From Roseovarius sp. M141 (GTDB taxonomy: Bacteria > Pseudomonadota > Alphaproteobacteria > Rhodobacterales > Rhodobacteraceae): 64,000 bases of DNA. The stretch spans positions 930,001-994,000 of the forward strand of contig NZ_VCNH01000008.1 in assembly GCF_024355225.1 (NCBI RefSeq), given 5' to 3'. Made by a program: the position numbers and the translations under genes. Below, in pieces: positions 1 to 64,000 of this stretch (the first letter of the stretch is position 1; the number at the start of each line of letters is the position of its first letter). Below the pieces are notes generated by a model. The model searched no databases, was not told the origin of the DNA, and saw only the letters and a list, made by a program, of their open reading frames with translations.

Positions 1-480
1 CTGGAGCCGCTTGCGATTCCAGCGATTCCCTTGATCGAGGGAATGACCGCTGCGGCGTCGCCCCGGACCGTGCACGTCGTTGATGCGGTCAAGGTAGCGG
101 CCCCTCTGGCGCATTGGCAGCAGACCTATACCGTGGCTGAGGTCGGGCGCGATTTTTTGAACCGATATGGCTGGTTCGAGTTGCTCGGGCCGACCGGGCA
201 TTTCCGGTCCGTCAGCATGCGCGCCTATATCGCATGGTGGGGCGAGGGGCTTCATTATGCGATGCACCTGCATGAGGCCGAGGAGTTTTACTATATTCTC
301 GCCGGGGCCGCCGAATTTCACGCCGAGGGGCAGCCTTCGGCCATACTCGGCTCTGAACACAACCGGCACCACGCGTCCAATCAACCCCATGCAATGGATA
401 CCCACGGCGCGCCGGTGCTGACACTGGTTCTGTGGCGCGGGGCCGGTCTTGGCGGTTCTGCGAGGATGGGCACGGAATGA
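1..480 (+). CDS. DMSP lyase, DddQ-type cupin (5' end cut by window)
   Basis: The frame is open from base 1, so the gene very probably starts upstream; 159 codons are visible before the stop at 478-480. The protein shows the single-cupin signature of DMSP lyases: a His-x3-Glu-x-Tyr set in HEAEEFY (about codons 95-101 from base 1) and a downstream His in SNQPHAMDT, followed by a conserved LVLWRG tail. In DddQ these residues bind the metal and supply the catalytic Tyr. The family cleaves dimethylsulfoniopropionate to dimethyl sulfide and acrylate in the cytoplasm. The stop overlaps the start of the following decayed racemase gene (ATGA), so the two were once coupled. DddL or DddW assignment is less likely but not excluded without the N-terminus. 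Confidence 0.8.
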   Translation: MEPLAIPAIPLIEGMTAAASPRTVHVVDAVKVAAPLAHWQQTYTVAEVGRDFLNRYGWFELLGPTGHFRSVSMRAYIAWWGEGLHYAMHLHEAEEFYYILAGAAEFHAEGQPSAILGSEHNRHHASNQPHAMDTHGAPVLTLVLWRGAGLGGSARMGTE

Positions 481-1200
481 AAATTACCCGCATCACTGTC
501 TGGGCGCTGGATCTGCCGCTGACGCAGCCCTACTGGCTGTCGGGCGGGCGGCTGAAATTCGAATGCCTCGACAGCACATTCGTGCGGATTGACACCGACG
601 CGGGCGTCAGTGGCTGGGGCGAGGTCTGCCCGATCCCGCATTACCTGCCCGCATACGCGCAAGGCGTGCGTCCGGCGCTGATCGGGGGGGACCCGCTGGG
701 GGCAGAGGCACTGATGACACGCGCGGATGCCTGGCTGCAAGGGCATGTCTGTGCCAAGTCGGCGCTGGATATCGCGCTTTGGGATATACCGGCAAGGTGG
801 CGGGCCTGCCGTTGTATCATTCGATCAGCTGTGTTGCACCGGACGAGATCGCGCGCATGGCGCGCGAGGCGAAGGCCGAGGGCATGACCCAGTTTCAGGT
901 CAAGCTGGGCGCTGATGGCGACTGGCAGTGCGATGTCGCCCGGCTGTCGCTGGTGCGCGCGGCGGGCGACGCGGGTGGGCCGCGCGGCAGTGCGCGCTGC
1001 CACTGGCCTGCCGATCAAGGTCGATGAGAATGGGCATGACACGGCGTCGCTGTTGCGGGCGCATGAACTGGGCTGCATGGATGCGGTGGCGCTGAAGCTG
1101 TCGAAATTCAGCGGGCCGCATCCCCCCACCCGAAGGCCCCGGTCTGGGCGTGACACCAGATGCTGAACCGCTTGGCCACGCTGTGGCCATCATAGATTAG
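477..1200 (+). pseudogene. Decayed mandelate racemase/muconate lactonizing enzyme family gene
   Basis: Reading starts at ATG 477 with MKITRITVWALDLPLTQPYW, a typical enolase-superfamily N-terminus, and runs to ALWDI near 784. There the frame shifts by one base and continues as TGKVAGLPLYHSISCVAPDE to about 950. After a gap it continues in a third frame as GLPIKVDENGHDTASLLRAH and then ALKLSKFSG. A last fragment, GLGVTPDAEPLGHAVAIID and stop, lies at 1141-1200 in yet another phase. Family members have about 370 residues, while only about 240 codons remain, so roughly 130 residues including much of the barrel have been lost. Relatives include hydroxyproline-betaine epimerases, some encoded beside dddQ. 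The product cannot be functional. Confidence 0.85.
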
Positions 1201-1209
1201 GAAACCGCC

Positions 1210-2490
1210 ATGCCCGACCAAACCGCAATGGAGACCTGGGCAACGCGCGCCCGCACCGTGCTGCCTGCCGGGGGCCTTGGTAATTTCGATCCGTCGCTTT
1301 TCATCCAGCGCGGCAAGGGCAGTCGCGTCTGGGACGAGGACGGGCGCGAATATATCGACTACCTGATCGGCTCAGGTCCGATGCTTCTGGGTCACGGCCA
1401 CCCCGAGGTGCTGGAGGCCGTGGCCGAGCAACTGCAAAAGGGCATGACGTTCTTTGCCAACAACGCCCCCGCAGTGCAGCTGGCCGAGGAAATCTGCGAC
1501 GCCGTGGCCTGCGCCGATCAGGTGCGGTTTCTGGCGTCGGGGGGCGAGGCGGATATGTATGCGATGCGCCTTGCGCGCGCCTGTACGGGGCGCGACAAGA
1601 TCCTGAAATTCGAGGGCGGCTATCACGGCATGTCGGCCGAGGCGCAGATGAGTCTTGCGCCGTCGCGCCTTGTGAATTTCCCCCAAGCCGTGCCCGACAG
1701 CGCCGGCATCCCCGAGGCGGTGCGCGGTGAAATGCTGATCGCGCCGTTCAACGATCCGGGCTACCTTGAGAGCCTGCTGGCCGAATATGGCGACCAGATC
1801 GCCGGTCTCATCGTCGAGCCGCTCCAGCGGATCATCCCGCCTGCGCCGGGGTTTCTACAGGCGGTGCGGGATCTGTGCGATCGCTATGGCATCGTGTTGA
1901 TTTTTGATGAGGTCGTGACCGGCTTCCGCTTTGCCTATGGCGGCGCGCAAGAGGCGTATGGCGTGACGCCTGACTTGTGCACATTGGGTAAGGTCATCGG
2001 CGGTGGGTTCCCCCTTGCGGCGGTCGCGGGGCGCAAGGATATCATGGATCATTTCGACAAGGGCCGCGTCGGCGCCGAGCGCTGGCTGATGATGCTGGGC
2101 ACGCTATCGGGCAATCCGGTGGCGGCGGTGGCGGGGCTGAAAACGATGGAAATCCTGCGCCGCGAGGGCGCCTATGACCGCCTGAAGGCGAATGGTGCGC
2201 GCGTGATGGGGCTTTACCGCAAACATCTGGAGGCGGCAGGCATCGCGCACCGGATCGTTGGCCATGAGACATTGTTCGACGTGGTTTTCACCGGGCACGA
2301 GGTGCGCAGCTATCGCGATGTCGTGGGCGCGGATGCTGCCAAAATCGCGCGTTTCAACGCGGTGTTGCGCGAGAACGGCATCTTTAAATCGCCCGGCAAG
2401 ACCTATCCGCATCTGGCCCTGACCGAAGAGGATTTCGAGATGACGAACGCAGCGATTGCCAAGGCGGCCGAGGCCGTGACGGCAGAGTGA
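1210..2490 (+). CDS. Class III PLP aminotransferase, glutamate-1-semialdehyde-like
   Basis: A 426-residue fold-type I aminotransferase. The PLP lysine is in LGKVIGGGFPLAA (about residue 260), preceded by the cofactor-binding Asp of IFDEVVTGFR (about 225-235). The N-terminal VWDEDGREYIDYLIGSGPMLLGHGHP block is typical of the HemL-like branch. An AGGAAA-type ribosome site lies before ATG 1210. It follows the decayed racemase by 9 bases, so it probably belonged to the same DMSP/betaine-related operon. The substrate is not clear; true HemL is unlikely because this gene sits in a catabolic cluster. Cytoplasmic. Confidence 0.8.
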   Translation: MPDQTAMETWATRARTVLPAGGLGNFDPSLFIQRGKGSRVWDEDGREYIDYLIGSGPMLLGHGHPEVLEAVAEQLQKGMTFFANNAPAVQLAEEICDAVACADQVRFLASGGEADMYAMRLARACTGRDKILKFEGGYHGMSAEAQMSLAPSRLVNFPQAVPDSAGIPEAVRGEMLIAPFNDPGYLESLLAEYGDQIAGLIVEPLQRIIPPAPGFLQAVRDLCDRYGIVLIFDEVVTGFRFAYGGAQEAYGVTPDLCTLGKVIGGGFPLAAVAGRKDIMDHFDKGRVGAERWLMMLGTLSGNPVAAVAGLKTMEILRREGAYDRLKANGARVMGLYRKHLEAAGIAHRIVGHETLFDVVFTGHEVRSYRDVVGADAAKIARFNAVLRENGIFKSPGKTYPHLALTEEDFEMTNAAIAKAAEAVTAE

Positions 2491-2609
2491 TCTGACTGCG
2501 CCCCGATGCGCGGCAGGGATCAGGTGGCTTTTCCGTTCCGACGAGCTGACTTGCCGCTGCCCGGTGTCGGCGCTACCCTCAAGAGGCTCGCCAGCAAGGA
2601 AGCCCCGAC

Positions 2610-4250
2610 GTGCAGGACCGGCCCTCAGCCCTGACGCTGTTTCACAACCAGACGTTCCGTTCCCTGTGGATCGCCGCTTTGGCGTCGAACTTCGGCGGGC
2701 TGGTGCAGGCGGTCGCGGCGGGCTGGATGATGACCACCCTGTCGGACTCTCAAAGCATGGTCGCACTGGTGCAGGGGTCCGTTTCGCTACCGATCATGGT
2801 GTTTTCGCTGCTGGCGGGGGTCTTTGCCGATAATTTTGACCGGCGCCGCGTGATGCTGATCGCGCAGGGGTTCATGTTCGCCGTCTCGATCGGGCTGACG
2901 ATCATGGCGTTCGAGGGGTTGCTGACGCCCTGGCTGCTGTTGGCGTTTACCTTCCTGATCGGTTGCGGCACGGCGCTGCACAATCCGTCATGGCAGGCGA
3001 CCATGGGCGATATTGTCACCCGCGAAGAGTTGCCGACGGCGGTTTCGCTCAACAGCATGGGGTTCAACCTCATGCGCAGCGTCGGTCCGGCGGCGGGCGG
3101 TGCCATCGTCGCGCTGGCCGGGGTGGCAGCGGCGTTTGCCGTGAATGCCCTGAGCTATATTGCGATCATCCTCGCCCTTCTGCGTTGGAAGGCGCCGGTG
3201 CGCGACACGCACCTCCCGCGCGAGCCGATGGGCAGCGCGTTTTCGGCCGGGCTGCGCTATGTCGCGATGTCGCCAAACCTGTTGCAGGTCATATTGCGGG
3301 GGTTCTGGTTCGGCCTCACGGGTGTCGTGCTGCTGGCGCTGTTGCCCGTGGTGGTGCGCGAAACGCTTGAGGGGACGGCGTTTGTCTATGGCGTGTTGCT
3401 GGGCTGTTTCGGGTTGGGTGCTGTCGGCGGCGCGCTGATGAATGCCCGCCTGCGCGAGCGATTCAAGAACGAGATCATCGCGCGCGGTGCCTTTGTGGGC
3501 TTTGCCGTCAGCTGCGCTGTGCTGGCGATCAGCAGCTATGCGTCGCTGAGCGGCGCGGCGCTGGCGCTTGCCGGGGCATGCTGGGTGCTGGCGCTGTCGA
3601 TGTTCAACGTGACGGTGCAGCTGTCCACCCCGCGTTGGGTCATCGGGCGGGCGCTTGCGCTTTACCAGACCGGGACGTTTGGCGGGATGGCGGCGGGCAG
3701 CTGGATCTGGGGTGCGATGTCCGAACGGGTCGGCCCATCGTCCACGCTGCTGCTGGTTGCGGGCCTTTTGATCGTGGGCGCGCTGATCGGCCTGCGCCTG
3801 CCGTTGCCTGAATCGCATGGCCTGAATCTGGATCCACTGGGCCGGTTCAAGGAGCCGACGCTGCGGTTCGATCTGACCTATGGCAGCGGCCCTGTCATGG
3901 TGATGGTGGATTATGAGATCGATCAGGCGGACGTGCCCGAGTTTCTGGCGGCGATGGCCAGACGCCGCCGCGTGCGCATCCGCGACGGTGCGCAGCAATG
4001 GGCGCTCTTGCGCGATCTGCAAAACCCCGAGCATTGGAGCGAAAGCTACCACGTCCCCACCTGGGGCGAATATGTGCGCCATAACGAGCGGCGGACCCAG
4101 TTGGACGCGGATCTGTCGGATCTGCTGCGACGGCTGCATCGCGGCCCGAACGGCCCGACCGTGCACCGGATGATCGAACGCCAGACCGTCCCCCTGCGCG
4201 ACGATCTGGCGCTGAAGCCTGACATCGGGGATGAGGCGGGCAAGGCATAG
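2610..4250 (+). CDS. MFS_3/EntS-type major facilitator exporter with C-terminal extension
   Basis: A 546-residue inner-membrane protein starting at GTG 2610. About the first 400 residues form 10-12 hydrophobic segments, with the MFS loop signature FADNFDRRRV near residue 75. This places it with the enterobactin-exporter-like MFS_3 group. A soluble C-terminal tail of about 125 residues (from YGSGPVMVMVDYEI) resembles the monooxygenase-like ferredoxin-fold extension found in this group. The substrate cannot be told from sequence. The 119 bases upstream, after the aminotransferase stop, contain no other gene. Confidence 0.75.
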   Translation: MQDRPSALTLFHNQTFRSLWIAALASNFGGLVQAVAAGWMMTTLSDSQSMVALVQGSVSLPIMVFSLLAGVFADNFDRRRVMLIAQGFMFAVSIGLTIMAFEGLLTPWLLLAFTFLIGCGTALHNPSWQATMGDIVTREELPTAVSLNSMGFNLMRSVGPAAGGAIVALAGVAAAFAVNALSYIAIILALLRWKAPVRDTHLPREPMGSAFSAGLRYVAMSPNLLQVILRGFWFGLTGVVLLALLPVVVRETLEGTAFVYGVLLGCFGLGAVGGALMNARLRERFKNEIIARGAFVGFAVSCAVLAISSYASLSGAALALAGACWVLALSMFNVTVQLSTPRWVIGRALALYQTGTFGGMAAGSWIWGAMSERVGPSSTLLLVAGLLIVGALIGLRLPLPESHGLNLDPLGRFKEPTLRFDLTYGSGPVMVMVDYEIDQADVPEFLAAMARRRRVRIRDGAQQWALLRDLQNPEHWSESYHVPTWGEYVRHNERRTQLDADLSDLLRRLHRGPNGPTVHRMIERQTVPLRDDLALKPDIGDEAGKA

Positions 4251-4358
4251 GCGATTTGGCAGATGCGCCGGACCAACGCTCGATTTCAGTGCCGGGAACT
4301 TACAGGCCAGATTGCAAGTTAAAGTAGATGGAGTCGTCAAAAGGCAAGGGAGGTGACA

Positions 4359-4466
4359 ATGCACCGTAAGGAGACATCTCGCGCCCGCAGATACCGCCCG
4401 TCCGTGCGACACATGCCCGAAAGCGGCCCCCTCATACCTGGCCCAACCGGGCCTGCCACCCGATGA
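4359..4466 (+). CDS. Possible 35-residue leader ORF overlapping the SLC13 permease start
   Basis: ATG 4359 is preceded by a strong ribosome-binding sequence (GGGAGGTGACA, bases 4349-4358). The ORF encodes 35 residues beginning MHRKETSRARRYRPSVRHMP, basic and rich in Arg and Pro. Its TGA (4464-4466) overlaps the ATG of the permease (4463-4465). The permease has no equally good ribosome site of its own, which suggests translational coupling through this leader. An imperfect inverted repeat (AACTTAC and GCAAGTT with a 10-base loop) lies just upstream. I do not recognise the peptide; chance occurrence remains possible. Confidence 0.45.
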   Translation: MHRKETSRARRYRPSVRHMPESGPLIPGPTGPATR

Positions 4467-6247
4467 TCGACCTTGTCGGGCAGAACGCCCCATATCTGGC
4501 GCTGGGGATCCTGCTGCTTCTTTTTGTTGCGTTCACGCTGGAGAAATTCCCCCCCGAGGTGACGGCGTCAGGCGCCGCCGCGCTGTACATCGTGCTGGGG
4601 CTGGTGCCCTACGACCAGGTGATGGGAGTGTTTTCAAATTCGGCCCCCATCACGATTGGGGCCATGTTCATCGTTTCGGGCGCGCTGGTGCGCACCGGTG
4701 TGCTTGATGCATTGGCAAACATGGTAATCACGCGGGCGCAGGACCGCCCTGTGCTGGCGGTGGGGGTGTTTTTGGTTGCCGCCGTCGCCGCCTCGGCCTT
4801 CATGAACAACACGCCGGTCGTTCTGGTGCTGATCCCGGTTGTCATCCGGCTGGCAAACAGTCTGAAGCTCGCGCCGACCCGGCTGCTGATCCCGCTGTCC
4901 TACATGGCCATTCTGGGCGGCACCTGCACGCTGATCGGGACATCCACCAACATCATCGTCGACGGCATCGCACGCGAAAACGGGATGGAGCCGTTTTCCA
5001 TCTTCGAGATCGCCCCCGTTGGTCTGGCCGCCACGCTGGTGGGCAGCGTGACCTTGCTGATCCTCGGTCGTTGGCTGCTGCCCCATCGCAAGGTGGATGG
5101 CGGCACCGAGGGCGAGGGCGAAACCCGGTTCCTGTCGGAAATAACGATCCTCGAATCCTATGCGCATATCGGCGAAGCGCTGGGCGAGGTGACCGATTTC
5201 CAACGCGAGGCCGTGCAGGTCAAGGGGATGAAACGCGCGGGCAAGATCGACCGTAACGATCTGGAGGAATGCGTTCTGCAAAAGGGGGACGTCGTGATCG
5301 TGGTGACCACGACATCCGAATTGCTGACCTTCGCCGAACATGCCGGGCTTCGGGTCGGGATGCGGCGCACGTTCGAACCCGACCCCGACGTGGAACTGAT
5401 GACGGTCGAGGCGATCGTGACCCCCAAACGCTATAATGTCGGGCGCTCCATCGCCGATCTTTCGCTGGGTCGAAACGCCGGAATTCGGGTTCTGGCCGCG
5501 TTCCGCCATGGCCACATCGCAGGCGCTGATCTGTCCAGTGTGCGCCTGCGCGCGGCAGACAAGCTGCTGCTGGAAGGGCCTGCCGACGGTTTCCGCGCGC
5601 TGGCCGAGGCCGGTGATGTTGCCTCGGTCAGCGAACCCTCCGGGCGCGCCTATCGGCGCAGGCAGGCGCCCATTGCGGTCATCGCGCTTCTGGGAATCGT
5701 GGTGTTGGCTGCGCTGAACGTCATGCCCATCGGTATTCTGGCGTTGGTCGCTGTGGCCGTTATCCTGCTGCTGCGCTGCATCGACAGCGACGAGGCGTGG
5801 CAATCGGTCGACGGGTCGATCCTGGTGCTGATCTTTGCGATGCTGATCATCGGGGCCGGGCTGGAACATACCGGCGCGGTCCAGCTGATCGTGGGCATCC
5901 TCACGCCTCTGCTGATTGATCTGCCACCTTTCCTGACGCTTCTGACCGTGTATTTCGTCGCGTCCATTCTGACCGAAGTCGTCACCAACAATGCCGTCGC
6001 CGTCGTGTTTACGCCCATAGTGATCGCGCTTGCATCGCAGTTGGGCGTCGATCCGCGTCCTTTGGCCGTGGCCGTGATGATCGCCGCCAGCGCCAGTTTC
6101 GCGACACCCATCGGCTATCAGACCAACACGTTGGTTTACGGCGCCGGGAATTACCGGTTCACGGATTTCCTGAAGATCGGCGTTCCGATGAATCTGATCG
6201 TCGGGCTGACCTCGTCCTTCGCGATAAGCATCTTTTTTCCGCTGTGA
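4463..6247 (+). CDS. SLC13-family sodium-coupled anion permease with two RCK_C domains
   Basis: A 594-residue inner-membrane transporter. Two hydrophobic halves (about residues 5-205 and 395-594) flank a soluble insert of two TrkA-C/RCK_C-like domains (about 215-390). The re-entrant signatures of the DASS/SLC13 fold are visible: GGTCTLIGTSTNIIVDGI in the first half, and TNNAVAVVFTPI plus SFATPIGYQTN in the second. Members carry dicarboxylates, citrate or sulfate. In this sulfur-oriented genome sulfate or another oxyanion is plausible, but that is inference. Its ATG overlaps the stop of a small upstream ORF. Confidence 0.85.
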   Translation: MIDLVGQNAPYLALGILLLLFVAFTLEKFPPEVTASGAAALYIVLGLVPYDQVMGVFSNSAPITIGAMFIVSGALVRTGVLDALANMVITRAQDRPVLAVGVFLVAAVAASAFMNNTPVVLVLIPVVIRLANSLKLAPTRLLIPLSYMAILGGTCTLIGTSTNIIVDGIARENGMEPFSIFEIAPVGLAATLVGSVTLLILGRWLLPHRKVDGGTEGEGETRFLSEITILESYAHIGEALGEVTDFQREAVQVKGMKRAGKIDRNDLEECVLQKGDVVIVVTTTSELLTFAEHAGLRVGMRRTFEPDPDVELMTVEAIVTPKRYNVGRSIADLSLGRNAGIRVLAAFRHGHIAGADLSSVRLRAADKLLLEGPADGFRALAEAGDVASVSEPSGRAYRRRQAPIAVIALLGIVVLAALNVMPIGILALVAVAVILLLRCIDSDEAWQSVDGSILVLIFAMLIIGAGLEHTGAVQLIVGILTPLLIDLPPFLTLLTVYFVASILTEVVTNNAVAVVFTPIVIALASQLGVDPRPLAVAVMIAASASFATPIGYQTNTLVYGAGNYRFTDFLKIGVPMNLIVGLTSSFAISIFFPL

Positions 6248-6284
6248 CGTCGGTGACCCTGATTAACTGAAACGTGCCGCCGCG

Positions 6285-7469
6285 TTACAGCGCGCGCGCA
6301 GTCGCATAGACGGTGTGGGCCTTTCGCGAGGCGGTGACTTCATAAATCCAGGCAATCGCCAACATAGCGATGATTCCCAACGGAGGAAGGGAAAGCGGGT
6401 TTAGCAGCGCGCCATTCGCACCTTTGAGGAGCACATTGAATATGAGCGCCAGAAGAGTGCCCGATGCAAACACCAAAAGACCGTGTCGCCCCAGCAGACG
6501 AAGCGGCGCGCTAATGCGGCTGGCCGTCGCCCGAAAGACCGAGCTTAGACATGAAAGAACATATACCAGAGCAAGGCAGTGCAATAAGCGCGGGAGCGCA
6601 AGAAATGTCTTGTCGTGCGACACGATGTTGAAGGGCACACCCATCGCCCCCAGACGCGCCATCTGATGGTTCAGATAGGGACCAACGCCCGGCACATAGC
6701 GCCACGCGGCGACAAATAGCAAAAATCCGATACCCAGCCCGAAAAGCACGCGTGATTTTGGGACGAACCGCTCATTTCGGCCCAGGGAAAGGCCGATCAG
6801 CAGGCCGCACACAAAGACGGCCTGCCATGCGAAGGGATTGAAAAACCAACCACCGGGGTTGGGGAAATTCGGCAGGTTCAGACGCCACAAGCCAGCGCTG
6901 AACCACAAAAGCGCAGACCCCGCCGCCAACAGCCAAGGGTGACGCAGGCCCAGCATGATCGCGAAGGGCGTCACAATCAGCAGCACCATATATGCCGGGA
7001 GAATATTAACGTAGCCAAGCTGATGCGTCAGCGCCGGAACGCCAATCAGGGCGGACTGCGTATTTTCGAAGACCTGCGTGAGATTGATCAGTTTGAGCAA
7101 GCTGGGCAGGTCAAAAAACATGGCGCCGGTGGAGTATATGGCGATCGCCCAGACCGTCAGGAAAATATGAACCAGATACAGCACCCAGGCCCGATTCCAG
7201 ATTGGCGATACGCCATGCCAAAGGCCAGCCTTTGCCACATTCCCCGATAGGAATCGGCCACTATAGGCAAGCCCCGCAGCCACGCCGGACATGACAAAGA
7301 AAGCCTCGGCCGCATCTGAAAACCCGATATTTCGAATGGTGAAATATTCGTAGGGATTCCCCGGAACATGGTCGATAAAAATCATGATCAAGGCGAGACC
7401 GCGGAATGCGTCGATACGCGGGTCTCTGGGGCGCCGCACGACCGCGCCGCCCGCATTAGGCTGTGACAT
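6285..7469 (-). CDS. opgC: OpgC-family membrane acyltransferase for periplasmic glucans
   Basis: A 394-residue polytopic protein with about ten membrane segments. The N-terminal RIDAFRGLALIMIFIDHVPGNP block, with Asp, Arg and His, is the hallmark of OpgC proteins. OpgC adds succinyl groups to osmoregulated periplasmic glucans in species such as Rhodobacter sphaeroides. Its start codon lies inside the 3' end of opgH (14-base overlap), making it the last gene of the opgG-opgH-opgC operon. The donor is presumably succinyl-CoA by homology. Confidence 0.85.
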   Translation of the reverse strand: MSQPNAGGAVVRRPRDPRIDAFRGLALIMIFIDHVPGNPYEYFTIRNIGFSDAAEAFFVMSGVAAGLAYSGRFLSGNVAKAGLWHGVSPIWNRAWVLYLVHIFLTVWAIAIYSTGAMFFDLPSLLKLINLTQVFENTQSALIGVPALTHQLGYVNILPAYMVLLIVTPFAIMLGLRHPWLLAAGSALLWFSAGLWRLNLPNFPNPGGWFFNPFAWQAVFVCGLLIGLSLGRNERFVPKSRVLFGLGIGFLLFVAAWRYVPGVGPYLNHQMARLGAMGVPFNIVSHDKTFLALPRLLHCLALVYVLSCLSSVFRATASRISAPLRLLGRHGLLVFASGTLLALIFNVLLKGANGALLNPLSLPPLGIIAMLAIAWIYEVTASRKAHTVYATARAL

Positions 7470-9243
7470 CTACACCGGCCCTGTCTTGTTCGGATTTGCC
7501 AGACGGCGCAGTTGCCGACCAGCGCATAAGCTGAGATCTAAACGCTTTGACGACGGGCGGGTCCCGCCGCTCTTGGGGCACACCGAACAGGGAACGGGTG
7601 AGGGGCCGCGACGTCCAGGAAATCAAGAATGGCGCGCATATCATCGGGACACAAACGGGTAGCAGCCACAGGGAGAGCCGTGGGGCGACCAAGGCCACGA
7701 TGAGCAGGCTGACCGCGCCTGTGATGGCAATCCAGGCACCGTTACGCATTGCTATCGTCATTGGGATCAAACCCTCGGCGCGTGAACTGGCCGGCCATCC
7801 GCCATCCCTGCGGGCCATAACCTGCACGACAGCGCGCGTCTGGTACATGAGCATCAAGGGCGCAAGCAGCGAGGTCAGCAGGATTTCGGTTATGACCGAA
7901 AGCGACGATCTGAGCGCGCCACCAAATCCCGACGCGCGGCCCGAATAGATCGCCCCGAACAGAATGGCGAACTTGGGAACAATAAGCAGCCCACCGATGC
8001 CAACGGCAAGCGCCGTGATCTGTTTGGTCCGATCGCCGGGAAAGACAGGGAACAGCTGATCTGGCTGCGGGAAATAGTTGGGTTCGGGGGCCATCATGGT
8101 CGCGATGATCGACGCGATCAGAAATGCTGCCCAGAGCACCGAAACGATATAGGCGAAAATGCCCTGCAAAAACACGAACCGGCTCCAGGCGGCAAGGCCG
8201 GGAGCGAACAACAGCCGGATATGCTGGAGGTTTCCCTGACACCAACGGCGATCCCGCTTGGCATAGGAAACGACGTTTTCAGGCCCCCCCTCATAGGAGC
8301 CGCCAATCGTTTCATCGACTTGAACCTTCCAACCCGCCCGCGCAAGGAGCGCCGCCTCGACGTAGTCGTGGCTCAGGATATGCCCGCCGAACGGGGGCGG
8401 GCCGGTCAGTTCCGGCAATGCGCAACTTGCGGCAAATGCGCGGACCCGCACGATGGCGTTGTGCCCCCAGAACGGCCCCGTAACGCCCTGCAACCGCGCA
8501 AGGCCGCGTGTGAAGACCGGGCTGTGAAAGCCTGAGGAAAACTGCATGGAGCGCCCGAAAAACGAATGCGCGCCGATGATTTTGGGCAGGGTTTGCAGCA
8601 GACCAAGCTGCGGATCATCCTGCATGCGCGCAATGAGGATGCGCAGGGTTTCCCCCTCCATAAGGCTGTCCGCGTCGAGGATCACAGCGAACTCGTATGC
8701 GCCGCCCGACTGACGGATGAAGTCCTCGATGTTGCCGGCCTTGCGGCCCCGGTTGTCCGTACGACGGCGATAAAAAATGCGCCCGCCGCAATTGGTGTCC
8801 TTCAAAAGTCGCGCAAATGCGATGCGCTCTTGTTCTGCGGCGGCGGCGTCTTGTGTGTCCGACAGGATCGCAATGTCGACCTCCAGCCCAGCCTCCAGAA
8901 TCGAGCGATCCATCGCGGCGACGCGCGCAAAGGTGGCCGTCGGGTCCTCGTTATAGATTGGAAACAGTGCGACGGTCTTTGGGATCGGCCCTTTGATCGC
9001 GGCCCCGACCTGTGCGCGCCGCCGCCCCGGCAACCCCACCAAGGCAAGCGCGGCACCCCATGCCAACCATGCAGTTGTCACGAAGATCAGGCCGACCCGT
9101 GCCAAGTCCCACAAACCGAAGCCATCCTGCGCCGCGGCCTCTGCAAGCAGCGCCGTCGCCGTCAAGGCAGCAAGTGCTGCGAAAGTGAGAGCCGCTGTTC
9201 TGAGCGCGATGGTGCCGGGTTTCAAGGCGAGCTTGGAGGGCAA
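7456..9243 (-). CDS. opgH: Glucans biosynthesis glucosyltransferase H
   Basis: A 595-residue family 2 glycosyltransferase that polymerises the beta-glucan backbone from UDP-glucose at the inner membrane. Two membrane segments near the N-terminus precede the cytoplasmic catalytic domain, with the DADSLMEG, SHDYVEAALLARAGW and RRWCQGN (QxxRW-type) motifs. Several further membrane segments follow. The reading frame opens at TTG 9243; two in-frame TGA codons (9247-9249 and 9256-9258) separate it from a 60-codon ORF in the same phase that looks like the usual OpgH N-terminus. The catalytic core appears intact. Confidence 0.85.
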   Translation of the reverse strand: MPSKLALKPGTIALRTAALTFAALAALTATALLAEAAAQDGFGLWDLARVGLIFVTTAWLAWGAALALVGLPGRRRAQVGAAIKGPIPKTVALFPIYNEDPTATFARVAAMDRSILEAGLEVDIAILSDTQDAAAAEQERIAFARLLKDTNCGGRIFYRRRTDNRGRKAGNIEDFIRQSGGAYEFAVILDADSLMEGETLRILIARMQDDPQLGLLQTLPKIIGAHSFFGRSMQFSSGFHSPVFTRGLARLQGVTGPFWGHNAIVRVRAFAASCALPELTGPPPFGGHILSHDYVEAALLARAGWKVQVDETIGGSYEGGPENVVSYAKRDRRWCQGNLQHIRLLFAPGLAAWSRFVFLQGIFAYIVSVLWAAFLIASIIATMMAPEPNYFPQPDQLFPVFPGDRTKQITALAVGIGGLLIVPKFAILFGAIYSGRASGFGGALRSSLSVITEILLTSLLAPLMLMYQTRAVVQVMARRDGGWPASSRAEGLIPMTIAMRNGAWIAITGAVSLLIVALVAPRLSLWLLPVCVPMICAPFLISWTSRPLTRSLFGVPQERRDPPVVKAFRSQLMRWSATAPSGKSEQDRAGVDVTA

Positions 9244-9255
9244 TCTTCAGATCCC

Positions 9256-9438
9256 TCAGGTGCGCTCACGGGGAAAGAGCAGCATCGCCAATTGCCCCGC
9301 GAAGCTCCTCCTCGCGGGTTGCTCGAGCACCTGCCGCGGCATGGCCAAAGGGGCTGCCGGAGGTGCCCAGTGACCAACCGTCTCGGAATGCGGAATATCG
9401 AAATCGACTATCTGATCTATGTTCTGATCTACGTTCAT
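9256..9438 (-). CDS. 60-codon ORF resembling the detached N-terminus of OpgH
   Basis: ATG 9438-9436 overlaps the opgG stop (ATGA), and the ORF ends at TGA 9258-9256. The peptide contains APPAAPLAMPRQVLEQ, reminiscent of the proline-rich MP-x-Q segment at the start of OpgH proteins. It is in exactly the same frame as the opgH core, separated from it by TGA GGG ATC TGA AGA. Either opgH translation now reinitiates at TTG 9243, leaving this as a coupling peptide, or the gene has acquired stops and is split. It was probably the original opgH start. Confidence 0.6.
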   Translation of the reverse strand: MNVDQNIDQIVDFDIPHSETVGHWAPPAAPLAMPRQVLEQPARRSFAGQLAMLLFPRERT

Positions 9439-11048
9439 TTTCTCACCCACTGATAGAGCCATGTCTCGGTCAGGTCGCGTCCATAGCCGGACAACTGGGC
9501 CTTGATCTCGACAACAGCCCCTGCTGCCGACTCGGCCTCGACGACCAACCGCCACGTTTCGGTGCCGCTGATGCGGCTCAATACAACCTGTGTCAGGGTT
9601 CCGTTCACGGCGCTGACATTAGGCGTAACTTCTGCATCGGCAGGAAGTTCCCTCAGAAGGCCCCCGCCGAAGTCTACTACGAATTTCCGCCGACCGGTTT
9701 TCTCTTCGACGCCAGCGACACCGCCTTCACCCACGCGTGTGCGAATCACCTTGCCACGCTGAGAATGAGAATCACCCGGCGGGCTCATGCCCCAGTGCAA
9801 CCGATACATCACTTCCAGCTCACGTCCAGCACGCATATCGCCACCGGGAACCCAGAATGCGACGATATTGTCATTTCCCTCGAGGTTTGAGGGAATTTCG
9901 ACCAGACGCACGCTTCCGGCGCCCCAATCCCCCAAGGGTTCGACCATGAGAGAGGGGCGTTTTTCGTAATGCGCCTGAGCATCGAGATAGTCGTCAAAGC
10001 GCCGACTGCGCTGCACGAGGCCAAAGGAGGCCGGATCTTGCGCGCCGAGATACGAGCTGGACAGGCGCGGGGGATTGTTAAGTGGCCTGTAGAAGGTCTC
10101 GTGCGCGCGGGTGTTCAGGATCAGCGCTTCGCTGTCATGGACTGCCTCGCGGAAATCATCCATCTCGTCCGGATCGCTGTCCCCGAACAGGAACATAGAC
10201 GTGATCGGGGCGATGCCCAGCTGCGCGATGTCATTGCGCAGGAACAGGCGCGCGGTGACGTCCATTGTCGTTGTTTCACCGGGCTGCACTACAAAACGGT
10301 AGGCCCCGGTGACAGATGGGCTGGTAAGCGCGGCATAGATGACAACCGCGTCCGACCCCGGCGCGGGATGTTCGAGCCAGAACTCGGAGAACATCGGGAA
10401 TTCCTCGGCGGCGGAATGGCCGGTATTGACGGCAAGTCCACGCGCGCTCAGCCCATAGACGTTTCCCGCCCCAAGCGCGCGGAAATAGCTCGCCCCCAGA
10501 AAGGCGATCAATTCGTCAAAACGGTCAGCCCTATTCAGCGGCGACAGAAGGCGGAACCCCGCGACACCGGGCATTTCGGTATCGGCGGGTGGCTTTTGCG
10601 TGATGCCCTCGCCGTATTCGAAATCGGTGGTGGAAAAGCCGAGCGGCTTCACGTGCCCGTCCACAACCTCATGGATTGCCACCGGCTCTTCGAACAGCCA
10701 GCCAAGGTGGAAGGCTTGCAGGCGAAAGATCTGCGCCTCTTCCTGCCAGCGGGACCGATCACGCCGGTAGCGGATCATCTGATAGCCGTCATAGTCGAGA
10801 TCTGCCAAGAACCCCTCGACAGGCTTCGGCTGCTGGTAGGGTTCCTTGCTCAGCAAGCGCATGCGATCCGTCAGGCTGTCGTAGCTGAAAGGTGTGACCT
10901 CGGCCTCGGCAGTCTCTTGTCCCATTGCGCCTGCGGCGGTGAAAAGAGCGGGCGTCGCCACGGATGCAGAAAGCGCCGCTAGAAAGCGGCGCCGACCCAT
11001 AGGCCCGGTCCCCGAAGCAAAGCCCCGGAAATTGTTTGTCTTTCCCAC
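9435..11048 (-). CDS. opgG: Periplasmic glucan biosynthesis protein G (Tat-exported)
   Basis: A 537-residue OpgG/MdoG protein, the periplasmic factor needed to form and branch osmoregulated glucans. The opening GTG 11048 has a GGGGA ribosome site. A twin-arginine signal follows an internal Met at residue 17 (MGRRRFLAALSASVATPALF), with probable cleavage near residue 44. The mature part carries the family opening FSYDSLTDRMRLLSKEPYQ and the long beta-rich body. It is the first gene of the operon that continues into opgH and opgC; its TGA overlaps the next ATG. Confidence 0.9.
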   Translation of the reverse strand: MGKTNNFRGFASGTGPMGRRRFLAALSASVATPALFTAAGAMGQETAEAEVTPFSYDSLTDRMRLLSKEPYQQPKPVEGFLADLDYDGYQMIRYRRDRSRWQEEAQIFRLQAFHLGWLFEEPVAIHEVVDGHVKPLGFSTTDFEYGEGITQKPPADTEMPGVAGFRLLSPLNRADRFDELIAFLGASYFRALGAGNVYGLSARGLAVNTGHSAAEEFPMFSEFWLEHPAPGSDAVVIYAALTSPSVTGAYRFVVQPGETTTMDVTARLFLRNDIAQLGIAPITSMFLFGDSDPDEMDDFREAVHDSEALILNTRAHETFYRPLNNPPRLSSSYLGAQDPASFGLVQRSRRFDDYLDAQAHYEKRPSLMVEPLGDWGAGSVRLVEIPSNLEGNDNIVAFWVPGGDMRAGRELEVMYRLHWGMSPPGDSHSQRGKVIRTRVGEGGVAGVEEKTGRRKFVVDFGGGLLRELPADAEVTPNVSAVNGTLTQVVLSRISGTETWRLVVEAESAAGAVVEIKAQLSGYGRDLTETWLYQWVRK

Positions 11049-11490
11049 GAGGTATCCCCAATACTCTTCACTTCACGAAGCCAATAATGGGCAATCATAG
11101 CCGGCTGCAATGGGGAGCTGTGCATGGCTGGCAATAATCCGCTGCATTGCGGCGATGCTTTGCCGATTTCAGCGTGCAAACGACGATGGTCATTACGTGG
11201 TTGTAACGGTCTTATCGCGTTTGCAGCAGGCGTTGGGATGATATTGTGCAGGGTCTGGGCGCACCTGCGTGCCGGTTGCGCCGGGATCGGAGCGGCATCA
11301 TCGGCGCACATTGCTGCCAACCCGGTAGGTGCGCCCGCGCGTTCGATTCCGTCAGGGCTCGGCGTCGAATCAGTGAGGGAATAGGTCGGCTGCCTTTGGC
11401 AATCGATGTTTCGATAGGGAGTGTCGCGCTAGGAACGATCGGGCGATTCGCGGCAATACTCGTGGGCTTCAGCCCTCGTGTGCCCGCGTA
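11049..11490. other. Intergenic stretch between opgG and the sugar transferase gene
   Basis: About 440 bases with no convincing gene. It separates the opg operon, whose start it precedes, from the stop of the minus-strand sugar transferase. It should hold the opgG promoter. ORFs here on the plus strand have no recognisable domain or ribosome site. Confidence 0.5.
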
Positions 11491-12126
11491 TTACGTGCTG
11501 CGGAGTGCGGCCTGGGTCGCGGCAACGAGGATGGCAATGTCACCGCTGAGCGACAGGTTGCGATTGTAATGGGCATCCGACGCGGCGCACACGACAAGGG
11601 GCAGTTGCTGGTGATCGGAGATTTGCCAATGTCCGGTTATGCCGGGGCGAAGGTCACAGCAGTCCTGGGCAAGGTAAAGTGCCCTCTGCGACACCGTCAT
11701 CGGACGTGGACCCACAAAGCTCATGTCGCCGATCAGCACATTGAAGAGCTGTGGCAGATCGTCAAGTGCGCTCTTGCGTAGGAATTGCCCGAACCCGGTA
11801 AGGCGTGCACCGTCGATCATATCCTCGCCGCTGTCCCGCGCATGTACCCGATCCTGCGCGGCGCGGGGATTGGCGTCGTTCACCGTCGAGCGTAACTTCC
11901 ACATCTGATAGATGCGCCCGTTCATGCCAATCCGGTCCTGACCGTAGAACGGCTTGCTACCGCCAAGTGCGCACAGAAGTGCCAGAATGCCGATGATCGG
12001 CAACACAAGGGGCATGGCCAAGAGAGCCAGAAAAATGTCGAGGGCACGTTTGCACGATGTGCGATAAATGTCCGAAACGGGGGCTGTGCCAATCGTTTCG
12101 AAAGGCTTGGAACTATTGCTGCTCAT
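11491..12126 (-). CDS. ExoY-type undecaprenyl-phosphate sugar phosphotransferase
   Basis: A 211-residue bacterial sugar transferase of the polyprenol-phosphate hexose-1-phosphate family, which starts exopolysaccharide or O-antigen repeat-unit synthesis on the inner membrane. Visible are one N-terminal membrane helix (KRALDIFLALLAMPLVLPII, about 27-50) and the family blocks YQMWKLRST, LRKSALDDLPQLFNVLIGDMSFVGPRP and LRPGITGHWQ. No other exopolysaccharide genes are next to it. Its upstream region on the minus strand contains structured element A about 100 bases before the ATG, so a regulated leader is possible. Confidence 0.85.
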   Translation of the reverse strand: MSSNSSKPFETIGTAPVSDIYRTSCKRALDIFLALLAMPLVLPIIGILALLCALGGSKPFYGQDRIGMNGRIYQMWKLRSTVNDANPRAAQDRVHARDSGEDMIDGARLTGFGQFLRKSALDDLPQLFNVLIGDMSFVGPRPMTVSQRALYLAQDCCDLRPGITGHWQISDHQQLPLVVCAASDAHYNRNLSLSGDIAILVAATQAALRST

Positions 12127-12229
12127 GCATCACTCGATCTTTAACGCTCTCGTGCCCGACAGTTCGACAATCCGGCACTCAAAGGAACAAAAACAAAGTA
12201 TCCGACAGGACACGGGGTGAAAAAACAAA

Positions 12230-12328
12230 GGGGCGGTTACTGGTTACCGAAACTACTGTGGACACCCGCCCCTTACTGTTCATACCCGTATAGCGGGTGA
12301 CCTAGCGACCTGTCTTTTGAGACAGGTC
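12230..12328. other. Structured non-coding element, copy A
   Basis: Stem 1 is GGGGCGG (12230-12236) with CCGCCCC (12266-12272), extendable to 9 base pairs, closing a 29-base loop. After a 34-base spacer comes stem 3, GACCTGTCT / AGACAGGTC (12307-12328). The spacer contains a further ACCCG / CGGGT hairpin. A homologous copy lies at 17748-17847 with identical loop and spacer lengths and two compensated base changes in stem 1. On the minus strand stem 1 is followed by CTTTGTTTTTTC and lies about 100 bases before the sugar-transferase start, so a leader or terminator role is possible. Identity unknown. Confidence 0.6.
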
Positions 12329-12676
12329 GGCGGCTAATCAGGGTCTGAGAAGGCGGTATCGCATTGATTTTAGCGCCATCAGCCCGGCTTCTTGGGCTTT
12401 TCGGGTTGCTGGGGTGACCGGCTTTGACGCCGTAACGCCCTCGCCCGACTGCCTTGACGCGCCAAGGCGGGTACAAGGGACCTGACCGCCACGGGCATCA
12501 TGGTCTAGTCATCGGCGATTCTTCAGCAATGCCGATGCGTCTCTTGGCGCCGCCTGTTGCCCCTCCCAAACCGTGCCGTGCAATGTGCTGTCGGGTAGTG
12601 GCTGGTCACGGACCGGCGCTGCTTTGAAGTCTTATTGTCTCAGGCCGGTTCTTCATGCCGTAACTCTGGAGGATAG
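12329..12676. other. Non-coding stretch left of the insertion sequence
   Basis: About 350 bases between structured element A and the IS target site. No ORF here has a recognisable product. The first roughly 150 bases have weak, patchy similarity to the sequence after element B (for example GGTTGCTG and TTGAC-rich stretches), so the homologous unit may be longer than the structured core. Confidence 0.4.
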
Positions 12677-12681
12677 GTTTG

Positions 12682-12711
12682 TGAACTGGCCCCCCTTTCG
12701 ACCGGAGACTC
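12682..12711 (+). repeat. Left terminal inverted repeat of the IS
   Basis: Pairs with 13998-14026 on the opposite strand. About 24 of 30 positions match allowing one gap, including the C-rich run and the CCGGA-ACTC inner end. Confidence 0.85.
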
Positions 12712-12748
12712 GGGCATAACCATGGAGGCTTAGGGGAGCCCTAAGCAC

Positions 12749-13999
12749 GTGCTTATGTCTGACTATGAGATTATCACCGATGGCGGCCGTCGGCGTCGCT
12801 GGTCGTCGTCCGAGAAGCTGCGCATCGTGGAGGAGACGCTGGACGAGACCGCCAGCATCTCGGTCGTTGCACGCCGCAATGGTGTCGCGCCGAACCTGCT
12901 GTATCGTTGGCGGCGTCTGATGCTGGAGGGAGGGGCCGTGGCCGTATCTGGAGACGATGACGTCACAAGCAATCGCGCGGTCCGGCAGATGGAGGATCGC
13001 ATTCGCGAGCTGGAGCGCCAACTGGGGCGAAAGACCCTCGAAGTCGAAATCCTCAAGGAGGCGCTCGACAAGTCACGCTCAAAAAAACTGACGTGGCAAG
13101 TGCAATCGCAGCCCAAGGACGGTTCCCCCCTCTCGGGCATGCAGGCATGCCCTGCCGGGCAGTGGATGAGCATCGTGGCCGAAACTCTGGGCGTCTCCAG
13201 ATCGAACCTGCACGCCCGCGTGACGGGAAGCGCGAAGCCGCGTCGGCGCTATCATAAAGCGCAAGACGCGGCGGTGGTGCCGCTCATCACCGCGCTGGTG
13301 GCGGCGCGACCGACCTACGGGTATCGTCGCATCACGGCCATCCTGAACCGGCAGTTGCGTGCCACCGGCGCATCGCCTGTTAATCACAAACGCGTCTACC
13401 GGATCATGCAGGCCCAGAACCTGCTGCTGGCGCGTCGCTACACCGAACGGTCCGATCGCGCGCACAACGGCAAGATCGTGACTATGCGATCGAACCTGCG
13501 ATGGTGCTCAGACGGCTTCGAGTTCACATGCTGGAATGGTGACATCGTGCGTGGCGCATTCATCATCGACGCCCACGACCGTGAAATCATCGCCTGGTGC
13601 GCCGTGGTGAACGCAGGCATCAGCGGATCGGACGTGCGCGACATGATGCTGGCGGCGGTGGAGGCGCGGTTTGGCGGCCATCGCGCGCCGCACCAGGTCG
13701 AGATGCTCAGCGACAACGGTTCGCCCTACATCGCCAAGGAAACCTGCATCTTCGCCCGCCAGCTCGGCCTGAAACCCTGCTATACGCCGGTGAAGAGCCC
13801 GCAGAGCAATGGGATATCCGAGGCATTCGTGAACACGCTCAAGCGGGACTACGTGAACGTCACTCCGCTGCCAGACGCCGTCACCGTCCTTGGATTGATT
13901 GCCGGATGGTTCGAAGACTACAATGAGAACCACCCGCATTCGGGGCTGAAGATGCGCTCACCACGCGAGTTCATCGCAGCCCAAACCGCAACCGCCTGA
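12749..13999 (+). CDS. IS3-family transposase, OrfA and OrfB fused in one frame
   Basis: 416 residues from GTG 12749 (or ATG 12755). The OrfA part (about 1-110) has the HTH region WSSSEKLRIVEETLDETASI and a leucine-rich coiled coil (RIRELERQLGRKTLEVEIL). The OrfB part has the DDE catalytic residues in CSDGFEF, LSDNGSPYI and SNGISEAFVNTLKRDY. IS2-group elements normally make the fusion by -1 slippage at an A-rich site. Here seven A residues (13081-13087) sit at the junction and both parts are already in the same frame. A perfect CTTAGGG/CCCTAAG hairpin (12729-12745) lies just before the start and could limit translation by read-in. Confidence 0.9.
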   Translation: MLMSDYEIITDGGRRRRWSSSEKLRIVEETLDETASISVVARRNGVAPNLLYRWRRLMLEGGAVAVSGDDDVTSNRAVRQMEDRIRELERQLGRKTLEVEILKEALDKSRSKKLTWQVQSQPKDGSPLSGMQACPAGQWMSIVAETLGVSRSNLHARVTGSAKPRRRYHKAQDAAVVPLITALVAARPTYGYRRITAILNRQLRATGASPVNHKRVYRIMQAQNLLLARRYTERSDRAHNGKIVTMRSNLRWCSDGFEFTCWNGDIVRGAFIIDAHDREIIAWCAVVNAGISGSDVRDMMLAAVEARFGGHRAPHQVEMLSDNGSPYIAKETCIFARQLGLKPCYTPVKSPQSNGISEAFVNTLKRDYVNVTPLPDAVTVLGLIAGWFEDYNENHPHSGLKMRSPREFIAAQTATA

Positions 14000-14026
14000 G
14001 TGTCCGGTGAAAAGGGGGCAAGATCA
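13998..14026 (-). repeat. Right terminal inverted repeat of the IS
   Basis: Reverse complement matches the left end. Its inner end overlaps the transposase stop codon (13997-13999). Confidence 0.85.
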
Positions 14027-14172
14027 GTTTGCTCATCCGGACAAGCGGCCATATCGGGTTTCCGGCGTGACTCATGATCCGGCGGCCATTTATGGAACAC
14101 AGTCAATCCACGGTGGTCAAACGTCATATCCAAATCAGTGGGAAAAGCGATGTTGCAGTCATGCCGTCGACA

Positions 14173-14208
14173 GTTTTGACGCTTACCTAAGTTTTGACGC
14201 TTACCTAA
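14173..14208 (+). repeat. 18-base tandem duplication
   Basis: Two identical adjacent copies of an 18-base unit (GTTTTGACGCTTACCTAA) at 14173-14190 and 14191-14208. They lie about 65-100 bases upstream of the small membrane protein. The second copy runs into the palindrome TACCTAAAGGTA (14202-14213). Recent slippage or a duplicated operator are both possible. Confidence 0.8.
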
Positions 14209-14274
14209 AGGTATGTATTGCAATCTGCCGGCTCAGGCTTAGGTTGTTTTTAAGGTTAACCAATAGGGTGCGCT

Positions 14275-14478
14275 GTGATTATAGGATATTTAGTCGTCGG
14301 TATCTTTCTGGGCTTGATGTCGCTGGCTGTGGTGCTGCTGCTTGGGGCGCCGCTTTGGGTCGGCCTTCTAACCTATGTCGCGGTTGGTTCAGGGTCTGTC
14401 GCCGTTTTGGCCGCCCTGCGCCTTGTCGCTACTATGCGTCATGATACGCAAAGGACACAGTCCGAAGGCGCGCAGTAA
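14275..14478 (+). CDS. Small two-helix membrane protein of unknown function
   Basis: 67 residues from GTG 14275. Two hydrophobic segments are clear (about residues 3-25 and 27-49), with a short basic and polar C-terminus (RLVATMRHDTQRTQSEGAQ). No family was recognised. It stands alone on the plus strand between the IS and the minus-strand quorum-sensing genes. Strong hydrophobic patterning and an isolated position support it as a real gene, but the ribosome site is weak. Confidence 0.55.
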   Translation: MIIGYLVVGIFLGLMSLAVVLLLGAPLWVGLLTYVAVGSGSVAVLAALRLVATMRHDTQRTQSEGAQ

Positions 14479-14689
14479 ACTAGGATGCTGGGCCAAGGTG
14501 CGGTTGCACGGGAATGGCCGATACCTGTTCTCCCCGTTTGTGACGATCCGTTTTTTTCTCTCTTCAGGCAGCCGTCTCGATTGGTGCGCCGGTGCGACAG
14601 GCCAATTCCGAACCCCGTCGCGCGTGACGGCCTCAAGCGGCCAATGTGAGCGGCATTCCAATACCGCTCAAAAGGCGCAGGTCGGCTGT

Positions 14690-15247
14690 TCAGCTTATGG
14701 GGTGTGTATGGCGGATTGACAGGTCCAGAAGCATCTCGCCGAATTCGGGTTCGCTTTCCGGCCCCTGAAGGGTCAGCCGGTGCAGGCTTTGGAAATCTGC
14801 AAAGATCTGCTCGCGTTCGTCATCGGTGAAATCCCTGTCCGACCGTGAAAACGCGCCGATGCTCTTTGAACCGCTTTCAGAGGTCGCCATGACGGCCCAG
14901 TAGTTTAGGCCGAACTCGGTCGCCTTCTCGAAAACACCGTGGTTATCCAGCTTTTGGAGTTCGGGCCACGATGCGATTCCGTCGTTGGCAAAGCCCCACA
15001 ATACGGCCGGATCCTTCATTACGATCCCCTTGCTGGAATAATAGTTCATCCAGTCGTCGCCATAGGTCTGGAAGAGGTATTTGGGAGTGGTGAATGCGAC
15101 CTGAAAAGCTGTCGCAAAGCCACAAGGGCTTTGTTGTTTCAGACGGGTCAATAAGGACCTCAGGTCGTCTATAAGGTTCACTGTACGCTCCACCGTATCA
15201 GACTGACGAATCAACATATGTGTCGTAACTGGACAATCGCGGCCCAC
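14690..15247 (-). CDS. LuxR-like autoinducer-binding domain protein lacking the HTH
   Basis: 185 residues from GTG 15247, with a strong site AGGGGGGGCGGA just before it. The N-terminal part matches the LuxR ligand-binding fold: DDWMNYYSSKGIVMKDPAVLW carries the conserved Trp, Tyr and Asp-Pro of the acyl-homoserine-lactone pocket, then ASWPEL and SGSKSIGAFSRSDRDFTDDE. The protein stops soon after LHRLTLQG, where LuxR proteins enter the GerE-type HTH. No HTH remnant is found downstream in any minus-strand frame. It is the last gene after luxR and luxI on the same strand. A dominant-negative or ligand-sequestering modulator, like the truncated TraR paralogue TrlR, is plausible but inferred. Confidence 0.8.
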   Translation of the reverse strand: MGRDCPVTTHMLIRQSDTVERTVNLIDDLRSLLTRLKQQSPCGFATAFQVAFTTPKYLFQTYGDDWMNYYSSKGIVMKDPAVLWGFANDGIASWPELQKLDNHGVFEKATEFGLNYWAVMATSESGSKSIGAFSRSDRDFTDDEREQIFADFQSLHRLTLQGPESEPEFGEMLLDLSIRHTHPIS

Positions 15248-15269
15248 TCCGCCCCCCCTACGCGCGCCC

Positions 15270-15392
15270 TTACGCCATGGACGGAGCCGCCGCCGTTCTT
15301 ACCGGACGGTTGAGGTTGGCCGCCGGGACCAGAAACAGACAGAAATCCAATACGAAGTAGCGCTCGTCTGTTTCGCTGATAATTTCCCGCAT
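15270..15392 (-). CDS. Possible 40-residue ORF between luxI and the HTH-less LuxR gene
   Basis: ATG 15392-15390 is preceded by GGAGGA with a 10-base gap. The peptide begins MREIISETDERYFVLDFCLF, has a central hydrophobic patch, and ends at TAA 15272-15270. The next gene starts 22 bases downstream. No family recognised. The good ribosome site and its place in the otherwise empty luxI to luxR-like gap are the only support. Confidence 0.4.
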   Translation of the reverse strand: MREIISETDERYFVLDFCLFLVPAANLNRPVRTAAAPSMA

Positions 15393-15481
15393 CGTGCCCT
15401 AGTCCTCCTGCCCGAAGCAAAGAAGTGCTCAGCCGGGCATTTATTGAGACTTTAATTCGATAGCGTTCCTTGGGCAACCTG

Positions 15482-16117
15482 TCAAACATTTGCTTGCCGC
15501 CGCAGGTGGACCGTGGCGTCTGCGTGGACTGCGGGCATTGACAGGATCGCATAGGACCGCCCGTCATGCTTGTTGCGGTACTTGTCGCCCACCTGCTCGA
15601 CATCGTAGCCCAGTTTGCGCAGCGACCGGCGGAAGCCGGGAACCGTCAGGGTCACCAGATCGGCCGATCCCTGTTCGATCGCCAGTTGCACAAGCCCCTG
15701 AACAACCAGCGCAAGTGCCTCCTGCCTGTCGTCCTGAGATGTCAGCTGATCGGACAGGACAAGCCGGGTGCATTCCGAAGAATTGGCGAACCTGTGAGCC
15801 CGCGGAAGAAGATCCGCCGGAATGCCGTCAATTCGTCCTTCTGCCGCATCCTGAAGCATACAGCCGTGGCTGCCCCATTTGTCGGAAAACCGCATCAGGC
15901 GCGCACCGCCTACCAGGCGACCATTCATGATCGCGACTGAATAGGCCGCGGTGGGGTTGTCGTATTGATCCATTTCGACACTGTCATTGTGCGGAATGTC
16001 CCAAGCCAGCGTATCCACGAAGAATCGCTTACGCAGTTCGAGGAACTCGTAGAAGGCTGAACCGTGCAGGTGCATATTGGACAGGTCGAAGGTGATACCG
16101 GTGATTTTGTTTGCCAT
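15482..16117 (-). CDS. Acyl-homoserine-lactone synthase (LuxI family)
   Basis: 211 residues, the usual LuxI length. The N-terminal conserved set is present: FLELRKRFFVDTLAWDIP (Arg, Phe, Trp), then VEMDQYDNPTAAY (Asp pair), then VGGARLMRF and the ECTRLVLS block with Glu and Arg. The enzyme makes the AHL signal from S-adenosylmethionine and an acyl carrier, in the cytoplasm. It lies 100 bases downstream of luxR on the same strand. The gap contains a lux-box-like palindrome about 30-53 bases before its ATG, fitting positive autoregulation. Acyl-chain specificity cannot be read. Confidence 0.93.
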   Translation of the reverse strand: MANKITGITFDLSNMHLHGSAFYEFLELRKRFFVDTLAWDIPHNDSVEMDQYDNPTAAYSVAIMNGRLVGGARLMRFSDKWGSHGCMLQDAAEGRIDGIPADLLPRAHRFANSSECTRLVLSDQLTSQDDRQEALALVVQGLVQLAIEQGSADLVTLTVPGFRRSLRKLGYDVEQVGDKYRNKHDGRSYAILSMPAVHADATVHLRRQANV

Positions 16118-16147
16118 TTGCCATGCTCACTTAAGTTTGAAATGTGA

Positions 16148-16170
16148 AGCTGTACGTGTCGCGCACAGCT
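16148..16170. promoter_or_regulatory. Lux-box-like palindrome upstream of luxI
   Basis: AGCTGTACG and CGCACAGCT form an inverted repeat with one mismatch around the 5-base centre TGTCG. The CTGT...ACAG ends resemble lux boxes, though the spacing (11 bases between CTGT and ACAG) is longer than in the Vibrio site. It lies between the luxR stop and luxI start, 31-53 bases before the luxI ATG. Confidence 0.5.
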
Positions 16171-16219
16171 GTTTCCCCGCTCTTAACGGGTACATGGCAT
16201 TAATGTGTTGAATTGGCGT

Positions 16220-16837
16220 TTAAATCCAGCCATATCCCTTCGCTTGGCCAACAGCTTGTGTATTTGTGCGTGCGCCGAGCTTGGATCGGGCGTTGGTCAG
16301 GCGCAGCTTTACGGCGCTTTCGCTGATGTCCAGCTCGTGGGCGATTTGCTTTAGCATCAGGCCGGACGCCAACATTTCGAGCGCCTCGATCTCAGCCTTT
16401 GTCAGCGCGCGCGCGGGAGAAAGCGCATGGTGTAGCTCATCCACCGCGTGGCTCAGAAGCTCAAGCTCTCCATCCTCGAATTCGCGATCAGTGCGCGCGA
16501 ACGACCCGAAAGAGCGCAGGCCAGGCGTGTCGTCGTGCATCACGCTGATCGCTGCGCCATAGCGCAAACCGAACGTGGCCGCGGTTGTCAGCACCTTGCG
16601 TTCGTCCCTGTTGGCAATGGCGCTCCAGCGTGTGTGGCCTGAGTTGTCATAGACCCAATGGATGATCGGATCGAAGATCATCAACCCGTCCCTCGTGTAC
16701 ATTTCGACCCAGTCCTGCGGCAGCGAGTTGCGCTGATATTCTGGAAACGCAAACCCCACGCGCAAGGCCAAGTGATACCCAGCAGTGGCGAGGGCATCGA
16801 AATCATACTTGGCAAGGAGTTGGTCTAACGTTTCCAT
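16220..16837 (-). CDS. LuxR-family quorum-sensing regulator
   Basis: 205 residues. The N-terminal autoinducer-binding domain shows QDWVEMYTRDGLMIFDPIIHW with the conserved Trp, Tyr and Asp-Pro. The C-terminal GerE/LuxR HTH spans about 143-205 (LTKAEIEALEMLASGLMLKQIAHELDISESAVKLRL...). A site AAGGGA precedes ATG 16837. It is immediately upstream of luxI on the same strand, so it is the likely cognate AHL receptor. Confidence 0.92.
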   Translation of the reverse strand: METLDQLLAKYDFDALATAGYHLALRVGFAFPEYQRNSLPQDWVEMYTRDGLMIFDPIIHWVYDNSGHTRWSAIANRDERKVLTTAATFGLRYGAAISVMHDDTPGLRSFGSFARTDREFEDGELELLSHAVDELHHALSPARALTKAEIEALEMLASGLMLKQIAHELDISESAVKLRLTNARSKLGARTNTQAVGQAKGYGWI

Positions 16838-18007
16838 GTGTCCCTTGGATTGTATCCTAAAGGAATCTCAGGGGAAGTCCTGCATTGGGAAGTCTATGAG
16901 GATCCCTCGAAGTAGTCTTTAAAATATAAGCGAATAACGAATGTAGTCTCTAATACTTGAATGGGCAAATCTTGCGTCCGACACCACCAAAGGGCGAATC
17001 GTCGACCTGTTAGCCCGAAACGTATCCGGATGGCAACGGATCAGGGGCTCTGTCCGGGACGTCATTGGCAAGCCTCCTTTGGCGTGGTCCGCCCGCTGAG
17101 ATGTGAGAAATTTGTTTGCAGCAGGACCAGAGGATGGCCTCAAAGCGAGCAAAGCAGGCTCGGGACGCAGTCCGTCAGATCGGCGTGACGGTGTAGAGCT
17201 GCTATCATGGCGCAAAAAACAAGGGGGAGGGCATAAGCGGCAATCCGCCCATTACTGCGTGCGAGAGGGAGTGCGAGGTGGGACGCCAACGCCGTGGGCG
17301 CGCCGAATCACCTCCGCCGCGGCCAAGTTGACGCTGACAGACGCCGCACAGAGGGTCGCCCCAGCCCGTCTCGCGACCGTATCGATCAGGTGCGCCCAAC
17401 GCCTCGGCGTATCGGGGCGCAGGGGCTGTCGCACATTGAGACAGCTTCGATCGACCACCGGTGCCAAAAAGCACTGCGCCGATAAATCAAAGACCGATCA
17501 TGCGCCAAATTCAAACTGGACGATTCGATGGGGGGTGACCCGCGAAGCAGTGACCATCCGGCTGGAGGTCAGGGCGGCGCTGGGCAGGATTGCGGCCATC
17601 ATGCGCGCCATAGCGGCGCCGCCATGATCTTTCCGTCCAAGCGGGTACGATCACGGCGGCGTCAAGGCCGGTAGCCCTCCGGAAAGGGCGTGATTGGCTG
17701 GCAGCATTGGTAAAGAACGCGCTGCGAATACAATGTAAACAAACTGAAGTGCGGTTACTCGTTAACTAAGTGACTTTGGACATCCGCACTGTCACGTTTC
17801 TAACCCTATGCAAGGTGGTGCGGCGACCTGTCTTTTAGGACAGGGTCCCGCGTCAAACGCATTGCAGGCGAATCTGGTCTTTTCAGTAATGCCCGGCGGT
17901 TGCTGAGATGTGCCTGTTTTCAAGGGGTCGAACGTCTTGACCGCCGTGAGAGCCGCCTTGGCGCCGGACCGCCCTGAGTGACGCAATGTGCCTCTGGATG
18001 CGCCCGT
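16838..18007. other. 1.17 kb region without a supported gene
   Basis: Between the luxR start and the crotonase stop. The longest plus-strand reading (17103-17627, 174 codons) is Arg- and Ala-rich with no recognisable domain or ribosome site, and minus-strand frames are equally uninformative. The stretch contains structured element B at 17748-17847 and must hold the luxR promoter. It may include worn-out genes, but I cannot name one. Confidence 0.5.
17748..17847. other. Structured non-coding element, copy B
   Basis: Homologue of element A in the same orientation. Stem 1 is AGTGCGG (17748-17754) with CCGCACT (17784-17790), again closing a 29-base loop. A 34-base spacer follows, then stem 3 GACCTGTC / GACAGGGTC (17825-17847) with a one-base bulge, extendable through GCGG/CCGC. 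Compared with copy A the loop matches at 21 of 29 positions. Two stem-1 pairs have changed on both sides (G-C to A-T and G-C to T-A). On the minus strand the stem is followed by TTCAGTTTGTTTAC. Confidence 0.6.
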
Positions 18008-18628
18008 TCAGGGAATAAGAGCCTTGATCGCGGCGGCATGTTCGGGCGTGGCGGCCAGTGCGTGGTCTGCCAATGCGCGGGCCTCGTCCGGCAGGGTCTC
18101 GGGCGTGGCGAGTCGGTCGAACAGGCCCCAGTGATGCGCCGTTTCGCCGTCGATCCGCGCGCCGGTCAGCAGGATCAGCTTGGCCCGCGCCGGACCGACC
18201 AGCGCGGCCAGCCGCACCGGGTCCGACGGTTGCGGCAAGAAGCCCAGCTTCATCACCGGGTAGAACACCTTGGCGCCGGGCACTGCGATTCGCAGATCGC
18301 AAGCCAGCGTCATGCCGATGGCGCCGCCCGCGACCGTGCCGTTCAGCGCCGCGATGGTCAGGCAGGGCAGGGCGGCGATGGCGGAGGACAGCCGCTCCCA
18401 CACCGCGCTGGTGGCCAGGCCCGCGCGCGCCGCGTCCAGATCGGCCCCGGCGGAAAATACCTTGCCCGCGCCGGTCAGGATCAGCGCGCGGGCGTCCTGC
18501 GGGGCGGTTGCGGCCTCTTCGGCGATGTCTGCCAACTGCGCCAGCATGGCCTCGGTCAGGGCGTTGGCCTTTTCGGGGCGGTTCAGCGTGACGGTCCAGA
18601 TGCCGCCCTGTTTGTCCAGATCGATCAT
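18008..18628 (-). CDS. Crotonase-fold (enoyl-CoA hydratase/isomerase-like) protein
   Basis: 206 residues from ATG 18628, which overlaps the stop of the preceding SDR gene (ATGA); longer upstream reading is the SDR gene in another frame. Crotonase landmarks are present: VTLNRPEKANAL, FSAGADLDAA (first oxyanion-hole block) and LNGTVAGGAIGMTLACDLRIA. In the usual PE-x-x-LG motif the catalytic Glu is replaced (FYPVMKLGFLP), so classical hydratase activity is doubtful. Isomerase, hydrolase or other crotonase chemistry is possible. Probably acts with the coupled SDR on an acyl-CoA. Confidence 0.8.
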   Translation of the reverse strand: MIDLDKQGGIWTVTLNRPEKANALTEAMLAQLADIAEEAATAPQDARALILTGAGKVFSAGADLDAARAGLATSAVWERLSSAIAALPCLTIAALNGTVAGGAIGMTLACDLRIAVPGAKVFYPVMKLGFLPQPSDPVRLAALVGPARAKLILLTGARIDGETAHHWGLFDRLATPETLPDEARALADHALAATPEHAAAIKALIP

Positions 18629-19383
18629 GCGCCCGCCTCTCTCTCCAGACCAATAGCCGCGCGCATCGCCGGATCGCGCAGCGAGATTTCGCCGCCCAGA
18701 TGCGCGTCGGCCTGTGTGCTGCACATCCATAGCAGGGCGCGCGCGGGCCAGTCTGCCGGGATATGCTCGGACCAGTCCAGCTGGCTGATCGGGTTGATGC
18801 CGCTGGCCTTGATGTCGCGTTGCATGTCGGTGGCGACGGTGCCGGGCGACAGGCCCATGGCGCGCAGGCCATGCGCGCGCCCATCAAGGTCGGCGCTGGC
18901 GGTCAGCATGGCGGCGCCTGCCTTGGACGCGCAATAGGCGCTCCAGCCCTCGACGGGGCGATGCGCGGCGCCTGACGACACGGTCAGGATCGTGCCGCCC
19001 CCCGCCGCCTGCATCACCGGCATTGCGGCGCGCATGCCGTTATAGACGCCGGTCAGGTTGATATCGATCGCGCGCGCCCATTCGGCAGGGTCCGACGTGG
19101 CCAGCGGCGAGATGGGTGAAATCACCCCGGCGTTCCCGATCAGCACGTCAAGGCCGCCGTGGCGGTCCTGCGCCATCTGCACCGCCTCCGCCATATCCGC
19201 GAACGCGGCCACGTTACCAATATGGGCAATCGCCCCCAGTTCGCGGGCCAGAGCATTCAGCGCGTCGCTCTTGCGGGCCATCAATACCAGCCGCGCACCT
19301 GCCCCGGCAAAGATCCGGGCCGTGGCGGCGCCAATGCCCCGGCTGGCCCCGGTGATCAAAACGCTCTTGCCGGTCATGTCCAT
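18625..19383 (-). CDS. Short-chain dehydrogenase/reductase (SDR)
   Basis: 252 residues from ATG 19383. The Rossmann TGASRGIGAAT motif is near residue 10, the NAG motif near 85, and the Ser...Tyr-x3-Lys catalytic set is in SSGAAHRPVEGWSAYCASK (about 135-155). The PG motif GLSPGTVATDM follows. NAD(P)-dependent oxidoreductase; the substrate is not evident. It overlaps the downstream crotonase-like gene, so the pair is co-translated and may be a small beta-oxidation-like module. Confidence 0.85.
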   Translation of the reverse strand: MDMTGKSVLITGASRGIGAATARIFAGAGARLVLMARKSDALNALARELGAIAHIGNVAAFADMAEAVQMAQDRHGGLDVLIGNAGVISPISPLATSDPAEWARAIDINLTGVYNGMRAAMPVMQAAGGGTILTVSSGAAHRPVEGWSAYCASKAGAAMLTASADLDGRAHGLRAMGLSPGTVATDMQRDIKASGINPISQLDWSEHIPADWPARALLWMCSTQADAHLGGEISLRDPAMRAAIGLEREAGA

Positions 19384-19515
19384 GGTTCTGCCCCTTTTCC
19401 GTTTGGTCCCTGCGTAGCGCCGCGCGTGGGCCGGGTCCAGCGCCCGAGGGGCACTTGACGCTGGGCGCGGTTGGCCCGAAGTTATGCGCAAGTATTTAAT
19501 GCAAAGGGGCTAGAG

Positions 19516-21036
19516 ATGACCACGTATAGATCCAGGGCCGCACTGACGGCGGGGGCGATCCTGAGTATGTCGGCTGGAACGGCAGTCGCGGATGTGACGC
19601 CAACCGAGGTTTGGACCGACTGGAAGGCCTACATGACGGATTTCGGCTTTGCCGTGTCCGCGCGTGAAACGCCGTCGGGCAGCGATCTGAGGCTGAACGA
19701 TATCGTCATGTCGCTGGACGCCCCCGAGGGCGGCGCCGATACCGAAGTAAAGTTCCCCGAACTGTCGCTGACCGATAACGGCGACGGCACGGTTTCGATC
19801 AGCTTCCCCGAAAGCATGCCGGTCTCGGTCGCTGTCGAGGGGCCCGAACCGGTCAGCTTTGATCTGATCTATACCACGTCGGACCTGGACATGACGGTGT
19901 CGGGCGATGCCTCGGAAATGACGTATGCCTATACGGCCGCGTCTGTGGGCGTTGAGATGTCGGACCTTGTGTCAGAGGGCAAGCCGGTTGATTTCGGCGC
20001 CGCCAGCATCGCGTTGCAGGACGTCGATGGCCGCACCGTGACCACCGCAGGCGATCTGCGCCAGTCCAATCAGCAGATCGATTCCGGCCCCGTCACCTAC
20101 GAAATCGCCATGGTCGACCCCGAAGACCCGACCAGCAAATTCGAGATGACCGGGCAGATCGACAACCTTCAGATGCTGGGCACCGCCACGCTGCCGACGG
20201 ATATGGACATGTCAAACATCGCCGCCGCGCTGGCAGCCGGTTTTGCCGTCGATGGCTCCTATACCTTTGGTCCGGATGCCAGCACGTTTACCGCCACCGA
20301 AGAGGGCGTGGTCACCCGCGGCACCAGCGCCAGTTCAGGCGGTGAGCTGAGCGTCAAGATGAACGAGGACGGTGTGCATTACAGCGGCACATCGAACGAT
20401 TTGGCTATCGAGATGACAGTGCCCGATCTGCCCTTCCCCGTCTCGATGGCTATGGCCGAGGGTAAATTCGCGCTCGACATGCCGATCGCACAGAAAGAGG
20501 CAGCGCAGGATTTCGGCCTGACCTTCGTGCTGGGTGATCTGACGGTCAGCGATGCGATCTGGGCAATGTTCGATCCGGCGGCGCAGTTGCCGCGCGATCC
20601 CGCCACCCTGGCGCTAGAGATGTCGGGCAAGGCCCGGGTGATGGCCAACCTGATGGACGCCGCGCAGATGGCGGCGGTCGAGGACGGCACTGAAGTGCCG
20701 GGCGAGCTGGATGCCCTGTCGCTGGACCGTCTGCTGCTGCGCATCGCCGGCGCCGAGCTGACTGGCGAGGGTGCCGTGACCTTCGACAACACCGACAAGG
20801 TGACGTTTGACGGGATGCCCAAGCCGATCGGCGATATTGGTCTGAAACTGACCGGCGCCAATGCCCTGCTGGACAAACTGGTGGCGATGGGCTTTGTGCC
20901 CGAAGAACAGGTGATGGGCGTGCGCATGATGATGGGTGTGTTCGCCGTGCCGGGCGAAGGCGAGGACGTGCTGAATTCAAAAATCGAATTCACCGAAGAG
21001 GGCCAGATACTGGCCAATGGTCAACGCCTGAAATAA
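19516..21036 (+). CDS. DUF2125 periplasmic protein
   Basis: About 506 residues from ATG 19516, chosen because an AGGGG site precedes it and it exposes a clean signal peptide (RSRAALTAGAILSMSAGTAVA, cleavage near residue 25). The mature protein is acidic and beta-rich, with repeating D/G-type strands across its length. This matches the DUF2125 family widespread in Rhodobacterales, whose role is unknown. An intrinsic terminator follows at 21082. Confidence 0.8.
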   Translation: MTTYRSRAALTAGAILSMSAGTAVADVTPTEVWTDWKAYMTDFGFAVSARETPSGSDLRLNDIVMSLDAPEGGADTEVKFPELSLTDNGDGTVSISFPESMPVSVAVEGPEPVSFDLIYTTSDLDMTVSGDASEMTYAYTAASVGVEMSDLVSEGKPVDFGAASIALQDVDGRTVTTAGDLRQSNQQIDSGPVTYEIAMVDPEDPTSKFEMTGQIDNLQMLGTATLPTDMDMSNIAAALAAGFAVDGSYTFGPDASTFTATEEGVVTRGTSASSGGELSVKMNEDGVHYSGTSNDLAIEMTVPDLPFPVSMAMAEGKFALDMPIAQKEAAQDFGLTFVLGDLTVSDAIWAMFDPAAQLPRDPATLALEMSGKARVMANLMDAAQMAAVEDGTEVPGELDALSLDRLLLRIAGAELTGEGAVTFDNTDKVTFDGMPKPIGDIGLKLTGANALLDKLVAMGFVPEEQVMGVRMMMGVFAVPGEGEDVLNSKIEFTEEGQILANGQRLK

Positions 21037-21081
21037 CGGCGCGACATTTGCGGTGCCCCTTTGGGGACGCCGGGCACAAGG

Positions 21082-21115
21082 CGGGCCGGGGGTATCCTCT
21101 GGCCCGTTTCGTTTT
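21082..21115 (+). terminator. Intrinsic terminator after the DUF2125 gene
   Basis: CGGGCC (21082-21087) pairs with GGCCCG (21101-21106) and is followed by TTTCGTTTT. Confidence 0.6.
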
Positions 21116-21220
21116 CTGGGGTGTTTCGTCCGCTCGCGCAGCTTTCGCATCCGGGCGCGCCGCCCCTTGCGCAGGCGGCATGCGCGGACTACCTCTGAGG
21201 CTTCATTCGAAAGGCATCGC

Positions 21221-22585
21221 ATGACCCGTCCCACCACTCAAGATCTGGCCCTCGACGATTTGGCTCAGGCCGTTCTTGCGGCCGCGCGCCGGGCCGGCGC
21301 GGACGCCGCAGATGCGATCGTGGCCTCTGGCGCCAGTCAGGTCATCGATGTGCGCGGCGGCGCGCTGGAGCAGGCCGAGCGGTCGGAGGCCGCCGATCTG
21401 GGCCTGCGCGTTCTGGTCGGGCGGCGGCAGGCGAACATTTCGTCCTCCGACACGCGTCCAGAAACGCTGGATATTCTGGCCGAGCGTGCCGTCGCCATGG
21501 CCCGCGAGGCGCCCGAGGATCCCTATGCCGGCCTTGCGGACCCGGACCAGTTGGCGCAGCACTGGGATATCGCCGCGCTGGAGCTGGCCGATCCCGCACC
21601 CGAGCCTGAGCCGGCCGAATTACAGCGCCGCGCCGCCGCCGCCGAGGCCGCCGCGCAGGCCGTGCCGGGCGTCACTCAGGTGCAGGCCGCGACGGCGGGT
21701 TACGAGCGGCGCCATGTGCGCCTGGCCGCCAGCAACGGCTTTGCCGCCGATCACCGGCGCACCGATTGGTACATCTCCTGCACCGCCATCGCCGGGACCG
21801 GTGCCGGGATGGAGCGCGATTCAGACGGTGACGCGCGCATCTGGGATGCCGATATGCGCAGCGCCGAGGATATCGGCACGCGCGCCGGTCAGCGCGCCGC
21901 CGAACGTCTGGACGCACGCCGCCCCAAGACGGGCGCCTATCCGGTGCTGTTCGACGAGCGGATTTCGACCTCGCTGATCGGGCATTTGCTGGGCGCTGCC
22001 AACGGTGCCGCCGTCGCGCGCGGCGCGACATGGCTGCGCGACCGGCTGGGCAAACAGGTGCTGCCCGAAGGGCTGAGCATCCTTGAGGATCCCTACCGCC
22101 CCCGCGTTGCCGGATCGCGCCCCTATGACGGCGAGGGGTTGGCGACGCAACGGCGCGCCATCGTGGATCGCGGTGTGCTGACCGGCTGGGTACTGGACCT
22201 CGCCAGCGCGCGCCAGCTGGGGATGCGATCGACGGCCAATGCCAAGCGCGGCATGTCCGGCCCGCCGCGCCCCGGCACCTGGAATATTGCCCTGACCCAA
22301 GGGACGGCCAGTCGCGGCGACCTGATCCGCGACATGGGCACAGGCCTGCTGGTGACATCCATGATCGGGTCAACCATCAACCCCAACACGGGGGATTATT
22401 CGCGCGGCGCCTCGGGCTTCTGGATCGAAAATGGCGAAATCGCCTATCCGGTGAACGAACTGACCATCGCCGGAAACCTGCACGACATGCTGATGCGCCT
22501 GACACCCGCCAATGACGCGCGCACGCATCTGTCGTCGGTGGTGCCGTCGCTTCTGGTCGAGGGGATGACCCTTGCCGGCGCGTGA
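21221..22585 (+). CDS. TldD/PmbA family metalloprotease-like protein
   Basis: 454 residues from ATG 21221, the first Met giving the family opening LAQAVLAAARRAGADAADAIV. PmbA features include the A-A-V-A-R-G region around 265 and the C-terminal glycine-rich GTGLLVTSMIGSTINPNTGDYSRGASGFWIENGEI (about 380-420). Together with TldD this family processes peptides, for example in microcin maturation and CcdA degradation. No partner tldD is visible here. The next gene starts within its last codons. Confidence 0.85.
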   Translation: MTRPTTQDLALDDLAQAVLAAARRAGADAADAIVASGASQVIDVRGGALEQAERSEAADLGLRVLVGRRQANISSSDTRPETLDILAERAVAMAREAPEDPYAGLADPDQLAQHWDIAALELADPAPEPEPAELQRRAAAAEAAAQAVPGVTQVQAATAGYERRHVRLAASNGFAADHRRTDWYISCTAIAGTGAGMERDSDGDARIWDADMRSAEDIGTRAGQRAAERLDARRPKTGAYPVLFDERISTSLIGHLLGAANGAAVARGATWLRDRLGKQVLPEGLSILEDPYRPRVAGSRPYDGEGLATQRRAIVDRGVLTGWVLDLASARQLGMRSTANAKRGMSGPPRPGTWNIALTQGTASRGDLIRDMGTGLLVTSMIGSTINPNTGDYSRGASGFWIENGEIAYPVNELTIAGNLHDMLMRLTPANDARTHLSSVVPSLLVEGMTLAGA

Positions 22586-23345
22586 CCTGCCGCTGCTGAT
22601 CGACGCCGCGCGCGCGGCGGGCGAGGTGGCAACGCGTTTCAGCGGTGCCACCGTCAAGCGATGGGACAAGCCCGAGGATGCCGGCCCCGTGACCGAGGCC
22701 GATCTGGCCGTGAACGATGTGCTGGAGGCCCGCCTGCGCAGCGCCCGCCCCGCCTATGGCTGGCTCAGCGAGGAAAGCGCGCATGACCCCCTGCGCGCCG
22801 CCGCGCCGCGCACCTTCATCATCGATCCGATCGATGGCACCCGCAGTTTCATCGACGGCAGCCGCGCCTGGGCGCATGCGCTGGCCGTTGTGGACGAGGG
22901 CGTCGTGACTGCCGCCGTCGTCTATCTGCCGATGCTGGACCTGATGTATGCCGCCGCTGCGGGCAAAGGGGCCACGCTGAACGGTCTGCCGATCCATGCC
23001 AGCGGGGCGGACCGCGCCGAGGGGGCCAGCCTTCTGGCGGCGCGCCCAATGCTGGAGGCGCATCACTGGCGCGGCCCGGTGCCTGCGTTCAAGCGCGAAC
23101 ACCGCCCGTCCTTGGCCTATCGCCTCAGCCTTGTGGCCGAGGGGCGGTTTGATGCCATGCTGACCCTGCGCAAGACGTGGGAATGGGACGTGGCCGCCGG
23201 CGATCTGATCCTGCGCGAGGCGGGGGCGCTATCGACCGATAGGCGGGGGCAGGTGCTGCGCTTTAACAATGCGGTGCCGCAGGTCGATGGCATGGTGGCC
23301 GCCGGGCCGCTCTTGCACCGTGTGATGATTGACGGGCTGGTCTGA
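22572..23345 (+). CDS. Inositol monophosphatase/CysQ-family phosphatase
   Basis: 257 residues, apparently from TTG 22572, overlapping the end of the PmbA gene by 14 bases. Metal-site motifs are LSEES, DPIDGTRSFIDG (about 85-97) and WEWDVAAGDLILREAGA (about 198-215). The family hydrolyses phosphate from inositol phosphates or from 3'-phosphoadenosine phosphate (CysQ). The latter would fit sulfur metabolism, but the two cannot be separated by eye. Confidence 0.8.
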   Translation: MPARDLPLLIDAARAAGEVATRFSGATVKRWDKPEDAGPVTEADLAVNDVLEARLRSARPAYGWLSEESAHDPLRAAAPRTFIIDPIDGTRSFIDGSRAWAHALAVVDEGVVTAAVVYLPMLDLMYAAAAGKGATLNGLPIHASGADRAEGASLLAARPMLEAHHWRGPVPAFKREHRPSLAYRLSLVAEGRFDAMLTLRKTWEWDVAAGDLILREAGALSTDRRGQVLRFNNAVPQVDGMVAAGPLLHRVMIDGLV

Positions 23346-23381
23346 GTTTGCCCCAATTCAAGCCCGCCGCGCCGATCGCCC

Positions 23382-23990
23382 TTACTTCGCGCCGATCTTC
23401 GGCTCCGCGCCCGCGCGTATCCGCGCGATGTTCGCGCGGTGCCGCCACAGGATCAACGCGGCAAGCAACATGCCCAGCACCAGCATCTGCGTTGCGCCCA
23501 GAAGCAGCATCCAGACCGGCGCGCTGACCGCTGCCACCAAGGCCGACAGGGACGATATGCGCGTGATCAGCGCCGTCCCCAGCCACGCCGCGCAGCAGAG
23601 CAGACCCACCGGCCACGCGAGTGCCAGCATCAGACCCAGGAACGTCGCCACCCCCTTGCCGCCGCGAAACCCCAGCCAGACCGGGAAGCAATGGCCCAGA
23701 AACGCCGCCAGCCCGGCCAGTTGCGCCGCATCCTCGCCTGCCAGCCAGCGCGCCAGCAGCACGGCCACCGCGCCCTTGGCCGCGTCCAGCAGCAGGGTTG
23801 CCGCCGCCGCGCCCTTGGACCCGGTGCGCAAAACGTTCGTGGCGCCGATATTGCCCGACCCGATGCTGCGCAGATCACCCAGCCCCAGAACGCGCGCCAG
23901 AATCATGCCCGACGGGATCGACCCCAGCAGATAGCCGACGGTGGCCCACAGGATCAGCAAAGCAGCGGAGGTTTCAATCAGGGGCATCAT
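23382..23990 (-). CDS. plsY: Glycerol-3-phosphate acyltransferase PlsY
   Basis: 202 residues with five membrane segments. All three PlsY motifs are present: GSIPSG (about 23-28), SGNIGATNVLR (45-55) and GHCFPVWLGFRGGKGVAT (about 98-115). It transfers the acyl group from acyl-phosphate to glycerol-3-phosphate, the first step of phospholipid synthesis, at the inner membrane. Last gene of the pyrB operon; its ATG overlaps the preceding stop. Converges on the phosphatase gene 36 bases away. Confidence 0.92.
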   Translation of the reverse strand: MMPLIETSAALLILWATVGYLLGSIPSGMILARVLGLGDLRSIGSGNIGATNVLRTGSKGAAAATLLLDAAKGAVAVLLARWLAGEDAAQLAGLAAFLGHCFPVWLGFRGGKGVATFLGLMLALAWPVGLLCCAAWLGTALITRISSLSALVAAVSAPVWMLLLGATQMLVLGMLLAALILWRHRANIARIRAGAEPKIGAK

Positions 23991-25279
23991 TCGGCCTCGT
24001 ATACTATGGTGCCAGCGACATAGGTCGCCAGAACGCGGCCCTGCATGCGGGCACCGTCAAAGGGGGTGTTTTTCGATTTCGAGCGCAGGGTGGCGCGGTC
24101 CAGCACGAACGGTTTGTGCGCATCGAACAGCACCAGATCGGCAGGGGCGCCCACCGCCAGCCGCCCCGATTCCAGCCCCAGCCGCTTGGCCGGGTTCAGC
24201 GACAGCGCGCGGAACAACACCGGCAGATCCAGATCGCCCGCATGGTAAAGGCGCAGCGCAGCAGGCAGCAGCGTCTCCAGCGCGACGGCGCCTGACGCCG
24301 CCTCCTCGAACGGCAGGCGCTTGCTCTCTTCGTCCTGCGGCGTGTGCATCGAACTGATCGTGTCGATCAGCCCGTCGCGCACGGCTGCGACGATGGCTTG
24401 GCGGTCCTCCTCGCTGCGCAGGGGCGGCTTGACCTTGAAGAAGGTGCGATAGCCCGCAACGTCCAGCTCGTTCAGGGTCAGATGATGGATCGACGTACCG
24501 GCCGTGATGTCCAGCCCGTTGCGCTTGGCGCGCTGAAGCGCGGGCAGGGCGCGCGCTGTCGTGATCTGGTCGGCGTGATAGCGCGCGCCGGTCATTTCCA
24601 GCAGGGCGATGTCGCGGTCTAGGCTCATCCGCTCGGCCATCGGGCTGACAGCGGGCAGGCCGTAGAGCGACGCGAACTTGCCCGAGGTGGCGGCGGCGCC
24701 CGCCGACAGACCCGGCTCTTGCGGATGGGCGATGACCAGCGCGCCGCAGGCGCGGGCATAGGTGAGGGCGCGGGCGAACACCTTGGTGTTTTGCACGACA
24801 TGGTCGCAATCGGTAAAGGCGACGGCGCCGGCATCCATGAGAAACCCGATTTCGGTCATCTCGCGGCCCTCACGGCCCTTGGTCAGCGCGGCCATGGGCA
24901 GGACATTGACCGGCGCGGCCTCGTTCGCGCGGCGGCGGGCAAATTCCAGCACTTCGGGGCTGTCGATGGCGGGCAGCGTATCGGGCCGCGTCGCGATGGT
25001 GGTGACACCCCCTGCGGCGGCGGCCAGCCCGGCGGAGCGATAGCTTTCCTTGTGCCGCTCGCCCGGCTCGCAGACCTTGACGCCGATATCGACGATGCCG
25101 GGTGCCAGATGTTTACCGCCTGCGTCGATCACGCGTGCTGGCCCGTCGCCGAAATCGGCCCGGTCGTCGCCGGGCAGGATCGCGGTGATGCGCCCCTCCT
25201 CGATCAGCAGGCTGCCGGGGGTTTCGGTCCCGGCCTCGGGGTCGATCAGGATGGCGTTGGTGATGAGGGTTCTGGTCAT
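23987..25279 (-). CDS. Dihydroorotase-like protein, probably non-catalytic (PyrC')
   Basis: 430 residues from ATG 25279, one base after the preceding stop. The amidohydrolase frame is clear ([48 protein letters not shown]). The essential zinc-ligand HxH after PGxVD is replaced by Gly-Val-Lys, and the catalytic Asp of TDHAPH is replaced (ISSMHTPQ). In Pseudomonas such a pseudo-dihydroorotase is a structural subunit required by aspartate carbamoyltransferase. The clustering with pyrB supports that role here, in which case another active dihydroorotase must exist elsewhere in the genome. Confidence 0.85.
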   Translation of the reverse strand: MTRTLITNAILIDPEAGTETPGSLLIEEGRITAILPGDDRADFGDGPARVIDAGGKHLAPGIVDIGVKVCEPGERHKESYRSAGLAAAAGGVTTIATRPDTLPAIDSPEVLEFARRRANEAAPVNVLPMAALTKGREGREMTEIGFLMDAGAVAFTDCDHVVQNTKVFARALTYARACGALVIAHPQEPGLSAGAAATSGKFASLYGLPAVSPMAERMSLDRDIALLEMTGARYHADQITTARALPALQRAKRNGLDITAGTSIHHLTLNELDVAGYRTFFKVKPPLRSEEDRQAIVAAVRDGLIDTISSMHTPQDEESKRLPFEEAASGAVALETLLPAALRLYHAGDLDLPVLFRALSLNPAKRLGLESGRLAVGAPADLVLFDAHKPFVLDRATLRSKSKNTPFDGARMQGRVLATYVAGTIVYEAE

Positions 25280-25280
25280 G

Positions 25281-25733
25281 TCATTTATCTTTGGCGCTGG
25301 GGATGCCCGCGGCGGCACTGATGCGGGCCTCGGCGGCTTGGCGGTCGGGCTGGAATTTCAGCAGAAACTTGTCCCCGCCGCGCGTGATGATCTGAACCGC
25401 CGATCCGATGCCGCGTACCTTTTCGATATCGCTGAGGGTGACGGCAGTGGGGCCCGGCCCCAGCAGACGGCGATCGGTCAGCTGCCATTCGGCGTGCAAC
25501 GCCTCGCTCGACAGGTAGAACGCGCGCAGGGCGATCGCGGCAAGACCGCCGACCGCGCCGGTCCAGACATGCGCATTGCCCATCGCGGCAAGGATCGCCA
25601 TGCCCAGCGCCATCGCCCCGGCGGCCATCCAGGCGTGATCGCGCCAATAGGCGCGCCTGTCCGCGCGAAAGACGTGGCGCACCGTTTCGCCCGGCGCCAG
25701 CGCCGGGGGTGAAGGGGGCGCCATGTTGCTCAC
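25281..25733 (-). CDS. Small membrane protein with PH-like C-terminal region
   Basis: 150 residues. A cytoplasmic N-terminus (APGETVRHVFRADRRAYWRDH) is followed by two hydrophobic segments (about 34-75). A soluble tail (ALHAEWQLTDRRLLGPG...VTLSDIEKVRGIGSAVQIIT) looks like a bacterial PH domain. Function unknown. It lies between pyrB and the pseudo-dihydroorotase with a 4-base overlap upstream and a 1-base gap downstream, so it is co-expressed with pyrimidine synthesis genes. Confidence 0.7.
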   Translation of the reverse strand: MSNMAPPSPPALAPGETVRHVFRADRRAYWRDHAWMAAGAMALGMAILAAMGNAHVWTGAVGGLAAIALRAFYLSSEALHAEWQLTDRRLLGPGPTAVTLSDIEKVRGIGSAVQIITRGGDKFLLKFQPDRQAAEARISAAAGIPSAKDK

Positions 25734-26284
25734 GAGGCGATCCAGACCATCACGACGACCAATAGCGCCAGGACCAGCAGCACCACCATCGCCACGCGCC
25801 CCGACATGGCCGCATCCGACGGTTTCTTGCGCGGTGCGGGCGTATCGGGGTCGGGCTGCCCGGGCTGGGCCGAGGCATCGGGCAGCGCGCCGAAGGTGAT
25901 CGGCGTGTGCGCCTCGGAAAAGCTGGCGATCAGACGCAGCGGCGCGCGTGGCGTCAGAACCTGCGCCGTGCCGGCAAAGGCGCTGGAGGTTATCACCATC
26001 ACCGTGCCGGTCTGGGCGTCCAGCCGACCGCGCAGCGGCGCGATCTGGTCCTCGGGGATGGCGTGGCCGTCGATCAGATAGGCGGGCAGACCGACGCCGG
26101 TCAGATCGGCGGCATCAAACACCTGGATATGTTCGGGATCCAGCGTCTCGGCCCCCAACGCCTCGCGCAGGGGCCAGCGGCCATTGCGGGCGATGAACGC
26201 GGCGATTTCGTCGGTCGCGATATCCACGGCAAAGACGCGCACGATGCCGGTCTCGCTGGATTTGATGTCGATCTTGTCGCTCAT
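25730..26284 (-). CDS. Conserved tail-anchored protein of unknown function
   Basis: 184 residues. A soluble N-terminal domain (about 1-150, beginning [21 protein letters not shown]) is followed by a Pro- and Lys-rich linker and one C-terminal membrane helix ([20 protein letters not shown]). The topology suggests a tail-anchored inner-membrane protein with most of it in the cytoplasm. No domain recognised. Its ATG overlaps the pyrB stop and its stop overlaps the next gene. Confidence 0.7.
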
Positions 26285-27243
26285 GCCATTACCGCCTTTG
26301 TTGATTGGCGCGCGCGCAGGTTGCGCGCCAGAAGGTCCATTGCCGCCATGCGCACGGCCACGCCCATTTCCACCTGCTGCTGGATCACGCTGCGGCGCAG
26401 GTCGTCCGCCAGCTCGCCGTCGATCTCGACGCCGCGATTCATCGGGCCGGGATGCATGACGATGGCGTCGGGCGCCGCATGGGCCAGTTTTTCGGCGTCC
26501 AGCCCGTAGCGGTGATAATACTCACGCTCGGACGGGATAAAACCGCCGTCCATCCGCTCGCGCTGAAGGCGCAGCATCATCACGACGTCGACGCCCTCCA
26601 GCCCCTTTTTCATATCGTCATAGACCTCGACACCGAAGTCGCCGATGCCGGCGGGCATCAATGTGGGCGGGCCGATCAGGCGGATGCGGTTCTCCATCTT
26701 GCCCAGCAGGATGATGTTGCTGCGCGCCACGCGGCTGTGGGCGATATCGCCGCAGATCGCGATGTTCAGCCGGTGCAGCCGCCCCTTGGCGCGCCGGATC
26801 GTCAGCGCGTCCAGCAGCGCCTGCGTGGGGTGTTCGTGTCGTCCGTCGCCCGCGTTCAGCACGGCGCAGTTCACCTTCTGCGCCAGCAGGTCCACCGCGC
26901 CCGAATGGGGGTGGCGCACGACCAGCAGATCGGGGTGCATCGCGTTCAGCGTCATGGCGGTATCAATCAGGGTTTCGCCCTTCTTGATGGAGCTGGCCTG
27001 CATCGCCATCGACATGACATCAGCGCCCAGCCGCTTGCCCGCCAGTTCAAAGCTGGCCTGCGTGCGGGTGGAGTTTTCAAAGAACATGTTGATCTGGGTG
27101 AGGCCCGCCAGCGCATCGCCATGCTTGGCCGCGCTGCGGCCCCGGTCGGCGTATTGGTCCGCCAGATCGAGGATCGTGGTTATGTCACGGGGGGCCAGAG
27201 GCTCGATCCCCAGAAGGTGGGTGTGGTCGAAGGACAAGGGCAT
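26281..27243 (-). CDS. pyrB: Aspartate carbamoyltransferase catalytic subunit
   Basis: 320 residues from ATG 27243; the longer open frame upstream lacks family similarity. Active-site blocks are [13 protein letters not shown] (carbamoyl-phosphate binding, about 54-66), [12 protein letters not shown] (about 134) and [11 protein letters not shown] (about 265). It makes N-carbamoyl-aspartate, the first committed step of pyrimidine synthesis. First gene of a five-gene overlapping operon that includes a degenerate dihydroorotase, so it is probably the class A type holoenzyme found in pseudomonads. No pyrI is visible. Confidence 0.92.
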
Positions 27244-27330
27244 GGCTCCGGTTTGGCAGGTGGGGGCGTTATCGCATGCAGCGGGGTTGCGTTCAATCGG
27301 CAAGCCGATGTGCAGAGCAGAGGCGCGAGA

Positions 27331-27353
27331 TGAGTATTTGAAGAACATTGAAC
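27331..27353 (+). repeat. Dispersed GAGTATTT...ATTGAA motif, copy a
   Basis: Reads GAGTATTTGAAGAACATTGAACG, between the divergent pyrB and uracil-DNA glycosylase genes. Related copies occur at 31065, 34773, 45406 and, inverted, 60705. Confidence 0.5.
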
Positions 27354-27409
27354 GATGCCGGGCGCATTGCCTGCTTTCGCCCGGCGTGGCGGCGGAGTAG
27401 TTTGAGCGC

Positions 27410-28189
27410 ATGGATTCGGCATTGGATTTTCATAGCTTGCGGGCGCTGCTGGAGTGGCAGGTCGAACTGGGCGCCGATGAGGCGATCGGAGACGTGCCTG
27501 TCAACCGCTATGAGGTACAGGCGAAGGCGCCGCAGGTGGTGGCGCTGACGGGTGGGCCTGCCGCTAAGGTGGCGCCGGTGGCTGCCACGGGCGGGGGCGC
27601 TGTTGCGGCAGCGCGCAAGGCGGCAGAGGGCGCAGGCGATCTGGAGGAGTTGCGCGCCGCGCTGGCAGCCTATGAGCATTGCGACCTGAAGCGCGGGGCG
27701 CGCAATCTGGTGTTTTCGGATGGTGTGCCCGGCGCACGCGTGATGATCATCGGCGAGGCACCGGGTCGCGAGGAGGATCGCGCCGGGCGCCCCTTTGTCG
27801 GGCGGGCCGGGCAGTTTCTGGACCGGATGCTGGGCGCCATTGGCCTGAGCCGCGCCGAAAACGTCTATATCACCAACGTCATGCCGTGGCGCCCGCCGCA
27901 GAACGCGGACCCCAAGCCGGACGAGATCGAGATGATGCGTCCCTTTGTGGAGCGGCATGTGGCATTGGCAAAGCCCGATATACTGATCCTGATGGGCAAC
28001 ACGTCCTGCCAAACCGTGCTGGGCAAGCAGGGTATCACGCGGCTGCGCGGCCAGTGGGATGAGGCGTGGGGCACGCCTGCGATGCCCATGCTGCACCCGG
28101 CCTATCTGCTGCGCATGCCCGGTGCCAAGCGCGCGGCCTGGGCGGATCTGCTGGCGGTTCAGGCACGGTTGCACGAGGGCGGGGCATGA
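27410..28189 (+). CDS. Uracil-DNA glycosylase, family 4-like
   Basis: 259 residues. Motif A is [21 protein letters not shown] (about 115-135), motif B is HPAYLLR (about 229-235). The N-terminal 90 residues are Ala-rich and poorly conserved. Only one Cys ([14 protein letters not shown]) is present where classical family 4 enzymes have a CxxC pair of iron-sulfur ligands, so a complete cluster is uncertain. It excises uracil from DNA to start base-excision repair. Its stop overlaps the LysE gene start. Confidence 0.85.
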
Positions 28190-28803
28190 TGGATCCGTGG
28201 GTTCTGCTGGCCTTCGTGCCTGCCGCGCTGGCGCTGAACCTGACGCCGGGGGCGGACATGATGTTCTGCCTTGGACAGGGCCTGCGCGGCGGCCCGCGCG
28301 AGGCGATGGCGGCGAGCGCCGGTATTTCGCTGGGATCGCTGGTGCATGTGACGCTGGCCGCACTGGGCCTTGGCGCGCTGGTGGCGGCGGTCCCGTGGCT
28401 CTTTGACGTCATTCGATGGATCGGCGTGGCCTATCTGATGTGGCTGGCGCAGGGCGCCTTGCGTGCCGGGCCGATGCGCGCCAAGGGGCGCCCGATGTCT
28501 GCGGGCCGCGCGTTCCGCGAGGGTCTGGTGGTGAACCTGACCAACCCCAAGGTGATCTTCTTCGTGCTGGCCTTCCTGCCGCAGTTCGTCGACCCTGCGC
28601 GCGCCTTGCTGCCGCAGTTCATGGTGTTCGGCGCCATTCTGGGATTTGGCGGGCTGGTCATAAACGGCGCCGTGGGCGTCTTTGCCGGCAGCCTCGGCCG
28701 CCTTGTTGCCGGGTCCGAGCGGTTCAATCGCGGGCTCGGGATCGCCTCGGCGGGGATATTCACTGCGCTGGCCCTGCGGCTGGCCATTCTGGAAAGGGCC
28801 TGA
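28186..28803 (+). CDS. LysE/RhtB family amino-acid exporter
   Basis: 205 residues from ATG 28186, overlapping the glycosylase stop. Six hydrophobic segments are visible, with the family signature LNLTPGADMMFCLGQGLRGG (about 16-36) and GLVVNLTNPKVIFFVLAFLPQF (about 107-128). Inner-membrane efflux of amino acids or similar small molecules; the substrate is unknown. Confidence 0.88.
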   Translation: MMDPWVLLAFVPAALALNLTPGADMMFCLGQGLRGGPREAMAASAGISLGSLVHVTLAALGLGALVAAVPWLFDVIRWIGVAYLMWLAQGALRAGPMRAKGRPMSAGRAFREGLVVNLTNPKVIFFVLAFLPQFVDPARALLPQFMVFGAILGFGGLVINGAVGVFAGSLGRLVAGSERFNRGLGIASAGIFTALALRLAILERA

Positions 28804-28806
28804 CCC

Positions 28807-29349
28807 ATGAGCCGTATTGATGAGAGCCGCGAGTTTATCCCAGTGCGCATTGCCGTGCTGACCGTCAGCGACACGCGGCAGGCCAGCGACGACCGGTCCG
28901 GTGATACGCTGGTGCAGCGGATCGAGGGGGCGGGGCATATCCTGTCGGCCCGCACTATCGTGCGGGACGAACGCGCGGAGATTGCGGCGCAGCTGCGCGC
29001 GTGGTGCGCGGATGATGCGATTGATGCGATCATCTCGACCGGGGGAACCGGCCTGACGGGCCGCGATGTGACCGTCGAGGCGCATCGCGAAGTCTATGAA
29101 AAGGAAATCGTCGCCTTCGGCACCGTCTTTACCCATGTCAGCATGGCCAAGATCGGCACCAGCGCGGTGCAGAGCCGGGCAACGGCGGGCGTCGCCATGG
29201 GCACCTATCTGTTCGCGCTGCCCGGCAGCCCCGGTGCCTGCAAGGACGCCTGGGACGAAATCCTGGCGCTGCAACTGGACTACCGTCACCGGCCCTGCAA
29301 CTTTGTCGAGATCATGCCGCGTCTGGACGAGCATCAGCGCCGCAAGTGA
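28807..29349 (+). CDS. moaB: Molybdenum cofactor biosynthesis protein B
   Basis: 180 residues of the MoaB/MogA fold. The molybdopterin-binding block STGGTGLTGRDVTVEA (about 77-92) and the later LPGSPGACKDAWDEIL are clear. It adenylates molybdopterin during cofactor synthesis. Three bases after lysE. The SoeA molybdoenzyme in this window is one likely beneficiary. Confidence 0.9.
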   Translation: MSRIDESREFIPVRIAVLTVSDTRQASDDRSGDTLVQRIEGAGHILSARTIVRDERAEIAAQLRAWCADDAIDAIISTGGTGLTGRDVTVEAHREVYEKEIVAFGTVFTHVSMAKIGTSAVQSRATAGVAMGTYLFALPGSPGACKDAWDEILALQLDYRHRPCNFVEIMPRLDEHQRRK

Positions 29350-29372
29350 CGCGCTTGGTATTTCGGTTTGAA

Positions 29373-29387
29373 GGCCTATGTTAGGCC
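29373..29387 (+). terminator. Hairpin after moaB, possible terminator
   Basis: GGCCTA and TAGGCC form a perfect 6-base-pair stem with a TGT loop, 23 bases after the moaB stop. There is no T-run after it, so termination is uncertain. Confidence 0.35.
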
Positions 29388-29530
29388 GTTGCCGCCTGCG
29401 CCGTCCGAGCGAGGACCATCCACCATCGCCCCCCGGTGCTGATCATCTACGGCGAGGTTCGCATCCCGCCAAGGGCTGCGGGGAGTCCGGCTGCGTTGGT
29501 GCTCTATGCCGGTGTTGGTGGCGCGCCTGA

Positions 29531-30343
29531 TCAGCCTGCCGGGCAGCCTTTGATATCCACCGCCTGCCGCGCGCCTACGATGGTCAGCCGTAGTTTTGAC
29601 CGATCCAGCGCAAAGGCCCGCCCGCCGGAATGGGCCAGCCGCGTCTCGGCGATCAGGCGGTCGCCCTGACGGCTGAGTTTAGGCTGCGCAATCCACAGAT
29701 TCGGATCACCCGCCTCGATGACCGCCGATTCGGGTCCGCCGGTGGGCGGCAGGGTCAGCTCGGCGCGCAGGTTCAACTGGCCGTCCTTGCCGGGGGAAAC
29801 GGTGCAACTGACAGCGTGCACGCCAGCCTCGGACGCGGTCAGGGGACGGTCGGCCAGCGCGGCGGCAATGCGTCCGTCGCGCGGCGCGCCTTTTGCGGGC
29901 AGATCGGCGCTGAGGCTCAGCGTCAGGGGCATGCACACATCGCGGCACACGCCCAGATCTACCGTACCGCTGAGCGTGACGCCCTTGTCGGCGTTCTGTG
30001 CCAGCACATGCAGCGGCAGCACCAGAATGTCGTGATAGCCGATGGTTACATCATCGCCCTGCTGGATACGCCGGGGCGTGGGCCAGCGGATATCGACACC
30101 GGCAAGGTTTTGCGATCCGCGCCAGTCGAAACGCGGCGGAATGCCCAGATCGCCCGGCGCGCGCCAGTACGTCTTCCACCCCGGTGCAAGGCGCAGTTCG
30201 ACCGCGGCCATATGCGTACCGTCGGCCATGCGCCAGCCCGGCAGCACCCGTGCGGAGGTGACAGCGTCCATGGTCTGCGCGGCGGCGGGCAAACCGGCGC
30301 CAAGGCCCAGAGCGGCGATGAGGGGCAGGAGAATATGTTTCAT
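29531..30343 (-). CDS. Periplasmic DsbD N-terminal-domain protein
   Basis: 270 residues from ATG 30343 (ATG 30355 is also possible). The signal peptide is LLPLIAALGLGAGLPAAAQ. The mature part resembles the DsbD alpha domain, with a CRDVCMP cysteine pair near residue 132, and further Cys in AVSCTV and at the C-terminal KGCPAG. Likely receives electrons in periplasmic thiol redox or cytochrome c maturation; the membrane part of DsbD is absent. It is the only gene of its strand here and converges on moaB. Confidence 0.7.
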   Translation of the reverse strand: MKHILLPLIAALGLGAGLPAAAQTMDAVTSARVLPGWRMADGTHMAAVELRLAPGWKTYWRAPGDLGIPPRFDWRGSQNLAGVDIRWPTPRRIQQGDDVTIGYHDILVLPLHVLAQNADKGVTLSGTVDLGVCRDVCMPLTLSLSADLPAKGAPRDGRIAAALADRPLTASEAGVHAVSCTVSPGKDGQLNLRAELTLPPTGGPESAVIEAGDPNLWIAQPKLSRQGDRLIAETRLAHSGGRAFALDRSKLRLTIVGARQAVDIKGCPAG

Positions 30344-30450
30344 ACCCTTCGACATGCCCCTTGGCGCGGTAAAAGCCAACTCACATTCCGGTCAACGCGC
30401 GGCAATAGCGCCCCTTGCCTTGTCCGGCGGCAGCACCCATTCTGTAGGGT

Positions 30451-31041
30451 ATGAAGACGCCACCAGATACCGCCTCGCCTATGATGATGGACCTGACGGG
30501 CCGCATCCTGATCGCCATGCCGGGAATGGAGGATCCGCGATTCGGCCAATCCATCGTCTATGTCTGCGCCCATTCGCCTGAGGGCGCGATGGGACTGGTC
30601 CTGAACAAGCTGGCCGACGATCTGAAGCTGAGCGATCTGCTGGAGCAGCTGGATATCGAGGCCGCCCCCGGCGCGCGCCAGATGCCCATCCATTTTGGCG
30701 GCCCGGTCGAGCATGGGCGCGGTTTCGTCCTGCACGAGGCCGGATACCGGTCGTCCATATCGACGCTGGAGGTGGACGGACAGTTTTCCATGACCGCGAC
30801 GCTGGATATTCTGGAGGATATGGCCGCAGGTGAGGGGCCGGGCCACGCGCTGGTCGCGCTGGGCTATGCCGGCTGGGGTGCGGGCCAGATGGAGGACGAG
30901 ATCGGGCAGAATGGCTGGCTGATCTGCGACGCCAGCACAGAGCTGATATTTCGCACGCCCAATGCTGCCAAATGGAGCGCCGCGCTGGCGGCGCTGGGGA
31001 TCGACCCGCTGGCATTGTCGTCCGAGGCCGGTACGGCCTGA
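30451..31041 (+). CDS. YqgE/AlgH family protein (UPF0301)
   Basis: 196 residues. Family signatures are LTGRILIAMPGMEDPRFGQSIVYVCAH (about 14-40), GAMGLVLNK and HFGGPVEHGRGFVLH (about 76-92). Cytoplasmic; function not established, although the Pseudomonas homologue is linked to alginate gene regulation. Divergent from the DsbD-domain gene. Confidence 0.9.
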   Translation: MKTPPDTASPMMMDLTGRILIAMPGMEDPRFGQSIVYVCAHSPEGAMGLVLNKLADDLKLSDLLEQLDIEAAPGARQMPIHFGGPVEHGRGFVLHEAGYRSSISTLEVDGQFSMTATLDILEDMAAGEGPGHALVALGYAGWGAGQMEDEIGQNGWLICDASTELIFRTPNAAKWSAALAALGIDPLALSSEAGTA

Positions 31042-31064
31042 CAGGGCAGTTTCGCCTTCGGCGA

Positions 31065-31087
31065 GAGTATTTTCAGAACATTGAAAG
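31065..31087 (+). repeat. Dispersed GAGTATTT...ATTGAA motif, copy b
   Basis: Reads GAGTATTTTCAGAACATTGAAAG, in the 54-base gap between convergent algH-like and sua5 genes. Confidence 0.5.
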
Positions 31088-31095
31088 AGCCGGGC

Positions 31096-32022
31096 TTATC
31101 TCGGCGCGGCGGCGCGGCGCAGGCGGTCGTTTATGGCGCGCCCGAGGCCGTGGTCGGGAATCGGGGCAACTGCAATGGTGCGCGCGGTGCGGTCCATCTG
31201 GTGCAGGTGATCGAAAAGATTCGCTGCGGCCTCGGTCAGATCGCCAGTGGGCGACAGGTTCAGCGCGGCGCCATGTGTGGGTCCAAAGCCAAGCAGCACC
31301 TCATCCGGGCCTGCGCTGTCGGCGTTGAGCCGCATCGTGGCGTTGGGCGCGTAATGCGAGCCAAGCTGGCCCGGCGCGGTGATTGGGTCGCCATCGGTGT
31401 GCCGGGCCAGCGGGGCGCCGATGGCGGCCTCGATCGCCTCGGTGGGCAGGCCGCCGGGGCGCAGCAGGGTGGGGGCGCCTGTGAGGCCGATGATGGTGGA
31501 TTCCACGCCGACCCCGCAGGCCCCTCCATCCAGGATTGCGGCGATGCGTCCGCCAAGGCCGCTGGCGACATGCGGGGGTCGTGTCGGGCTGATCTGTCCT
31601 GATGGATTGGCCGACGGCGCGGCCAGCGGGCCGCCGAACGCACGCAGCAGCGCCAGTGCGGTGGGGTGGGCCGGGACGCGCAGCGCGACGCTGTCCTGTC
31701 CAGCGGTGACGAGGGTCGAGAGGCCCGCATCCGCGCGCAGGGGCAGGACCAGTGTCAGCGGGCCGGGCCAGTGGATCTGTGCCAGCGTTTGGGCCATATC
31801 CGACCACACACCGTATAGCCGCGCCGTCGCGATATCCGGAACATGAACGATGAGGGGATTGAAGCTGGGGCGGCCCTTGGCCTCGAAAATGCGGGCCACC
31901 GCCATGCCGCAGCGCGCGTCGCCGGCAAGGCCGTAGACTGTTTCGGTCGGGATGGCGACCAGATCGCCGTTTGCCAGCGCTGATACTGCGTCGCTGATGC
32001 CGGCCTCATCGACGGAGAGCAT
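31096..32022 (-). CDS. L-threonylcarbamoyladenylate synthase, Sua5 type
   Basis: 308 residues from ATG 32022 (GTG 32034 is an alternative). The YrdC domain has IPTETVYGLAGDA (about 29-41), KGRPSFNPLIVHV (about 53) and APSANPSGQISPT (about 138). The C-terminal Sua5 domain follows a GSHYAPNATMRL linker. It makes the threonylcarbamoyl-AMP needed for the t6A modification at position 37 of ANN-decoding tRNAs. Essential in many bacteria. Confidence 0.9.
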   Translation of the reverse strand: MLSVDEAGISDAVSALANGDLVAIPTETVYGLAGDARCGMAVARIFEAKGRPSFNPLIVHVPDIATARLYGVWSDMAQTLAQIHWPGPLTLVLPLRADAGLSTLVTAGQDSVALRVPAHPTALALLRAFGGPLAAPSANPSGQISPTRPPHVASGLGGRIAAILDGGACGVGVESTIIGLTGAPTLLRPGGLPTEAIEAAIGAPLARHTDGDPITAPGQLGSHYAPNATMRLNADSAGPDEVLLGFGPTHGAALNLSPTGDLTEAAANLFDHLHQMDRTARTIAVAPIPDHGLGRAINDRLRRAAAPR

Positions 32023-32124
32023 GCGGGTGTGCACTTGCGTTGGAATCCTTGGGGCAATGCGGTTAGGGAGGATGCGCGCCCTGCTTAGCGCGCAGGGCTG
32101 CAATTGCCAAGAAGGAGGCTGGAT

Positions 32125-33192
32125 ATGGGGCCAGTGACGACAGGCGTAGAGCCGAGCGGCATCCGCTATCCTTGGGCGGCACCGCCCGAGATAGGCGGGG
32201 CGACGCAAATCGCGCCCGGCGTTCTGTGGATCCGGCTGCCGCTGCCGATGGCGCTGGATCATGTCAACATCTATGCGCTGGAGGATGCGGAGGGCTGGAC
32301 CATCGTTGATACCGGCATCCGGTCGCGCCGGGGAATTGCCCTGTGGGAGGGGCTGCTGACCGGGCCGCTGGCCGGGCGCCCGGTGCGGCGGGTCATCCTG
32401 ACGCATCATCATCCCGATCATATCGGCATGGCGGGCTGGCTGATGGAGCGCTGCGGGGCAGAGCTGCTGACCACCCGCACCGCGTGGCTGATGGCGCGCA
32501 TGCTGATCATGGACGAGGAGGCGCGGCCCACGCTGCAAGCGCTGGAGCATTGGCGCCGGGCCGGCATGGACCCCGAGATATATGCGGCGCGGCAGGGTGC
32601 GCGGCCTTACAATTTCGCGGATGTCTGCGCGCCCTTGCCGGTGGGATACACGAGGTTGCAGGAGGGTGGCACGGTCAAAGCCGCCGGGCGCGTCTGGGAC
32701 GTGCGCGTCGGCGGTGGGCATGCGCCCGAGCATCTGACGCTGTGGAGCCGGGACTGCAATCTGGTGATCGCCGGGGATCAGATCCTGCCCTCGATCAGCC
32801 CCAATATCGGCGTTTACGCGACCGAGCCGGAGGCCGATCCGCTGGCGGACTGGCTGGAGGCCTGCGACCGGCTGGCTACCCATGCGCGCGAGGATCATCT
32901 GGTGCTGGGGGGGCACAAGCTGCCCTTTACCGGTCTGCCCCTGCGGATGCGCCAGCTGATCGAGAACCACCACGGCGCGCTGCGGCGGCTGGAGGCGCAT
33001 CTGACGCACCCGTATACGGCAGCGGAATGCTTTGTGCCGCTGTTCAAGCGCCGGATCGACGCGGGCACGTATGGTCTGGCATTGGTCGAGGCGGTTGCAC
33101 ATCTCAATCACTTGCATAAGCTGGGCCGGGTGACGCGCCGCCCGCGCGAGGATGGCGCGTGGCTATGGCAAGCAGTGGGAGCCGAACCATGA
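32125..33192 (+). CDS. Metallo-beta-lactamase-fold hydrolase
   Basis: 355 residues from ATG 32125, chosen for the perfect AAGGAGG site upstream. The metal-binding THHHPDHIGMAGW motif is at about 92-104, followed by VGGGHAPEHLTLW (about 201) and the late GGHKLPF. The C-terminal winged-helix-like segment (GLALVEAVAHLNHLHKLGRVTRR) is typical of LACTB2-like hydrolases. The substrate is unknown, perhaps a thioester. Its stop overlaps the next ATG. Confidence 0.85.
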   Translation: MGPVTTGVEPSGIRYPWAAPPEIGGATQIAPGVLWIRLPLPMALDHVNIYALEDAEGWTIVDTGIRSRRGIALWEGLLTGPLAGRPVRRVILTHHHPDHIGMAGWLMERCGAELLTTRTAWLMARMLIMDEEARPTLQALEHWRRAGMDPEIYAARQGARPYNFADVCAPLPVGYTRLQEGGTVKAAGRVWDVRVGGGHAPEHLTLWSRDCNLVIAGDQILPSISPNIGVYATEPEADPLADWLEACDRLATHAREDHLVLGGHKLPFTGLPLRMRQLIENHHGALRRLEAHLTHPYTAAECFVPLFKRRIDAGTYGLALVEAVAHLNHLHKLGRVTRRPREDGAWLWQAVGAEP

Positions 33193-33647
33193 GCGACGAG
33201 ATCAGGACAACCGCCGAGGCCGCCGAAGCGGACGCGCTGATGCCCCGCTGCCGCGAGGTGCACAAGGATGGCAGCCGTGGCAGCGTGACCAGAGATGCAC
33301 CCGACAGCATCATTGATAAGCCGGTCGAGAAGAAAAGCCCGGCGCAATGGGCCTATGAGCGGCTGATCCTGTATATCCAGAACTTTGAAAAGATGCTGGA
33401 TAACGAACATGAGGTCGCGATGGGGTTCGTGGGAAGCGACGCGGGCGTGTTGAAAATCGAAGGTATGGGATATTTCGATCCCGACATCATCACCTTTTAC
33501 GGCAGCGACGCGGCGGGGGGCAAAACGCAGCTGGTGCAGCATGTCAACCAGCTGAGCGTGATCCTGCGCGCCCAGGCAAAACCCAAGGCGCAGGCCGAGC
33601 CGGAGCGGATCGGCTTTCGTCTGGCGGCGGAACTGGACAAGGACTAG
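33189..33647 (+). CDS. DUF6173 family small protein
   Basis: 152 residues from ATG 33189. It is a soluble acidic protein with AQWAYERLILYIQNFEKMLDNEHEVAMGFVGS in the centre and QLVQHVNQLSVILRAQAK near the end. I assign it to a conserved Rhodobacterales unknown family (DUF6173) from memory. Coupled to the MBL hydrolase by an ATGA overlap. Confidence 0.6.
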   Translation: MSDEIRTTAEAAEADALMPRCREVHKDGSRGSVTRDAPDSIIDKPVEKKSPAQWAYERLILYIQNFEKMLDNEHEVAMGFVGSDAGVLKIEGMGYFDPDIITFYGSDAAGGKTQLVQHVNQLSVILRAQAKPKAQAEPERIGFRLAAELDKD

Positions 33648-33846
33648 GCCCCGGTGCTGCTTTCATGGTGACAGCATTGCAAGATTACAGTATCGCGTCT
33701 TGCATTCGATCCGGGGCAACTGATTGACCGGAAAACGCCCGAGACGCTTGCGCATCGCACCTGTTTCGCCATAATTCCAGATTGAGAATTCTGGCAAGAC
33801 GCTATAACCAGCCGGGGAATTCGGCACGCAGAGGACGGAACTTCAC

Positions 33847-33984
33847 ATGGCTGAGCACTATAAACATGGTGAGATGGATACCGCGGTCCAGGAGAAGACC
33901 TTTGACGGCTTTATGAAATGGGTCGTGCGCGTCGCCATCGTTTCAATCTGCGTTCTGATCTTCATGGCGCTGGTCAACGCCTGA
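33847..33984 (+). CDS. aa3-type cytochrome c oxidase subunit IV micro-protein
   Basis: 45 residues: MAEHYKHGEMDTAVQEKTFD, then FMKWVVRVAIVSICVLIFMALVNA. A short polar N-terminus and one membrane helix with the xHGxMDxxxQEKTF signature match the small fourth subunit of alphaproteobacterial aa3 oxidase (Pfam COX_aa3_subunit IV). The main oxidase genes are not in this window, as is usual for this gene. Confidence 0.88.
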   Translation: MAEHYKHGEMDTAVQEKTFDGFMKWVVRVAIVSICVLIFMALVNA

Positions 33985-34017
33985 ACTGCCCGCCTTGCGG
34001 CGCGACGGAGGGGCCAG

Positions 34018-34623
34018 ATGCGCTTTTTCATACTGGCCCTCTGCGGCATCCTTGCGCTTGCCGGTTGCGCCGCGCCGCCGGGTGTCTGGGCCACGGACGA
34101 GGCGGTTGAGCGCGCAGCCTACCGCCATGACGGGCCGCCGCGTCTGACGCTGTTCACAATGCTGAACAACAAGACGGGGACGGGGGCACATACGTCGCTG
34201 ATGATCAATGGCCAGCAGCGGGTGATCTGGGATCCCGCGGGATCGTTCAAACATGAGACGATTCCCGAGCGCAACGACGTGATCTTTGGCGTGACGCCCC
34301 CGGTCGCCGATGTCTATACCCGGTTTCATGCGCGCAAGACCTTTCATGTGCAGATTCAGGAATTGGACGTGACGCCGGACGTGGCTGAACGGGCAATGCA
34401 ACTGGCCCTTGGATATGGCGCCGTGCCGCAGGCGTACTGCGCGCGCAGTACGTCGGGTATTCTGGCGCAATTGTTCCCCGGCAAGATCAGCCAAACATGG
34501 CGCCCCAAGACGCTGGCCGCCGAATTTGGCGCGTTGCCGGGCGTCAGGGAGCAGGTGCTCTATGAATATGATGGCGACGACAATTCCAAGGTGCTGGCCC
34601 AGTGGGATCCGTCCAAGGTCTGA
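34018..34623 (+). CDS. Lipoprotein with possible permuted NlpC/P60-like fold
   Basis: 201 residues. A lipoprotein signal with lipobox LALAGC (Cys17) predicts outer-membrane or periplasmic anchoring. In the mature part a His in TGTGAHTSLMINGQQRVIWDPAGSF (about 58) precedes a Cys in VPQAYCARSTSGILAQLF (about 141). This His-before-Cys order occurs in circularly permuted papain-like (LRAT/YiiX-type) proteins. That fold assignment is my inference. The gene is 33 bases after the oxidase micro-protein. Confidence 0.6.
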   Translation: MRFFILALCGILALAGCAAPPGVWATDEAVERAAYRHDGPPRLTLFTMLNNKTGTGAHTSLMINGQQRVIWDPAGSFKHETIPERNDVIFGVTPPVADVYTRFHARKTFHVQIQELDVTPDVAERAMQLALGYGAVPQAYCARSTSGILAQLFPGKISQTWRPKTLAAEFGALPGVREQVLYEYDGDDNSKVLAQWDPSKV

Positions 34624-34858
34624 CCGGGCCTGACGTTTCAGTTATCCGGCGGAATGCGCGGGGCGCATGCGGTATGTCTCGGCCCCTGCGGGCCTCGGGA
34701 CTGGCGCGTGGGCGGGTGACGCGGAATGGCTTATGCCGGTGCAGGCTGCGCGGGCGGGAGCGCGCCGCGCGTGAGTATTTTCAGGAACGATGAAAGTGGG
34801 GCGTATTCGCCCGAGGGCCATCCGCCGCGCCTTGGTTGGGCGGCGGATGCGGAGTGTT
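34624..34858. other. Gene-free gap between convergent lipoprotein and tpa genes
   Basis: 235 bases with no ORF worth calling. It contains copy c of the dispersed GAGTATTT motif at 34773-34796 and a GC-rich stretch. Confidence 0.5.
34773..34796 (+). repeat. Dispersed GAGTATTT...ATGAA motif, copy c
   Basis: The bases read GAGTATTTTCAGGAACGATG and then AAAG; between convergent genes. Confidence 0.5.
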
Positions 34859-36256
34859 TCAACCGAAGACCTTGGTCAGGCCCTTGTCTGTGGCTGTGAT
34901 CAGTTCGTCAATGTCGTCCTTGGTGGCGATCAGCGCGGGTGAGTAGCACAGCGTGTTGTTGAACCCCGGCAGAGAGCGGTTGGTCATGCCGATGATGACG
35001 CCCTGCGCCATGCAGTCGCCGGTGACGGCGGCGACGGATTTTTCGTCCATCGGCTCCTTCGTGCTGCGGTCCTTGACCAGCTCGGCGCCGAGGAACAGGC
35101 CCTTGCCGCGCACATCGCCGATGACTTCGTGCTTGTCCTTGAGGGCGCGCAGCTGGTCCAGCATGTAGTCGCCCATCTTGACCGTGTTTTCCAGAAGGCC
35201 TTCTTCTTCGATGATATCCATGTTCTCCAGCGCCGCCGCCGGGCCGGCCGTGCAGCCGCCGAAGGTGGAGATGTCGCGGAAGTAGTTCATCGGATCGCTC
35301 GCATCGTCCTTGAACATGTCAAAGACCCTTTCGGAGGTGACGCAGCAGGCGATGGCGGCGTAGCCGGAGGCGACGCCCTTGGCCATGGTCACGAAGTCCG
35401 GCTCGATCCCGTAATGCTGATAGCCGAACCATGTGCCAGTGCGCCCGAGGCCGCAGACGACCTCGTCGATATGCAGCAGGATATCGTATTTGCGGCAGAT
35501 TTCCTGCACGCGGGGCCAGTAGCCTTCGGGCGGGACGATCACGCCGCCGCCTGCCGTCACCGGCTCGAGGCAGATGGCGCCGACGGTGTCGGGGCCTTCG
35601 CGCAGGATGACCTCTTCGATGGCGTTGGCGGCGGCCAGCCCGTAAGCCTCGCCGCTCAGATCCCCCCAGCCTTGGTCGTGCGCGCGGTATTCGAGGCAGT
35701 GCGGCACTTCGACGAAGCCGGGGGTGAAAGGACCGTATTGCGCGTTACGCTCGGGCTGGCCGCCGGCCGACAGGCAGGCGATAGTGGTGCCGTGATAGTC
35801 GCGCTCGCGGTAGAGGATCTTGTGCTTTTTGCCGCCATGGCGCTTGTGCGCGATCTGGCGGACCATCTTGAACGCCTTTTCATTCGCCTCGGACCCGGAG
35901 TTGGTGTGGTAGACGCGGGTGAGGCCGGGCATCTTCTCGATCAGACGCTCCGAGAACATCGCGCCGGGGATCGACCCGGCGGAGCCTGCGAAATAGTTCA
36001 GCTTGATCAGCTGGTCGCGCACCGCGTTGGCGATCCGTTCGCGCCCGTAGCCGACATTGACGGTCCAGACGCCGCCGGAGACACCATCCAGATGCTCCTT
36101 GCCGTTCTGGTCCCAGACGCGCATGCCTTTGCCTTCGACGATAACGCGGGGGTCCGACGTCTCGTAGGGTTTGTGTTGGCTCAGGTGATGCCAAACATGG
36201 GCGCGGTCGGCTGCGACGACCTTTTCGATATCGTTATCCAGAAACTTGCCGTCCAT
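34859..36256 (-). CDS. tpa: Taurine-pyruvate aminotransferase
   Basis: 465-residue class III aminotransferase. The N-terminus (DRAHVWHHLSQHKPYE) and overall length match Tpa proteins of roseobacters. PLP motifs are HIDEVVCGLGRTG (about 246) and TMAKGVASGYAAIA with the Schiff-base Lys near 276. It moves the taurine amino group to pyruvate, giving sulfoacetaldehyde and alanine; sulfoacetaldehyde is then split to acetyl-phosphate and sulfite by Xsc (not in this window). Sulfite would be handled by the SoeABC encoded near the window end. Related omega-aminotransferases are an alternative. Confidence 0.8.
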   Translation of the reverse strand: MDGKFLDNDIEKVVAADRAHVWHHLSQHKPYETSDPRVIVEGKGMRVWDQNGKEHLDGVSGGVWTVNVGYGRERIANAVRDQLIKLNYFAGSAGSIPGAMFSERLIEKMPGLTRVYHTNSGSEANEKAFKMVRQIAHKRHGGKKHKILYRERDYHGTTIACLSAGGQPERNAQYGPFTPGFVEVPHCLEYRAHDQGWGDLSGEAYGLAAANAIEEVILREGPDTVGAICLEPVTAGGGVIVPPEGYWPRVQEICRKYDILLHIDEVVCGLGRTGTWFGYQHYGIEPDFVTMAKGVASGYAAIACCVTSERVFDMFKDDASDPMNYFRDISTFGGCTAGPAAALENMDIIEEEGLLENTVKMGDYMLDQLRALKDKHEVIGDVRGKGLFLGAELVKDRSTKEPMDEKSVAAVTGDCMAQGVIIGMTNRSLPGFNNTLCYSPALIATKDDIDELITATDKGLTKVFG

Positions 36257-36383
36257 GACGAACCTCCATCGTGTTGCGGCCCGGCAGCGACAGCGCCGGG
36301 GAAGGGCATATGCTGGTCAGTATAACATCCGAGGACGGGCTTTGGCGATAGGTCCAAACGGTGGCCATGCATCAGACCAGATG

Positions 36384-37004
36384 TCAGCCTTGGGGCAGTT
36401 CCGCCGATGGGATGAGGCCAAAGAACATCCCGTCCGACCACAGGCCGAACCAGCCCTCGTGATGCGCGCCGATCTCGACCAGACGGTAAAAGCTCTTGCG
36501 GTCGATCAGCGCTTCCAGATTGGCGCGGACCAGAACGTAGGGCGATGGTTCGCCTGTTTCGGGGTCGCGCTCCACGCGAATCGGAGCGTCCGGGCCTGCG
36601 ATCGTGCTGTCACCGACATTGGTCAGGAAGGTCAGGCGCTGATCCGTGCCTGTGCCATCCACCTCGAAATCGACGGCGACAAAGGGGGCGTCGTCAACGG
36701 TGATGCCGACCTTTTCGACAGGCGTGACGAGGACGTAATCATCGCCGTCCTTGCGCAGGATCGTCGAGAAAAGCCGCACCAGTTCCGGCCGCCCGATGGG
36801 CGTGCCTAGGTAGAACCACGTGCCGTCCCGCGCGATGCGCATATCCAGATCGCCGCAGAACTCGGGGTTCCATGTGTCGACCGGGGGCAGGCCGCGGCCC
36901 TTTTGTGCGGCCTTGACGGCAGCGGCGATGCCTTCTGCGGAGGGGGCTGCAGAGGGGGGGGGTGACGCTGTCGTGATCTTGTTTTCGCTCATTGCTTTTG
37001 CCAT
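36384..37004 (-). CDS. DUF1285 domain protein
   Basis: 206 residues. The conserved blocks GDLDMRIARDGTWFYLGTPIGRPELVRLFSTILRKDGDDYVLVTPVEK (about 51-98) and the later YVLVRANLEALIDRKSFYRLVE define the family. Soluble, function unknown. It is divergent from the moxR operon with only 56 bases between, a common arrangement in alphaproteobacteria. Confidence 0.85.
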   Translation of the reverse strand: MAKAMSENKITTASPPPSAAPSAEGIAAAVKAAQKGRGLPPVDTWNPEFCGDLDMRIARDGTWFYLGTPIGRPELVRLFSTILRKDGDDYVLVTPVEKVGITVDDAPFVAVDFEVDGTGTDQRLTFLTNVGDSTIAGPDAPIRVERDPETGEPSPYVLVRANLEALIDRKSFYRLVEIGAHHEGWFGLWSDGMFFGLIPSAELPQG

Positions 37005-37060
37005 TTCCGCGCTGCGCTATACACTCAGTTCGATGATATAGCCCAAGCCGGAGAATTTCC

Positions 37061-38068
37061 ATGACTGATAGCGCCGATCTGGTCGCCAAGATAGACGCGC
37101 TGCAAGGGCGGCTGGCCGAGGCGCGCAGTTCGATCACCCGCCGTTTCATCGGGCAGGAGCGGGTCGTCGACCTGGCGCTCGCCGCGCTGCTGTGTGGTGG
37201 TCACGGGTTGCTGGTGGGCCTGCCGGGGCTGGGCAAGACGCGGCTGGTGGAAACGCTGGGCGTGGTGATGGGGCTGCGGTCAAACCGTGTGCAATTCACG
37301 CCCGACCTGATGCCGGCCGATATTCTGGGGTCCGAGGTGCTGGAGACCGGCGCCGATGGCAGCCGGGCGTTCAAGTTCATCGAAGGCCCGATCTTTTGCC
37401 AGCTTCTGATGGCGGATGAAATCAACCGCGCCAGTCCGCGCACGCAATCGGCGCTGCTTCAGGCGATGCAGGAGCGGCAGGTGACGGTCGCGGGCCAGAA
37501 CCGCCCGCTGGAGGCGCCGTTTCACGTTCTGGCGACGCAAAACCCGATCGAGCAGGAGGGCACCTATCCCCTGCCCGAGGCGCAGCTGGACCGGTTTCTG
37601 GTGCAGATCGACGTGCCCTATCCAGAGCGCAGCGCCGAGCGGGACATCCTGCTGGCCACGACCGGCGTGGCCGAGGAGGCGGCGCATGCGGTGTTTTCCG
37701 CGACCGAATTGATCGCGGCGCAGACTCTGCTGCGCCGGATGCCGGTGGGCGAGGGTGTGATGGACATGATCCTGGACCTCGTGCGCGCCTTCCGGCCAGA
37801 TCAGCCGGATGCGTCGGATCGCGTGCAGGACAGCGTGGCATGGGGCCCCGGCCCGCGCGCGGCGCAGGCGCTGATGCTGACGGTGCGCGCGCGGGCGCTG
37901 CTGCAAGGGCGGCTGGCCCCCAGCGCCGAGGATGTGGCGGACATGGCGCAGCCGGTGCTGATTCACCGCATGGCGCTGAATTTCGCGGCGCGCGCGCGGG
38001 GCGACAGCCTGAGCGCGCTGATTGTCGATACGGTTGCCGTGATGGACCGGACGCAGGCCGCCGCGTGA
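37061..38068 (+). CDS. MoxR-family AAA+ ATPase
   Basis: 335 residues. Walker A is GLPGLGKTR (about 50-58), Walker B LLMADEINRASPRTQSALLQAMQE (about 115-138), with the sensor ATQNPIEQEGTYPLPEAQLDRF. MoxR ATPases act as chaperones for VWA-containing partners; here the next three genes supply those. Start of a four-gene coupled operon; stop overlaps the following GTG. Confidence 0.92.
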   Translation: MTDSADLVAKIDALQGRLAEARSSITRRFIGQERVVDLALAALLCGGHGLLVGLPGLGKTRLVETLGVVMGLRSNRVQFTPDLMPADILGSEVLETGADGSRAFKFIEGPIFCQLLMADEINRASPRTQSALLQAMQERQVTVAGQNRPLEAPFHVLATQNPIEQEGTYPLPEAQLDRFLVQIDVPYPERSAERDILLATTGVAEEAAHAVFSATELIAAQTLLRRMPVGEGVMDMILDLVRAFRPDQPDASDRVQDSVAWGPGPRAAQALMLTVRARALLQGRLAPSAEDVADMAQPVLIHRMALNFAARARGDSLSALIVDTVAVMDRTQAAA

Positions 38069-38964
38069 CCCAAACTGCCGCCCCCTCGGCCAGATTGCGC
38101 GCCCGGGCGGAGGCCGAGGCGGCGCGTCTGCCCGCGCTGCTGGCGCGGGCGCGGCATCTGGCGGGGTCGGTTCTGCTGGGCCAGCACGGGCGCAGGCGGG
38201 CGGGGCTGGGCGATGATTTCTGGCAATACCGCGCAGTGCGGGAGGGCGACCAGCGCCGCCACATTGACTGGCGCCGTTCGGCGCGCAGTGACGTCGAATT
38301 CGTGCGCGAGCGGGAATGGCAGATCGCCCAGACGGTGATGCTGTGGGTCGATGGCGCGGCGTCAATGCGGTTCTCCAGCGACAGGAACCTGCCGGAGAAG
38401 GCCGATCGCGCGCAGCTTCTGGCGCTGGCGGCGGCGATTCTGCTGGACCGGGGGGGCGAGCGTGTGGGCCTGACCGGCCACGTCCTGCCACCGCGCCGGG
38501 GCGCTGCGCAGATCGCGCGGCTGGCCGGGATGCTGGCCGGCGGGCAGGACGGGGCGCAGGACGCGGGCGACTATGCCGCCCCTGATGCGCGCGGCTTGCC
38601 GCCGCAGGGGCACGCGATCTTTGTGTCAGATTTTCTGGGTGATTTCGGAGGCATCCGCGCCGCCCTGACCGGCGCCGCCGACCGCGGTGTGCGCGGCGCG
38701 CTGATGCAGGTGCTGGACCCGGCCGAAGAGGCGTTTCCCTATCGCGGCCGCGCCATTTTCGAATCCATCGGCGGCACGCTGTCGCATGAGACGCTGAGGG
38801 CTGACGACCTGCGGGACCGCTATCTGTCCCGTCTGGCCGAGCGCAAGGACGCCCTGCGCCGCCTGTGCGCCGTAACGGGGTGGCAGTATTTCTGCCACCA
38901 TACGGATGCCTCGGCGGAGTCTGCGCTGTTGTGGCTTTATTCTGCGCTCGGTGCGGCGCGATGA
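38065..38964 (+). CDS. DUF58 domain protein
   Basis: 299 residues from GTG 38065 inside the moxR stop. The DUF58 hallmark REGDQRRHIDWRRSARSDVEFVREREWQ is at about 59-85, followed by a VWA-like fold opening with a partial MIDAS (LWVDGAASMRFSS). Cytoplasmic partner of the MoxR ATPase by context. The ATG of the next gene overlaps its stop. Confidence 0.9.
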   Translation: MTQTAAPSARLRARAEAEAARLPALLARARHLAGSVLLGQHGRRRAGLGDDFWQYRAVREGDQRRHIDWRRSARSDVEFVREREWQIAQTVMLWVDGAASMRFSSDRNLPEKADRAQLLALAAAILLDRGGERVGLTGHVLPPRRGAAQIARLAGMLAGGQDGAQDAGDYAAPDARGLPPQGHAIFVSDFLGDFGGIRAALTGAADRGVRGALMQVLDPAEEAFPYRGRAIFESIGGTLSHETLRADDLRDRYLSRLAERKDALRRLCAVTGWQYFCHHTDASAESALLWLYSALGAAR

Positions 38965-41708
38965 CCCTGGGCGCCATAGGGTTCACCGCGCCGTGGCTGT
39001 TGGTCGCGCTGGCGCTGCTGCCGGTTCTGTGGGTTCTGCTGCGCGCCGTGCCGCCGGCGCCGATCCGGCGCAGGTTTCCGGGGGTTGCGCTGCTGCTTGG
39101 CCTGCGGGACGAAGATAGCGCGGCGGATCGCACGCCATGGTGGCTGCTGTTGCTGCGCATGTTGGCGCTGGCGGCCGTGATCATCGCCATGGCCGGACCG
39201 GTGCTGAATCCGCGCGGCGCGAGCGAGGGGCGCGGCACCGGCAAGCTGCTGGTGATTATGGATGCCAGCTGGGCCAGCGCCCGCGACTGGCAGGCGCAGC
39301 GCGATCTGCTGGACACCGCGTTGGCCGAGGCCGGGCGCGATGGCCGCCCCGTCGCGCTGATGCGCCTGAGCGACCCGCAGCCGCCCGAATTTCAGGCGGC
39401 GGGCGCATGGCGTAACCGTCTGGCGGGGCTGGAACCCGCCGCCTGGGCGCCAACGGTTGATATGATGACGCGCACCGCCGATCTGCTGGAAGGGCGGGAG
39501 TTCGACACGCTGTGGCTGTCGGATGGTCTGGCGCATGAGGGGCGGTTGGACCTGCTCGGGGCGCTGGAGGCGCGCGGCACCGTCACCATCCACCAGACGG
39601 CTCAGCCGCTTCTGGCGCTTATCCCGGCGCGGGCTGGGGATGGCGCGCTGGAACTGACGGCGCAGCGCCTTGCCCCCGGCGGGGCGCGGCAGGTGACGGT
39701 GCTGGCCCATGGGCGCGATCCGTCGGGCACGCCGCGCGTGCTGGCCACGCTGCCGCTGACCTTTGCACAGGGCGCAGCGCAGGCCACCGGCGCGCTGACC
39801 TTGCCGGGCGAGCTGCGCGCGCGGCTGACCCGGTTCGAGATCGCAGGGCAAGGCCATGCCGGCGCCGTCGCGCTGAGCGATGACAGCCTCAGGCGGCGCG
39901 AGGTCGCGCTGATCGCCGGGCGCGATGACCGCGAAGGGCCGGAGCTGCTGTCGCCGTTGCACTACCTCGAACGCGCGCTGGCACCTAGTGCCGCGTTGAT
40001 GGGCGGTGCGCTGATGGATGTGCTGCCCGCAAATCCTGACGTGATCGTTCTGGCCGATGTCGCGACCCTGTCGCAGGCCGAGGAAACCGCCCTGCTGGAC
40101 TGGACCGATGCGGGTGGCATGCTGCTGCGCTTTGCCGGGCCGCGCCTTGCCGCCAGCGACGTGTCGCGCAGCGAAGAGGACGCGCTGATGCCCGTGCGCC
40201 TGCGCAAGGGGGGTCGCAGTGTCGGCGGCGCGATGAGCTGGGGCGCGCCCAAGGCGCTGGCACCCTTTGCCGAGGACAGCCCGTTTGCCGGGCTTGCCGT
40301 TCCGGACGACGTGACGGTCAGTAGCCAGGTCATGGCCCAACCGGATCCGACGCTGGCCGCCCGCGTCATCGCGCAGCTGGGGGACGGCACGCCGCTGGTC
40401 ACGCGCAAGCGGATCGGGCAGGGGCAGGTAGTGCTGTTTCACGTCACTGCTAACGCGGAATGGAGCAGTCTGCCCCTGTCGGGCCTTTTCGTGCAAATGC
40501 TGGAGCGGCTGGCGATCTCCTCGGGCGCCGCCGCGCCCGTGGCCGAGGATCTGGCCGGGACCACGTGGCAGGCGGTGCAGGTGCTGGACGGGTTCGGCAC
40601 CTTGCGCGATGCGGGCACCCTGCCGGGTGTTGCGGGCGAGGCATTGCTGGATGCGCCGCTCGGCCCCAATCTGCAACCGGGGCTCTACGAAGGCGAGGAT
40701 CGGCGTATCGCGCGCGGCGTACTGGGCGCGGACGATACGCTGGCCCCTGCGGACTGGCCTGCGGGGGCCGACGTTCAGGGGCTGACACGCGCGGCTGAAA
40801 CCCCGCTGTCCGGTTGGCTGCTGGCGGCCGCCTTGGTGCTGCTCAGCGCCGATATCGTCGCCGCGCTGGCGCTGTCGGGACGTCTGTTGCCGGTGCGCGG
40901 GGCTGCGATCCTTGCTCTGGTTCTTGCGCTGCCGGATCCCTCTGCCGCCCAAGGCCGCCCGGCACAGGCGCTGGCCGACGAGGTGACGCTGGCGCATGTG
41001 CTGACCGGCGACACCGCGCTGGACGATCTGGCCCATGCCGGGCTGCGCGGCCTTGGCGAGACGCTGTTTTATCGCACCACTGTGGAGCCGGGCGCGCCCG
41101 AGGGAGTCGATCTGGAAACCGACGAGCTGGCGTTTTTCCCACTGCTCTACTGGCCGATCACGGCCGCGCAGCCCACCCCGTCGGACGCGGCCTATGCCAA
41201 ACTGAACGCCTATCTGCGCAGCGGCGGTCTGATCTTGTTCGACACGCGCGACGCCGATATCGCGGGCTTTGGTGCGGCGTCGCAAAACGGCGCGCGGCTG
41301 CAACGGCTGGCCGCGCCGCTGGATATCCCCCCGCTGGAGCCTGTGCCGGGCGATCACGTGCTGACGCGCACATTCTATCTGCTACAGGATTTTCCGGGCC
41401 GCTATGCCGGCCGCCCCGTCTGGGTCGAAGCGTCGCCCGAGGATGCGCAACTGGCCCCCGGCATGCCGTTTCGCGATCTCAACGATGGTGTGACGCCGGT
41501 GGTGATCGGTGGCAATGACTGGGCCTCCGCGTGGGCCGTGGACGACAATGGCGCGCCGATGCGCCCGGTCGGACGCGGCTATACCGGAGAGCGGCAGCGC
41601 GAGATGGCGCACCGCTTTGGCGTCAATCTGGTGATGCATGTGCTGACCGGTAACTACAAATCCGATCAGGTGCATGTCCCGGCCCTTCTGGACAGGCTGG
41701 GCCAATGA
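38961..41708 (+). CDS. BatA-like/DUF4159 large membrane protein
   Basis: 915 residues. Two N-terminal membrane helices with the BatA signature (RRRFPGVALLLGLRDEDSAADRTPWWLLLLRMLALAAVIIAMAGPVL) anchor it. A long periplasmic or cytoplasmic VWA and glutamine-amidotransferase-like region follows, then a second membrane pair near 615-660, then a C-terminal DUF4159 domain (about 690-915). Function unknown; it presumably forms an envelope complex with the MoxR, DUF58 and following proteins. Confidence 0.85.
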   Translation: MTLGAIGFTAPWLLVALALLPVLWVLLRAVPPAPIRRRFPGVALLLGLRDEDSAADRTPWWLLLLRMLALAAVIIAMAGPVLNPRGASEGRGTGKLLVIMDASWASARDWQAQRDLLDTALAEAGRDGRPVALMRLSDPQPPEFQAAGAWRNRLAGLEPAAWAPTVDMMTRTADLLEGREFDTLWLSDGLAHEGRLDLLGALEARGTVTIHQTAQPLLALIPARAGDGALELTAQRLAPGGARQVTVLAHGRDPSGTPRVLATLPLTFAQGAAQATGALTLPGELRARLTRFEIAGQGHAGAVALSDDSLRRREVALIAGRDDREGPELLSPLHYLERALAPSAALMGGALMDVLPANPDVIVLADVATLSQAEETALLDWTDAGGMLLRFAGPRLAASDVSRSEEDALMPVRLRKGGRSVGGAMSWGAPKALAPFAEDSPFAGLAVPDDVTVSSQVMAQPDPTLAARVIAQLGDGTPLVTRKRIGQGQVVLFHVTANAEWSSLPLSGLFVQMLERLAISSGAAAPVAEDLAGTTWQAVQVLDGFGTLRDAGTLPGVAGEALLDAPLGPNLQPGLYEGEDRRIARGVLGADDTLAPADWPAGADVQGLTRAAETPLSGWLLAAALVLLSADIVAALALSGRLLPVRGAAILALVLALPDPSAAQGRPAQALADEVTLAHVLTGDTALDDLAHAGLRGLGETLFYRTTVEPGAPEGVDLETDELAFFPLLYWPITAAQPTPSDAAYAKLNAYLRSGGLILFDTRDADIAGFGAASQNGARLQRLAAPLDIPPLEPVPGDHVLTRTFYLLQDFPGRYAGRPVWVEASPEDAQLAPGMPFRDLNDGVTPVVIGGNDWASAWAVDDNGAPMRPVGRGYTGERQREMAHRFGVNLVMHVLTGNYKSDQVHVPALLDRLGQ

Positions 41709-43750
41709 CGGGCAGCATCCTGTTCGATCCGGTCCTGCCGGTCTGGATCATCGCCTGCCTTGGCGGCGTGGCGCTGGCTGCGTTGGCGCTGGCGGCGTGG
41801 CGGGGCCTGTCGGGCTGGGCGCTGCGCGGCCTTGGCGTCGCGGTGATACTGGCGGCGCTGATGGGGCCGACCCTCAGCCGCGAGGACCGCGAGGATCTGA
41901 CCGACATCGCCATCGTGGTCGAGGATGCCAGCGCCAGCCAGCGGCTGGGCGATCGCGCGGACATGACGGGCCAGGCGGCGGATGCGCTGGAAGCGCGGTT
42001 GACCGCGCGCGGGGTCGAGGTGCGCCGGGTCAGTGTGGCCGACGGCACTGACGACAGCGGCACACAGTTGATGACCGCGCTGGCCGAAGCATTGGCGAGC
42101 GAACCGCAGGGGCGCATCGCGGGGACGTTCCTGCTCAGCGACGGGCGCCTGCATGATCTGGAGCGCGCGCCGACCCTGCCCGCGCCGCTGCACCTGCTGC
42201 ATACGGGCCGCGCGACGGATTGGGACCGCCGCCTGATTGTCGAGGGTGCGCCGGCCTTCGCCATTCTGGACGAGGAAATCACCCTGACCCTGCGGATCGA
42301 GGATAGCGGCGCCGCGCCCGAGGGTATGGGCGAGGTGCCGCTGGATATCTCCATCGACGGCGCGGCGCCGCAGCGCTTTGCCGTGCCGGTCGGACGCCCT
42401 ATCGAGCTGCCCCTCGCGCTGCCGCATGGCGGGCGCAATGTGCTGGAATTTGCCACGCCCGAAGCGGAGGGCGAACTGACCGCGCGAAATAATACAGCGT
42501 TGGTACAGATCAACGGCGTGCGCGACCGATTGCGCGTCCTGCTGGTGTCGGGCGAGCCGCATGCAGGCGGGCGCACGTGGCGTAACCTGCTGAAATCGGA
42601 CAGTTCCGTCGATCTGGTGCATTTCACCATCCTGCGCCCCCCCGACAAGCAGGACGGCATCCCGGTCGACGAATTAAGCCTGATCGCCTTTCCCACGCGC
42701 GAGCTGTTTCTGGAAAAGATCGACGATTTCGACCTGATTATCTTTGATCGTTACAAACGGCGCGGCATCCTGCCTGCGCTCTACCTCCAGAACGTGGCGG
42801 ATTACGTGCAGAAGGGCGGCGCAGTCCTGTTTGCCGCCGGGCCGGATTTCGCCGGGGCAAACAGCCTCTACCGCTCGCCACTGGAGGCGATCGTGCCCGC
42901 ACGCCCCACGGCCCGCGTGGTCGATCAGGCGTATCGTCCTGCCATAACGGATCTGGGGCAAAAGCATCCGGTGACTGCCGGTCTGGAGGACATGCATGAC
43001 GGCAAATGGGGCCGCTGGCTGCGCCAGATCGAGGTCGACGCGCCGAAGGGCGACGTGCTGATGTCGGGTGCCGGGGACCGCCCGCTGCTGATGCTTGCCC
43101 GCGTCGGTGAGGGGCGCGTATCGCTGCTGGCGTCGGACCACGCGTGGCTGTGGAACCGCGGCTATGAGGGAGGCGGGCCGCAGCTGGAGCTGCTGCGCCG
43201 CCTTGCCCACTGGATGATGAAAGAACCGGAACTGGAGGAAGAGGCGCTGTGGGCCGAGGCGACGGGCCAGCGCATGCGCATCATTCGCCGGTCGCTGGGC
43301 GCGGACGCCAGAGATGTCACGATCACCGCGCCGGATGGCAGCGAGGTGACCTTGCCGTTGGAGGAGGTCGCGCCGGGCCGGTTCGAGGCACAGTATGACG
43401 GCCCGCAGATCGGGCTGTATCGTCTGATCAGCGGCGACCAGAGCGCGGTCATCGGCCTTGGCCCCGCCGCGCCGGTAGAGTTCGAACAAACCATCGCCAG
43501 CGGCGCGGCGCTGGCACCGCTGATCGCGGGCGCGAATGGCGCCGTCCGCGCCATCGAGGATGGCGTGCCAAACATTCGCGCGGTGCGTGAGGGGCGCCCT
43601 GCCGCAGGGCGCGACTGGCTGGGGATCACGCCGCGCGGCGCTTATGTGACGCAAAGCGTGACGCAGACCGCCTTGCTGCCCGCGTGGCTGGTGTTGATAC
43701 TGATCGCCGCATTGGTGACGGGCGCGTGGCTGCGCGAAGGGCGGCGTTAG
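41705..43750 (+). CDS. Membrane protein with VWA/amidotransferase-like region, MoxR operon
   Basis: 681 residues. There are two N-terminal helices (about 10-55), a VWA-like segment (DIAIVVEDASASQRLGDRADM), a class I glutamine-amidotransferase-like stretch (RVLLVSGEPHAGGRTWRNLL...FDLIIFDRYKRRGILP...VQKGGAVLFAAGP), and a single C-terminal helix (LLPAWLVLILIAALVTGAWL). It overlaps the DUF4159 gene by 4 bases and ends the operon. Function unknown. Confidence 0.8.
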   Translation: MTGSILFDPVLPVWIIACLGGVALAALALAAWRGLSGWALRGLGVAVILAALMGPTLSREDREDLTDIAIVVEDASASQRLGDRADMTGQAADALEARLTARGVEVRRVSVADGTDDSGTQLMTALAEALASEPQGRIAGTFLLSDGRLHDLERAPTLPAPLHLLHTGRATDWDRRLIVEGAPAFAILDEEITLTLRIEDSGAAPEGMGEVPLDISIDGAAPQRFAVPVGRPIELPLALPHGGRNVLEFATPEAEGELTARNNTALVQINGVRDRLRVLLVSGEPHAGGRTWRNLLKSDSSVDLVHFTILRPPDKQDGIPVDELSLIAFPTRELFLEKIDDFDLIIFDRYKRRGILPALYLQNVADYVQKGGAVLFAAGPDFAGANSLYRSPLEAIVPARPTARVVDQAYRPAITDLGQKHPVTAGLEDMHDGKWGRWLRQIEVDAPKGDVLMSGAGDRPLLMLARVGEGRVSLLASDHAWLWNRGYEGGGPQLELLRRLAHWMMKEPELEEEALWAEATGQRMRIIRRSLGADARDVTITAPDGSEVTLPLEEVAPGRFEAQYDGPQIGLYRLISGDQSAVIGLGPAAPVEFEQTIASGAALAPLIAGANGAVRAIEDGVPNIRAVREGRPAAGRDWLGITPRGAYVTQSVTQTALLPAWLVLILIAALVTGAWLREGRR

Positions 43751-43930
43751 GCGGGCGGCGACCCTTGGCAAACTTAGCTGCCCAGCGTTTTTTTGACTGA
43801 TGATCGGGGCGCCTTGAAGCAAAAATTATGGCCTGACCTTGCGAGGCCGTTCAAGCTAGGCGCGCGCCGCGTCCATGGTGGCTTGCCTTGGGCGCGGCGC
43901 TTGCATACCGTTCGCGCAGGAGGATGGTCC

Positions 43931-45370
43931 ATGGAGATGCCGACACCCGACGCTGAAATTGTCGCGCGCAAGCCGCAGATCGTGCAGCGGCTGTCAGCGG
44001 CGCTGCCGCCCGGCACGATCATTTCCGATGTGGCCGAGACGCGCGCGTATGAATGTGACGCGCTCAGTGCCTATCGCTGTCCGCCCCTGGCCGTCGCGTT
44101 GCCGCGCACGACCGACGAGGTCGCGACCGTGCTGCGCCTGTGCAATGAGATGCGCGTGCCCATCGTGCCCCGCGGCGCCGGCACGTCGCTGGCCGGTGGA
44201 TCGCTGCCGACCGCCGATTGCGTCGTGCTGGGCGTCGCGCGTCTGAATGCAGTGCTGGAGACGGATCTGCCCAACCGCACCATCCGCGTCGGATCGGGCC
44301 GCACGAACCTGAGCGTGACTGGCGCCGTCGAGGCGGATGGGTTCTTCTACGCGCCCGACCCCAGCAGCCAGCTGGCCTGTGCCATTGCGGGCAACATCGC
44401 GATGAATTCGGGCGGCGCGCATTGCCTCAAATACGGCGTGACGACCAACAACCTGCTGGGCGTGACACTGGTGACGATGGACGGCACGGTGCATGACATC
44501 GGCGGAGCGTACATGGATGCCGGGGGGCTGGACCTGCTGGCGCTGATTTGCGGCAGCGAGGGGCAGCTGGGAGTCGTGACCGAGGCGACCTTGCGCATCC
44601 TGCCCAAGCCCGAGGGCGCGCGCCCGGTGCTGATCGGATATGACAGCAGCGAGGTGGCGGGCGCCTGCGTGTCCGACATCATCAAGGCCGGCGTTCTGCC
44701 CGTCGCCATCGAATTCATGGACAGCCCCTGCATCCGCGCGACCGAGGCGTTCGCCCATGCCGGATACCCCGATTGCGAGGCGCTGCTGATCGTCGAGGTC
44801 GAGGGAAGCCCGGCCGAGATCGACGAGCAGCTTGAGATCATCCTTGAGATCGCGCGTCGCCATGACCCCGTCGAACTGCGCGAAAGCGCCTCGGCTGAGG
44901 AAAGCGCGCGCATCTGGCTGGGGCGCAAATCCGCGTTTGGTGCGATGGGGCAGATGGGGGATTACATGTGTCTGGACGGGACCATTCCGGTCAGCCAGCT
45001 GCCGTTCGTTCTGCGCCGGATTGGCGAGCTGAGCGATGAGTTCGGGCTAAAGGTGGGCAACGTGTTTCATGCCGGGGACGGCAACATGCACCCGCTGATC
45101 ATCTACGATGCCAACACGCCCGGCCAGTTGGAAAAATGCGAGGCGTTTGGGGCGGAAATCCTGAAGCTGTGCGTTGAGGTGGGTGGTTGCCTGACCGGCG
45201 AACATGGGGTCGGAATCGAGAAGCGCGATCTGATGAAGTATCAATACGCGCCCGAGGATCTGGACATGCAGATGGCGGTCAAGGATGTGTTCGACCCCGG
45301 CTGGCTGCTGAACCCGGCCAAGGTGTTTCCGCTCGCGCAAAGTGCTGCGCGGCGGATGGCGGCGCAGTAG
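43931..45370 (+). CDS. glcD: Glycolate oxidase FAD subunit GlcD
   Basis: 479 residues from ATG 43931, with a CAGGAGG site. The FAD-binding_4 domain carries PRGAGTSLAGGSLPT (about 78-92) and IAGNIAMNSGGAHCLKYG (about 152-170). The C-terminal oxidase domain has GNVFHAGDGNMHPLI and GCLTGEHGVGIEKRDLM. Oxidises glycolate to glyoxylate with electrons passed via GlcF to quinone. The longer open frame starting at 43793 has no family similarity. Confidence 0.92.
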   Translation: MEMPTPDAEIVARKPQIVQRLSAALPPGTIISDVAETRAYECDALSAYRCPPLAVALPRTTDEVATVLRLCNEMRVPIVPRGAGTSLAGGSLPTADCVVLGVARLNAVLETDLPNRTIRVGSGRTNLSVTGAVEADGFFYAPDPSSQLACAIAGNIAMNSGGAHCLKYGVTTNNLLGVTLVTMDGTVHDIGGAYMDAGGLDLLALICGSEGQLGVVTEATLRILPKPEGARPVLIGYDSSEVAGACVSDIIKAGVLPVAIEFMDSPCIRATEAFAHAGYPDCEALLIVEVEGSPAEIDEQLEIILEIARRHDPVELRESASAEESARIWLGRKSAFGAMGQMGDYMCLDGTIPVSQLPFVLRRIGELSDEFGLKVGNVFHAGDGNMHPLIIYDANTPGQLEKCEAFGAEILKLCVEVGGCLTGEHGVGIEKRDLMKYQYAPEDLDMQMAVKDVFDPGWLLNPAKVFPLAQSAARRMAAQ

Positions 45371-45405
45371 GATCCGGGGGCGGCGCGTGTGGTAAGTTCT
45401 GATTG

Positions 45406-45427
45406 GATATTTAAGGCAAGAAGAAAG
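45406..45427 (+). repeat. Dispersed motif, copy e, directly before glcE
   Basis: The bases read GATATTTAAGGCAAGAAGAA and then AG, almost the same as the inverted copy near 60705. Here the end of the motif supplies the ribosome site region of glcE. Confidence 0.45.
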
Positions 45428-45429
45428 TG

Positions 45430-46551
45430 ATGCGTCCGGAAACTGAACAGGAGCTTGCGCAGATGGTCGCCGGTGCCGCTGGGCCATTGCGCATCGTTGG
45501 CGGCGGCACGCGCAGCTATGGCTTGGCGCAGGGCGAGGTGCTGTCGACTGCCGGGCTGAGCGGTGTGACGCTGTACGAGCCGGGGGCGCTGACGCTGGTG
45601 GCGCGCGCAGGCACACCGCTGGCCGAGGTCGAGGCGCTGCTGGCGCGCGAGGGGCAGTGCCTGCCGTTCGAGCCGATGGATCATCGCGTGCTGCTGGGGG
45701 GGGAGGGCATGCCGACCATCGGGGGCGTGGTGGCGGGCAATGTTTCCGGCCCGCGGCGTATTTCGGTCGGGGCGTGCCGTGATTTTCTGCTGGGCGTGCG
45801 GTTTGTCGATGGCATGGGCCGCGTGCTGAAGAATGGCGGGCGCGTGATGAAGAACGTTACCGGCTATGATTTGGCCCGGCTGATGGCGGGCAGCCATGGC
45901 ACGCTGGGCGTGTTGAGCGAGGTGTCGCTGAAGGTGCTGCCGGTGGCGCGCGCGTCCGCGACTCTGGCGTTGGACGGGCTGGAGCCTGCGCGCGCCGTTG
46001 CGGCCCTGTCGCGCGCGCTGGGATCGCCCTATGAGGTGTCGGGGGCAACCCATGTCGTGGCCGGAGCGGCGCGCACCCTGCTGAGGCTGGAGGGGTTTGC
46101 GGCGTCGGTCGCCTATCGCGCCGAGCGTCTGAGCAGCCTGCTGGCCGAATTTGGTGACTGGCAGGTTTTGGCGGATGCCGGGGATGTCTGGCGCGATGTG
46201 CGCGATGTCGCTGCGCTGCAGGGGGCTGGGGATGTGTGGCGCCTGTCCACGCGTCCCTCGGATGCACCGGCGCTGGCCGCGTGCGTGCCGGGCGCCGATG
46301 CTGTGTTTGACTGGGGCGGCGGTCTGATTTGGCTGCGCGTGCCGGAGGGGACGGATCTGCGCGCGGAATTGTGCCGGTTTGATGGCCATGCAACGCTGGT
46401 GCGCGCATCTCCTGAGACCAAGCTGCGGCTGGGCGTTTTCCCCCGGTCGGCGGCACCCCTTGCGGCGATTGAGGCAGGCTTGCGCGCGCGGTTCGATCCG
46501 CGAGGGATCTTTACCCCGGGGCTGATGGCGCCGGGCGGCAGGGGGATCTGA
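45430..46551 (+). CDS. glcE: Glycolate oxidase FAD-binding subunit GlcE
   Basis: 373 residues from ATG 45430 (adjacent GTG 45427 possible). The FAD-binding_4 half is visible: LRIVGGGTRSYG (about 18), MPTIGGVVAGNVSGPRRISVGACRDFLLGVRFVDGMGR (about 95-130), GRVMKNVTGYDLARLMAGSHGTLGV. Companion of GlcD in the glycolate dehydrogenase complex. The stop codon shares its last base with the start of glcF. Confidence 0.9.
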   Translation: MRPETEQELAQMVAGAAGPLRIVGGGTRSYGLAQGEVLSTAGLSGVTLYEPGALTLVARAGTPLAEVEALLAREGQCLPFEPMDHRVLLGGEGMPTIGGVVAGNVSGPRRISVGACRDFLLGVRFVDGMGRVLKNGGRVMKNVTGYDLARLMAGSHGTLGVLSEVSLKVLPVARASATLALDGLEPARAVAALSRALGSPYEVSGATHVVAGAARTLLRLEGFAASVAYRAERLSSLLAEFGDWQVLADAGDVWRDVRDVAALQGAGDVWRLSTRPSDAPALAACVPGADAVFDWGGGLIWLRVPEGTDLRAELCRFDGHATLVRASPETKLRLGVFPRSAAPLAAIEAGLRARFDPRGIFTPGLMAPGGRGI

Positions 46552-47861
46552 TGCAAACCCATTTCACGCCCGAGCAATTGGCCGATCCCGATACCGAACG
46601 GTCGAACGCGATCCTGCGCGCCTGCGTGCATTGCGGGTTCTGTACGGCAACCTGCCCGACATATCAGGTGCTTGGTGATGAGCTGGACAGCCCGCGCGGC
46701 CGTATCTACCTGATCAAGGACATGCTGGAGAATGACCGCATACCGGACGCCAGGACGGTGCTGCATATCGACCGCTGCCTGTCCTGCCTGGCCTGCATGA
46801 CGACCTGTCCGTCGGGTGTGCATTACATGCATCTGGTCGATCACGCGCGCGCCTATATCGAAGAGCGCTACAAGCGTCCTTTGGGCGAGCGCGCGCTGCG
46901 CTGGATGCTGGCGCGGATACTACCCTATCCGATGCGCTTTCGCCTTGCCCTGCTGGGGGCCAAGGCGGCGCGCCCCTTTGCGCGGCTGATGCCCGATGCG
47001 CGGCTGCGCGCGATGCTGGAGATGGCCCCAGAGCAGATTCCACCGGTCAGCCGCAACGACGATCCGCAGAGCTTTGCGCCCGCCGCGCCGCGCCGCAAGC
47101 GCGTCGCGCTGATGACGGGTTGCGCGCAGAAGGCGCTGAATACGGATATCAACGATGCCACCATCCGCCTGCTGACGCGGCTGGGCTGCGAAGTGGTGGT
47201 GGCCAAGGGGGCCGGATGCTGCGGTGCGCTGGTGCATCACATGGGCAAGACCGGTGAAAGCCACGCGGCGGCGGCCAGCAACATTCGCGCGTGGAGCGCC
47301 GAGATGAATGGCGGTGGCCTTGATGCCATTGTCATCAACACCTCGGGCTGCGGCACGACGGTCAAGGATTACGGGCACATGTTGCGCGATGATGCGCTGG
47401 CCGTGGATGCCGCGCGGGTGTCGGCGCGGGCGATGGACGTGACCGAGCTGCTGGCCCAACTGGACCTGCCCGAAGGCGCGCCAAAGGGGCTGACAGTGGC
47501 CTATCATGCCGCCTGTTCGCTGCAACATGGCCAGCAGATCAAGACCTTGCCCAAGGATCTGCTGAAGCGCGCGGGCTTTGCAGTGGTCGAGCCCAGCGAT
47601 AGCCATCTGTGCTGTGGGTCGGCCGGAACCTACAACCTGATGCAGCCCGAGATTTCGCGCCAGTTGAAGGACCGCAAGATCCAGACGCTGGAGGCGCGGG
47701 CGCCCGATATCATCGCAGCTGGTAATATCGGTTGCATGATGCAGATCGGCAGCGGCACGGATGTGCCGGTCGTGCACACGGTCGAACTGCTGGACTGGGC
47801 AACTGGCGGTCCGGTGCCGCCCAGCCTGGCGGGGCGCGTGCGTGTCACGCCGGATGCCTGA
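46551..47861 (+). CDS. glcF: Glycolate oxidase iron-sulfur subunit GlcF
   Basis: 436 residues. Two 4Fe-4S motifs CVHCGFCTATCP (about 25) and CLSCLACMTTCP (about 77) are followed by the two cysteine-rich CCG domains (GAGCCGALVHHMG near 225 and SHLCCGSAGTYNL near 355). Transfers electrons from the flavin subunits to the respiratory quinone pool. Together with glcD and glcE it lets the cell use glycolate released by phytoplankton. Confidence 0.93.
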   Translation: MQTHFTPEQLADPDTERSNAILRACVHCGFCTATCPTYQVLGDELDSPRGRIYLIKDMLENDRIPDARTVLHIDRCLSCLACMTTCPSGVHYMHLVDHARAYIEERYKRPLGERALRWMLARILPYPMRFRLALLGAKAARPFARLMPDARLRAMLEMAPEQIPPVSRNDDPQSFAPAAPRRKRVALMTGCAQKALNTDINDATIRLLTRLGCEVVVAKGAGCCGALVHHMGKTGESHAAAASNIRAWSAEMNGGGLDAIVINTSGCGTTVKDYGHMLRDDALAVDAARVSARAMDVTELLAQLDLPEGAPKGLTVAYHAACSLQHGQQIKTLPKDLLKRAGFAVVEPSDSHLCCGSAGTYNLMQPEISRQLKDRKIQTLEARAPDIIAAGNIGCMMQIGSGTDVPVVHTVELLDWATGGPVPPSLAGRVRVTPDA

Positions 47862-47921
47862 ATTTTACCTCAGAGCGTCGGTAGCCGAATCTGCCCGACC
47901 TTTACATGATCGGAGACATGC

Positions 47922-48743
47922 ATGCCGCGCCATTTGTTGACGGTCATCATGCTGGCCCTGACCTGGGCCGTCCTGACGGTGCCTGCCGCGCAAGCGCAGG
48001 ACACCGGGCTGAGGCGGCTCGATACCGGCGATGACGGGCGCGGCTGGGAGGGTGTGGGCCGTCTGGACCTTGCCGGGCGCGGGTTTTGCACCGGGGCGCT
48101 GATTGCGCCCGATCTGGTGCTGACGGCGGCGCATTGCCTTTATGACAAGGCGACGGGCGCGCGGCTGGAGGATGAGAAGATCGAGTTTCTGGCCGGTTGG
48201 CGCAATGGCCACGCCTCGGCCTATCGCTGGGTCAGGCGGGCGGTGGTGCATCCGTCCTACGCCTTTGGCGGGGTCGCGGCTGCCTCGCGCGTGCGCGACG
48301 ACGTCGCCCTGCTGGAGTTGCGGCACCCCATCCGCAACGCGCGCGTTGTGCCCTTCGGCACCGACAAACGGCCCCGGACCGGGCAGCGCGTCGGCGTCGT
48401 CAGCTATGCGCGCGGTCGCGCGGATGTGCCTTCGTTGCAAGAGGTTTGCGATGTGATGGCCAATCAGGAAGGCGTTCTGGTGATGTCGTGTGACGTGGAT
48501 TTCGGCAGCTCTGGCGCGCCCATCTTTACGTTTGACGGCGGTGCGCCGCGTGTCGTGTCGGTCGTGTCGGCCATGGCTGATGTGGATGGGCAGAAGGTAT
48601 CGCTGGGCACCCAGCTGGAACTGCCGCTGAAGGTTCTGCGGGCCGAACTGGCCTCGGGCGGGGTCATGCGCGCGGGCAGCCGACCCTACATGGCGGCTGT
48701 CGCCCAGCCGCGCCGGACCGGCGCGAAATTCGCCAAGCCATAA
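47922..48743 (+). CDS. Secreted trypsin-like serine protease
   Basis: 273 residues with a signal peptide (LLTVIMLALTWAVLTVPAAQAQ). The catalytic triad is visible: His in LTAAHCLYD (about 69), Asp in RDDVALLELRHP (about 126), Ser in DFGSSGAPIF (about 200). Cys in GFCTG and AAHC form the usual first disulfide. Periplasmic or secreted endopeptidase; the target is unknown. Confidence 0.88.
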   Translation: MPRHLLTVIMLALTWAVLTVPAAQAQDTGLRRLDTGDDGRGWEGVGRLDLAGRGFCTGALIAPDLVLTAAHCLYDKATGARLEDEKIEFLAGWRNGHASAYRWVRRAVVHPSYAFGGVAAASRVRDDVALLELRHPIRNARVVPFGTDKRPRTGQRVGVVSYARGRADVPSLQEVCDVMANQEGVLVMSCDVDFGSSGAPIFTFDGGAPRVVSVVSAMADVDGQKVSLGTQLELPLKVLRAELASGGVMRAGSRPYMAAVAQPRRTGAKFAKP

Positions 48744-48758
48744 GGCGCTTGGCCGGGC

Positions 48759-48787
48759 CTTGAAACGGCCGCGCCGCTTACCCAGAT
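48759..48787 (+). promoter_or_regulatory. Sigma-32 (RpoH)-like promoter before hsp20
   Basis: CTTGAAA at 48759-48765, then 16 bases, then CCAGAT at 48782-48787. The -35 is a full heat-shock match; the -10 is only partial. Initiation here would give a leader of roughly 90 bases before the hsp20 ATG. Confidence 0.45.
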
Positions 48788-48814
48788 ATCTAGAGCCGGA
48801 CGCCGCAAGGGTCC

Positions 48815-48881
48815 GCGCAAAGGCCGCCTGTCCCATGAGGGAAGGCATAACATACTGTTATCGCTCAATGGAGGATGACCC
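48815..48881 (+). promoter_or_regulatory. ROSE-like RNA thermometer in the hsp20 leader
   Basis: Immediately before the ATG the leader reads TCGCTCAATGGAGGATGACC. U-C-(G)-C-U-C can pair with G-A-G-G-A around an AAUG loop (48861-48875), hiding the GGAGGA ribosome site, with one bulged G. The U(U/C)GCU element facing the ribosome site is the defining feature of ROSE elements of alphaproteobacterial small heat-shock genes. Upstream hairpins are ATAACA/TGTTAT (48847-48861, sharing one base) and GCC..TCCC/GGGA.GGC around 48820-48846. Confidence 0.6.
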
Positions 48882-49349
48882 ATGCGAAACTTTGACTTGG
48901 CCCCGCTTTATCGGGCCACTGTTGGCTTTGACCAGATCGCGGACATGATGGACCGTGTCCTGACCAGTGATGTCGCACAGCCGACCTACCCCCCTTATAA
49001 CATCGAAAAGACTGCGGACGACGGATGGCGTATTTCAATTGCCGTGGCAGGCTTTGCCGAGGATGATCTGTCGGTCGAGCTGCGCGAGGGCGCGCTGATC
49101 GTTTCGGCCCAGAAGGCAGATGACGGCGAAGAGCGCACATATCTGCATCGCGGTATCGCGACCCGCGCGTTCGAGCGGCGCTTTCAGCTGGCCGACCATG
49201 TCCGCGTGACCGGCGCGGCCCATGCCGATGGTATGCTGCATGTCGATCTGGTGCGCGAAGTGCCCGAGGCGCTGAAACCCCGCCGCATCGCGATCGAAAG
49301 CCGCAGCGCCAGCAACAAGGACGTTCTTGACACCAAAGCGGTGAACTAG
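48882..49349 (+). CDS. Small heat-shock protein, Hsp20/IbpA family
   Basis: 155 residues. The alpha-crystallin domain spans about 35-130, with YNIEKTADDGWRISIAVAGFAEDDLSVELREGALIV and the terminal LHVDLVREVPEALKPRRIAI carrying the IAI-like C-terminal anchor. ATP-independent holdase in the cytoplasm. Heat induction is supported by the sigma-32-like promoter and thermometer leader; a strong terminator follows. Confidence 0.93.
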   Translation: MRNFDLAPLYRATVGFDQIADMMDRVLTSDVAQPTYPPYNIEKTADDGWRISIAVAGFAEDDLSVELREGALIVSAQKADDGEERTYLHRGIATRAFERRFQLADHVRVTGAAHADGMLHVDLVREVPEALKPRRIAIESRSASNKDVLDTKAVN

Positions 49350-49356
49350 GACGAAA

Positions 49357-49384
49357 ACGCCCCGCCGGATTTCCGGCGGGGCGT
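49357..49384 (+). terminator. Strong intrinsic terminator after hsp20
   Basis: A perfect 13-base-pair GC-rich stem with a TT loop, between hsp20 and the converging dehydrogenase gene. A short T-rich tail (ATTTGT) follows on the plus strand; on the minus strand the stem is followed by TTTTCG, so it may serve both. Confidence 0.85.
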
Positions 49385-49410
49385 ATTTGTCAGCATCAGC
49401 TGTCTGAGGC

Positions 49411-50880
49411 TCAGACCGACATGCAGATGTATTTCATCTCCAGATAATCGTCGATGCCGTGGTGGCTGCCTTCGCGGCCAAGGCCGGATTGCTTGACCCC
49501 GCCGAACGGGGCCAGCTCGGTCGAGATGATGCCGGTGTTCACGCCGACGATGCCATATTCCAGCGCCTCGGCCACCTTGTAGACGCGGGAAAGATCCTTG
49601 GCGTAGAAATAGCTGGCAAGGCCGAATATCGTGTCGTTGGCCATCGCGATGACATCATCCACATCATCGAACTTGAACAGCGGCGCGAGGGGGCCGAATG
49701 TCTCGTCCGTGGCGAACTGCATGTCCTGCGTGGCGCCGGTGATGATGGTGGGGGGCAGGAAGTGGCCGTCGCCGTCGGTCGGCTCGCCGCCGCCCAGGAT
49801 GACTTTGCCGCCCTTGGATTTGGCGTCGGCGACATGCTCCTGCACCTTCGTGATCGCGTCTGCATTGATGAGCGGGCCGAGGGTGACACCCTCATCCAGA
49901 CCGTCGCCCATCTTCAGCTTTTCGGTCGCCGCCTTCAGCTTTTCCGCGAAAGTGTCGTAGACGCCTGCCTGCACGTAGATCCGATTGGCGCAGACGCAGG
50001 TCTGGCCGTTGTTGCGGAACTTGGACATGATGGCGCCTTCGACGGCGGCATCCAGATCGGCGTCGTCAAACACGATGAAGGGTGCGTTGCCGCCCAGCTC
50101 CATCGAGCATTTCATGACCTGATCGGCGGCCTGTTTCAGCAGGATGCGGCCCACTTCGGTGCTGCCGGTGAAGGTCAGTTTACGCACGGCGGGGTTCTCG
50201 CAGAACTCCTTGCCAATCTCGGACGAGCTGGAGGAGGTGACGATGTTGAACACGCCCGCCGGGATGCCGGCCCGTTCGGCCAGAACGCCCATGGCGGTGG
50301 CGCTCAGCGGGGTTTCCTTGGCCGGGCGCCCGACGAATGCGCAGCCCGCGGCCAGCGCCGGGGCGGCCTTGCGGGTGATCATCGCGTTGGGAAAGTTCCA
50401 CGGCGTGATCGAGGCGGCGACGCCGATCGGCTGCTTGATCACGTTGATGCGCTTGTCGCGCTGGTGGCCGGGGATGATCTCGCCGTAGACGCGCTTGGCC
50501 TCTTCGGCGAAGAATTCGATGAAGGACGCGCCATAGGCGACCTCGCCCTTGGCTTCGGCCAGCGGCTTGCCCTGCTCGGCGGTCAGGATGATGCCCAGAT
50601 CGTGCTGGTGCTCCATCATCAGATCGAACCATTTGCGCATCACGCCTGCGCGCTCCTTGCCGGTCCACTTGGCCCATTCTTTCTGGGCCTTCTCGGCGGC
50701 GGCGATGGCCTGAGCCACCTGATCACGGCTGAGGTCCGCCATTTGCGCGATGACGTCGCCGCGCGCGGGGTTTTTCACGTCGAACGTCTTGTCGCCGCTG
50801 ACCCATTCGCCGTTCACATAGGATTTGTCGGCCAGCAGGCTGGGATCCTTGAGCAGGGATTTGAGATCGGTCTTGCTCAT
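49411..50880 (-). CDS. Succinate-semialdehyde dehydrogenase (NADP), GabD-like
   Basis: 489 residues from ATG 50880, with an AAAGGA site at suitable distance. ALDH motifs: ITPWNFPNAMITRK (about 153), FTGSTEVGR (about 230), catalytic Glu in MELGGNAPFIVF (about 254) and catalytic Cys in NNGQTCVCANRIYV (about 288). The sequence is closest in style to GabD. It oxidises succinate semialdehyde to succinate in GABA breakdown; no GABA transaminase lies next to it, so another aldehyde cannot be ruled out. Confidence 0.83.
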   Translation of the reverse strand: MSKTDLKSLLKDPSLLADKSYVNGEWVSGDKTFDVKNPARGDVIAQMADLSRDQVAQAIAAAEKAQKEWAKWTGKERAGVMRKWFDLMMEHQHDLGIILTAEQGKPLAEAKGEVAYGASFIEFFAEEAKRVYGEIIPGHQRDKRINVIKQPIGVAASITPWNFPNAMITRKAAPALAAGCAFVGRPAKETPLSATAMGVLAERAGIPAGVFNIVTSSSSSEIGKEFCENPAVRKLTFTGSTEVGRILLKQAADQVMKCSMELGGNAPFIVFDDADLDAAVEGAIMSKFRNNGQTCVCANRIYVQAGVYDTFAEKLKAATEKLKMGDGLDEGVTLGPLINADAITKVQEHVADAKSKGGKVILGGGEPTDGDGHFLPPTIITGATQDMQFATDETFGPLAPLFKFDDVDDVIAMANDTIFGLASYFYAKDLSRVYKVAEALEYGIVGVNTGIISTELAPFGGVKQSGLGREGSHHGIDDYLEMKYICMSV

Positions 50881-50962
50881 GTCATGCATCCTTTCGGGTT
50901 GAATTTGCGACGAGGCAAAGCATCTTGCGCCCGTTTTGTCCATATACGCCGGGCGGGGCAGG

Positions 50963-52084
50963 TCAGTTATTGCCCAGATACCGGGTCTGCACGCGCGTCC
51001 AGTCTTCGCTGCGCAGGTAGGTCAGAAGGGCGCGGTTCATCGGTTCGCGCAGTTCAGAGTCGGTGGGCAGGGCGATGCCATAGTCCTGTCGCCCGATGGC
51101 ATCTTCGAGAATGCGCACTTCGCCCTCGTAGTTTTGCATCGCGATATATTGCATCAGCGGCTTGTCATAGACAAACGCGCCGATCTGCCCTTCCAAAAGC
51201 GCGCCGAACCCGTCCGCGACGTTGTCGTAATGCGCGATGCGCAGGCCGCGCGCGGCCATTTCATCCGCGCCCGTCGTGTCGCTTACGACACCGACACGGT
51301 AGTTTTTCAGGTCCGAAACACTCTGGATCGGGGTGCCGAGACTGCCGACCGTCAACGATGCGGCGATGGCGGCGGTAAAGCTGGCGACGATCAGCATGGC
51401 GGTGAACATCCAGATCACCCCGACGATCCGCCCGCCCAGTGTCCGCGGCGCCTTGTCGCCATATCCGACGGTGGTCATTGTGACAGCGGCCCACCAGAAC
51501 CCATCGCCCAGGCCTTGCGCCGTGTCCTTGGGAAATTCCTCGTTATGGCCGCGCTCGAACGCCCAGACGGCGGCGCCGGCGATCAGCAGGACGGTGGACA
51601 GCGTGGCGATGGCGACGGCAAACTGCCAAGTAAAGAGGTTGCGTACCACCTGAAACCAGCCAGTGCCGGCCTCCGGGTCGACGGCGATGCCCAGACCGGT
51701 GGTATAGTAGGGAAAGGTGAAATCCAGCGCAGCCTCGCGCGCGGGGGTGATGGTGATGGCGGCAGCGGCTGCATCCACCTCGCCTGCCTCGACGGCACTC
51801 AGCATGCCACTCAGCGTGTCTTCGCGCCATTCGACGGCGCGGCCCAGATCGGCGGCTACGGCGGTGACGACGTCGATGGCGATGCCAGTCCATTCACCGC
51901 CCGCCCCGACAAAGGCAAAAGGCGGCACGTCCTTGGTCGCGATGATCAGCGGGCCGGTCTCCTGCGCCGATTGCGGCGTTGGGGCGGCGCCCTGTTGCTG
52001 CGCGATCGCGGGAAGCGCGCCCAGAAGCAGGGCGAAAATCAAGGCGAATGCACGGGCGGGGGCACGTGTTTTGGTTGTCGGCAC
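50963..52084 (-). CDS. GluR0-like ligand-gated potassium channel
   Basis: 373 residues from GTG 52084, which exposes a signal peptide (ARAFALIFALLLGALPAIAQ); the earlier part of the open frame is not family-like. Domain order: half of a periplasmic solute-binding domain (PLIIATKDVPPFAFVG... to about 150), membrane helix 1 (AVAIATLSTVLLIAGAAVWAF), a pore loop with the potassium filter TVGYGD, membrane helix 2 (VIWMFTAMLIVASFTAAIA), then the second half of the binding domain to the end. This is the architecture of prokaryotic ionotropic glutamate-receptor channels. The ligand is unknown, probably an amino acid. Confidence 0.88.
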   Translation of the reverse strand: MPTTKTRAPARAFALIFALLLGALPAIAQQQGAAPTPQSAQETGPLIIATKDVPPFAFVGAGGEWTGIAIDVVTAVAADLGRAVEWREDTLSGMLSAVEAGEVDAAAAAITITPAREAALDFTFPYYTTGLGIAVDPEAGTGWFQVVRNLFTWQFAVAIATLSTVLLIAGAAVWAFERGHNEEFPKDTAQGLGDGFWWAAVTMTTVGYGDKAPRTLGGRIVGVIWMFTAMLIVASFTAAIAASLTVGSLGTPIQSVSDLKNYRVGVVSDTTGADEMAARGLRIAHYDNVADGFGALLEGQIGAFVYDKPLMQYIAMQNYEGEVRILEDAIGRQDYGIALPTDSELREPMNRALLTYLRSEDWTRVQTRYLGNN

Positions 52085-52167
52085 GGCGTGCGGTCTCCCT
52101 TGTTTCCGGATGACGCGCCTTATCGGTATTTGCGGCAGTAGGTGCAAGGGTACAGCGCGCTTTGTCT

Positions 52168-53169
52168 CTACCCTGCGAAACGCTGCGACCAACAGGGCAG
52201 CACATCCCCGGGTGCGGGCCGCGCCATATAGATGGCGCGCGCGATGGCGCGGGCCAGACATGTCGCAGCGGCATGGCCCAGCAGCAGCGTGTCGCGCGCC
52301 GGATCGTTCAAATCGTGCGCGCCTGTGCTGGCGGCAAAGACCAGATCACCGTCCATCGGCGTGTGTGACGGCAGCAAGGCCCGCGCCATGCCGTCATGGG
52401 CGGCAGTGGCCATGCGCGTGCATTGCGCTTGGCCAAGGGCGGCATCGGTGGCGACGATGGCGATGGTGGTGTTTGCGTCATCGCCCATCTTGGTGCGCGG
52501 CAGATGCACCTTGCCATAGTCGCGCGCAGGGCCGAGACCGCCGAACTCATTCCCGATCTCGAACGGCGCGGCCCAGAACTGCGGGCCGTCCGCCACGGTC
52601 GCCGATCCCAGCGCGTTAACCGCCACCAGCGCGCCGACGACATGCCCCGAGGGCAGAACGCAGGACGCCGACCCCAGCCCCCCCTTCAGCGTTGCCGTCA
52701 ACGCACCGGTTCCGGCGCCCACGCTGCCCAGATCGAAACGGGTATCGCAGGCGGCCAGCGCCGCAGCGCCCAGCGGCCCATAGGGGTTTTGGGTCCACCC
52801 CTTGGCCCCGCCATTCAGCAGATCGAACAGGATCGCCGCCGGCACGATCGGCACGCGGACATCCCCCACGGCATAGCCGCGCCCGGCGGCCCGCAGCGCA
52901 TCCGTCACCCCCGATGCCGCGTCCAGCCCAAAGGCCGAGCCGCCCGAAAGCACGAGCGCATCGACCTGTTGCACCGTGCGGTCCGGGGCCAGCAGATCCG
53001 TCTCGCGCGTGCCGGGGGCGCCGCCCATGACGTGCACGCCCGCCGTGAACGGCGTATCCGCCGTCAGCACCGTGACGCCCGATTTCAACGCGCCATCGCT
53101 GGCGTTGCCGACGCGCAGCCCCGGCACGTCGGTCAACAGGTTTTGGGGGCCGGTCTGGATGCGCATCAT
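52168..53169 (-). CDS. P1/DmpA family (S58) peptidase
   Basis: 333 residues from ATG 53169 (ATG 53166 and 53181 are alternatives; AAAGG lies just before). Family features: TDVPGLRVGNASD (about 12), VDALVLSGGSAFGLDAASGV (about 68-88), and the GAGTGALTATLKGGLGSAS and VVGALVAVNALGSA region (about 150-190) where these enzymes self-cleave into two chains. Relatives are beta-peptidyl aminopeptidases and related amidases. Divergent from the creatinase gene. Confidence 0.85.
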   Translation of the reverse strand: MMRIQTGPQNLLTDVPGLRVGNASDGALKSGVTVLTADTPFTAGVHVMGGAPGTRETDLLAPDRTVQQVDALVLSGGSAFGLDAASGVTDALRAAGRGYAVGDVRVPIVPAAILFDLLNGGAKGWTQNPYGPLGAAALAACDTRFDLGSVGAGTGALTATLKGGLGSASCVLPSGHVVGALVAVNALGSATVADGPQFWAAPFEIGNEFGGLGPARDYGKVHLPRTKMGDDANTTIAIVATDAALGQAQCTRMATAAHDGMARALLPSHTPMDGDLVFAASTGAHDLNDPARDTLLLGHAAATCLARAIARAIYMARPAPGDVLPCWSQRFAG

Positions 53170-53329
53170 GTGGCCTTTCATCACTTTGCAAAATACCTTG
53201 CCAGAATCTGTGAAATCGGCAACAACAGCATCAGGTTTGAGCGGTGGCGCCGCTCGCCCGAATCGGGTCAAAGCCGCATAATCAAACAGTCCTGAACGCC
53301 GGGACCTTTCTTTTTCTAGGAGGGTCGAA

Positions 53330-54538
53330 ATGACTGAACGTCCAGAAATGTACCGTTTTCACAACGGCGAAAAGGCAGCACTTCAATTCGAGGCGTCCGA
53401 GTATGACGCGCGCTTGAAGAAACTGCGCGCGCGCATGTCCGATCTGGGTGTCGACGTGGCCGTGTTCACCTCGATGCACAATATCGCCTATTATTCCGGT
53501 TTTCTCTATTGCTCGTTCGGTCGCCCCTACGGTTTGGTCGTCACGGCCGATCAGGATGTGACCATTTCCGCCGGGATCGACGCAGGTCAGCCCTGGCGCC
53601 GCAGCCACGGCGACAACATCACCTACACCGACTGGCAGCGCGACAATTACTGGCGCGCGATCCTGTCCGTATCGGGTGAGGGCAAAGTCGTCGGCTATGA
53701 GGCCGATCACCTGACGCTGCTGCAGAAATCCAAGCTGGACAGCTTCCTCAAGCCATCCAAATCGGTCGACATCGCGCCCACCACGATGGTGCAGCGTATG
53801 GCCAAAAGCCAGGCCGAACTGGATCTGATCCGTCGCTGCTGCAAGGTCGCTGATGTCGGCGGCTATGCCATCAAGGACGCGATCAGCGTCGGCACGCGCG
53901 AAATCGACGTGGCCATCGCAGGCCGTGACGCAATGGAGCTGGAGATCGCCAAGGAATTTCCGGATGCGGAATACCGTGACAGCTGGGTCTGGTTCCAGTC
54001 GGGCATCAACACCGACGGCGCGCACAACCCCGTCACCGCGCGCAAGCTGGAAACCGGCGATATCCTGTCGCTGAACACCTTCCCGATGATCAGCGCCTAC
54101 TACGTCGCGCTGGAGCGCACGATGTTCGTGGGCGAGGTCGACGACGCGTCGCTGAAGATCTGGGAGGCGAATATTGCCGCGCACGAATACGGCATGAGCC
54201 TGCTCAAGCCCGGTGCAACCTGCTCGGAGATCACGCACAAGATCAATACCTTCCTCGAAGAGCGTCAGCTGCTGCAGTACCGCACCTTCGGCTATGGCCA
54301 CAGCTTTGGCATCCTGTCGCATTACTACGGCCGCGAGGCGGGTCTGGAACTGCGCGAGGATATCGACACGGTGCTGGAGCCCGGCATGGTCATCTCGATG
54401 GAGCCGATGCTGACCATCGCGGACGATCAGCCCGGTGCAGGGGGCTATCGCGAGCATGACGTTCTGATCATCACCGAAGACGGCAACGAGGACATCACCG
54501 GCTATCCCTACGGCCCGGATTTCAACGTCGTCGGCTAG
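53330..54538 (+). CDS. Creatinase (creatine amidinohydrolase)
   Basis: 402 residues with a strong AGGAGG site. It follows Pseudomonas creatinase closely through its length, including YYSGFLYCSFGRPYGLV (about 55-70), WFQSGINTDGAHNPVT with the catalytic His (about 224-240), YRTFGYGHSFG, and LELREDIDTVLEPGMV. Hydrolyses creatine to sarcosine and urea in the cytoplasm as a homodimer of pita-bread fold. No sarcosine oxidase or urease genes are in view. A Xaa-Pro peptidase role is much less likely given the specific motifs. Confidence 0.92.
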   Translation: MTERPEMYRFHNGEKAALQFEASEYDARLKKLRARMSDLGVDVAVFTSMHNIAYYSGFLYCSFGRPYGLVVTADQDVTISAGIDAGQPWRRSHGDNITYTDWQRDNYWRAILSVSGEGKVVGYEADHLTLLQKSKLDSFLKPSKSVDIAPTTMVQRMAKSQAELDLIRRCCKVADVGGYAIKDAISVGTREIDVAIAGRDAMELEIAKEFPDAEYRDSWVWFQSGINTDGAHNPVTARKLETGDILSLNTFPMISAYYVALERTMFVGEVDDASLKIWEANIAAHEYGMSLLKPGATCSEITHKINTFLEERQLLQYRTFGYGHSFGILSHYYGREAGLELREDIDTVLEPGMVISMEPMLTIADDQPGAGGYREHDVLIITEDGNEDITGYPYGPDFNVVG

Positions 54539-54563
54539 GGCTGGTTTCACATGACCTGAAAGG

Positions 54564-54590
54564 GGGGCGGCCTGTCATGGGCCGCCCCTT
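54564..54590 (+). terminator. Terminator hairpin after creatinase
   Basis: GGGGCGGCC (54564-54572) pairs with GGCCGCCCC (54580-54588), 7-base loop, followed by only two T residues. Confidence 0.6.
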
Positions 54591-54685
54591 GCCAGATGTG
54601 TTGCACCGCCGCCGGGGTTGCTTATGCCTAACTTTGCCGCCGTATGGCGTAGTTTGCGGTGGCGATTGCGAACTGTCTATCAGCG

Positions 54686-55075
54686 TTAACCGCCAGCTTG
54701 CTTCGCGTAGTCCTCGGCGTCGAACCAACCGCGGGACGCAATTACCTTGAGGTCACCGTCAAGCTCCCACTCTTCCCAACCGCGGATATTCAAGGGATTG
54801 CCAGTGGTCGCTGCATGGCCGGTAAAGGTCCAGACGAAGATGGCGTGATTGCCCGAACAACGAACATCATCACAAGTCAGTGAGAGATCGGGGACATCGG
54901 CGTAAAAGCCCGCTGCCATCTCGCGCACGCGCGATCGCCCTGTCCAAGGTTCTCCGCGATTGATGATGATTTCGCCCTCCGGCGCGTAGAAAGATGCCAC
55001 AGCATCCGCAGATTTCGAGTTCCAGGCAGCCGTATAGTCGGCGGCAATACCTTCTATTACCTTCGGATCGATCAT
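54686..55075 (-). CDS. NTF2-like/SnoaL-fold small protein
   Basis: 129 residues of the cystatin-like NTF2 fold: DYTAAWNSKSADAVASFYAPEGEIIINRGEPWTGRSRVREM (about 11-51), then DLSLTCDDVRC, FVWTFTGHAATTGNPLNIRGWEEWEL. These are typical of SnoaL-like polyketide cyclases and ketosteroid-isomerase-like proteins. The actual activity is unknown. It converges on the creatinase gene. Confidence 0.75.
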   Translation of the reverse strand: MIDPKVIEGIAADYTAAWNSKSADAVASFYAPEGEIIINRGEPWTGRSRVREMAAGFYADVPDLSLTCDDVRCSGNHAIFVWTFTGHAATTGNPLNIRGWEEWELDGDLKVIASRGWFDAEDYAKQAGG

Positions 55076-55397
55076 GTGTCGGCCCTCCCAAGCCTGCGAG
55101 CGTACATCCTGCCACGAAAATTTACCACATGCGGACGCTGATCGAGTGGCAAGGACCGCTCAGGGCGCGCAGCGGGCCATGCGAGGTTGCGCACCGCACC
55201 TGACGCCGTGCGCAATCTACAACACCTCCGGTAAGGAGCGCGTCCAATTCATCCGCTATTGCGCGGCGACGATACTGGTGCGCCGGGTCCGCGCGGGTCA
55301 CAAGATGCTGCGCCATTGTGCCGCTGCACCACTTGATGTTTCCATGTGGCGCGATTCCGCAGTAACATGAAAAATATAACCAAACGGCGGAGACAAA
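55076..55397. other. Gene-free gap between NTF2-like and small membrane protein genes
   Basis: About 320 bases. A 64-codon minus-strand ORF (55122-55316) has no recognisable domain and no clear ribosome site. The right end should contain the promoter of the small membrane protein gene. Confidence 0.4.
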
Positions 55398-55664
55398 GTG
55401 CTGGCACTGCTCAAGCTCATTCTCATCGGCGGGGCCGTCCTGACGGTGATTTATATTGTGCTGTCGCTCTGGTCGCGGCGGGTACGGCGCGGCAAGCTGG
55501 ACCGCGAATGGCAGGATACGGGCCGTCCGGGCGCGCGCGATGCCTATATCGAGGCGGGATTGAAGGAATATGATGGGTCGGTGCGACGAAAACTGATCTG
55601 GGGCGTTTACATTGTGCCGGTGATCGTGATCACAGCGATCGTGTATTTGACGAATTTCAAGTGA
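55398..55664 (+). CDS. Small two-helix membrane protein
   Basis: 88 residues from GTG 55398 with a GGCGGAG site. A helix at about 3-25, a charged middle part (RRVRRGKLDREWQDTGRPGARDAYIEAGLKEYDGSVRRK) and a second helix at about 66-84. Function unknown. Eleven bases before the DUF1523 gene, hence probably co-transcribed. Confidence 0.7.
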   Translation: MLALLKLILIGGAVLTVIYIVLSLWSRRVRRGKLDREWQDTGRPGARDAYIEAGLKEYDGSVRRKLIWGVYIVPVIVITAIVYLTNFK

Positions 55665-55674
55665 GGGGGGCTGA

Positions 55675-56256
55675 ATGGTCTACATAAAATGGGTTTTCTG
55701 GGGCGTGTTCTGGGTGATCATTCTCGCATTCCTGAACTACACACTGCCGCAGCACGATATCGCGCGCATCACAGACACATATGAAAAGCGCGTCGATTTC
55801 GGCGAAAACTCGATTTTCTGGGCCGAGTCAAGCAGCGGCAATGCCGTCGCGCCGTCAAGCCGGGACGTCTTCTTCATTCAGGCGTTCCGCACCAACGACA
55901 AGCCGATGATCTACCGCAACGAGGATACTGGTTGGGGCTGGCCGCCCTATTTCAAATTCGACACGTCGAATCTTCAGGCCGAAGCGTCTGACCTGATCTC
56001 TAAAAGAAGCGCCGGGTCGCCACAGTGGGTATTGATCACGCATTACGGATGGCGCAACGAATTCTTTTCGATCTTCCCTAACGCGATCTCGGTAAAGGCG
56101 GTCGAGGGGCCGGACGTGCGTATCATCCCGTGGTTGAACATCATCATCCTGACGTTTTTGGCCGCCCTTTCCTGGGGTATCTGGGCCCGATGGAACAAAT
56201 TCTGGGCGCGCCGCGAAAAGCGCAAGTTTGACGAATATACCGATGGCTGGGGTTAG
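55675..56256 (+). CDS. DUF1523 family membrane protein
   Basis: 193 residues, with one N-terminal helix (about 5-22) and one C-terminal helix (about 152-170) around a periplasmic region. Conserved stretches are RNEDTGWGWPPYFKFDTSNLQAEA and WVLITHYGWRNEFFSIFPNAISVK. Matches DUF1523, common in Rhodobacterales and of unknown role. Confidence 0.8.
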   Translation: MVYIKWVFWGVFWVIILAFLNYTLPQHDIARITDTYEKRVDFGENSIFWAESSSGNAVAPSSRDVFFIQAFRTNDKPMIYRNEDTGWGWPPYFKFDTSNLQAEASDLISKRSAGSPQWVLITHYGWRNEFFSIFPNAISVKAVEGPDVRIIPWLNIIILTFLAALSWGIWARWNKFWARREKRKFDEYTDGWG

Positions 56257-56329
56257 GATCCTTGCGAAAGGCCTGCCCCCGGCATCGGGCCAGATTGCGC
56301 GTCCGATAGGTCCAGTCTAACATCAGGCC

Positions 56330-57787
56330 ATGGCAATCCCGGTCGAGACGTTTTTCCTCAGCCCTGATGGGGCAGGCACGCTTCAGGCGCGCATCCAGCA
56401 GATGATCGCCGAGGGCATCCTGTCGGGTCGGCTGAAAAAGGGCGAGCGGCTGCCGTCATCGCGCAGCCTTGCCACGCATCTGGGCGTCAGCCGCATGACC
56501 GTGACGCTGGCCTATAGCGACCTTCAGGCGAACGACTATCTGGCGGCGCGCGACCGCTCGGGCCATTATATATCGGATACCGCGCCCGAACCGCCGCGCT
56601 TTGCCTCGCGCCATCCGGGGCAGGACCGCATCGACTGGTCCCGCGCGCTGGGGCAGCGTTTTTCCGGCGGGGCGACGCCGGACCGGCCGCTGAACTGGGC
56701 CGATTATCCATATCCTTTCCTCTACGGGCAGACCGACCCAAAGCTGTTCGATCACGCCAACTGGCGCCATTGCGCGCTGCGGGCGCTGGGCATGCGGGAT
56801 TTTCATGCGCAGGCCACCGACTACTACGATCAGGACGATCCACAGCTGATCGAATTCATCACCCGTCATACGCTGCCAAGGCGCGGCATTCTGGCCGAGC
56901 CAGATGAAATTCTGGTGACGATGGGCGCGCAGAACGCGCTATGGCTGACCGCGCAGGTGCTGCTGACCCAGCGGCGCACGGCGGTGGTCGAAGACCCCTG
57001 CTATCACGGGCTGCGCGATATCCTGACGCAGTCGCGCTGTCATACCGCCGCCGTCCCGGTGGATGCGCGTGGTCTGCGCCCCGGCGCGCTGCCGGATCAT
57101 GCCGACGTGATATTCACCACGCCCAGCCACCAATGCCCGACCAACGCCACCATGCCGATGGCGCGCCGTCGCGCGCTGCTGGCATCGGCGCGGGACATGG
57201 ACGCGCTGATCGTCGAGGATGATTACGAGTTCGAAATGGCGTTTTTGAACGCGCCATCGCCGTCGCTGAAATCGCTCGATCGCGATGGGCGGGTGATTTA
57301 TGTCGGCAGCTTTTCCAAGTCGATCTTTCCGGGTCTGCGGCTGGGTTATCTGGTCGGGCCGCGCCCCTTCATCCGCGAGGCGCGCGCGCTGCGCGCCAGC
57401 GTGCTGCGCCACCCGCCCGGCCTGATGCAGCGCACGGCGGCCTATTTTCTCAGCCTTGGGCATTATGACAGCCTGATCCGCCGCATGTCGCGCGCCTATG
57501 GCGAACGCCGGCGCGTGATGGAGGCGGCGCTGGCGCAGCATGGCCTGACCGTCGCGGGGCGTGGCGAGCATGGCGGATCGTCCATCTGGATGCGTGCGCC
57601 CGAGGGTGTGGATATGGGCGCCGTCGCGGTCAGTCTGCGCAGCCACGGCGTGCTGATCGAGCCGGGCGCCTCGTTTTTCCACGGCGATGCCCCGCCGCGC
57701 AATTATTACCGCCTCGCCTATTCGTCGATCCCGTCACAGCGCATCGGCGCTGGCATCGCCCTGATCGCCGAAGCGCTGAGAGAATAG
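56330..57787 (+). CDS. MocR-family regulator, TauR-like
   Basis: 485 residues. The N-terminal GntR winged helix spans about 15-78 (ERLPSSRSLATHLGVSRMTVTLAYSDLQ), followed by a full aminotransferase domain with VEDDYEFEM and the PLP lysine in YVGSFSKSIFPGLRLGYLV (about 329). The N-terminus resembles TauR, the taurine-responsive activator of rhodobacters. It stands 47 bases upstream of soeA on the same strand, which fits control of sulfonate-derived sulfite oxidation. Effector assignment is inference. Confidence 0.8.
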   Translation: MAIPVETFFLSPDGAGTLQARIQQMIAEGILSGRLKKGERLPSSRSLATHLGVSRMTVTLAYSDLQANDYLAARDRSGHYISDTAPEPPRFASRHPGQDRIDWSRALGQRFSGGATPDRPLNWADYPYPFLYGQTDPKLFDHANWRHCALRALGMRDFHAQATDYYDQDDPQLIEFITRHTLPRRGILAEPDEILVTMGAQNALWLTAQVLLTQRRTAVVEDPCYHGLRDILTQSRCHTAAVPVDARGLRPGALPDHADVIFTTPSHQCPTNATMPMARRRALLASARDMDALIVEDDYEFEMAFLNAPSPSLKSLDRDGRVIYVGSFSKSIFPGLRLGYLVGPRPFIREARALRASVLRHPPGLMQRTAAYFLSLGHYDSLIRRMSRAYGERRRVMEAALAQHGLTVAGRGEHGGSSIWMRAPEGVDMGAVAVSLRSHGVLIEPGASFFHGDAPPRNYYRLAYSSIPSQRIGAGIALIAEALRE

Positions 57788-57834
57788 AGGTGACAACGGG
57801 AACGAAATTCTGCTTACTTTGGCAGGGATAGGAT

Positions 57835-60699
57835 ATGTTTCCGCCCAAACCGCTGGAAGGGTCTGCCGCCGTGCCGCATCATCAGCCCGATCTTGACCTC
57901 AGCCCGCCGGTTTCGGACGAGGTGCGCAAGACGACCTGCTACATGTGCGCCTGCCGCTGCGGCATCAATGTGCACATGAAGGAGAGTAAGGTCGCCTATA
58001 TCGAGGGCAACCGCGACCATCCGGTGAACAAGGGTGTTCTGTGCGCCAAGGGCAGCGCCGGCATCATGCAGCACAATTCGCCCGCCCGCCTGCGCGCGCC
58101 GCTGAAACGGGTTGGCCCGCGAGGGTCGGGCGAATTCGAGGAAATCAGCTGGGACGAGGCACTGGGTCTCGCGACCGACTGGCTGGCACCCCTGCGCGCC
58201 GAAGCGCCCGAAAAGCTGGCCTTTTTCACCGGACGCGATCAGTCCCAGAGTTTCACCAGCTACTGGGCGCAGAATTTCGGCACGCCGAATTACGCGGCGC
58301 ATGGCGGATTCTGCTCGGTCAATATGGCGGCGGCAGGCATCTACACGATGGGCGGCGCGTTCTGGGAATTTGGCACCCCCGATTGGGACCACACCAAGAT
58401 GTTCATGCTGTTCGGCGTCGCCGAGGATCATGACAGCAACCCGATCAAGATGGGCATAGGCAAGATCAAGGCCCGCGGCGCGCGGGTGATCGCGGTGAAC
58501 CCGATCCGCAGCGGGTATAACGCAGTCGCCGATGATTGGGTCGGCATCACCCCCGGCACCGATGGCCTGTTCATCCTCAGCCTCGTCCATGAGCTGATGA
58601 AAGCGGGCAAGATCGACGTGGAGTATCTGTCGCGCTACACCAACGCGCCGGTGCTGGTGAATGGCGATGCCAAATCGCCCGATCACGGCCTGTTCTTGCG
58701 CGATGAGAACGGCAAGCCGCTGGTGATCGACCGGAATACCGGCAAACCGGTAGCGTTTGACACCCCCGGCATCCGCCCCAATCTGCACGCCACCCACCGC
58801 GCGGCCGGCATCACGCACCGCCCCGTCATGCACCTGATGGCCGAACGCTATCTCGACCCGAAATACGCGCCCGAGGCGGTGGCAGACCGCTGCGGCCTGA
58901 CCGTGCCAAAGATCAAGGCGATCGCCGCCGAACTGGCCCGCGTCGCTTTTGACGAGGCGATTACGTTGGAGCGCGAATGGACCGATTTCCGCGGTGAGAC
59001 GCACCAGACCATGACGGGCCGCCCCGTCAGCTTTCACGCGATGCGCGGCATTTCAGCCCATTCCAACGGCTTTCAGACCTGCCGCGCGCTGCATGTGCTG
59101 CAAATCCTGCTCGGCAGTGTCGAGGTGCCCGGCGGGATGCGCTTCAAACCGCCATACCCCAAGCCGGTGTCGATTCACCCCAAACCCCACTCGCGCAGCG
59201 CGCCCGGCACACCGCTGGATGGGCCTCACCTGGGCTATGTCGCCGGGCCGGAGGATCTGTGCCTGAAGGCCGACGGCAGCCCCGCGCGCATCGACAAGGC
59301 GTTCACGTGGGAAAACCCGCTCAGTTCCCACGGGCTGATGCATATGGTGATTTCGAACGCCCATGCTGGTGATCCCTACAAGATCGACACGCTGTTTCTG
59401 TACATGGCGAACATGGCGTGGAATTCGTCGATGAACACCGTCGGCGTGACCAAAATGCTGACCGACACCGATGAAAACGGCGATTACGTCATCCCGCGCA
59501 TCATCTATTCCGATGCCTACAGCAGTGAAATGGTCGCCTATGCCGACCTGATCCTGCCTGACACCACCTATCTGGAGCGGTTCGACTGCATCTCCCTGCT
59601 GGACCGCCCGATAAGCGAGCCAAACGCCGCCGCCGACGCGATCCGCTGGCCGGTGGTGCAGCCGGACCGCGATGTGCGCGGCTTCCAGTCGGTGATGTGC
59701 GAGCTGGGCGCGCGGCTGAACCTGCCCGGCTTTGTCACCGGGGATGGCGGCCAGAAATACGCCAATTACGCCGACTACATCACCAATCACCAGCGCAAGC
59801 CGGGCATCGGCCCGCTGGCGGGCTGGCGTATGGGGGAACTTGGCACGGTCCACGGACGCGGTGCGCCCAACGCGGCACAGCTGGACAACTACATCGCAAA
59901 TGGCAGCTTTTGCGTCCAGCACATCCCCGAGGATGCGCAATATTACAAACCGTGGAACATGGCCTATCAGGACTGGGCCGTGCGCATCGGTATCTTCGAC
60001 ATCCCGCATCCCTATCTCTTTGACCTCTACGCCGAACCGCTGCGCAAATTTCAACTGGCCGCCGAGGGGCATGGTGACCGCCAGCCGCCCGACAACCTGC
60101 GCGAGCGGATCAAGGCGACGCTCGATCCCCTGCCCATCTGGTATCCCCCGCTGGAGGATGGTCATGTGGATGGCGAAGAATACCCGATCCACGCCCTCAC
60201 CCAGCGCCCGATGGCAATGTATCACAGCTGGGGGGGGCAAAACGCGTGGTTGCGCCAGATCCATGGGCACAACCCTCTCTATTTGCCCACGAACCTCTTT
60301 CAAAAACACGGCTTCGCCGATGGCGACTGGGCGCGCGTCACCTCGGCCCATGGAGAAATCACCGTGCCGGTCGCGCATATGGCCGCGCTCAACCCGCACA
60401 CTGTCTGGACCTGGAACGCCATCGGCAAACGCAAGGGCGCCTGGGCGCTGAAGGATGGCGCCCCCGAAGGGAGTAAGGGCTTTTTGCTGAACCACCTCAT
60501 TCACGAACTTCTGCCGCCCAAGGGTGATGGCCTGCGCTGGGCCAATTCCGACCCGGTCACCGGGCAGGCCGCATGGTTCGATCTGCGCGTAAAGATCGAA
60601 AAAACCGGCGCCCCGCAACAGGCGCACCCGGTGATGCCGCCGATCAAATCACCCGTAGGGCAGGCGCCGGATGAATTGCAGTGGAAGGTCGGAAAATGA
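57835..60699 (+). CDS. soeA: Sulfite dehydrogenase (quinone) molybdopterin subunit SoeA
   Basis: 954 residues of the molybdopterin oxidoreductase (CISM) family. The N-terminal 4Fe-4S motif is TTCYMCACRCGIN with the fourth Cys in VLCAKGSAG (about 35-72). No Tat signal is present, so it faces the cytoplasm, as known for SoeABC. Length and the B and C partners match Soe of purple sulfur bacteria and roseobacters. It oxidises sulfite to sulfate using the quinone pool, removing sulfite from taurine or DMSP breakdown. Other PSR-like reductases are the alternative. Confidence 0.82.
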   Translation: MFPPKPLEGSAAVPHHQPDLDLSPPVSDEVRKTTCYMCACRCGINVHMKESKVAYIEGNRDHPVNKGVLCAKGSAGIMQHNSPARLRAPLKRVGPRGSGEFEEISWDEALGLATDWLAPLRAEAPEKLAFFTGRDQSQSFTSYWAQNFGTPNYAAHGGFCSVNMAAAGIYTMGGAFWEFGTPDWDHTKMFMLFGVAEDHDSNPIKMGIGKIKARGARVIAVNPIRSGYNAVADDWVGITPGTDGLFILSLVHELMKAGKIDVEYLSRYTNAPVLVNGDAKSPDHGLFLRDENGKPLVIDRNTGKPVAFDTPGIRPNLHATHRAAGITHRPVMHLMAERYLDPKYAPEAVADRCGLTVPKIKAIAAELARVAFDEAITLEREWTDFRGETHQTMTGRPVSFHAMRGISAHSNGFQTCRALHVLQILLGSVEVPGGMRFKPPYPKPVSIHPKPHSRSAPGTPLDGPHLGYVAGPEDLCLKADGSPARIDKAFTWENPLSSHGLMHMVISNAHAGDPYKIDTLFLYMANMAWNSSMNTVGVTKMLTDTDENGDYVIPRIIYSDAYSSEMVAYADLILPDTTYLERFDCISLLDRPISEPNAAADAIRWPVVQPDRDVRGFQSVMCELGARLNLPGFVTGDGGQKYANYADYITNHQRKPGIGPLAGWRMGELGTVHGRGAPNAAQLDNYIANGSFCVQHIPEDAQYYKPWNMAYQDWAVRIGIFDIPHPYLFDLYAEPLRKFQLAAEGHGDRQPPDNLRERIKATLDPLPIWYPPLEDGHVDGEEYPIHALTQRPMAMYHSWGGQNAWLRQIHGHNPLYLPTNLFQKHGFADGDWARVTSAHGEITVPVAHMAALNPHTVWTWNAIGKRKGAWALKDGAPEGSKGFLLNHLIHELLPPKGDGLRWANSDPVTGQAAWFDLRVKIEKTGAPQQAHPVMPPIKSPVGQAPDELQWKVGK

Positions 60700-60704
60700 C
60701 CTGC

Positions 60705-60731
60705 CTTTCATTTCTTCTTGCCAGAAATATC
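60705..60731 (-). repeat. Dispersed motif, inverted copy d, in the soeA-soeB gap
   Basis: On the minus strand it reads GATATTTCTGGCAAGAAGAA and then ATGAAAG. It is followed on the plus strand by the inverted repeat CCGGGG...CCCCGG. Confidence 0.5.
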
Positions 60732-60790
60732 CCGGGGTCCGGGGCAGCGCCCCGGTCCTGCCTTGCCCGCAACAGCCGACGGATCAATCG

Positions 60791-61537
60791 ATGACCAACC
60801 TTCCAACCAGCACCCAGCGCAAACTGGGCCTCGTCATCGACCTGGATACATGCGTCGGCTGCCATGCCTGCGTCATCTCCTGCAAGGGTTGGAATACCGA
60901 AAATTACGGCGCCCCTCTCAGCGATCAGCAGCCATATGGTGCGGACCCCAGCGGCACGTTTCTGAACCGGGTTCACAGCTACGAGGTACAGCCTGATCGC
61001 GGCGCCGCCCAGCTCGTCCACTTCCCCAAATCCTGCCTGCATTGCGAGGATGCACCCTGCGTCACCGTCTGCCCCACCGGCGCCAGCTACAAGCGGGTCG
61101 AGGACGGTATCGTTCTGGTAAACGAAAGCGATTGCATCGGCTGCGGTCTCTGCGCGTGGGCCTGCCCATATGGCGCGCGGGAAATGGACGCGGCCGAAGG
61201 CGTGATGAAGAAATGCACCCTCTGCGTCGACCGCATCTACAACCAAAACCTGCCCGAGGAGGACCGCGAGCCTGCCTGCGTGCGCACCTGCCCGGCAGGC
61301 GCGCGCCATTTTGGCGATTTCGGCGATCCCGATAGCCATGTGAGCCAACTGACAGCGGCGCGGGGGGGCTTTGATCTGATGCCCGAGCAGGGCACGAAGC
61401 CGGTCAACAAATACCTGCCGCCGCGCCCGCGCGACTCGCTCGATCAGACGGATGTTCTCGCCCCTTTCCTTGAACCCGTCGCGCAGGAAACCAAGGGGTT
61501 TGTCGCGTGGCTGGACCGCGCGCTGGGGGCGCTCTGA
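60791..61537 (+). CDS. soeB: Sulfite dehydrogenase iron-sulfur subunit SoeB
   Basis: 248 residues from ATG 60791. Sixteen-cysteine, four-cluster DmsB-type protein: CVGCHACVISCKG (about 21), CLHCEDAPCVTVCPTGA (about 79), CIGCGLCAWACPYGA (about 116) and KKCTLCVDRI with the terminal CVRTCPAGARHFGD. Conducts electrons from SoeA to the membrane subunit. The 91 bases before it contain an inverted motif copy and a GC-rich hairpin that may set subunit stoichiometry. Confidence 0.88.
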   Translation: MTNLPTSTQRKLGLVIDLDTCVGCHACVISCKGWNTENYGAPLSDQQPYGADPSGTFLNRVHSYEVQPDRGAAQLVHFPKSCLHCEDAPCVTVCPTGASYKRVEDGIVLVNESDCIGCGLCAWACPYGAREMDAAEGVMKKCTLCVDRIYNQNLPEEDREPACVRTCPAGARHFGDFGDPDSHVSQLTAARGGFDLMPEQGTKPVNKYLPPRPRDSLDQTDVLAPFLEPVAQETKGFVAWLDRALGAL

Positions 61538-61538
61538 C

Positions 61539-62423
61539 ATGCATCCGGCGCCGTCTGTAATTATCTTTACCACGCTGTCCGGCCTCGGCTTTGGCCTGCT
61601 TTTCTGGCTGGGCCTTGGGCTGCTGGCGCCGGCCGGGTGGGTCGCCCTTGCGTTTTTCGCCGTCGCCTATCTGCTGGCCGTGGGCGGGCTAATGGCCTCG
61701 GCCTTTCACCTTGGCCACCCGGAACGCGCGCTCAAGGCCTTCACCCAATGGCGCAGCAGTTGGCTCAGCCGCGAGGCGTGGCTGTCGGTCGCCGCGCTGA
61801 GCATCATGGCAATCTATGGCGCGGGCCTCGTGTTCTGGGGCGTGGCTTGGACGCCCCTCGGCTGGCTGGGCGCGGGCTCGTGTCTGGGCGCGGTGGGGGC
61901 CACGTCGATGATCTACACACAGATGCGGACGATACCGCGCTGGCGCACTTGGCTGACGCCCGCGCTGTTCATTGCGCTGTCGCTGGGGGGCGGCGCGTTG
62001 CTGGCGGGGCAGATCACGTTTGCCGTGATCCTGCTGCCTGTTGCGGCGGTCGTGCAAATCGCGTGGTGGGTGCGCGGCGATCGCGCGCTGGCGCGCTCGG
62101 GCACCGATCTGGAGACGGCCACCGGCCTTGGTCATATCGGTACGCCCCGCGCGTTCGAGCCACCCCATACCGGCACCAATTACCTGACGCGTGAATTCAT
62201 CCACGTGGTCGGGCGCCGTCATGCGCAGAAACTGCGCGCCATCGCCTTTGTGCTGGGCTATCTGCTGCCGATCCTGCTACTGGGGCTGCCATTACCATTG
62301 CCGCATGTCGCTGCGGCGCTGGCGGTGCTGAGCCATATCACCGGCATCCTTGCGTCGCGCTGGCTGTTCTTTGCCGAGGCGGAACATGTGGTCGGGCTTT
62401 ATTACGGGAAACGCGTAGCATGA
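61539..62423 (+). CDS. soeC: Sulfite dehydrogenase membrane anchor SoeC
   Basis: 294 residues from ATG 61539, one base after soeB. Eight hydrophobic segments of the DmsC/YnfH anchor family, with AFHLGHPERALKAFTQWRSSWLSREAW (about 63-90) and the later NYLTREFIHVVGRRHAQKLR. It docks SoeAB and passes electrons to quinone. Its stop overlaps the next gene. Confidence 0.88.
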   Translation: MHPAPSVIIFTTLSGLGFGLLFWLGLGLLAPAGWVALAFFAVAYLLAVGGLMASAFHLGHPERALKAFTQWRSSWLSREAWLSVAALSIMAIYGAGLVFWGVAWTPLGWLGAGSCLGAVGATSMIYTQMRTIPRWRTWLTPALFIALSLGGGALLAGQITFAVILLPVAAVVQIAWWVRGDRALARSGTDLETATGLGHIGTPRAFEPPHTGTNYLTREFIHVVGRRHAQKLRAIAFVLGYLLPILLLGLPLPLPHVAAALAVLSHITGILASRWLFFAEAEHVVGLYYGKRVA

Positions 62424-63580
62424 CTGATCGCAAGAATCGCCCCCTGTCGCCCGCCACGCGCCTTGCGCAGGCGCTGCACCATGTCGAAGAGCGCACCGGC
62501 GCCGTCGTGCCGCCCATTCAACTCTCGGCGACCTATGCGCGCGGCGCCGATTACGCGCCGCGCCAGCCCTATATCTACCGCCGCGACAGCAACGAGACGA
62601 CCGAGCATGCCGAGGCGATCATCGCCGATCTGGAGGGCGCAGCGGCCACCTTGCTGTTCGCGTCGGGCATGTCGGCGGCGGGGGCGGTGCTGGAGTCGCT
62701 CGCGCCGGGCGCGCATGTCCTCGCGCCGGGCGTGATGTATCACGGCGTGCTGCAACAGATGCACAAGCATCAGACCACCGGGCGACTTGCCATTACGCAG
62801 TATCCTGCGGGTGATCTGGACGCGATGCAGGCCGCCATCCGGCCCGGCCAGACGGCGCTGGTCTGGGTCGAGACGCCGAACAATCCCGACTGGACCGTGA
62901 CCGACATCGCAGCGGCGGCCAGGATCGCCCATGACGCAGGCGCACGCCTGATTGCCGATTGCACGGCCACGCCGCCCTGCTGCACGCGGGCGCTGGATCT
63001 GGGGGCCGATATATCGTTCCACTCCGCGACAAAATACCTGAACGGGCATTCCGATGTCACCGCAGGCGCGCTGTCGGTGTGCGAAACAGGTGCGATCTGG
63101 GATGCGATCGCAGATGTGCGCAAACTTCAGGGCACGATCCTGCACAGCTTCGATGCGTGGCTATTGATCCGGGGGATGCGCACGCTGATGCTGCGCGTGG
63201 AGCGGCAGACCGAAAACGCGCTGGCCATCGCGCAGCATTTCGAGGGGCATCCCCTGCTGCAATCGGTGCTCTATCCTGGCCTGCCATCCCATCCGGGGCA
63301 TGGGGTCGCCCTGCGCCAGACGGGGGGCATGTTCGGCGGCATGTTGTCGATCATCACCAAGGGCGGCGAGCAGACGGCCATCGACACCGCCCGCGCCTGC
63401 CGCCTGTTCTATCCCGCCACGTCGCTGGGCGGGGTCGAAAGCCTGATCGAACATCGCAAGACGGTATCGGGCCCCGGCTTTGACGTGCATCCAAACCTTC
63501 TGCGTCTATCCATCGGGATCGAGGACGCGCAGGATCTGATCGACGATCTGGAGCAGGCGCTGACCCACGCTGTCGGATGA
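62420..63580 (+). CDS. Cys/Met metabolism PLP enzyme (gamma-lyase/synthase family)
   Basis: 386 residues. Trans-sulfuration family motifs: YRRDSNETTEHAEAIIADLEGA (about 54-75), SGMSAAGAVL, WVETPNNPDWTVTDI (about 151) and the PLP lysine in SFHSATKYLNGHSDVTAGA (about 200). The ATG overlaps the soeC stop, so it is co-translated with sulfite dehydrogenase. Cystathionine gamma-synthase, methionine gamma-lyase or a sulfonated-amino-acid lyase are all possible. A GCACCG/CGGTGC hairpin follows the stop. Confidence 0.8.
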   Translation: MTDRKNRPLSPATRLAQALHHVEERTGAVVPPIQLSATYARGADYAPRQPYIYRRDSNETTEHAEAIIADLEGAAATLLFASGMSAAGAVLESLAPGAHVLAPGVMYHGVLQQMHKHQTTGRLAITQYPAGDLDAMQAAIRPGQTALVWVETPNNPDWTVTDIAAAARIAHDAGARLIADCTATPPCCTRALDLGADISFHSATKYLNGHSDVTAGALSVCETGAIWDAIADVRKLQGTILHSFDAWLLIRGMRTLMLRVERQTENALAIAQHFEGHPLLQSVLYPGLPSHPGHGVALRQTGGMFGGMLSIITKGGEQTAIDTARACRLFYPATSLGGVESLIEHRKTVSGPGFDVHPNLLRLSIGIEDAQDLIDDLEQALTHAVG

Positions 63581-63697
63581 TAGGCACCGGCGGGGCGGTG
63601 CGGAACAAAGGTGGCACATGCGGCCGTCAGGATTGCTTGCCTCCGGTGGATGACTCGGCGTATAAAGTCTGATTGCCAACGATTTGACGTGGATGCG

Positions 63698-64000
63698 ATG
63701 TCACTGGACCTGAAAGACGCTCTCAGCTTTTCGCCCGAACAGATGCGCGGAAACGATGTGTTCGCACATGCGATTCGACACAGCCGTCTGCCTCTGTGCA
63801 TCACCGATCCGACCCGGCCGGACGAGCCGATCATTTTCGCCAATCAGGCGTTTTGCGATCTGACGGGCTATGACGAGGCCGAATTCATCGGCAAGAATTG
63901 CCGCTTTCTTCAGGGCAAAGAGACGACCCGCGCCAGCGTCGAGGCGATCCGCGCTGCGCTGGCATCGAACGAAGTGGCGATGGTCGAGATTGTCAACTAT
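63698..64000 (+). CDS. LOV blue-light photoreceptor protein (3' end beyond window)
   Basis: 101 codons are visible from ATG 63698. After about 25 residues a PAS/LOV domain begins (RLPLCITDPTRPDEPIIFANQAFCDLTGY), and the photoactive signature GKNCRFLQG follows at about 66-74 with the flavin-adduct Cys. The RFLQG and the flavin-contact Asn are those of true LOV domains. The output domain is cut off: a histidine kinase (as in LOV-HK) or a short LOV protein are both possible. Confidence 0.85.
   Translation, partial: MSLDLKDALSFSPEQMRGNDVFAHAIRHSRLPLCITDPTRPDEPIIFANQAFCDLTGYDEAEFIGKNCRFLQGKETTRASVEAIRAALASNEVAMVEIVNY

Follow-up and report, generated by a model that had tools for sequence, protein, structure and literature searches.

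What is the function of the two similar elements, each about 100 bp long, that lie on either side of an insertion sequence and a luxR-luxI pair in Roseovarius sp. M141? The first-pass annotation of the window (the whole 64,000-nucleotide stretch of DNA that was analysed) had offered three possibilities: a small RNA family, a leader element or the terminal structures of a mobile unit. The two copies are located on the minus strand at 12228..12330 (c1) and 17746..17848 (c2), and shifting one by 5518 positions aligns them without a gap. With positions 12225-12335 around c1 as query, blastn against the whole 4.5-Mb genome matched c2 at 69% identity over 94 bases (E 4.3e-4), which bears out the ungapped match of about 70% reported initially. 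Because this E value was obtained against the whole genome, the likeness is not attributable to chance. We searched for further copies by scoring the best candidates per genome, up to 10 in a 394-genome family sample and up to 47 in a genus sample of 84 congeners. At least seven full copies were present among the matches listed, c1 being homologous to six others. Two of the five further copies, none of which was visible to the first-pass annotation, are in the same genome (on contig C2 and at C8:410k) and three are in other genomes (the congener G051, together with G410 and G217). The seven-copy alignment (A6) was built from these and excludes matches to the palindromic box alone. Two other genomes of the genus of G410 held no further copy, and a plasmid nucleotide similarity search left two element copies without a match. 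The annotation had recognised no known RNA family, and the Rfam search agreed: nothing in the window reached gathering score, which rules out a described Rfam family. The element is a genuine, repeated regulatory element.

The arrangement of genes around the copies suggests that the element functions on the minus strand. On this strand, five of the seven copies are positioned upstream of a gene. A sugar transferase gene follows in c1, G051 and contig C2, and an outer-membrane beta-barrel gene in C8:410k and G410; c2 and the G217 copy precede no recognised gene. For c1 the predicted target is the sugar transferase gene at 11491..12126 on the minus strand (PF02397, E 7.1e-46). The open reading frames downstream of c2 (16919-17215 and 17103-17627) had no Pfam match. 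A search for sigma-70-like promoters on the minus strand found none at c1 or c2. The opposite orientation, a plus-strand RNA as the annotation had implied, draws on a sigma-70-like site at 17707-17734 before c2 (9/12 matches, 0.0 expected) and on slightly better folding of the plus strand (z of -2.2 for c1 and -1.5 for c2). There is, however, no sigma-70-like site on that strand near c1, the gene lies on the other side in five of seven copies, and conserved downstream sequence is found there in four. We regard a plus-strand RNA as quite improbable.

The most informative part of the element is its upstream end. The annotation had described a third hairpin common to both copies (approximately 12305-12330 and 17823-17848). 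The palindrome is indeed shared, at 12307..12328 in c1 and 17825..17846 in c2 (both minus strand), and each copy has a single mismatch to RACMTGTCYWWWWRGACAKGTY, the motif given for the LuxR-type regulator GtaR of Rhodobacteraceae in section 2.16 of PMC11655674, where MEME recovered it from 18 of 24 upstream regions. The palindrome fits a published LuxR-type operator, and the third hairpin, which need not be an RNA hairpin, makes most sense as an operator in the DNA, a candidate LuxR-type site. The fit extends to one or two mismatches in six of the seven copies (one in c1, c2, G051, contig C2 and G217, two in G410), with four in C8:410k. Across the genome, RACMTGTCYWWWWRGACAKGTY with at most one mismatch occurs in three places, every one within an element copy; at up to three mismatches it is not commoner than its reversed control (4 places versus 3). 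The exact palindrome is also carried by unrelated bacteria. We counted 70 such stretches, of which we take 28 to be of Rhodobacterales type and 15 to be from Pantoea. Scoring of 32 of these with the element model (the 28 and four others) gave a full-length match only in L142, the remainder being box-only or partial matches.

A candidate binder is encoded between the two copies. The LuxR-type regulator at 16220..16837 (PF03472 and PF00196) is accompanied by a LuxI-type AHL synthase at 15482..16117 (PF00765, E 9.9e-15) and by a LuxR-like protein at 14690..15247 with the autoinducer-binding domain alone (PF03472; no HTH family matched), all on the minus strand. The position of c1 and c2 around the insertion sequence and luxR-luxI would fit the ends of a mobile unit with these genes as cargo. 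The two copies, however, have the same orientation, and the IS3 element at 12682-14026 has ends of its own, with inverted repeats and a 5-bp flanking repeat. The other copies precede single genes, and in G051 the one copy among the matches listed stands near the quorum-sensing cluster in a different arrangement, the sugar transferase lying on the opposite side; in the relatives the cargo was not seen bracketed by two copies. The arrangements in G051, in G410 and at the other copies of this genome contradict mobile-unit ends, and we find that proposal barely credible.

The element co-occurs with the regulator. Among the matches listed, the full element was present in two of 84 congeners, the same two that have a close LuxR (identity of at least 73%). 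In the 394-genome family sample it was present in at least three genomes, all among the four whose LuxR matched at E < 1e-90; the exception is G306, in which LuxR is present (74%) and the full element was not found among the matches listed. The compared genomes are related, and these counts are therefore not independent. Box-like palindromes were also seen just 5' of the luxR homology in G319 (four mismatches) and G419 (two mismatches), in whose LuxR proteins, as in that of the window, the recognition helix follows the pattern ISESA[VL]K. In G203 a three-mismatch box precedes a luxR whose product has another recognition helix, and no box was found near luxR in G000, G051, G217 or G306. As a general rule, a box near luxR was not borne out: the best mismatch counts at 32 LuxR loci were 0, 2, 3 and 4, and from there on at least 5, as at 28 control loci, where the lowest count was 5.

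Homology, motif fit, gene arrangement and co-occurrence with LuxR are all read from the sequences themselves. Considered together, they lead us to conclude that the element, read on the minus strand, is very probably a control or promoter module through which quorum sensing acts on polysaccharide and surface genes. The neighbouring LuxR-type regulator probably binds it and so controls surface-polysaccharide genes. Towards the target gene, the module would begin with the 22-bp GtaR/LuxR-type box, followed by approximately 56 bp in which the promoter is probably located. Next would come a conserved block that contains GTTAACNAG, at a near-fixed distance from the box and often within an inverted repeat (stem 1), and then a T-rich stretch; where a gene follows, the leader to the listed start codon would be some 85-105 bp. 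LuxR, with the AHL made by LuxI, would occupy the box and activate or repress the sugar transferase gene of c1 and, at another chromosomal site, a beta-barrel gene. It would likewise control a second sugar transferase gene, which is located on a 170-kb contig and has a beta-barrel gene after it. Stem 1 and GTTAAC may also have a role in this control.

The binding site of this module is of a known kind; the rest, including a possible RNA hairpin, is not explained by the known box. In c1, GGGGCGG (12230-12236) pairs with CCGCCCC (12266-12272), and in c2, AGTGCGG (17748-17754) with CCGCACT (17784-17790). Each of these stems (12230..12272 and 17748..17790, minus strand) closes a 29-base loop, and the loop of c1 has GGTAACCAG where the other copies have GTTAACNAG. 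The two compensated base-pair changes noticed initially are thus present as described. The box may drive a structured RNA, with stem 1 and the conserved loop forming a leader hairpin (an attenuator or a protein- or RNA-binding element) or a small regulatory RNA, and with c2 and the G217 copy as free-standing genes; this would be compatible with the quorum-sensing module. The lack of a recognised gene directly downstream of these two copies is in its favor, as are arms that differ and still pair in c1, c2 and G217 (shuffle p of 0.002, 0.000 and 0.050), own arms that pair better than permuted ones (8 of 5040 permutations were as good), a loop that is conserved while the arms vary, and a T fraction of 0.35-0.55 in the 20 nt past the 3' arm. 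Set against this, stem 1 can be clearly made out in three copies; elsewhere it is weak or altered, and at least one copy has lost it (shuffle p of 0.296 in G051, 0.080 in contig C2, 0.470 in C8:410k and 0.130 in G410). By alignment columns, pairing is kept in a modest 61.9% of cells. The covariation score for the whole structure was reached by 27 of 500 shuffles, and a control slid by +2 scored higher. Folding of the minus strand was uneven, with z of -2.0 (c1), -0.8 (c2), 0.1 (G051), -0.4 (contig C2), 1.0 (C8:410k), -0.9 (G410) and -2.5 (G217). Both c2 and G217 may also once have had a promoter or a downstream gene and lost it. We consider a structured RNA driven by the box a minor possibility. 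Selection on a folded RNA, as the annotation had proposed, is weakly supported: further copies do exist, but conservation of stem 1 does not extend to all of them. The repeated regulatory element is real, a leader having been among the three suggestions, and the third hairpin is better taken as an operator. A plain terminator at stem 1 is ruled out, as no intrinsic terminator (short-loop stem with a T run) was found there in either copy. Separately, a terminator-like site lies just past c1 on the minus strand, at 12213-12198 (one found versus 0.3 expected).

The conserved block can also be understood without RNA. In a purely two-site DNA regulatory region, the box would be joined by a second protein-binding palindrome around GTTAAC, and stem 1 would be a by-product. 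The distance from box to GTTAAC is nearly constant (five of the seven copies have 79, the remaining two 78 and 75), and the GTTAAC block is better conserved than the arms of stem 1. According to a passage of PMC6363796, the gafA promoter, itself bound by GtaR, contains CtrA half-sites of similar sequence; the two TAAC-like motifs here are spaced differently from the TTAAC-N6-GTAAC site given there. Covariation of the arms is not expected from such a region, and no regulator was found for the second site. We hold this explanation to be a substantial possibility, somewhat short of even.

Returning to the quorum-sensing module, its predicted regulon would be small and precise (two sugar transferases and beta-barrel genes, for one LuxR-LuxI pair), with copies of a single promoter module in front of several surface genes. 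Rhodobacteraceae have few defined LuxR target sites, a passage of PMC3907830 counting one as of 2014. A non-exhaustive literature search on the box in Rhodobacteraceae, in connection with sugar transferases, exopolysaccharide or GtaR, and on a leader or small RNA did not find a description of the module. It is possible that a hairpin leader or small RNA is contained in it. A stronger version, which we think rather unlikely, is that hairpin RNAs form a family driven directly by the LuxR-type regulator: the box, a fixed distance and then a hairpin whose loop, of about 29 bases, is conserved. Some members would be leaders on the mRNAs for polysaccharide and surface proteins, and others would stand alone (c2 and the copy on a Qingshengfaniella plasmid). 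If true, AHL signalling in Rhodobacteraceae would have an RNA arm.

The classical lux box of Vibrio fischeri is a 20-bp palindrome with half-sites ACCTGT/ACAGGT, in which the likeness to the box lies; the difference is in the CYNAAAAG-like centre. Other counterparts are the GtaR motif and, related to it, the site bound by CerM in Cereibacter sphaeroides, as presented in the relevant sections of PMC11655674: the 22-bp palindrome of the element fits with one or two mismatches in six of seven copies, and here too a LuxR-type regulator is found near a luxI gene. The published GtaR motif lies upstream of gtaR orthologs, whereas the present box precedes sugar transferase and beta-barrel genes, is contained in a conserved module of about 100 bp, and is near luxR itself only in G410; the fixed box-GTTAAC spacing and the recurring inverted repeat are features beyond the known box. 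The same sections describe CerR/CerI with CerM and the HTH-less CerN, which antagonizes CerM. A LuxR-like protein in which no HTH family was matched likewise lies beside the quorum-sensing genes of the window. Quorum sensing also controls a surface polysaccharide, the capsule, in Rhodobacter capsulatus (a passage of PMC10218006); there the genes are different, and the mechanism that we propose here is suggested by the box only.

The two stretches singled out by the first-pass annotation, which we read on the minus strand as c1 (12228..12330) and c2 (17746..17848), are homologous. When 12225-12335 was searched by blastn against the whole genome (4.5 Mb, nine contigs), the second copy was recovered with 69% identity across 94 bases (E 4.3e-4). 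The two copies align without gaps, and the annotation was right about stem 1, the loop of 29 bases and the third hairpin. No Rfam family reached its gathering score in the window, and no tRNA was found there. DNA searches, a pattern, an ungapped matrix scan and a sequence-only model built from five copies (R1) together yielded seven full copies: c1, c2, two more in the same genome (contig C2:113990-114087 and C8:410012-410112), and one each in the congener G051, in G410 (its locus matches L142, a record from an uncultured Sedimentitalea) and in G217 (the Qingshengfaniella alkalisoli plasmid NZ_CP042264.1). Six of 394 genomes in the family sample match the element at E <= 0.01, three of them at full length. 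Eleven of 84 congeners have a match at E <= 0.5, the best after G000 and G051 having E 0.028 over 35 positions. Our literature search, covering open papers, found neither the module of about 100 bp nor its copies within one genome nor its target genes; the box is of a known kind.

This box, the third hairpin, is a 22-bp palindrome of the GtaR/LuxR type. Section 2.16 of PMC11655674 describes the motif RACMTGTCYWWWWRGACAKGTY, which MEME derived from the upstream regions of GtaR orthologs and which was present in 18 of these 24 regions. The boxes of c1, c2, G051, contig C2 and G217 differ from it by one mismatch, that of G410 by two and that of C8:410k by four. Three sites in the whole genome, those of c1, c2 and the contig-C2 copy, come within one mismatch; allowing three mismatches adds one site, and the reversed control gives three sites at that level. 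We found the exact pattern ACCTGTCYNAAAAGACAGGT in 70 genome_contigs stretches, which their titles assign to Rhodobacterales (28), Pantoea (15, often in tandem) and other groups (27), and the full module accompanies it in one of the 28 Rhodobacterales stretches, L142. The exact palindrome in the Pantoea stretches L097, L104, L110, L127, L132, L134, L136, L149, L150, L153 and L155 stands in tandem at 148-164 bp spacing and is apparently an unrelated repeat. In several Rhodobacterales (L086, L105, L116, L119) a gene for an XRE-type regulator (MKHPVDVHVGKRI...) has this box or a variant of it upstream; a 66%-identical relative lies between the sugar transferase and quorum-sensing genes of G051.

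Read on the minus strand, c1 and the G051 and contig-C2 copies sit upstream of sugar transferase genes (PF02397), and on contig C2 a beta-barrel gene comes after the transferase gene. At C8:410k and in G410 the element lies upstream of beta-barrel genes that are related to each other; with E 1.5e-4, the C8:410k protein stays below the cut-off of the Pfam family it matches. In c1, G051, contig C2 and C8:410k the alignment has additional common blocks that run to the start-codon region, which suggests copying of a single promoter region to a different gene. A simple promoter scan gave no minus-strand promoter at c1 or c2; immediately ahead of c2, a plus-strand sigma-70-like site (17707-17734, 9 of 12 matches) faces the element from the opposite side. 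No recognised gene lies directly downstream of c2, and about 0.9 kb separate it from the luxR start. In G217 the copy has a convergent FGGY kinase gene on one side and a tRNA-Met gene on the other, and the incomplete PLSDB gene table lists no CDS downstream of it. The Qingshengfaniella plasmid records L085 and L177 show this full copy standing alone between those two genes.

The distance from the box to the conserved block GTTAAC, often enclosed by stem 1, is 79 bases in c1, c2, G051, C8:410k and G410, 78 in G217 and 75 in contig C2. Stem 1 itself is suggestive, not established. Selection on it as a fold, proposed by the first-pass annotation, draws weak support from the pairing of the arms, which only 8 of 5040 partner permutations equal, but the covariation score of the whole structure is reached by 27 of 500 shuffles and exceeded by a slide of +2. 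By columns, stem 1 is paired in 61.9% of cells, with four pairs changed on both sides. Arm duplex energies against shuffled arms gave p values of 0.002 (c1), 0.000 (c2), 0.050 (G217), 0.080 (contig C2), 0.130 (G410), 0.296 (G051) and 0.470 (C8:410k). The folding z-score falls below -1.5 on both strands of c1, on the plus strand of c2 and on the minus strand of G217, and in no other case.

An IS3-family element (12682-14026) lies between c1 and luxR-luxI as a separate insertion. Its transposase spans 12749-13999, its 30-bp inverted ends are imperfect, and the 5-bp repeat GTTTG flanks it on both sides. Just past it, at 14172-14207, are two tandem copies of the 18-bp unit AGTTTTGACGCTTACCTA.

The LuxR protein (16220-16837) has autoinducer-binding and GerE domains, LuxI (15482-16117) matches PF00765, and the third quorum-sensing protein (14690-15247) has the autoinducer domain alone. 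The gene for this HTH-less protein adjoins luxI and is kept in G051, G217 and G410; the order luxR-luxI-HTH-less luxR is common to G051 and G217, and in G410 the 14 kb examined yielded no LuxI. LuxR matches at E <= 1e-20 occur in 8 of 84 congeners, with only G051 close (84%; others 32-35%), and at E <= 1e-33 in 145 of 394 family-sample genomes. Four of the latter (G000, G410, G306, G217) have matches below 1e-90, the element match in G306 being box-sized only (E 0.17). The five close LuxRs share the recognition helix ISESAVKLRL. G319 and G419 have ISESALKARL, with palindromes four and two mismatches from the box just upstream of the luxR homology; three other LuxRs have VTEGAIKQRL or VSEGAVKQRL, and one of these (G203) still has a 3-mismatch palindrome upstream. 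In G410, 60-80 bp separate the box from luxR. The 450 bp upstream of luxR yielded no box in any of G000, G051, G217 and G306, and box-mediated autoregulation is therefore unsupported there.

Most likely, LuxR with its AHL would act through the predicted box on transcription of the sugar transferase and beta-barrel genes. Capsule is known to be under quorum sensing in R. capsulatus, as noted in PMC10218006. The control could be activation or repression: the title of one reference has GtaR negatively regulating its own operon, and CerM, according to PMC11655674, may work as both activator and repressor. The same source reports antagonism of CerM by CerN, and by analogy the HTH-less LuxR here may act against the regulator; its position beside luxI resembles the CerN arrangement of Cereibacter sphaeroides.
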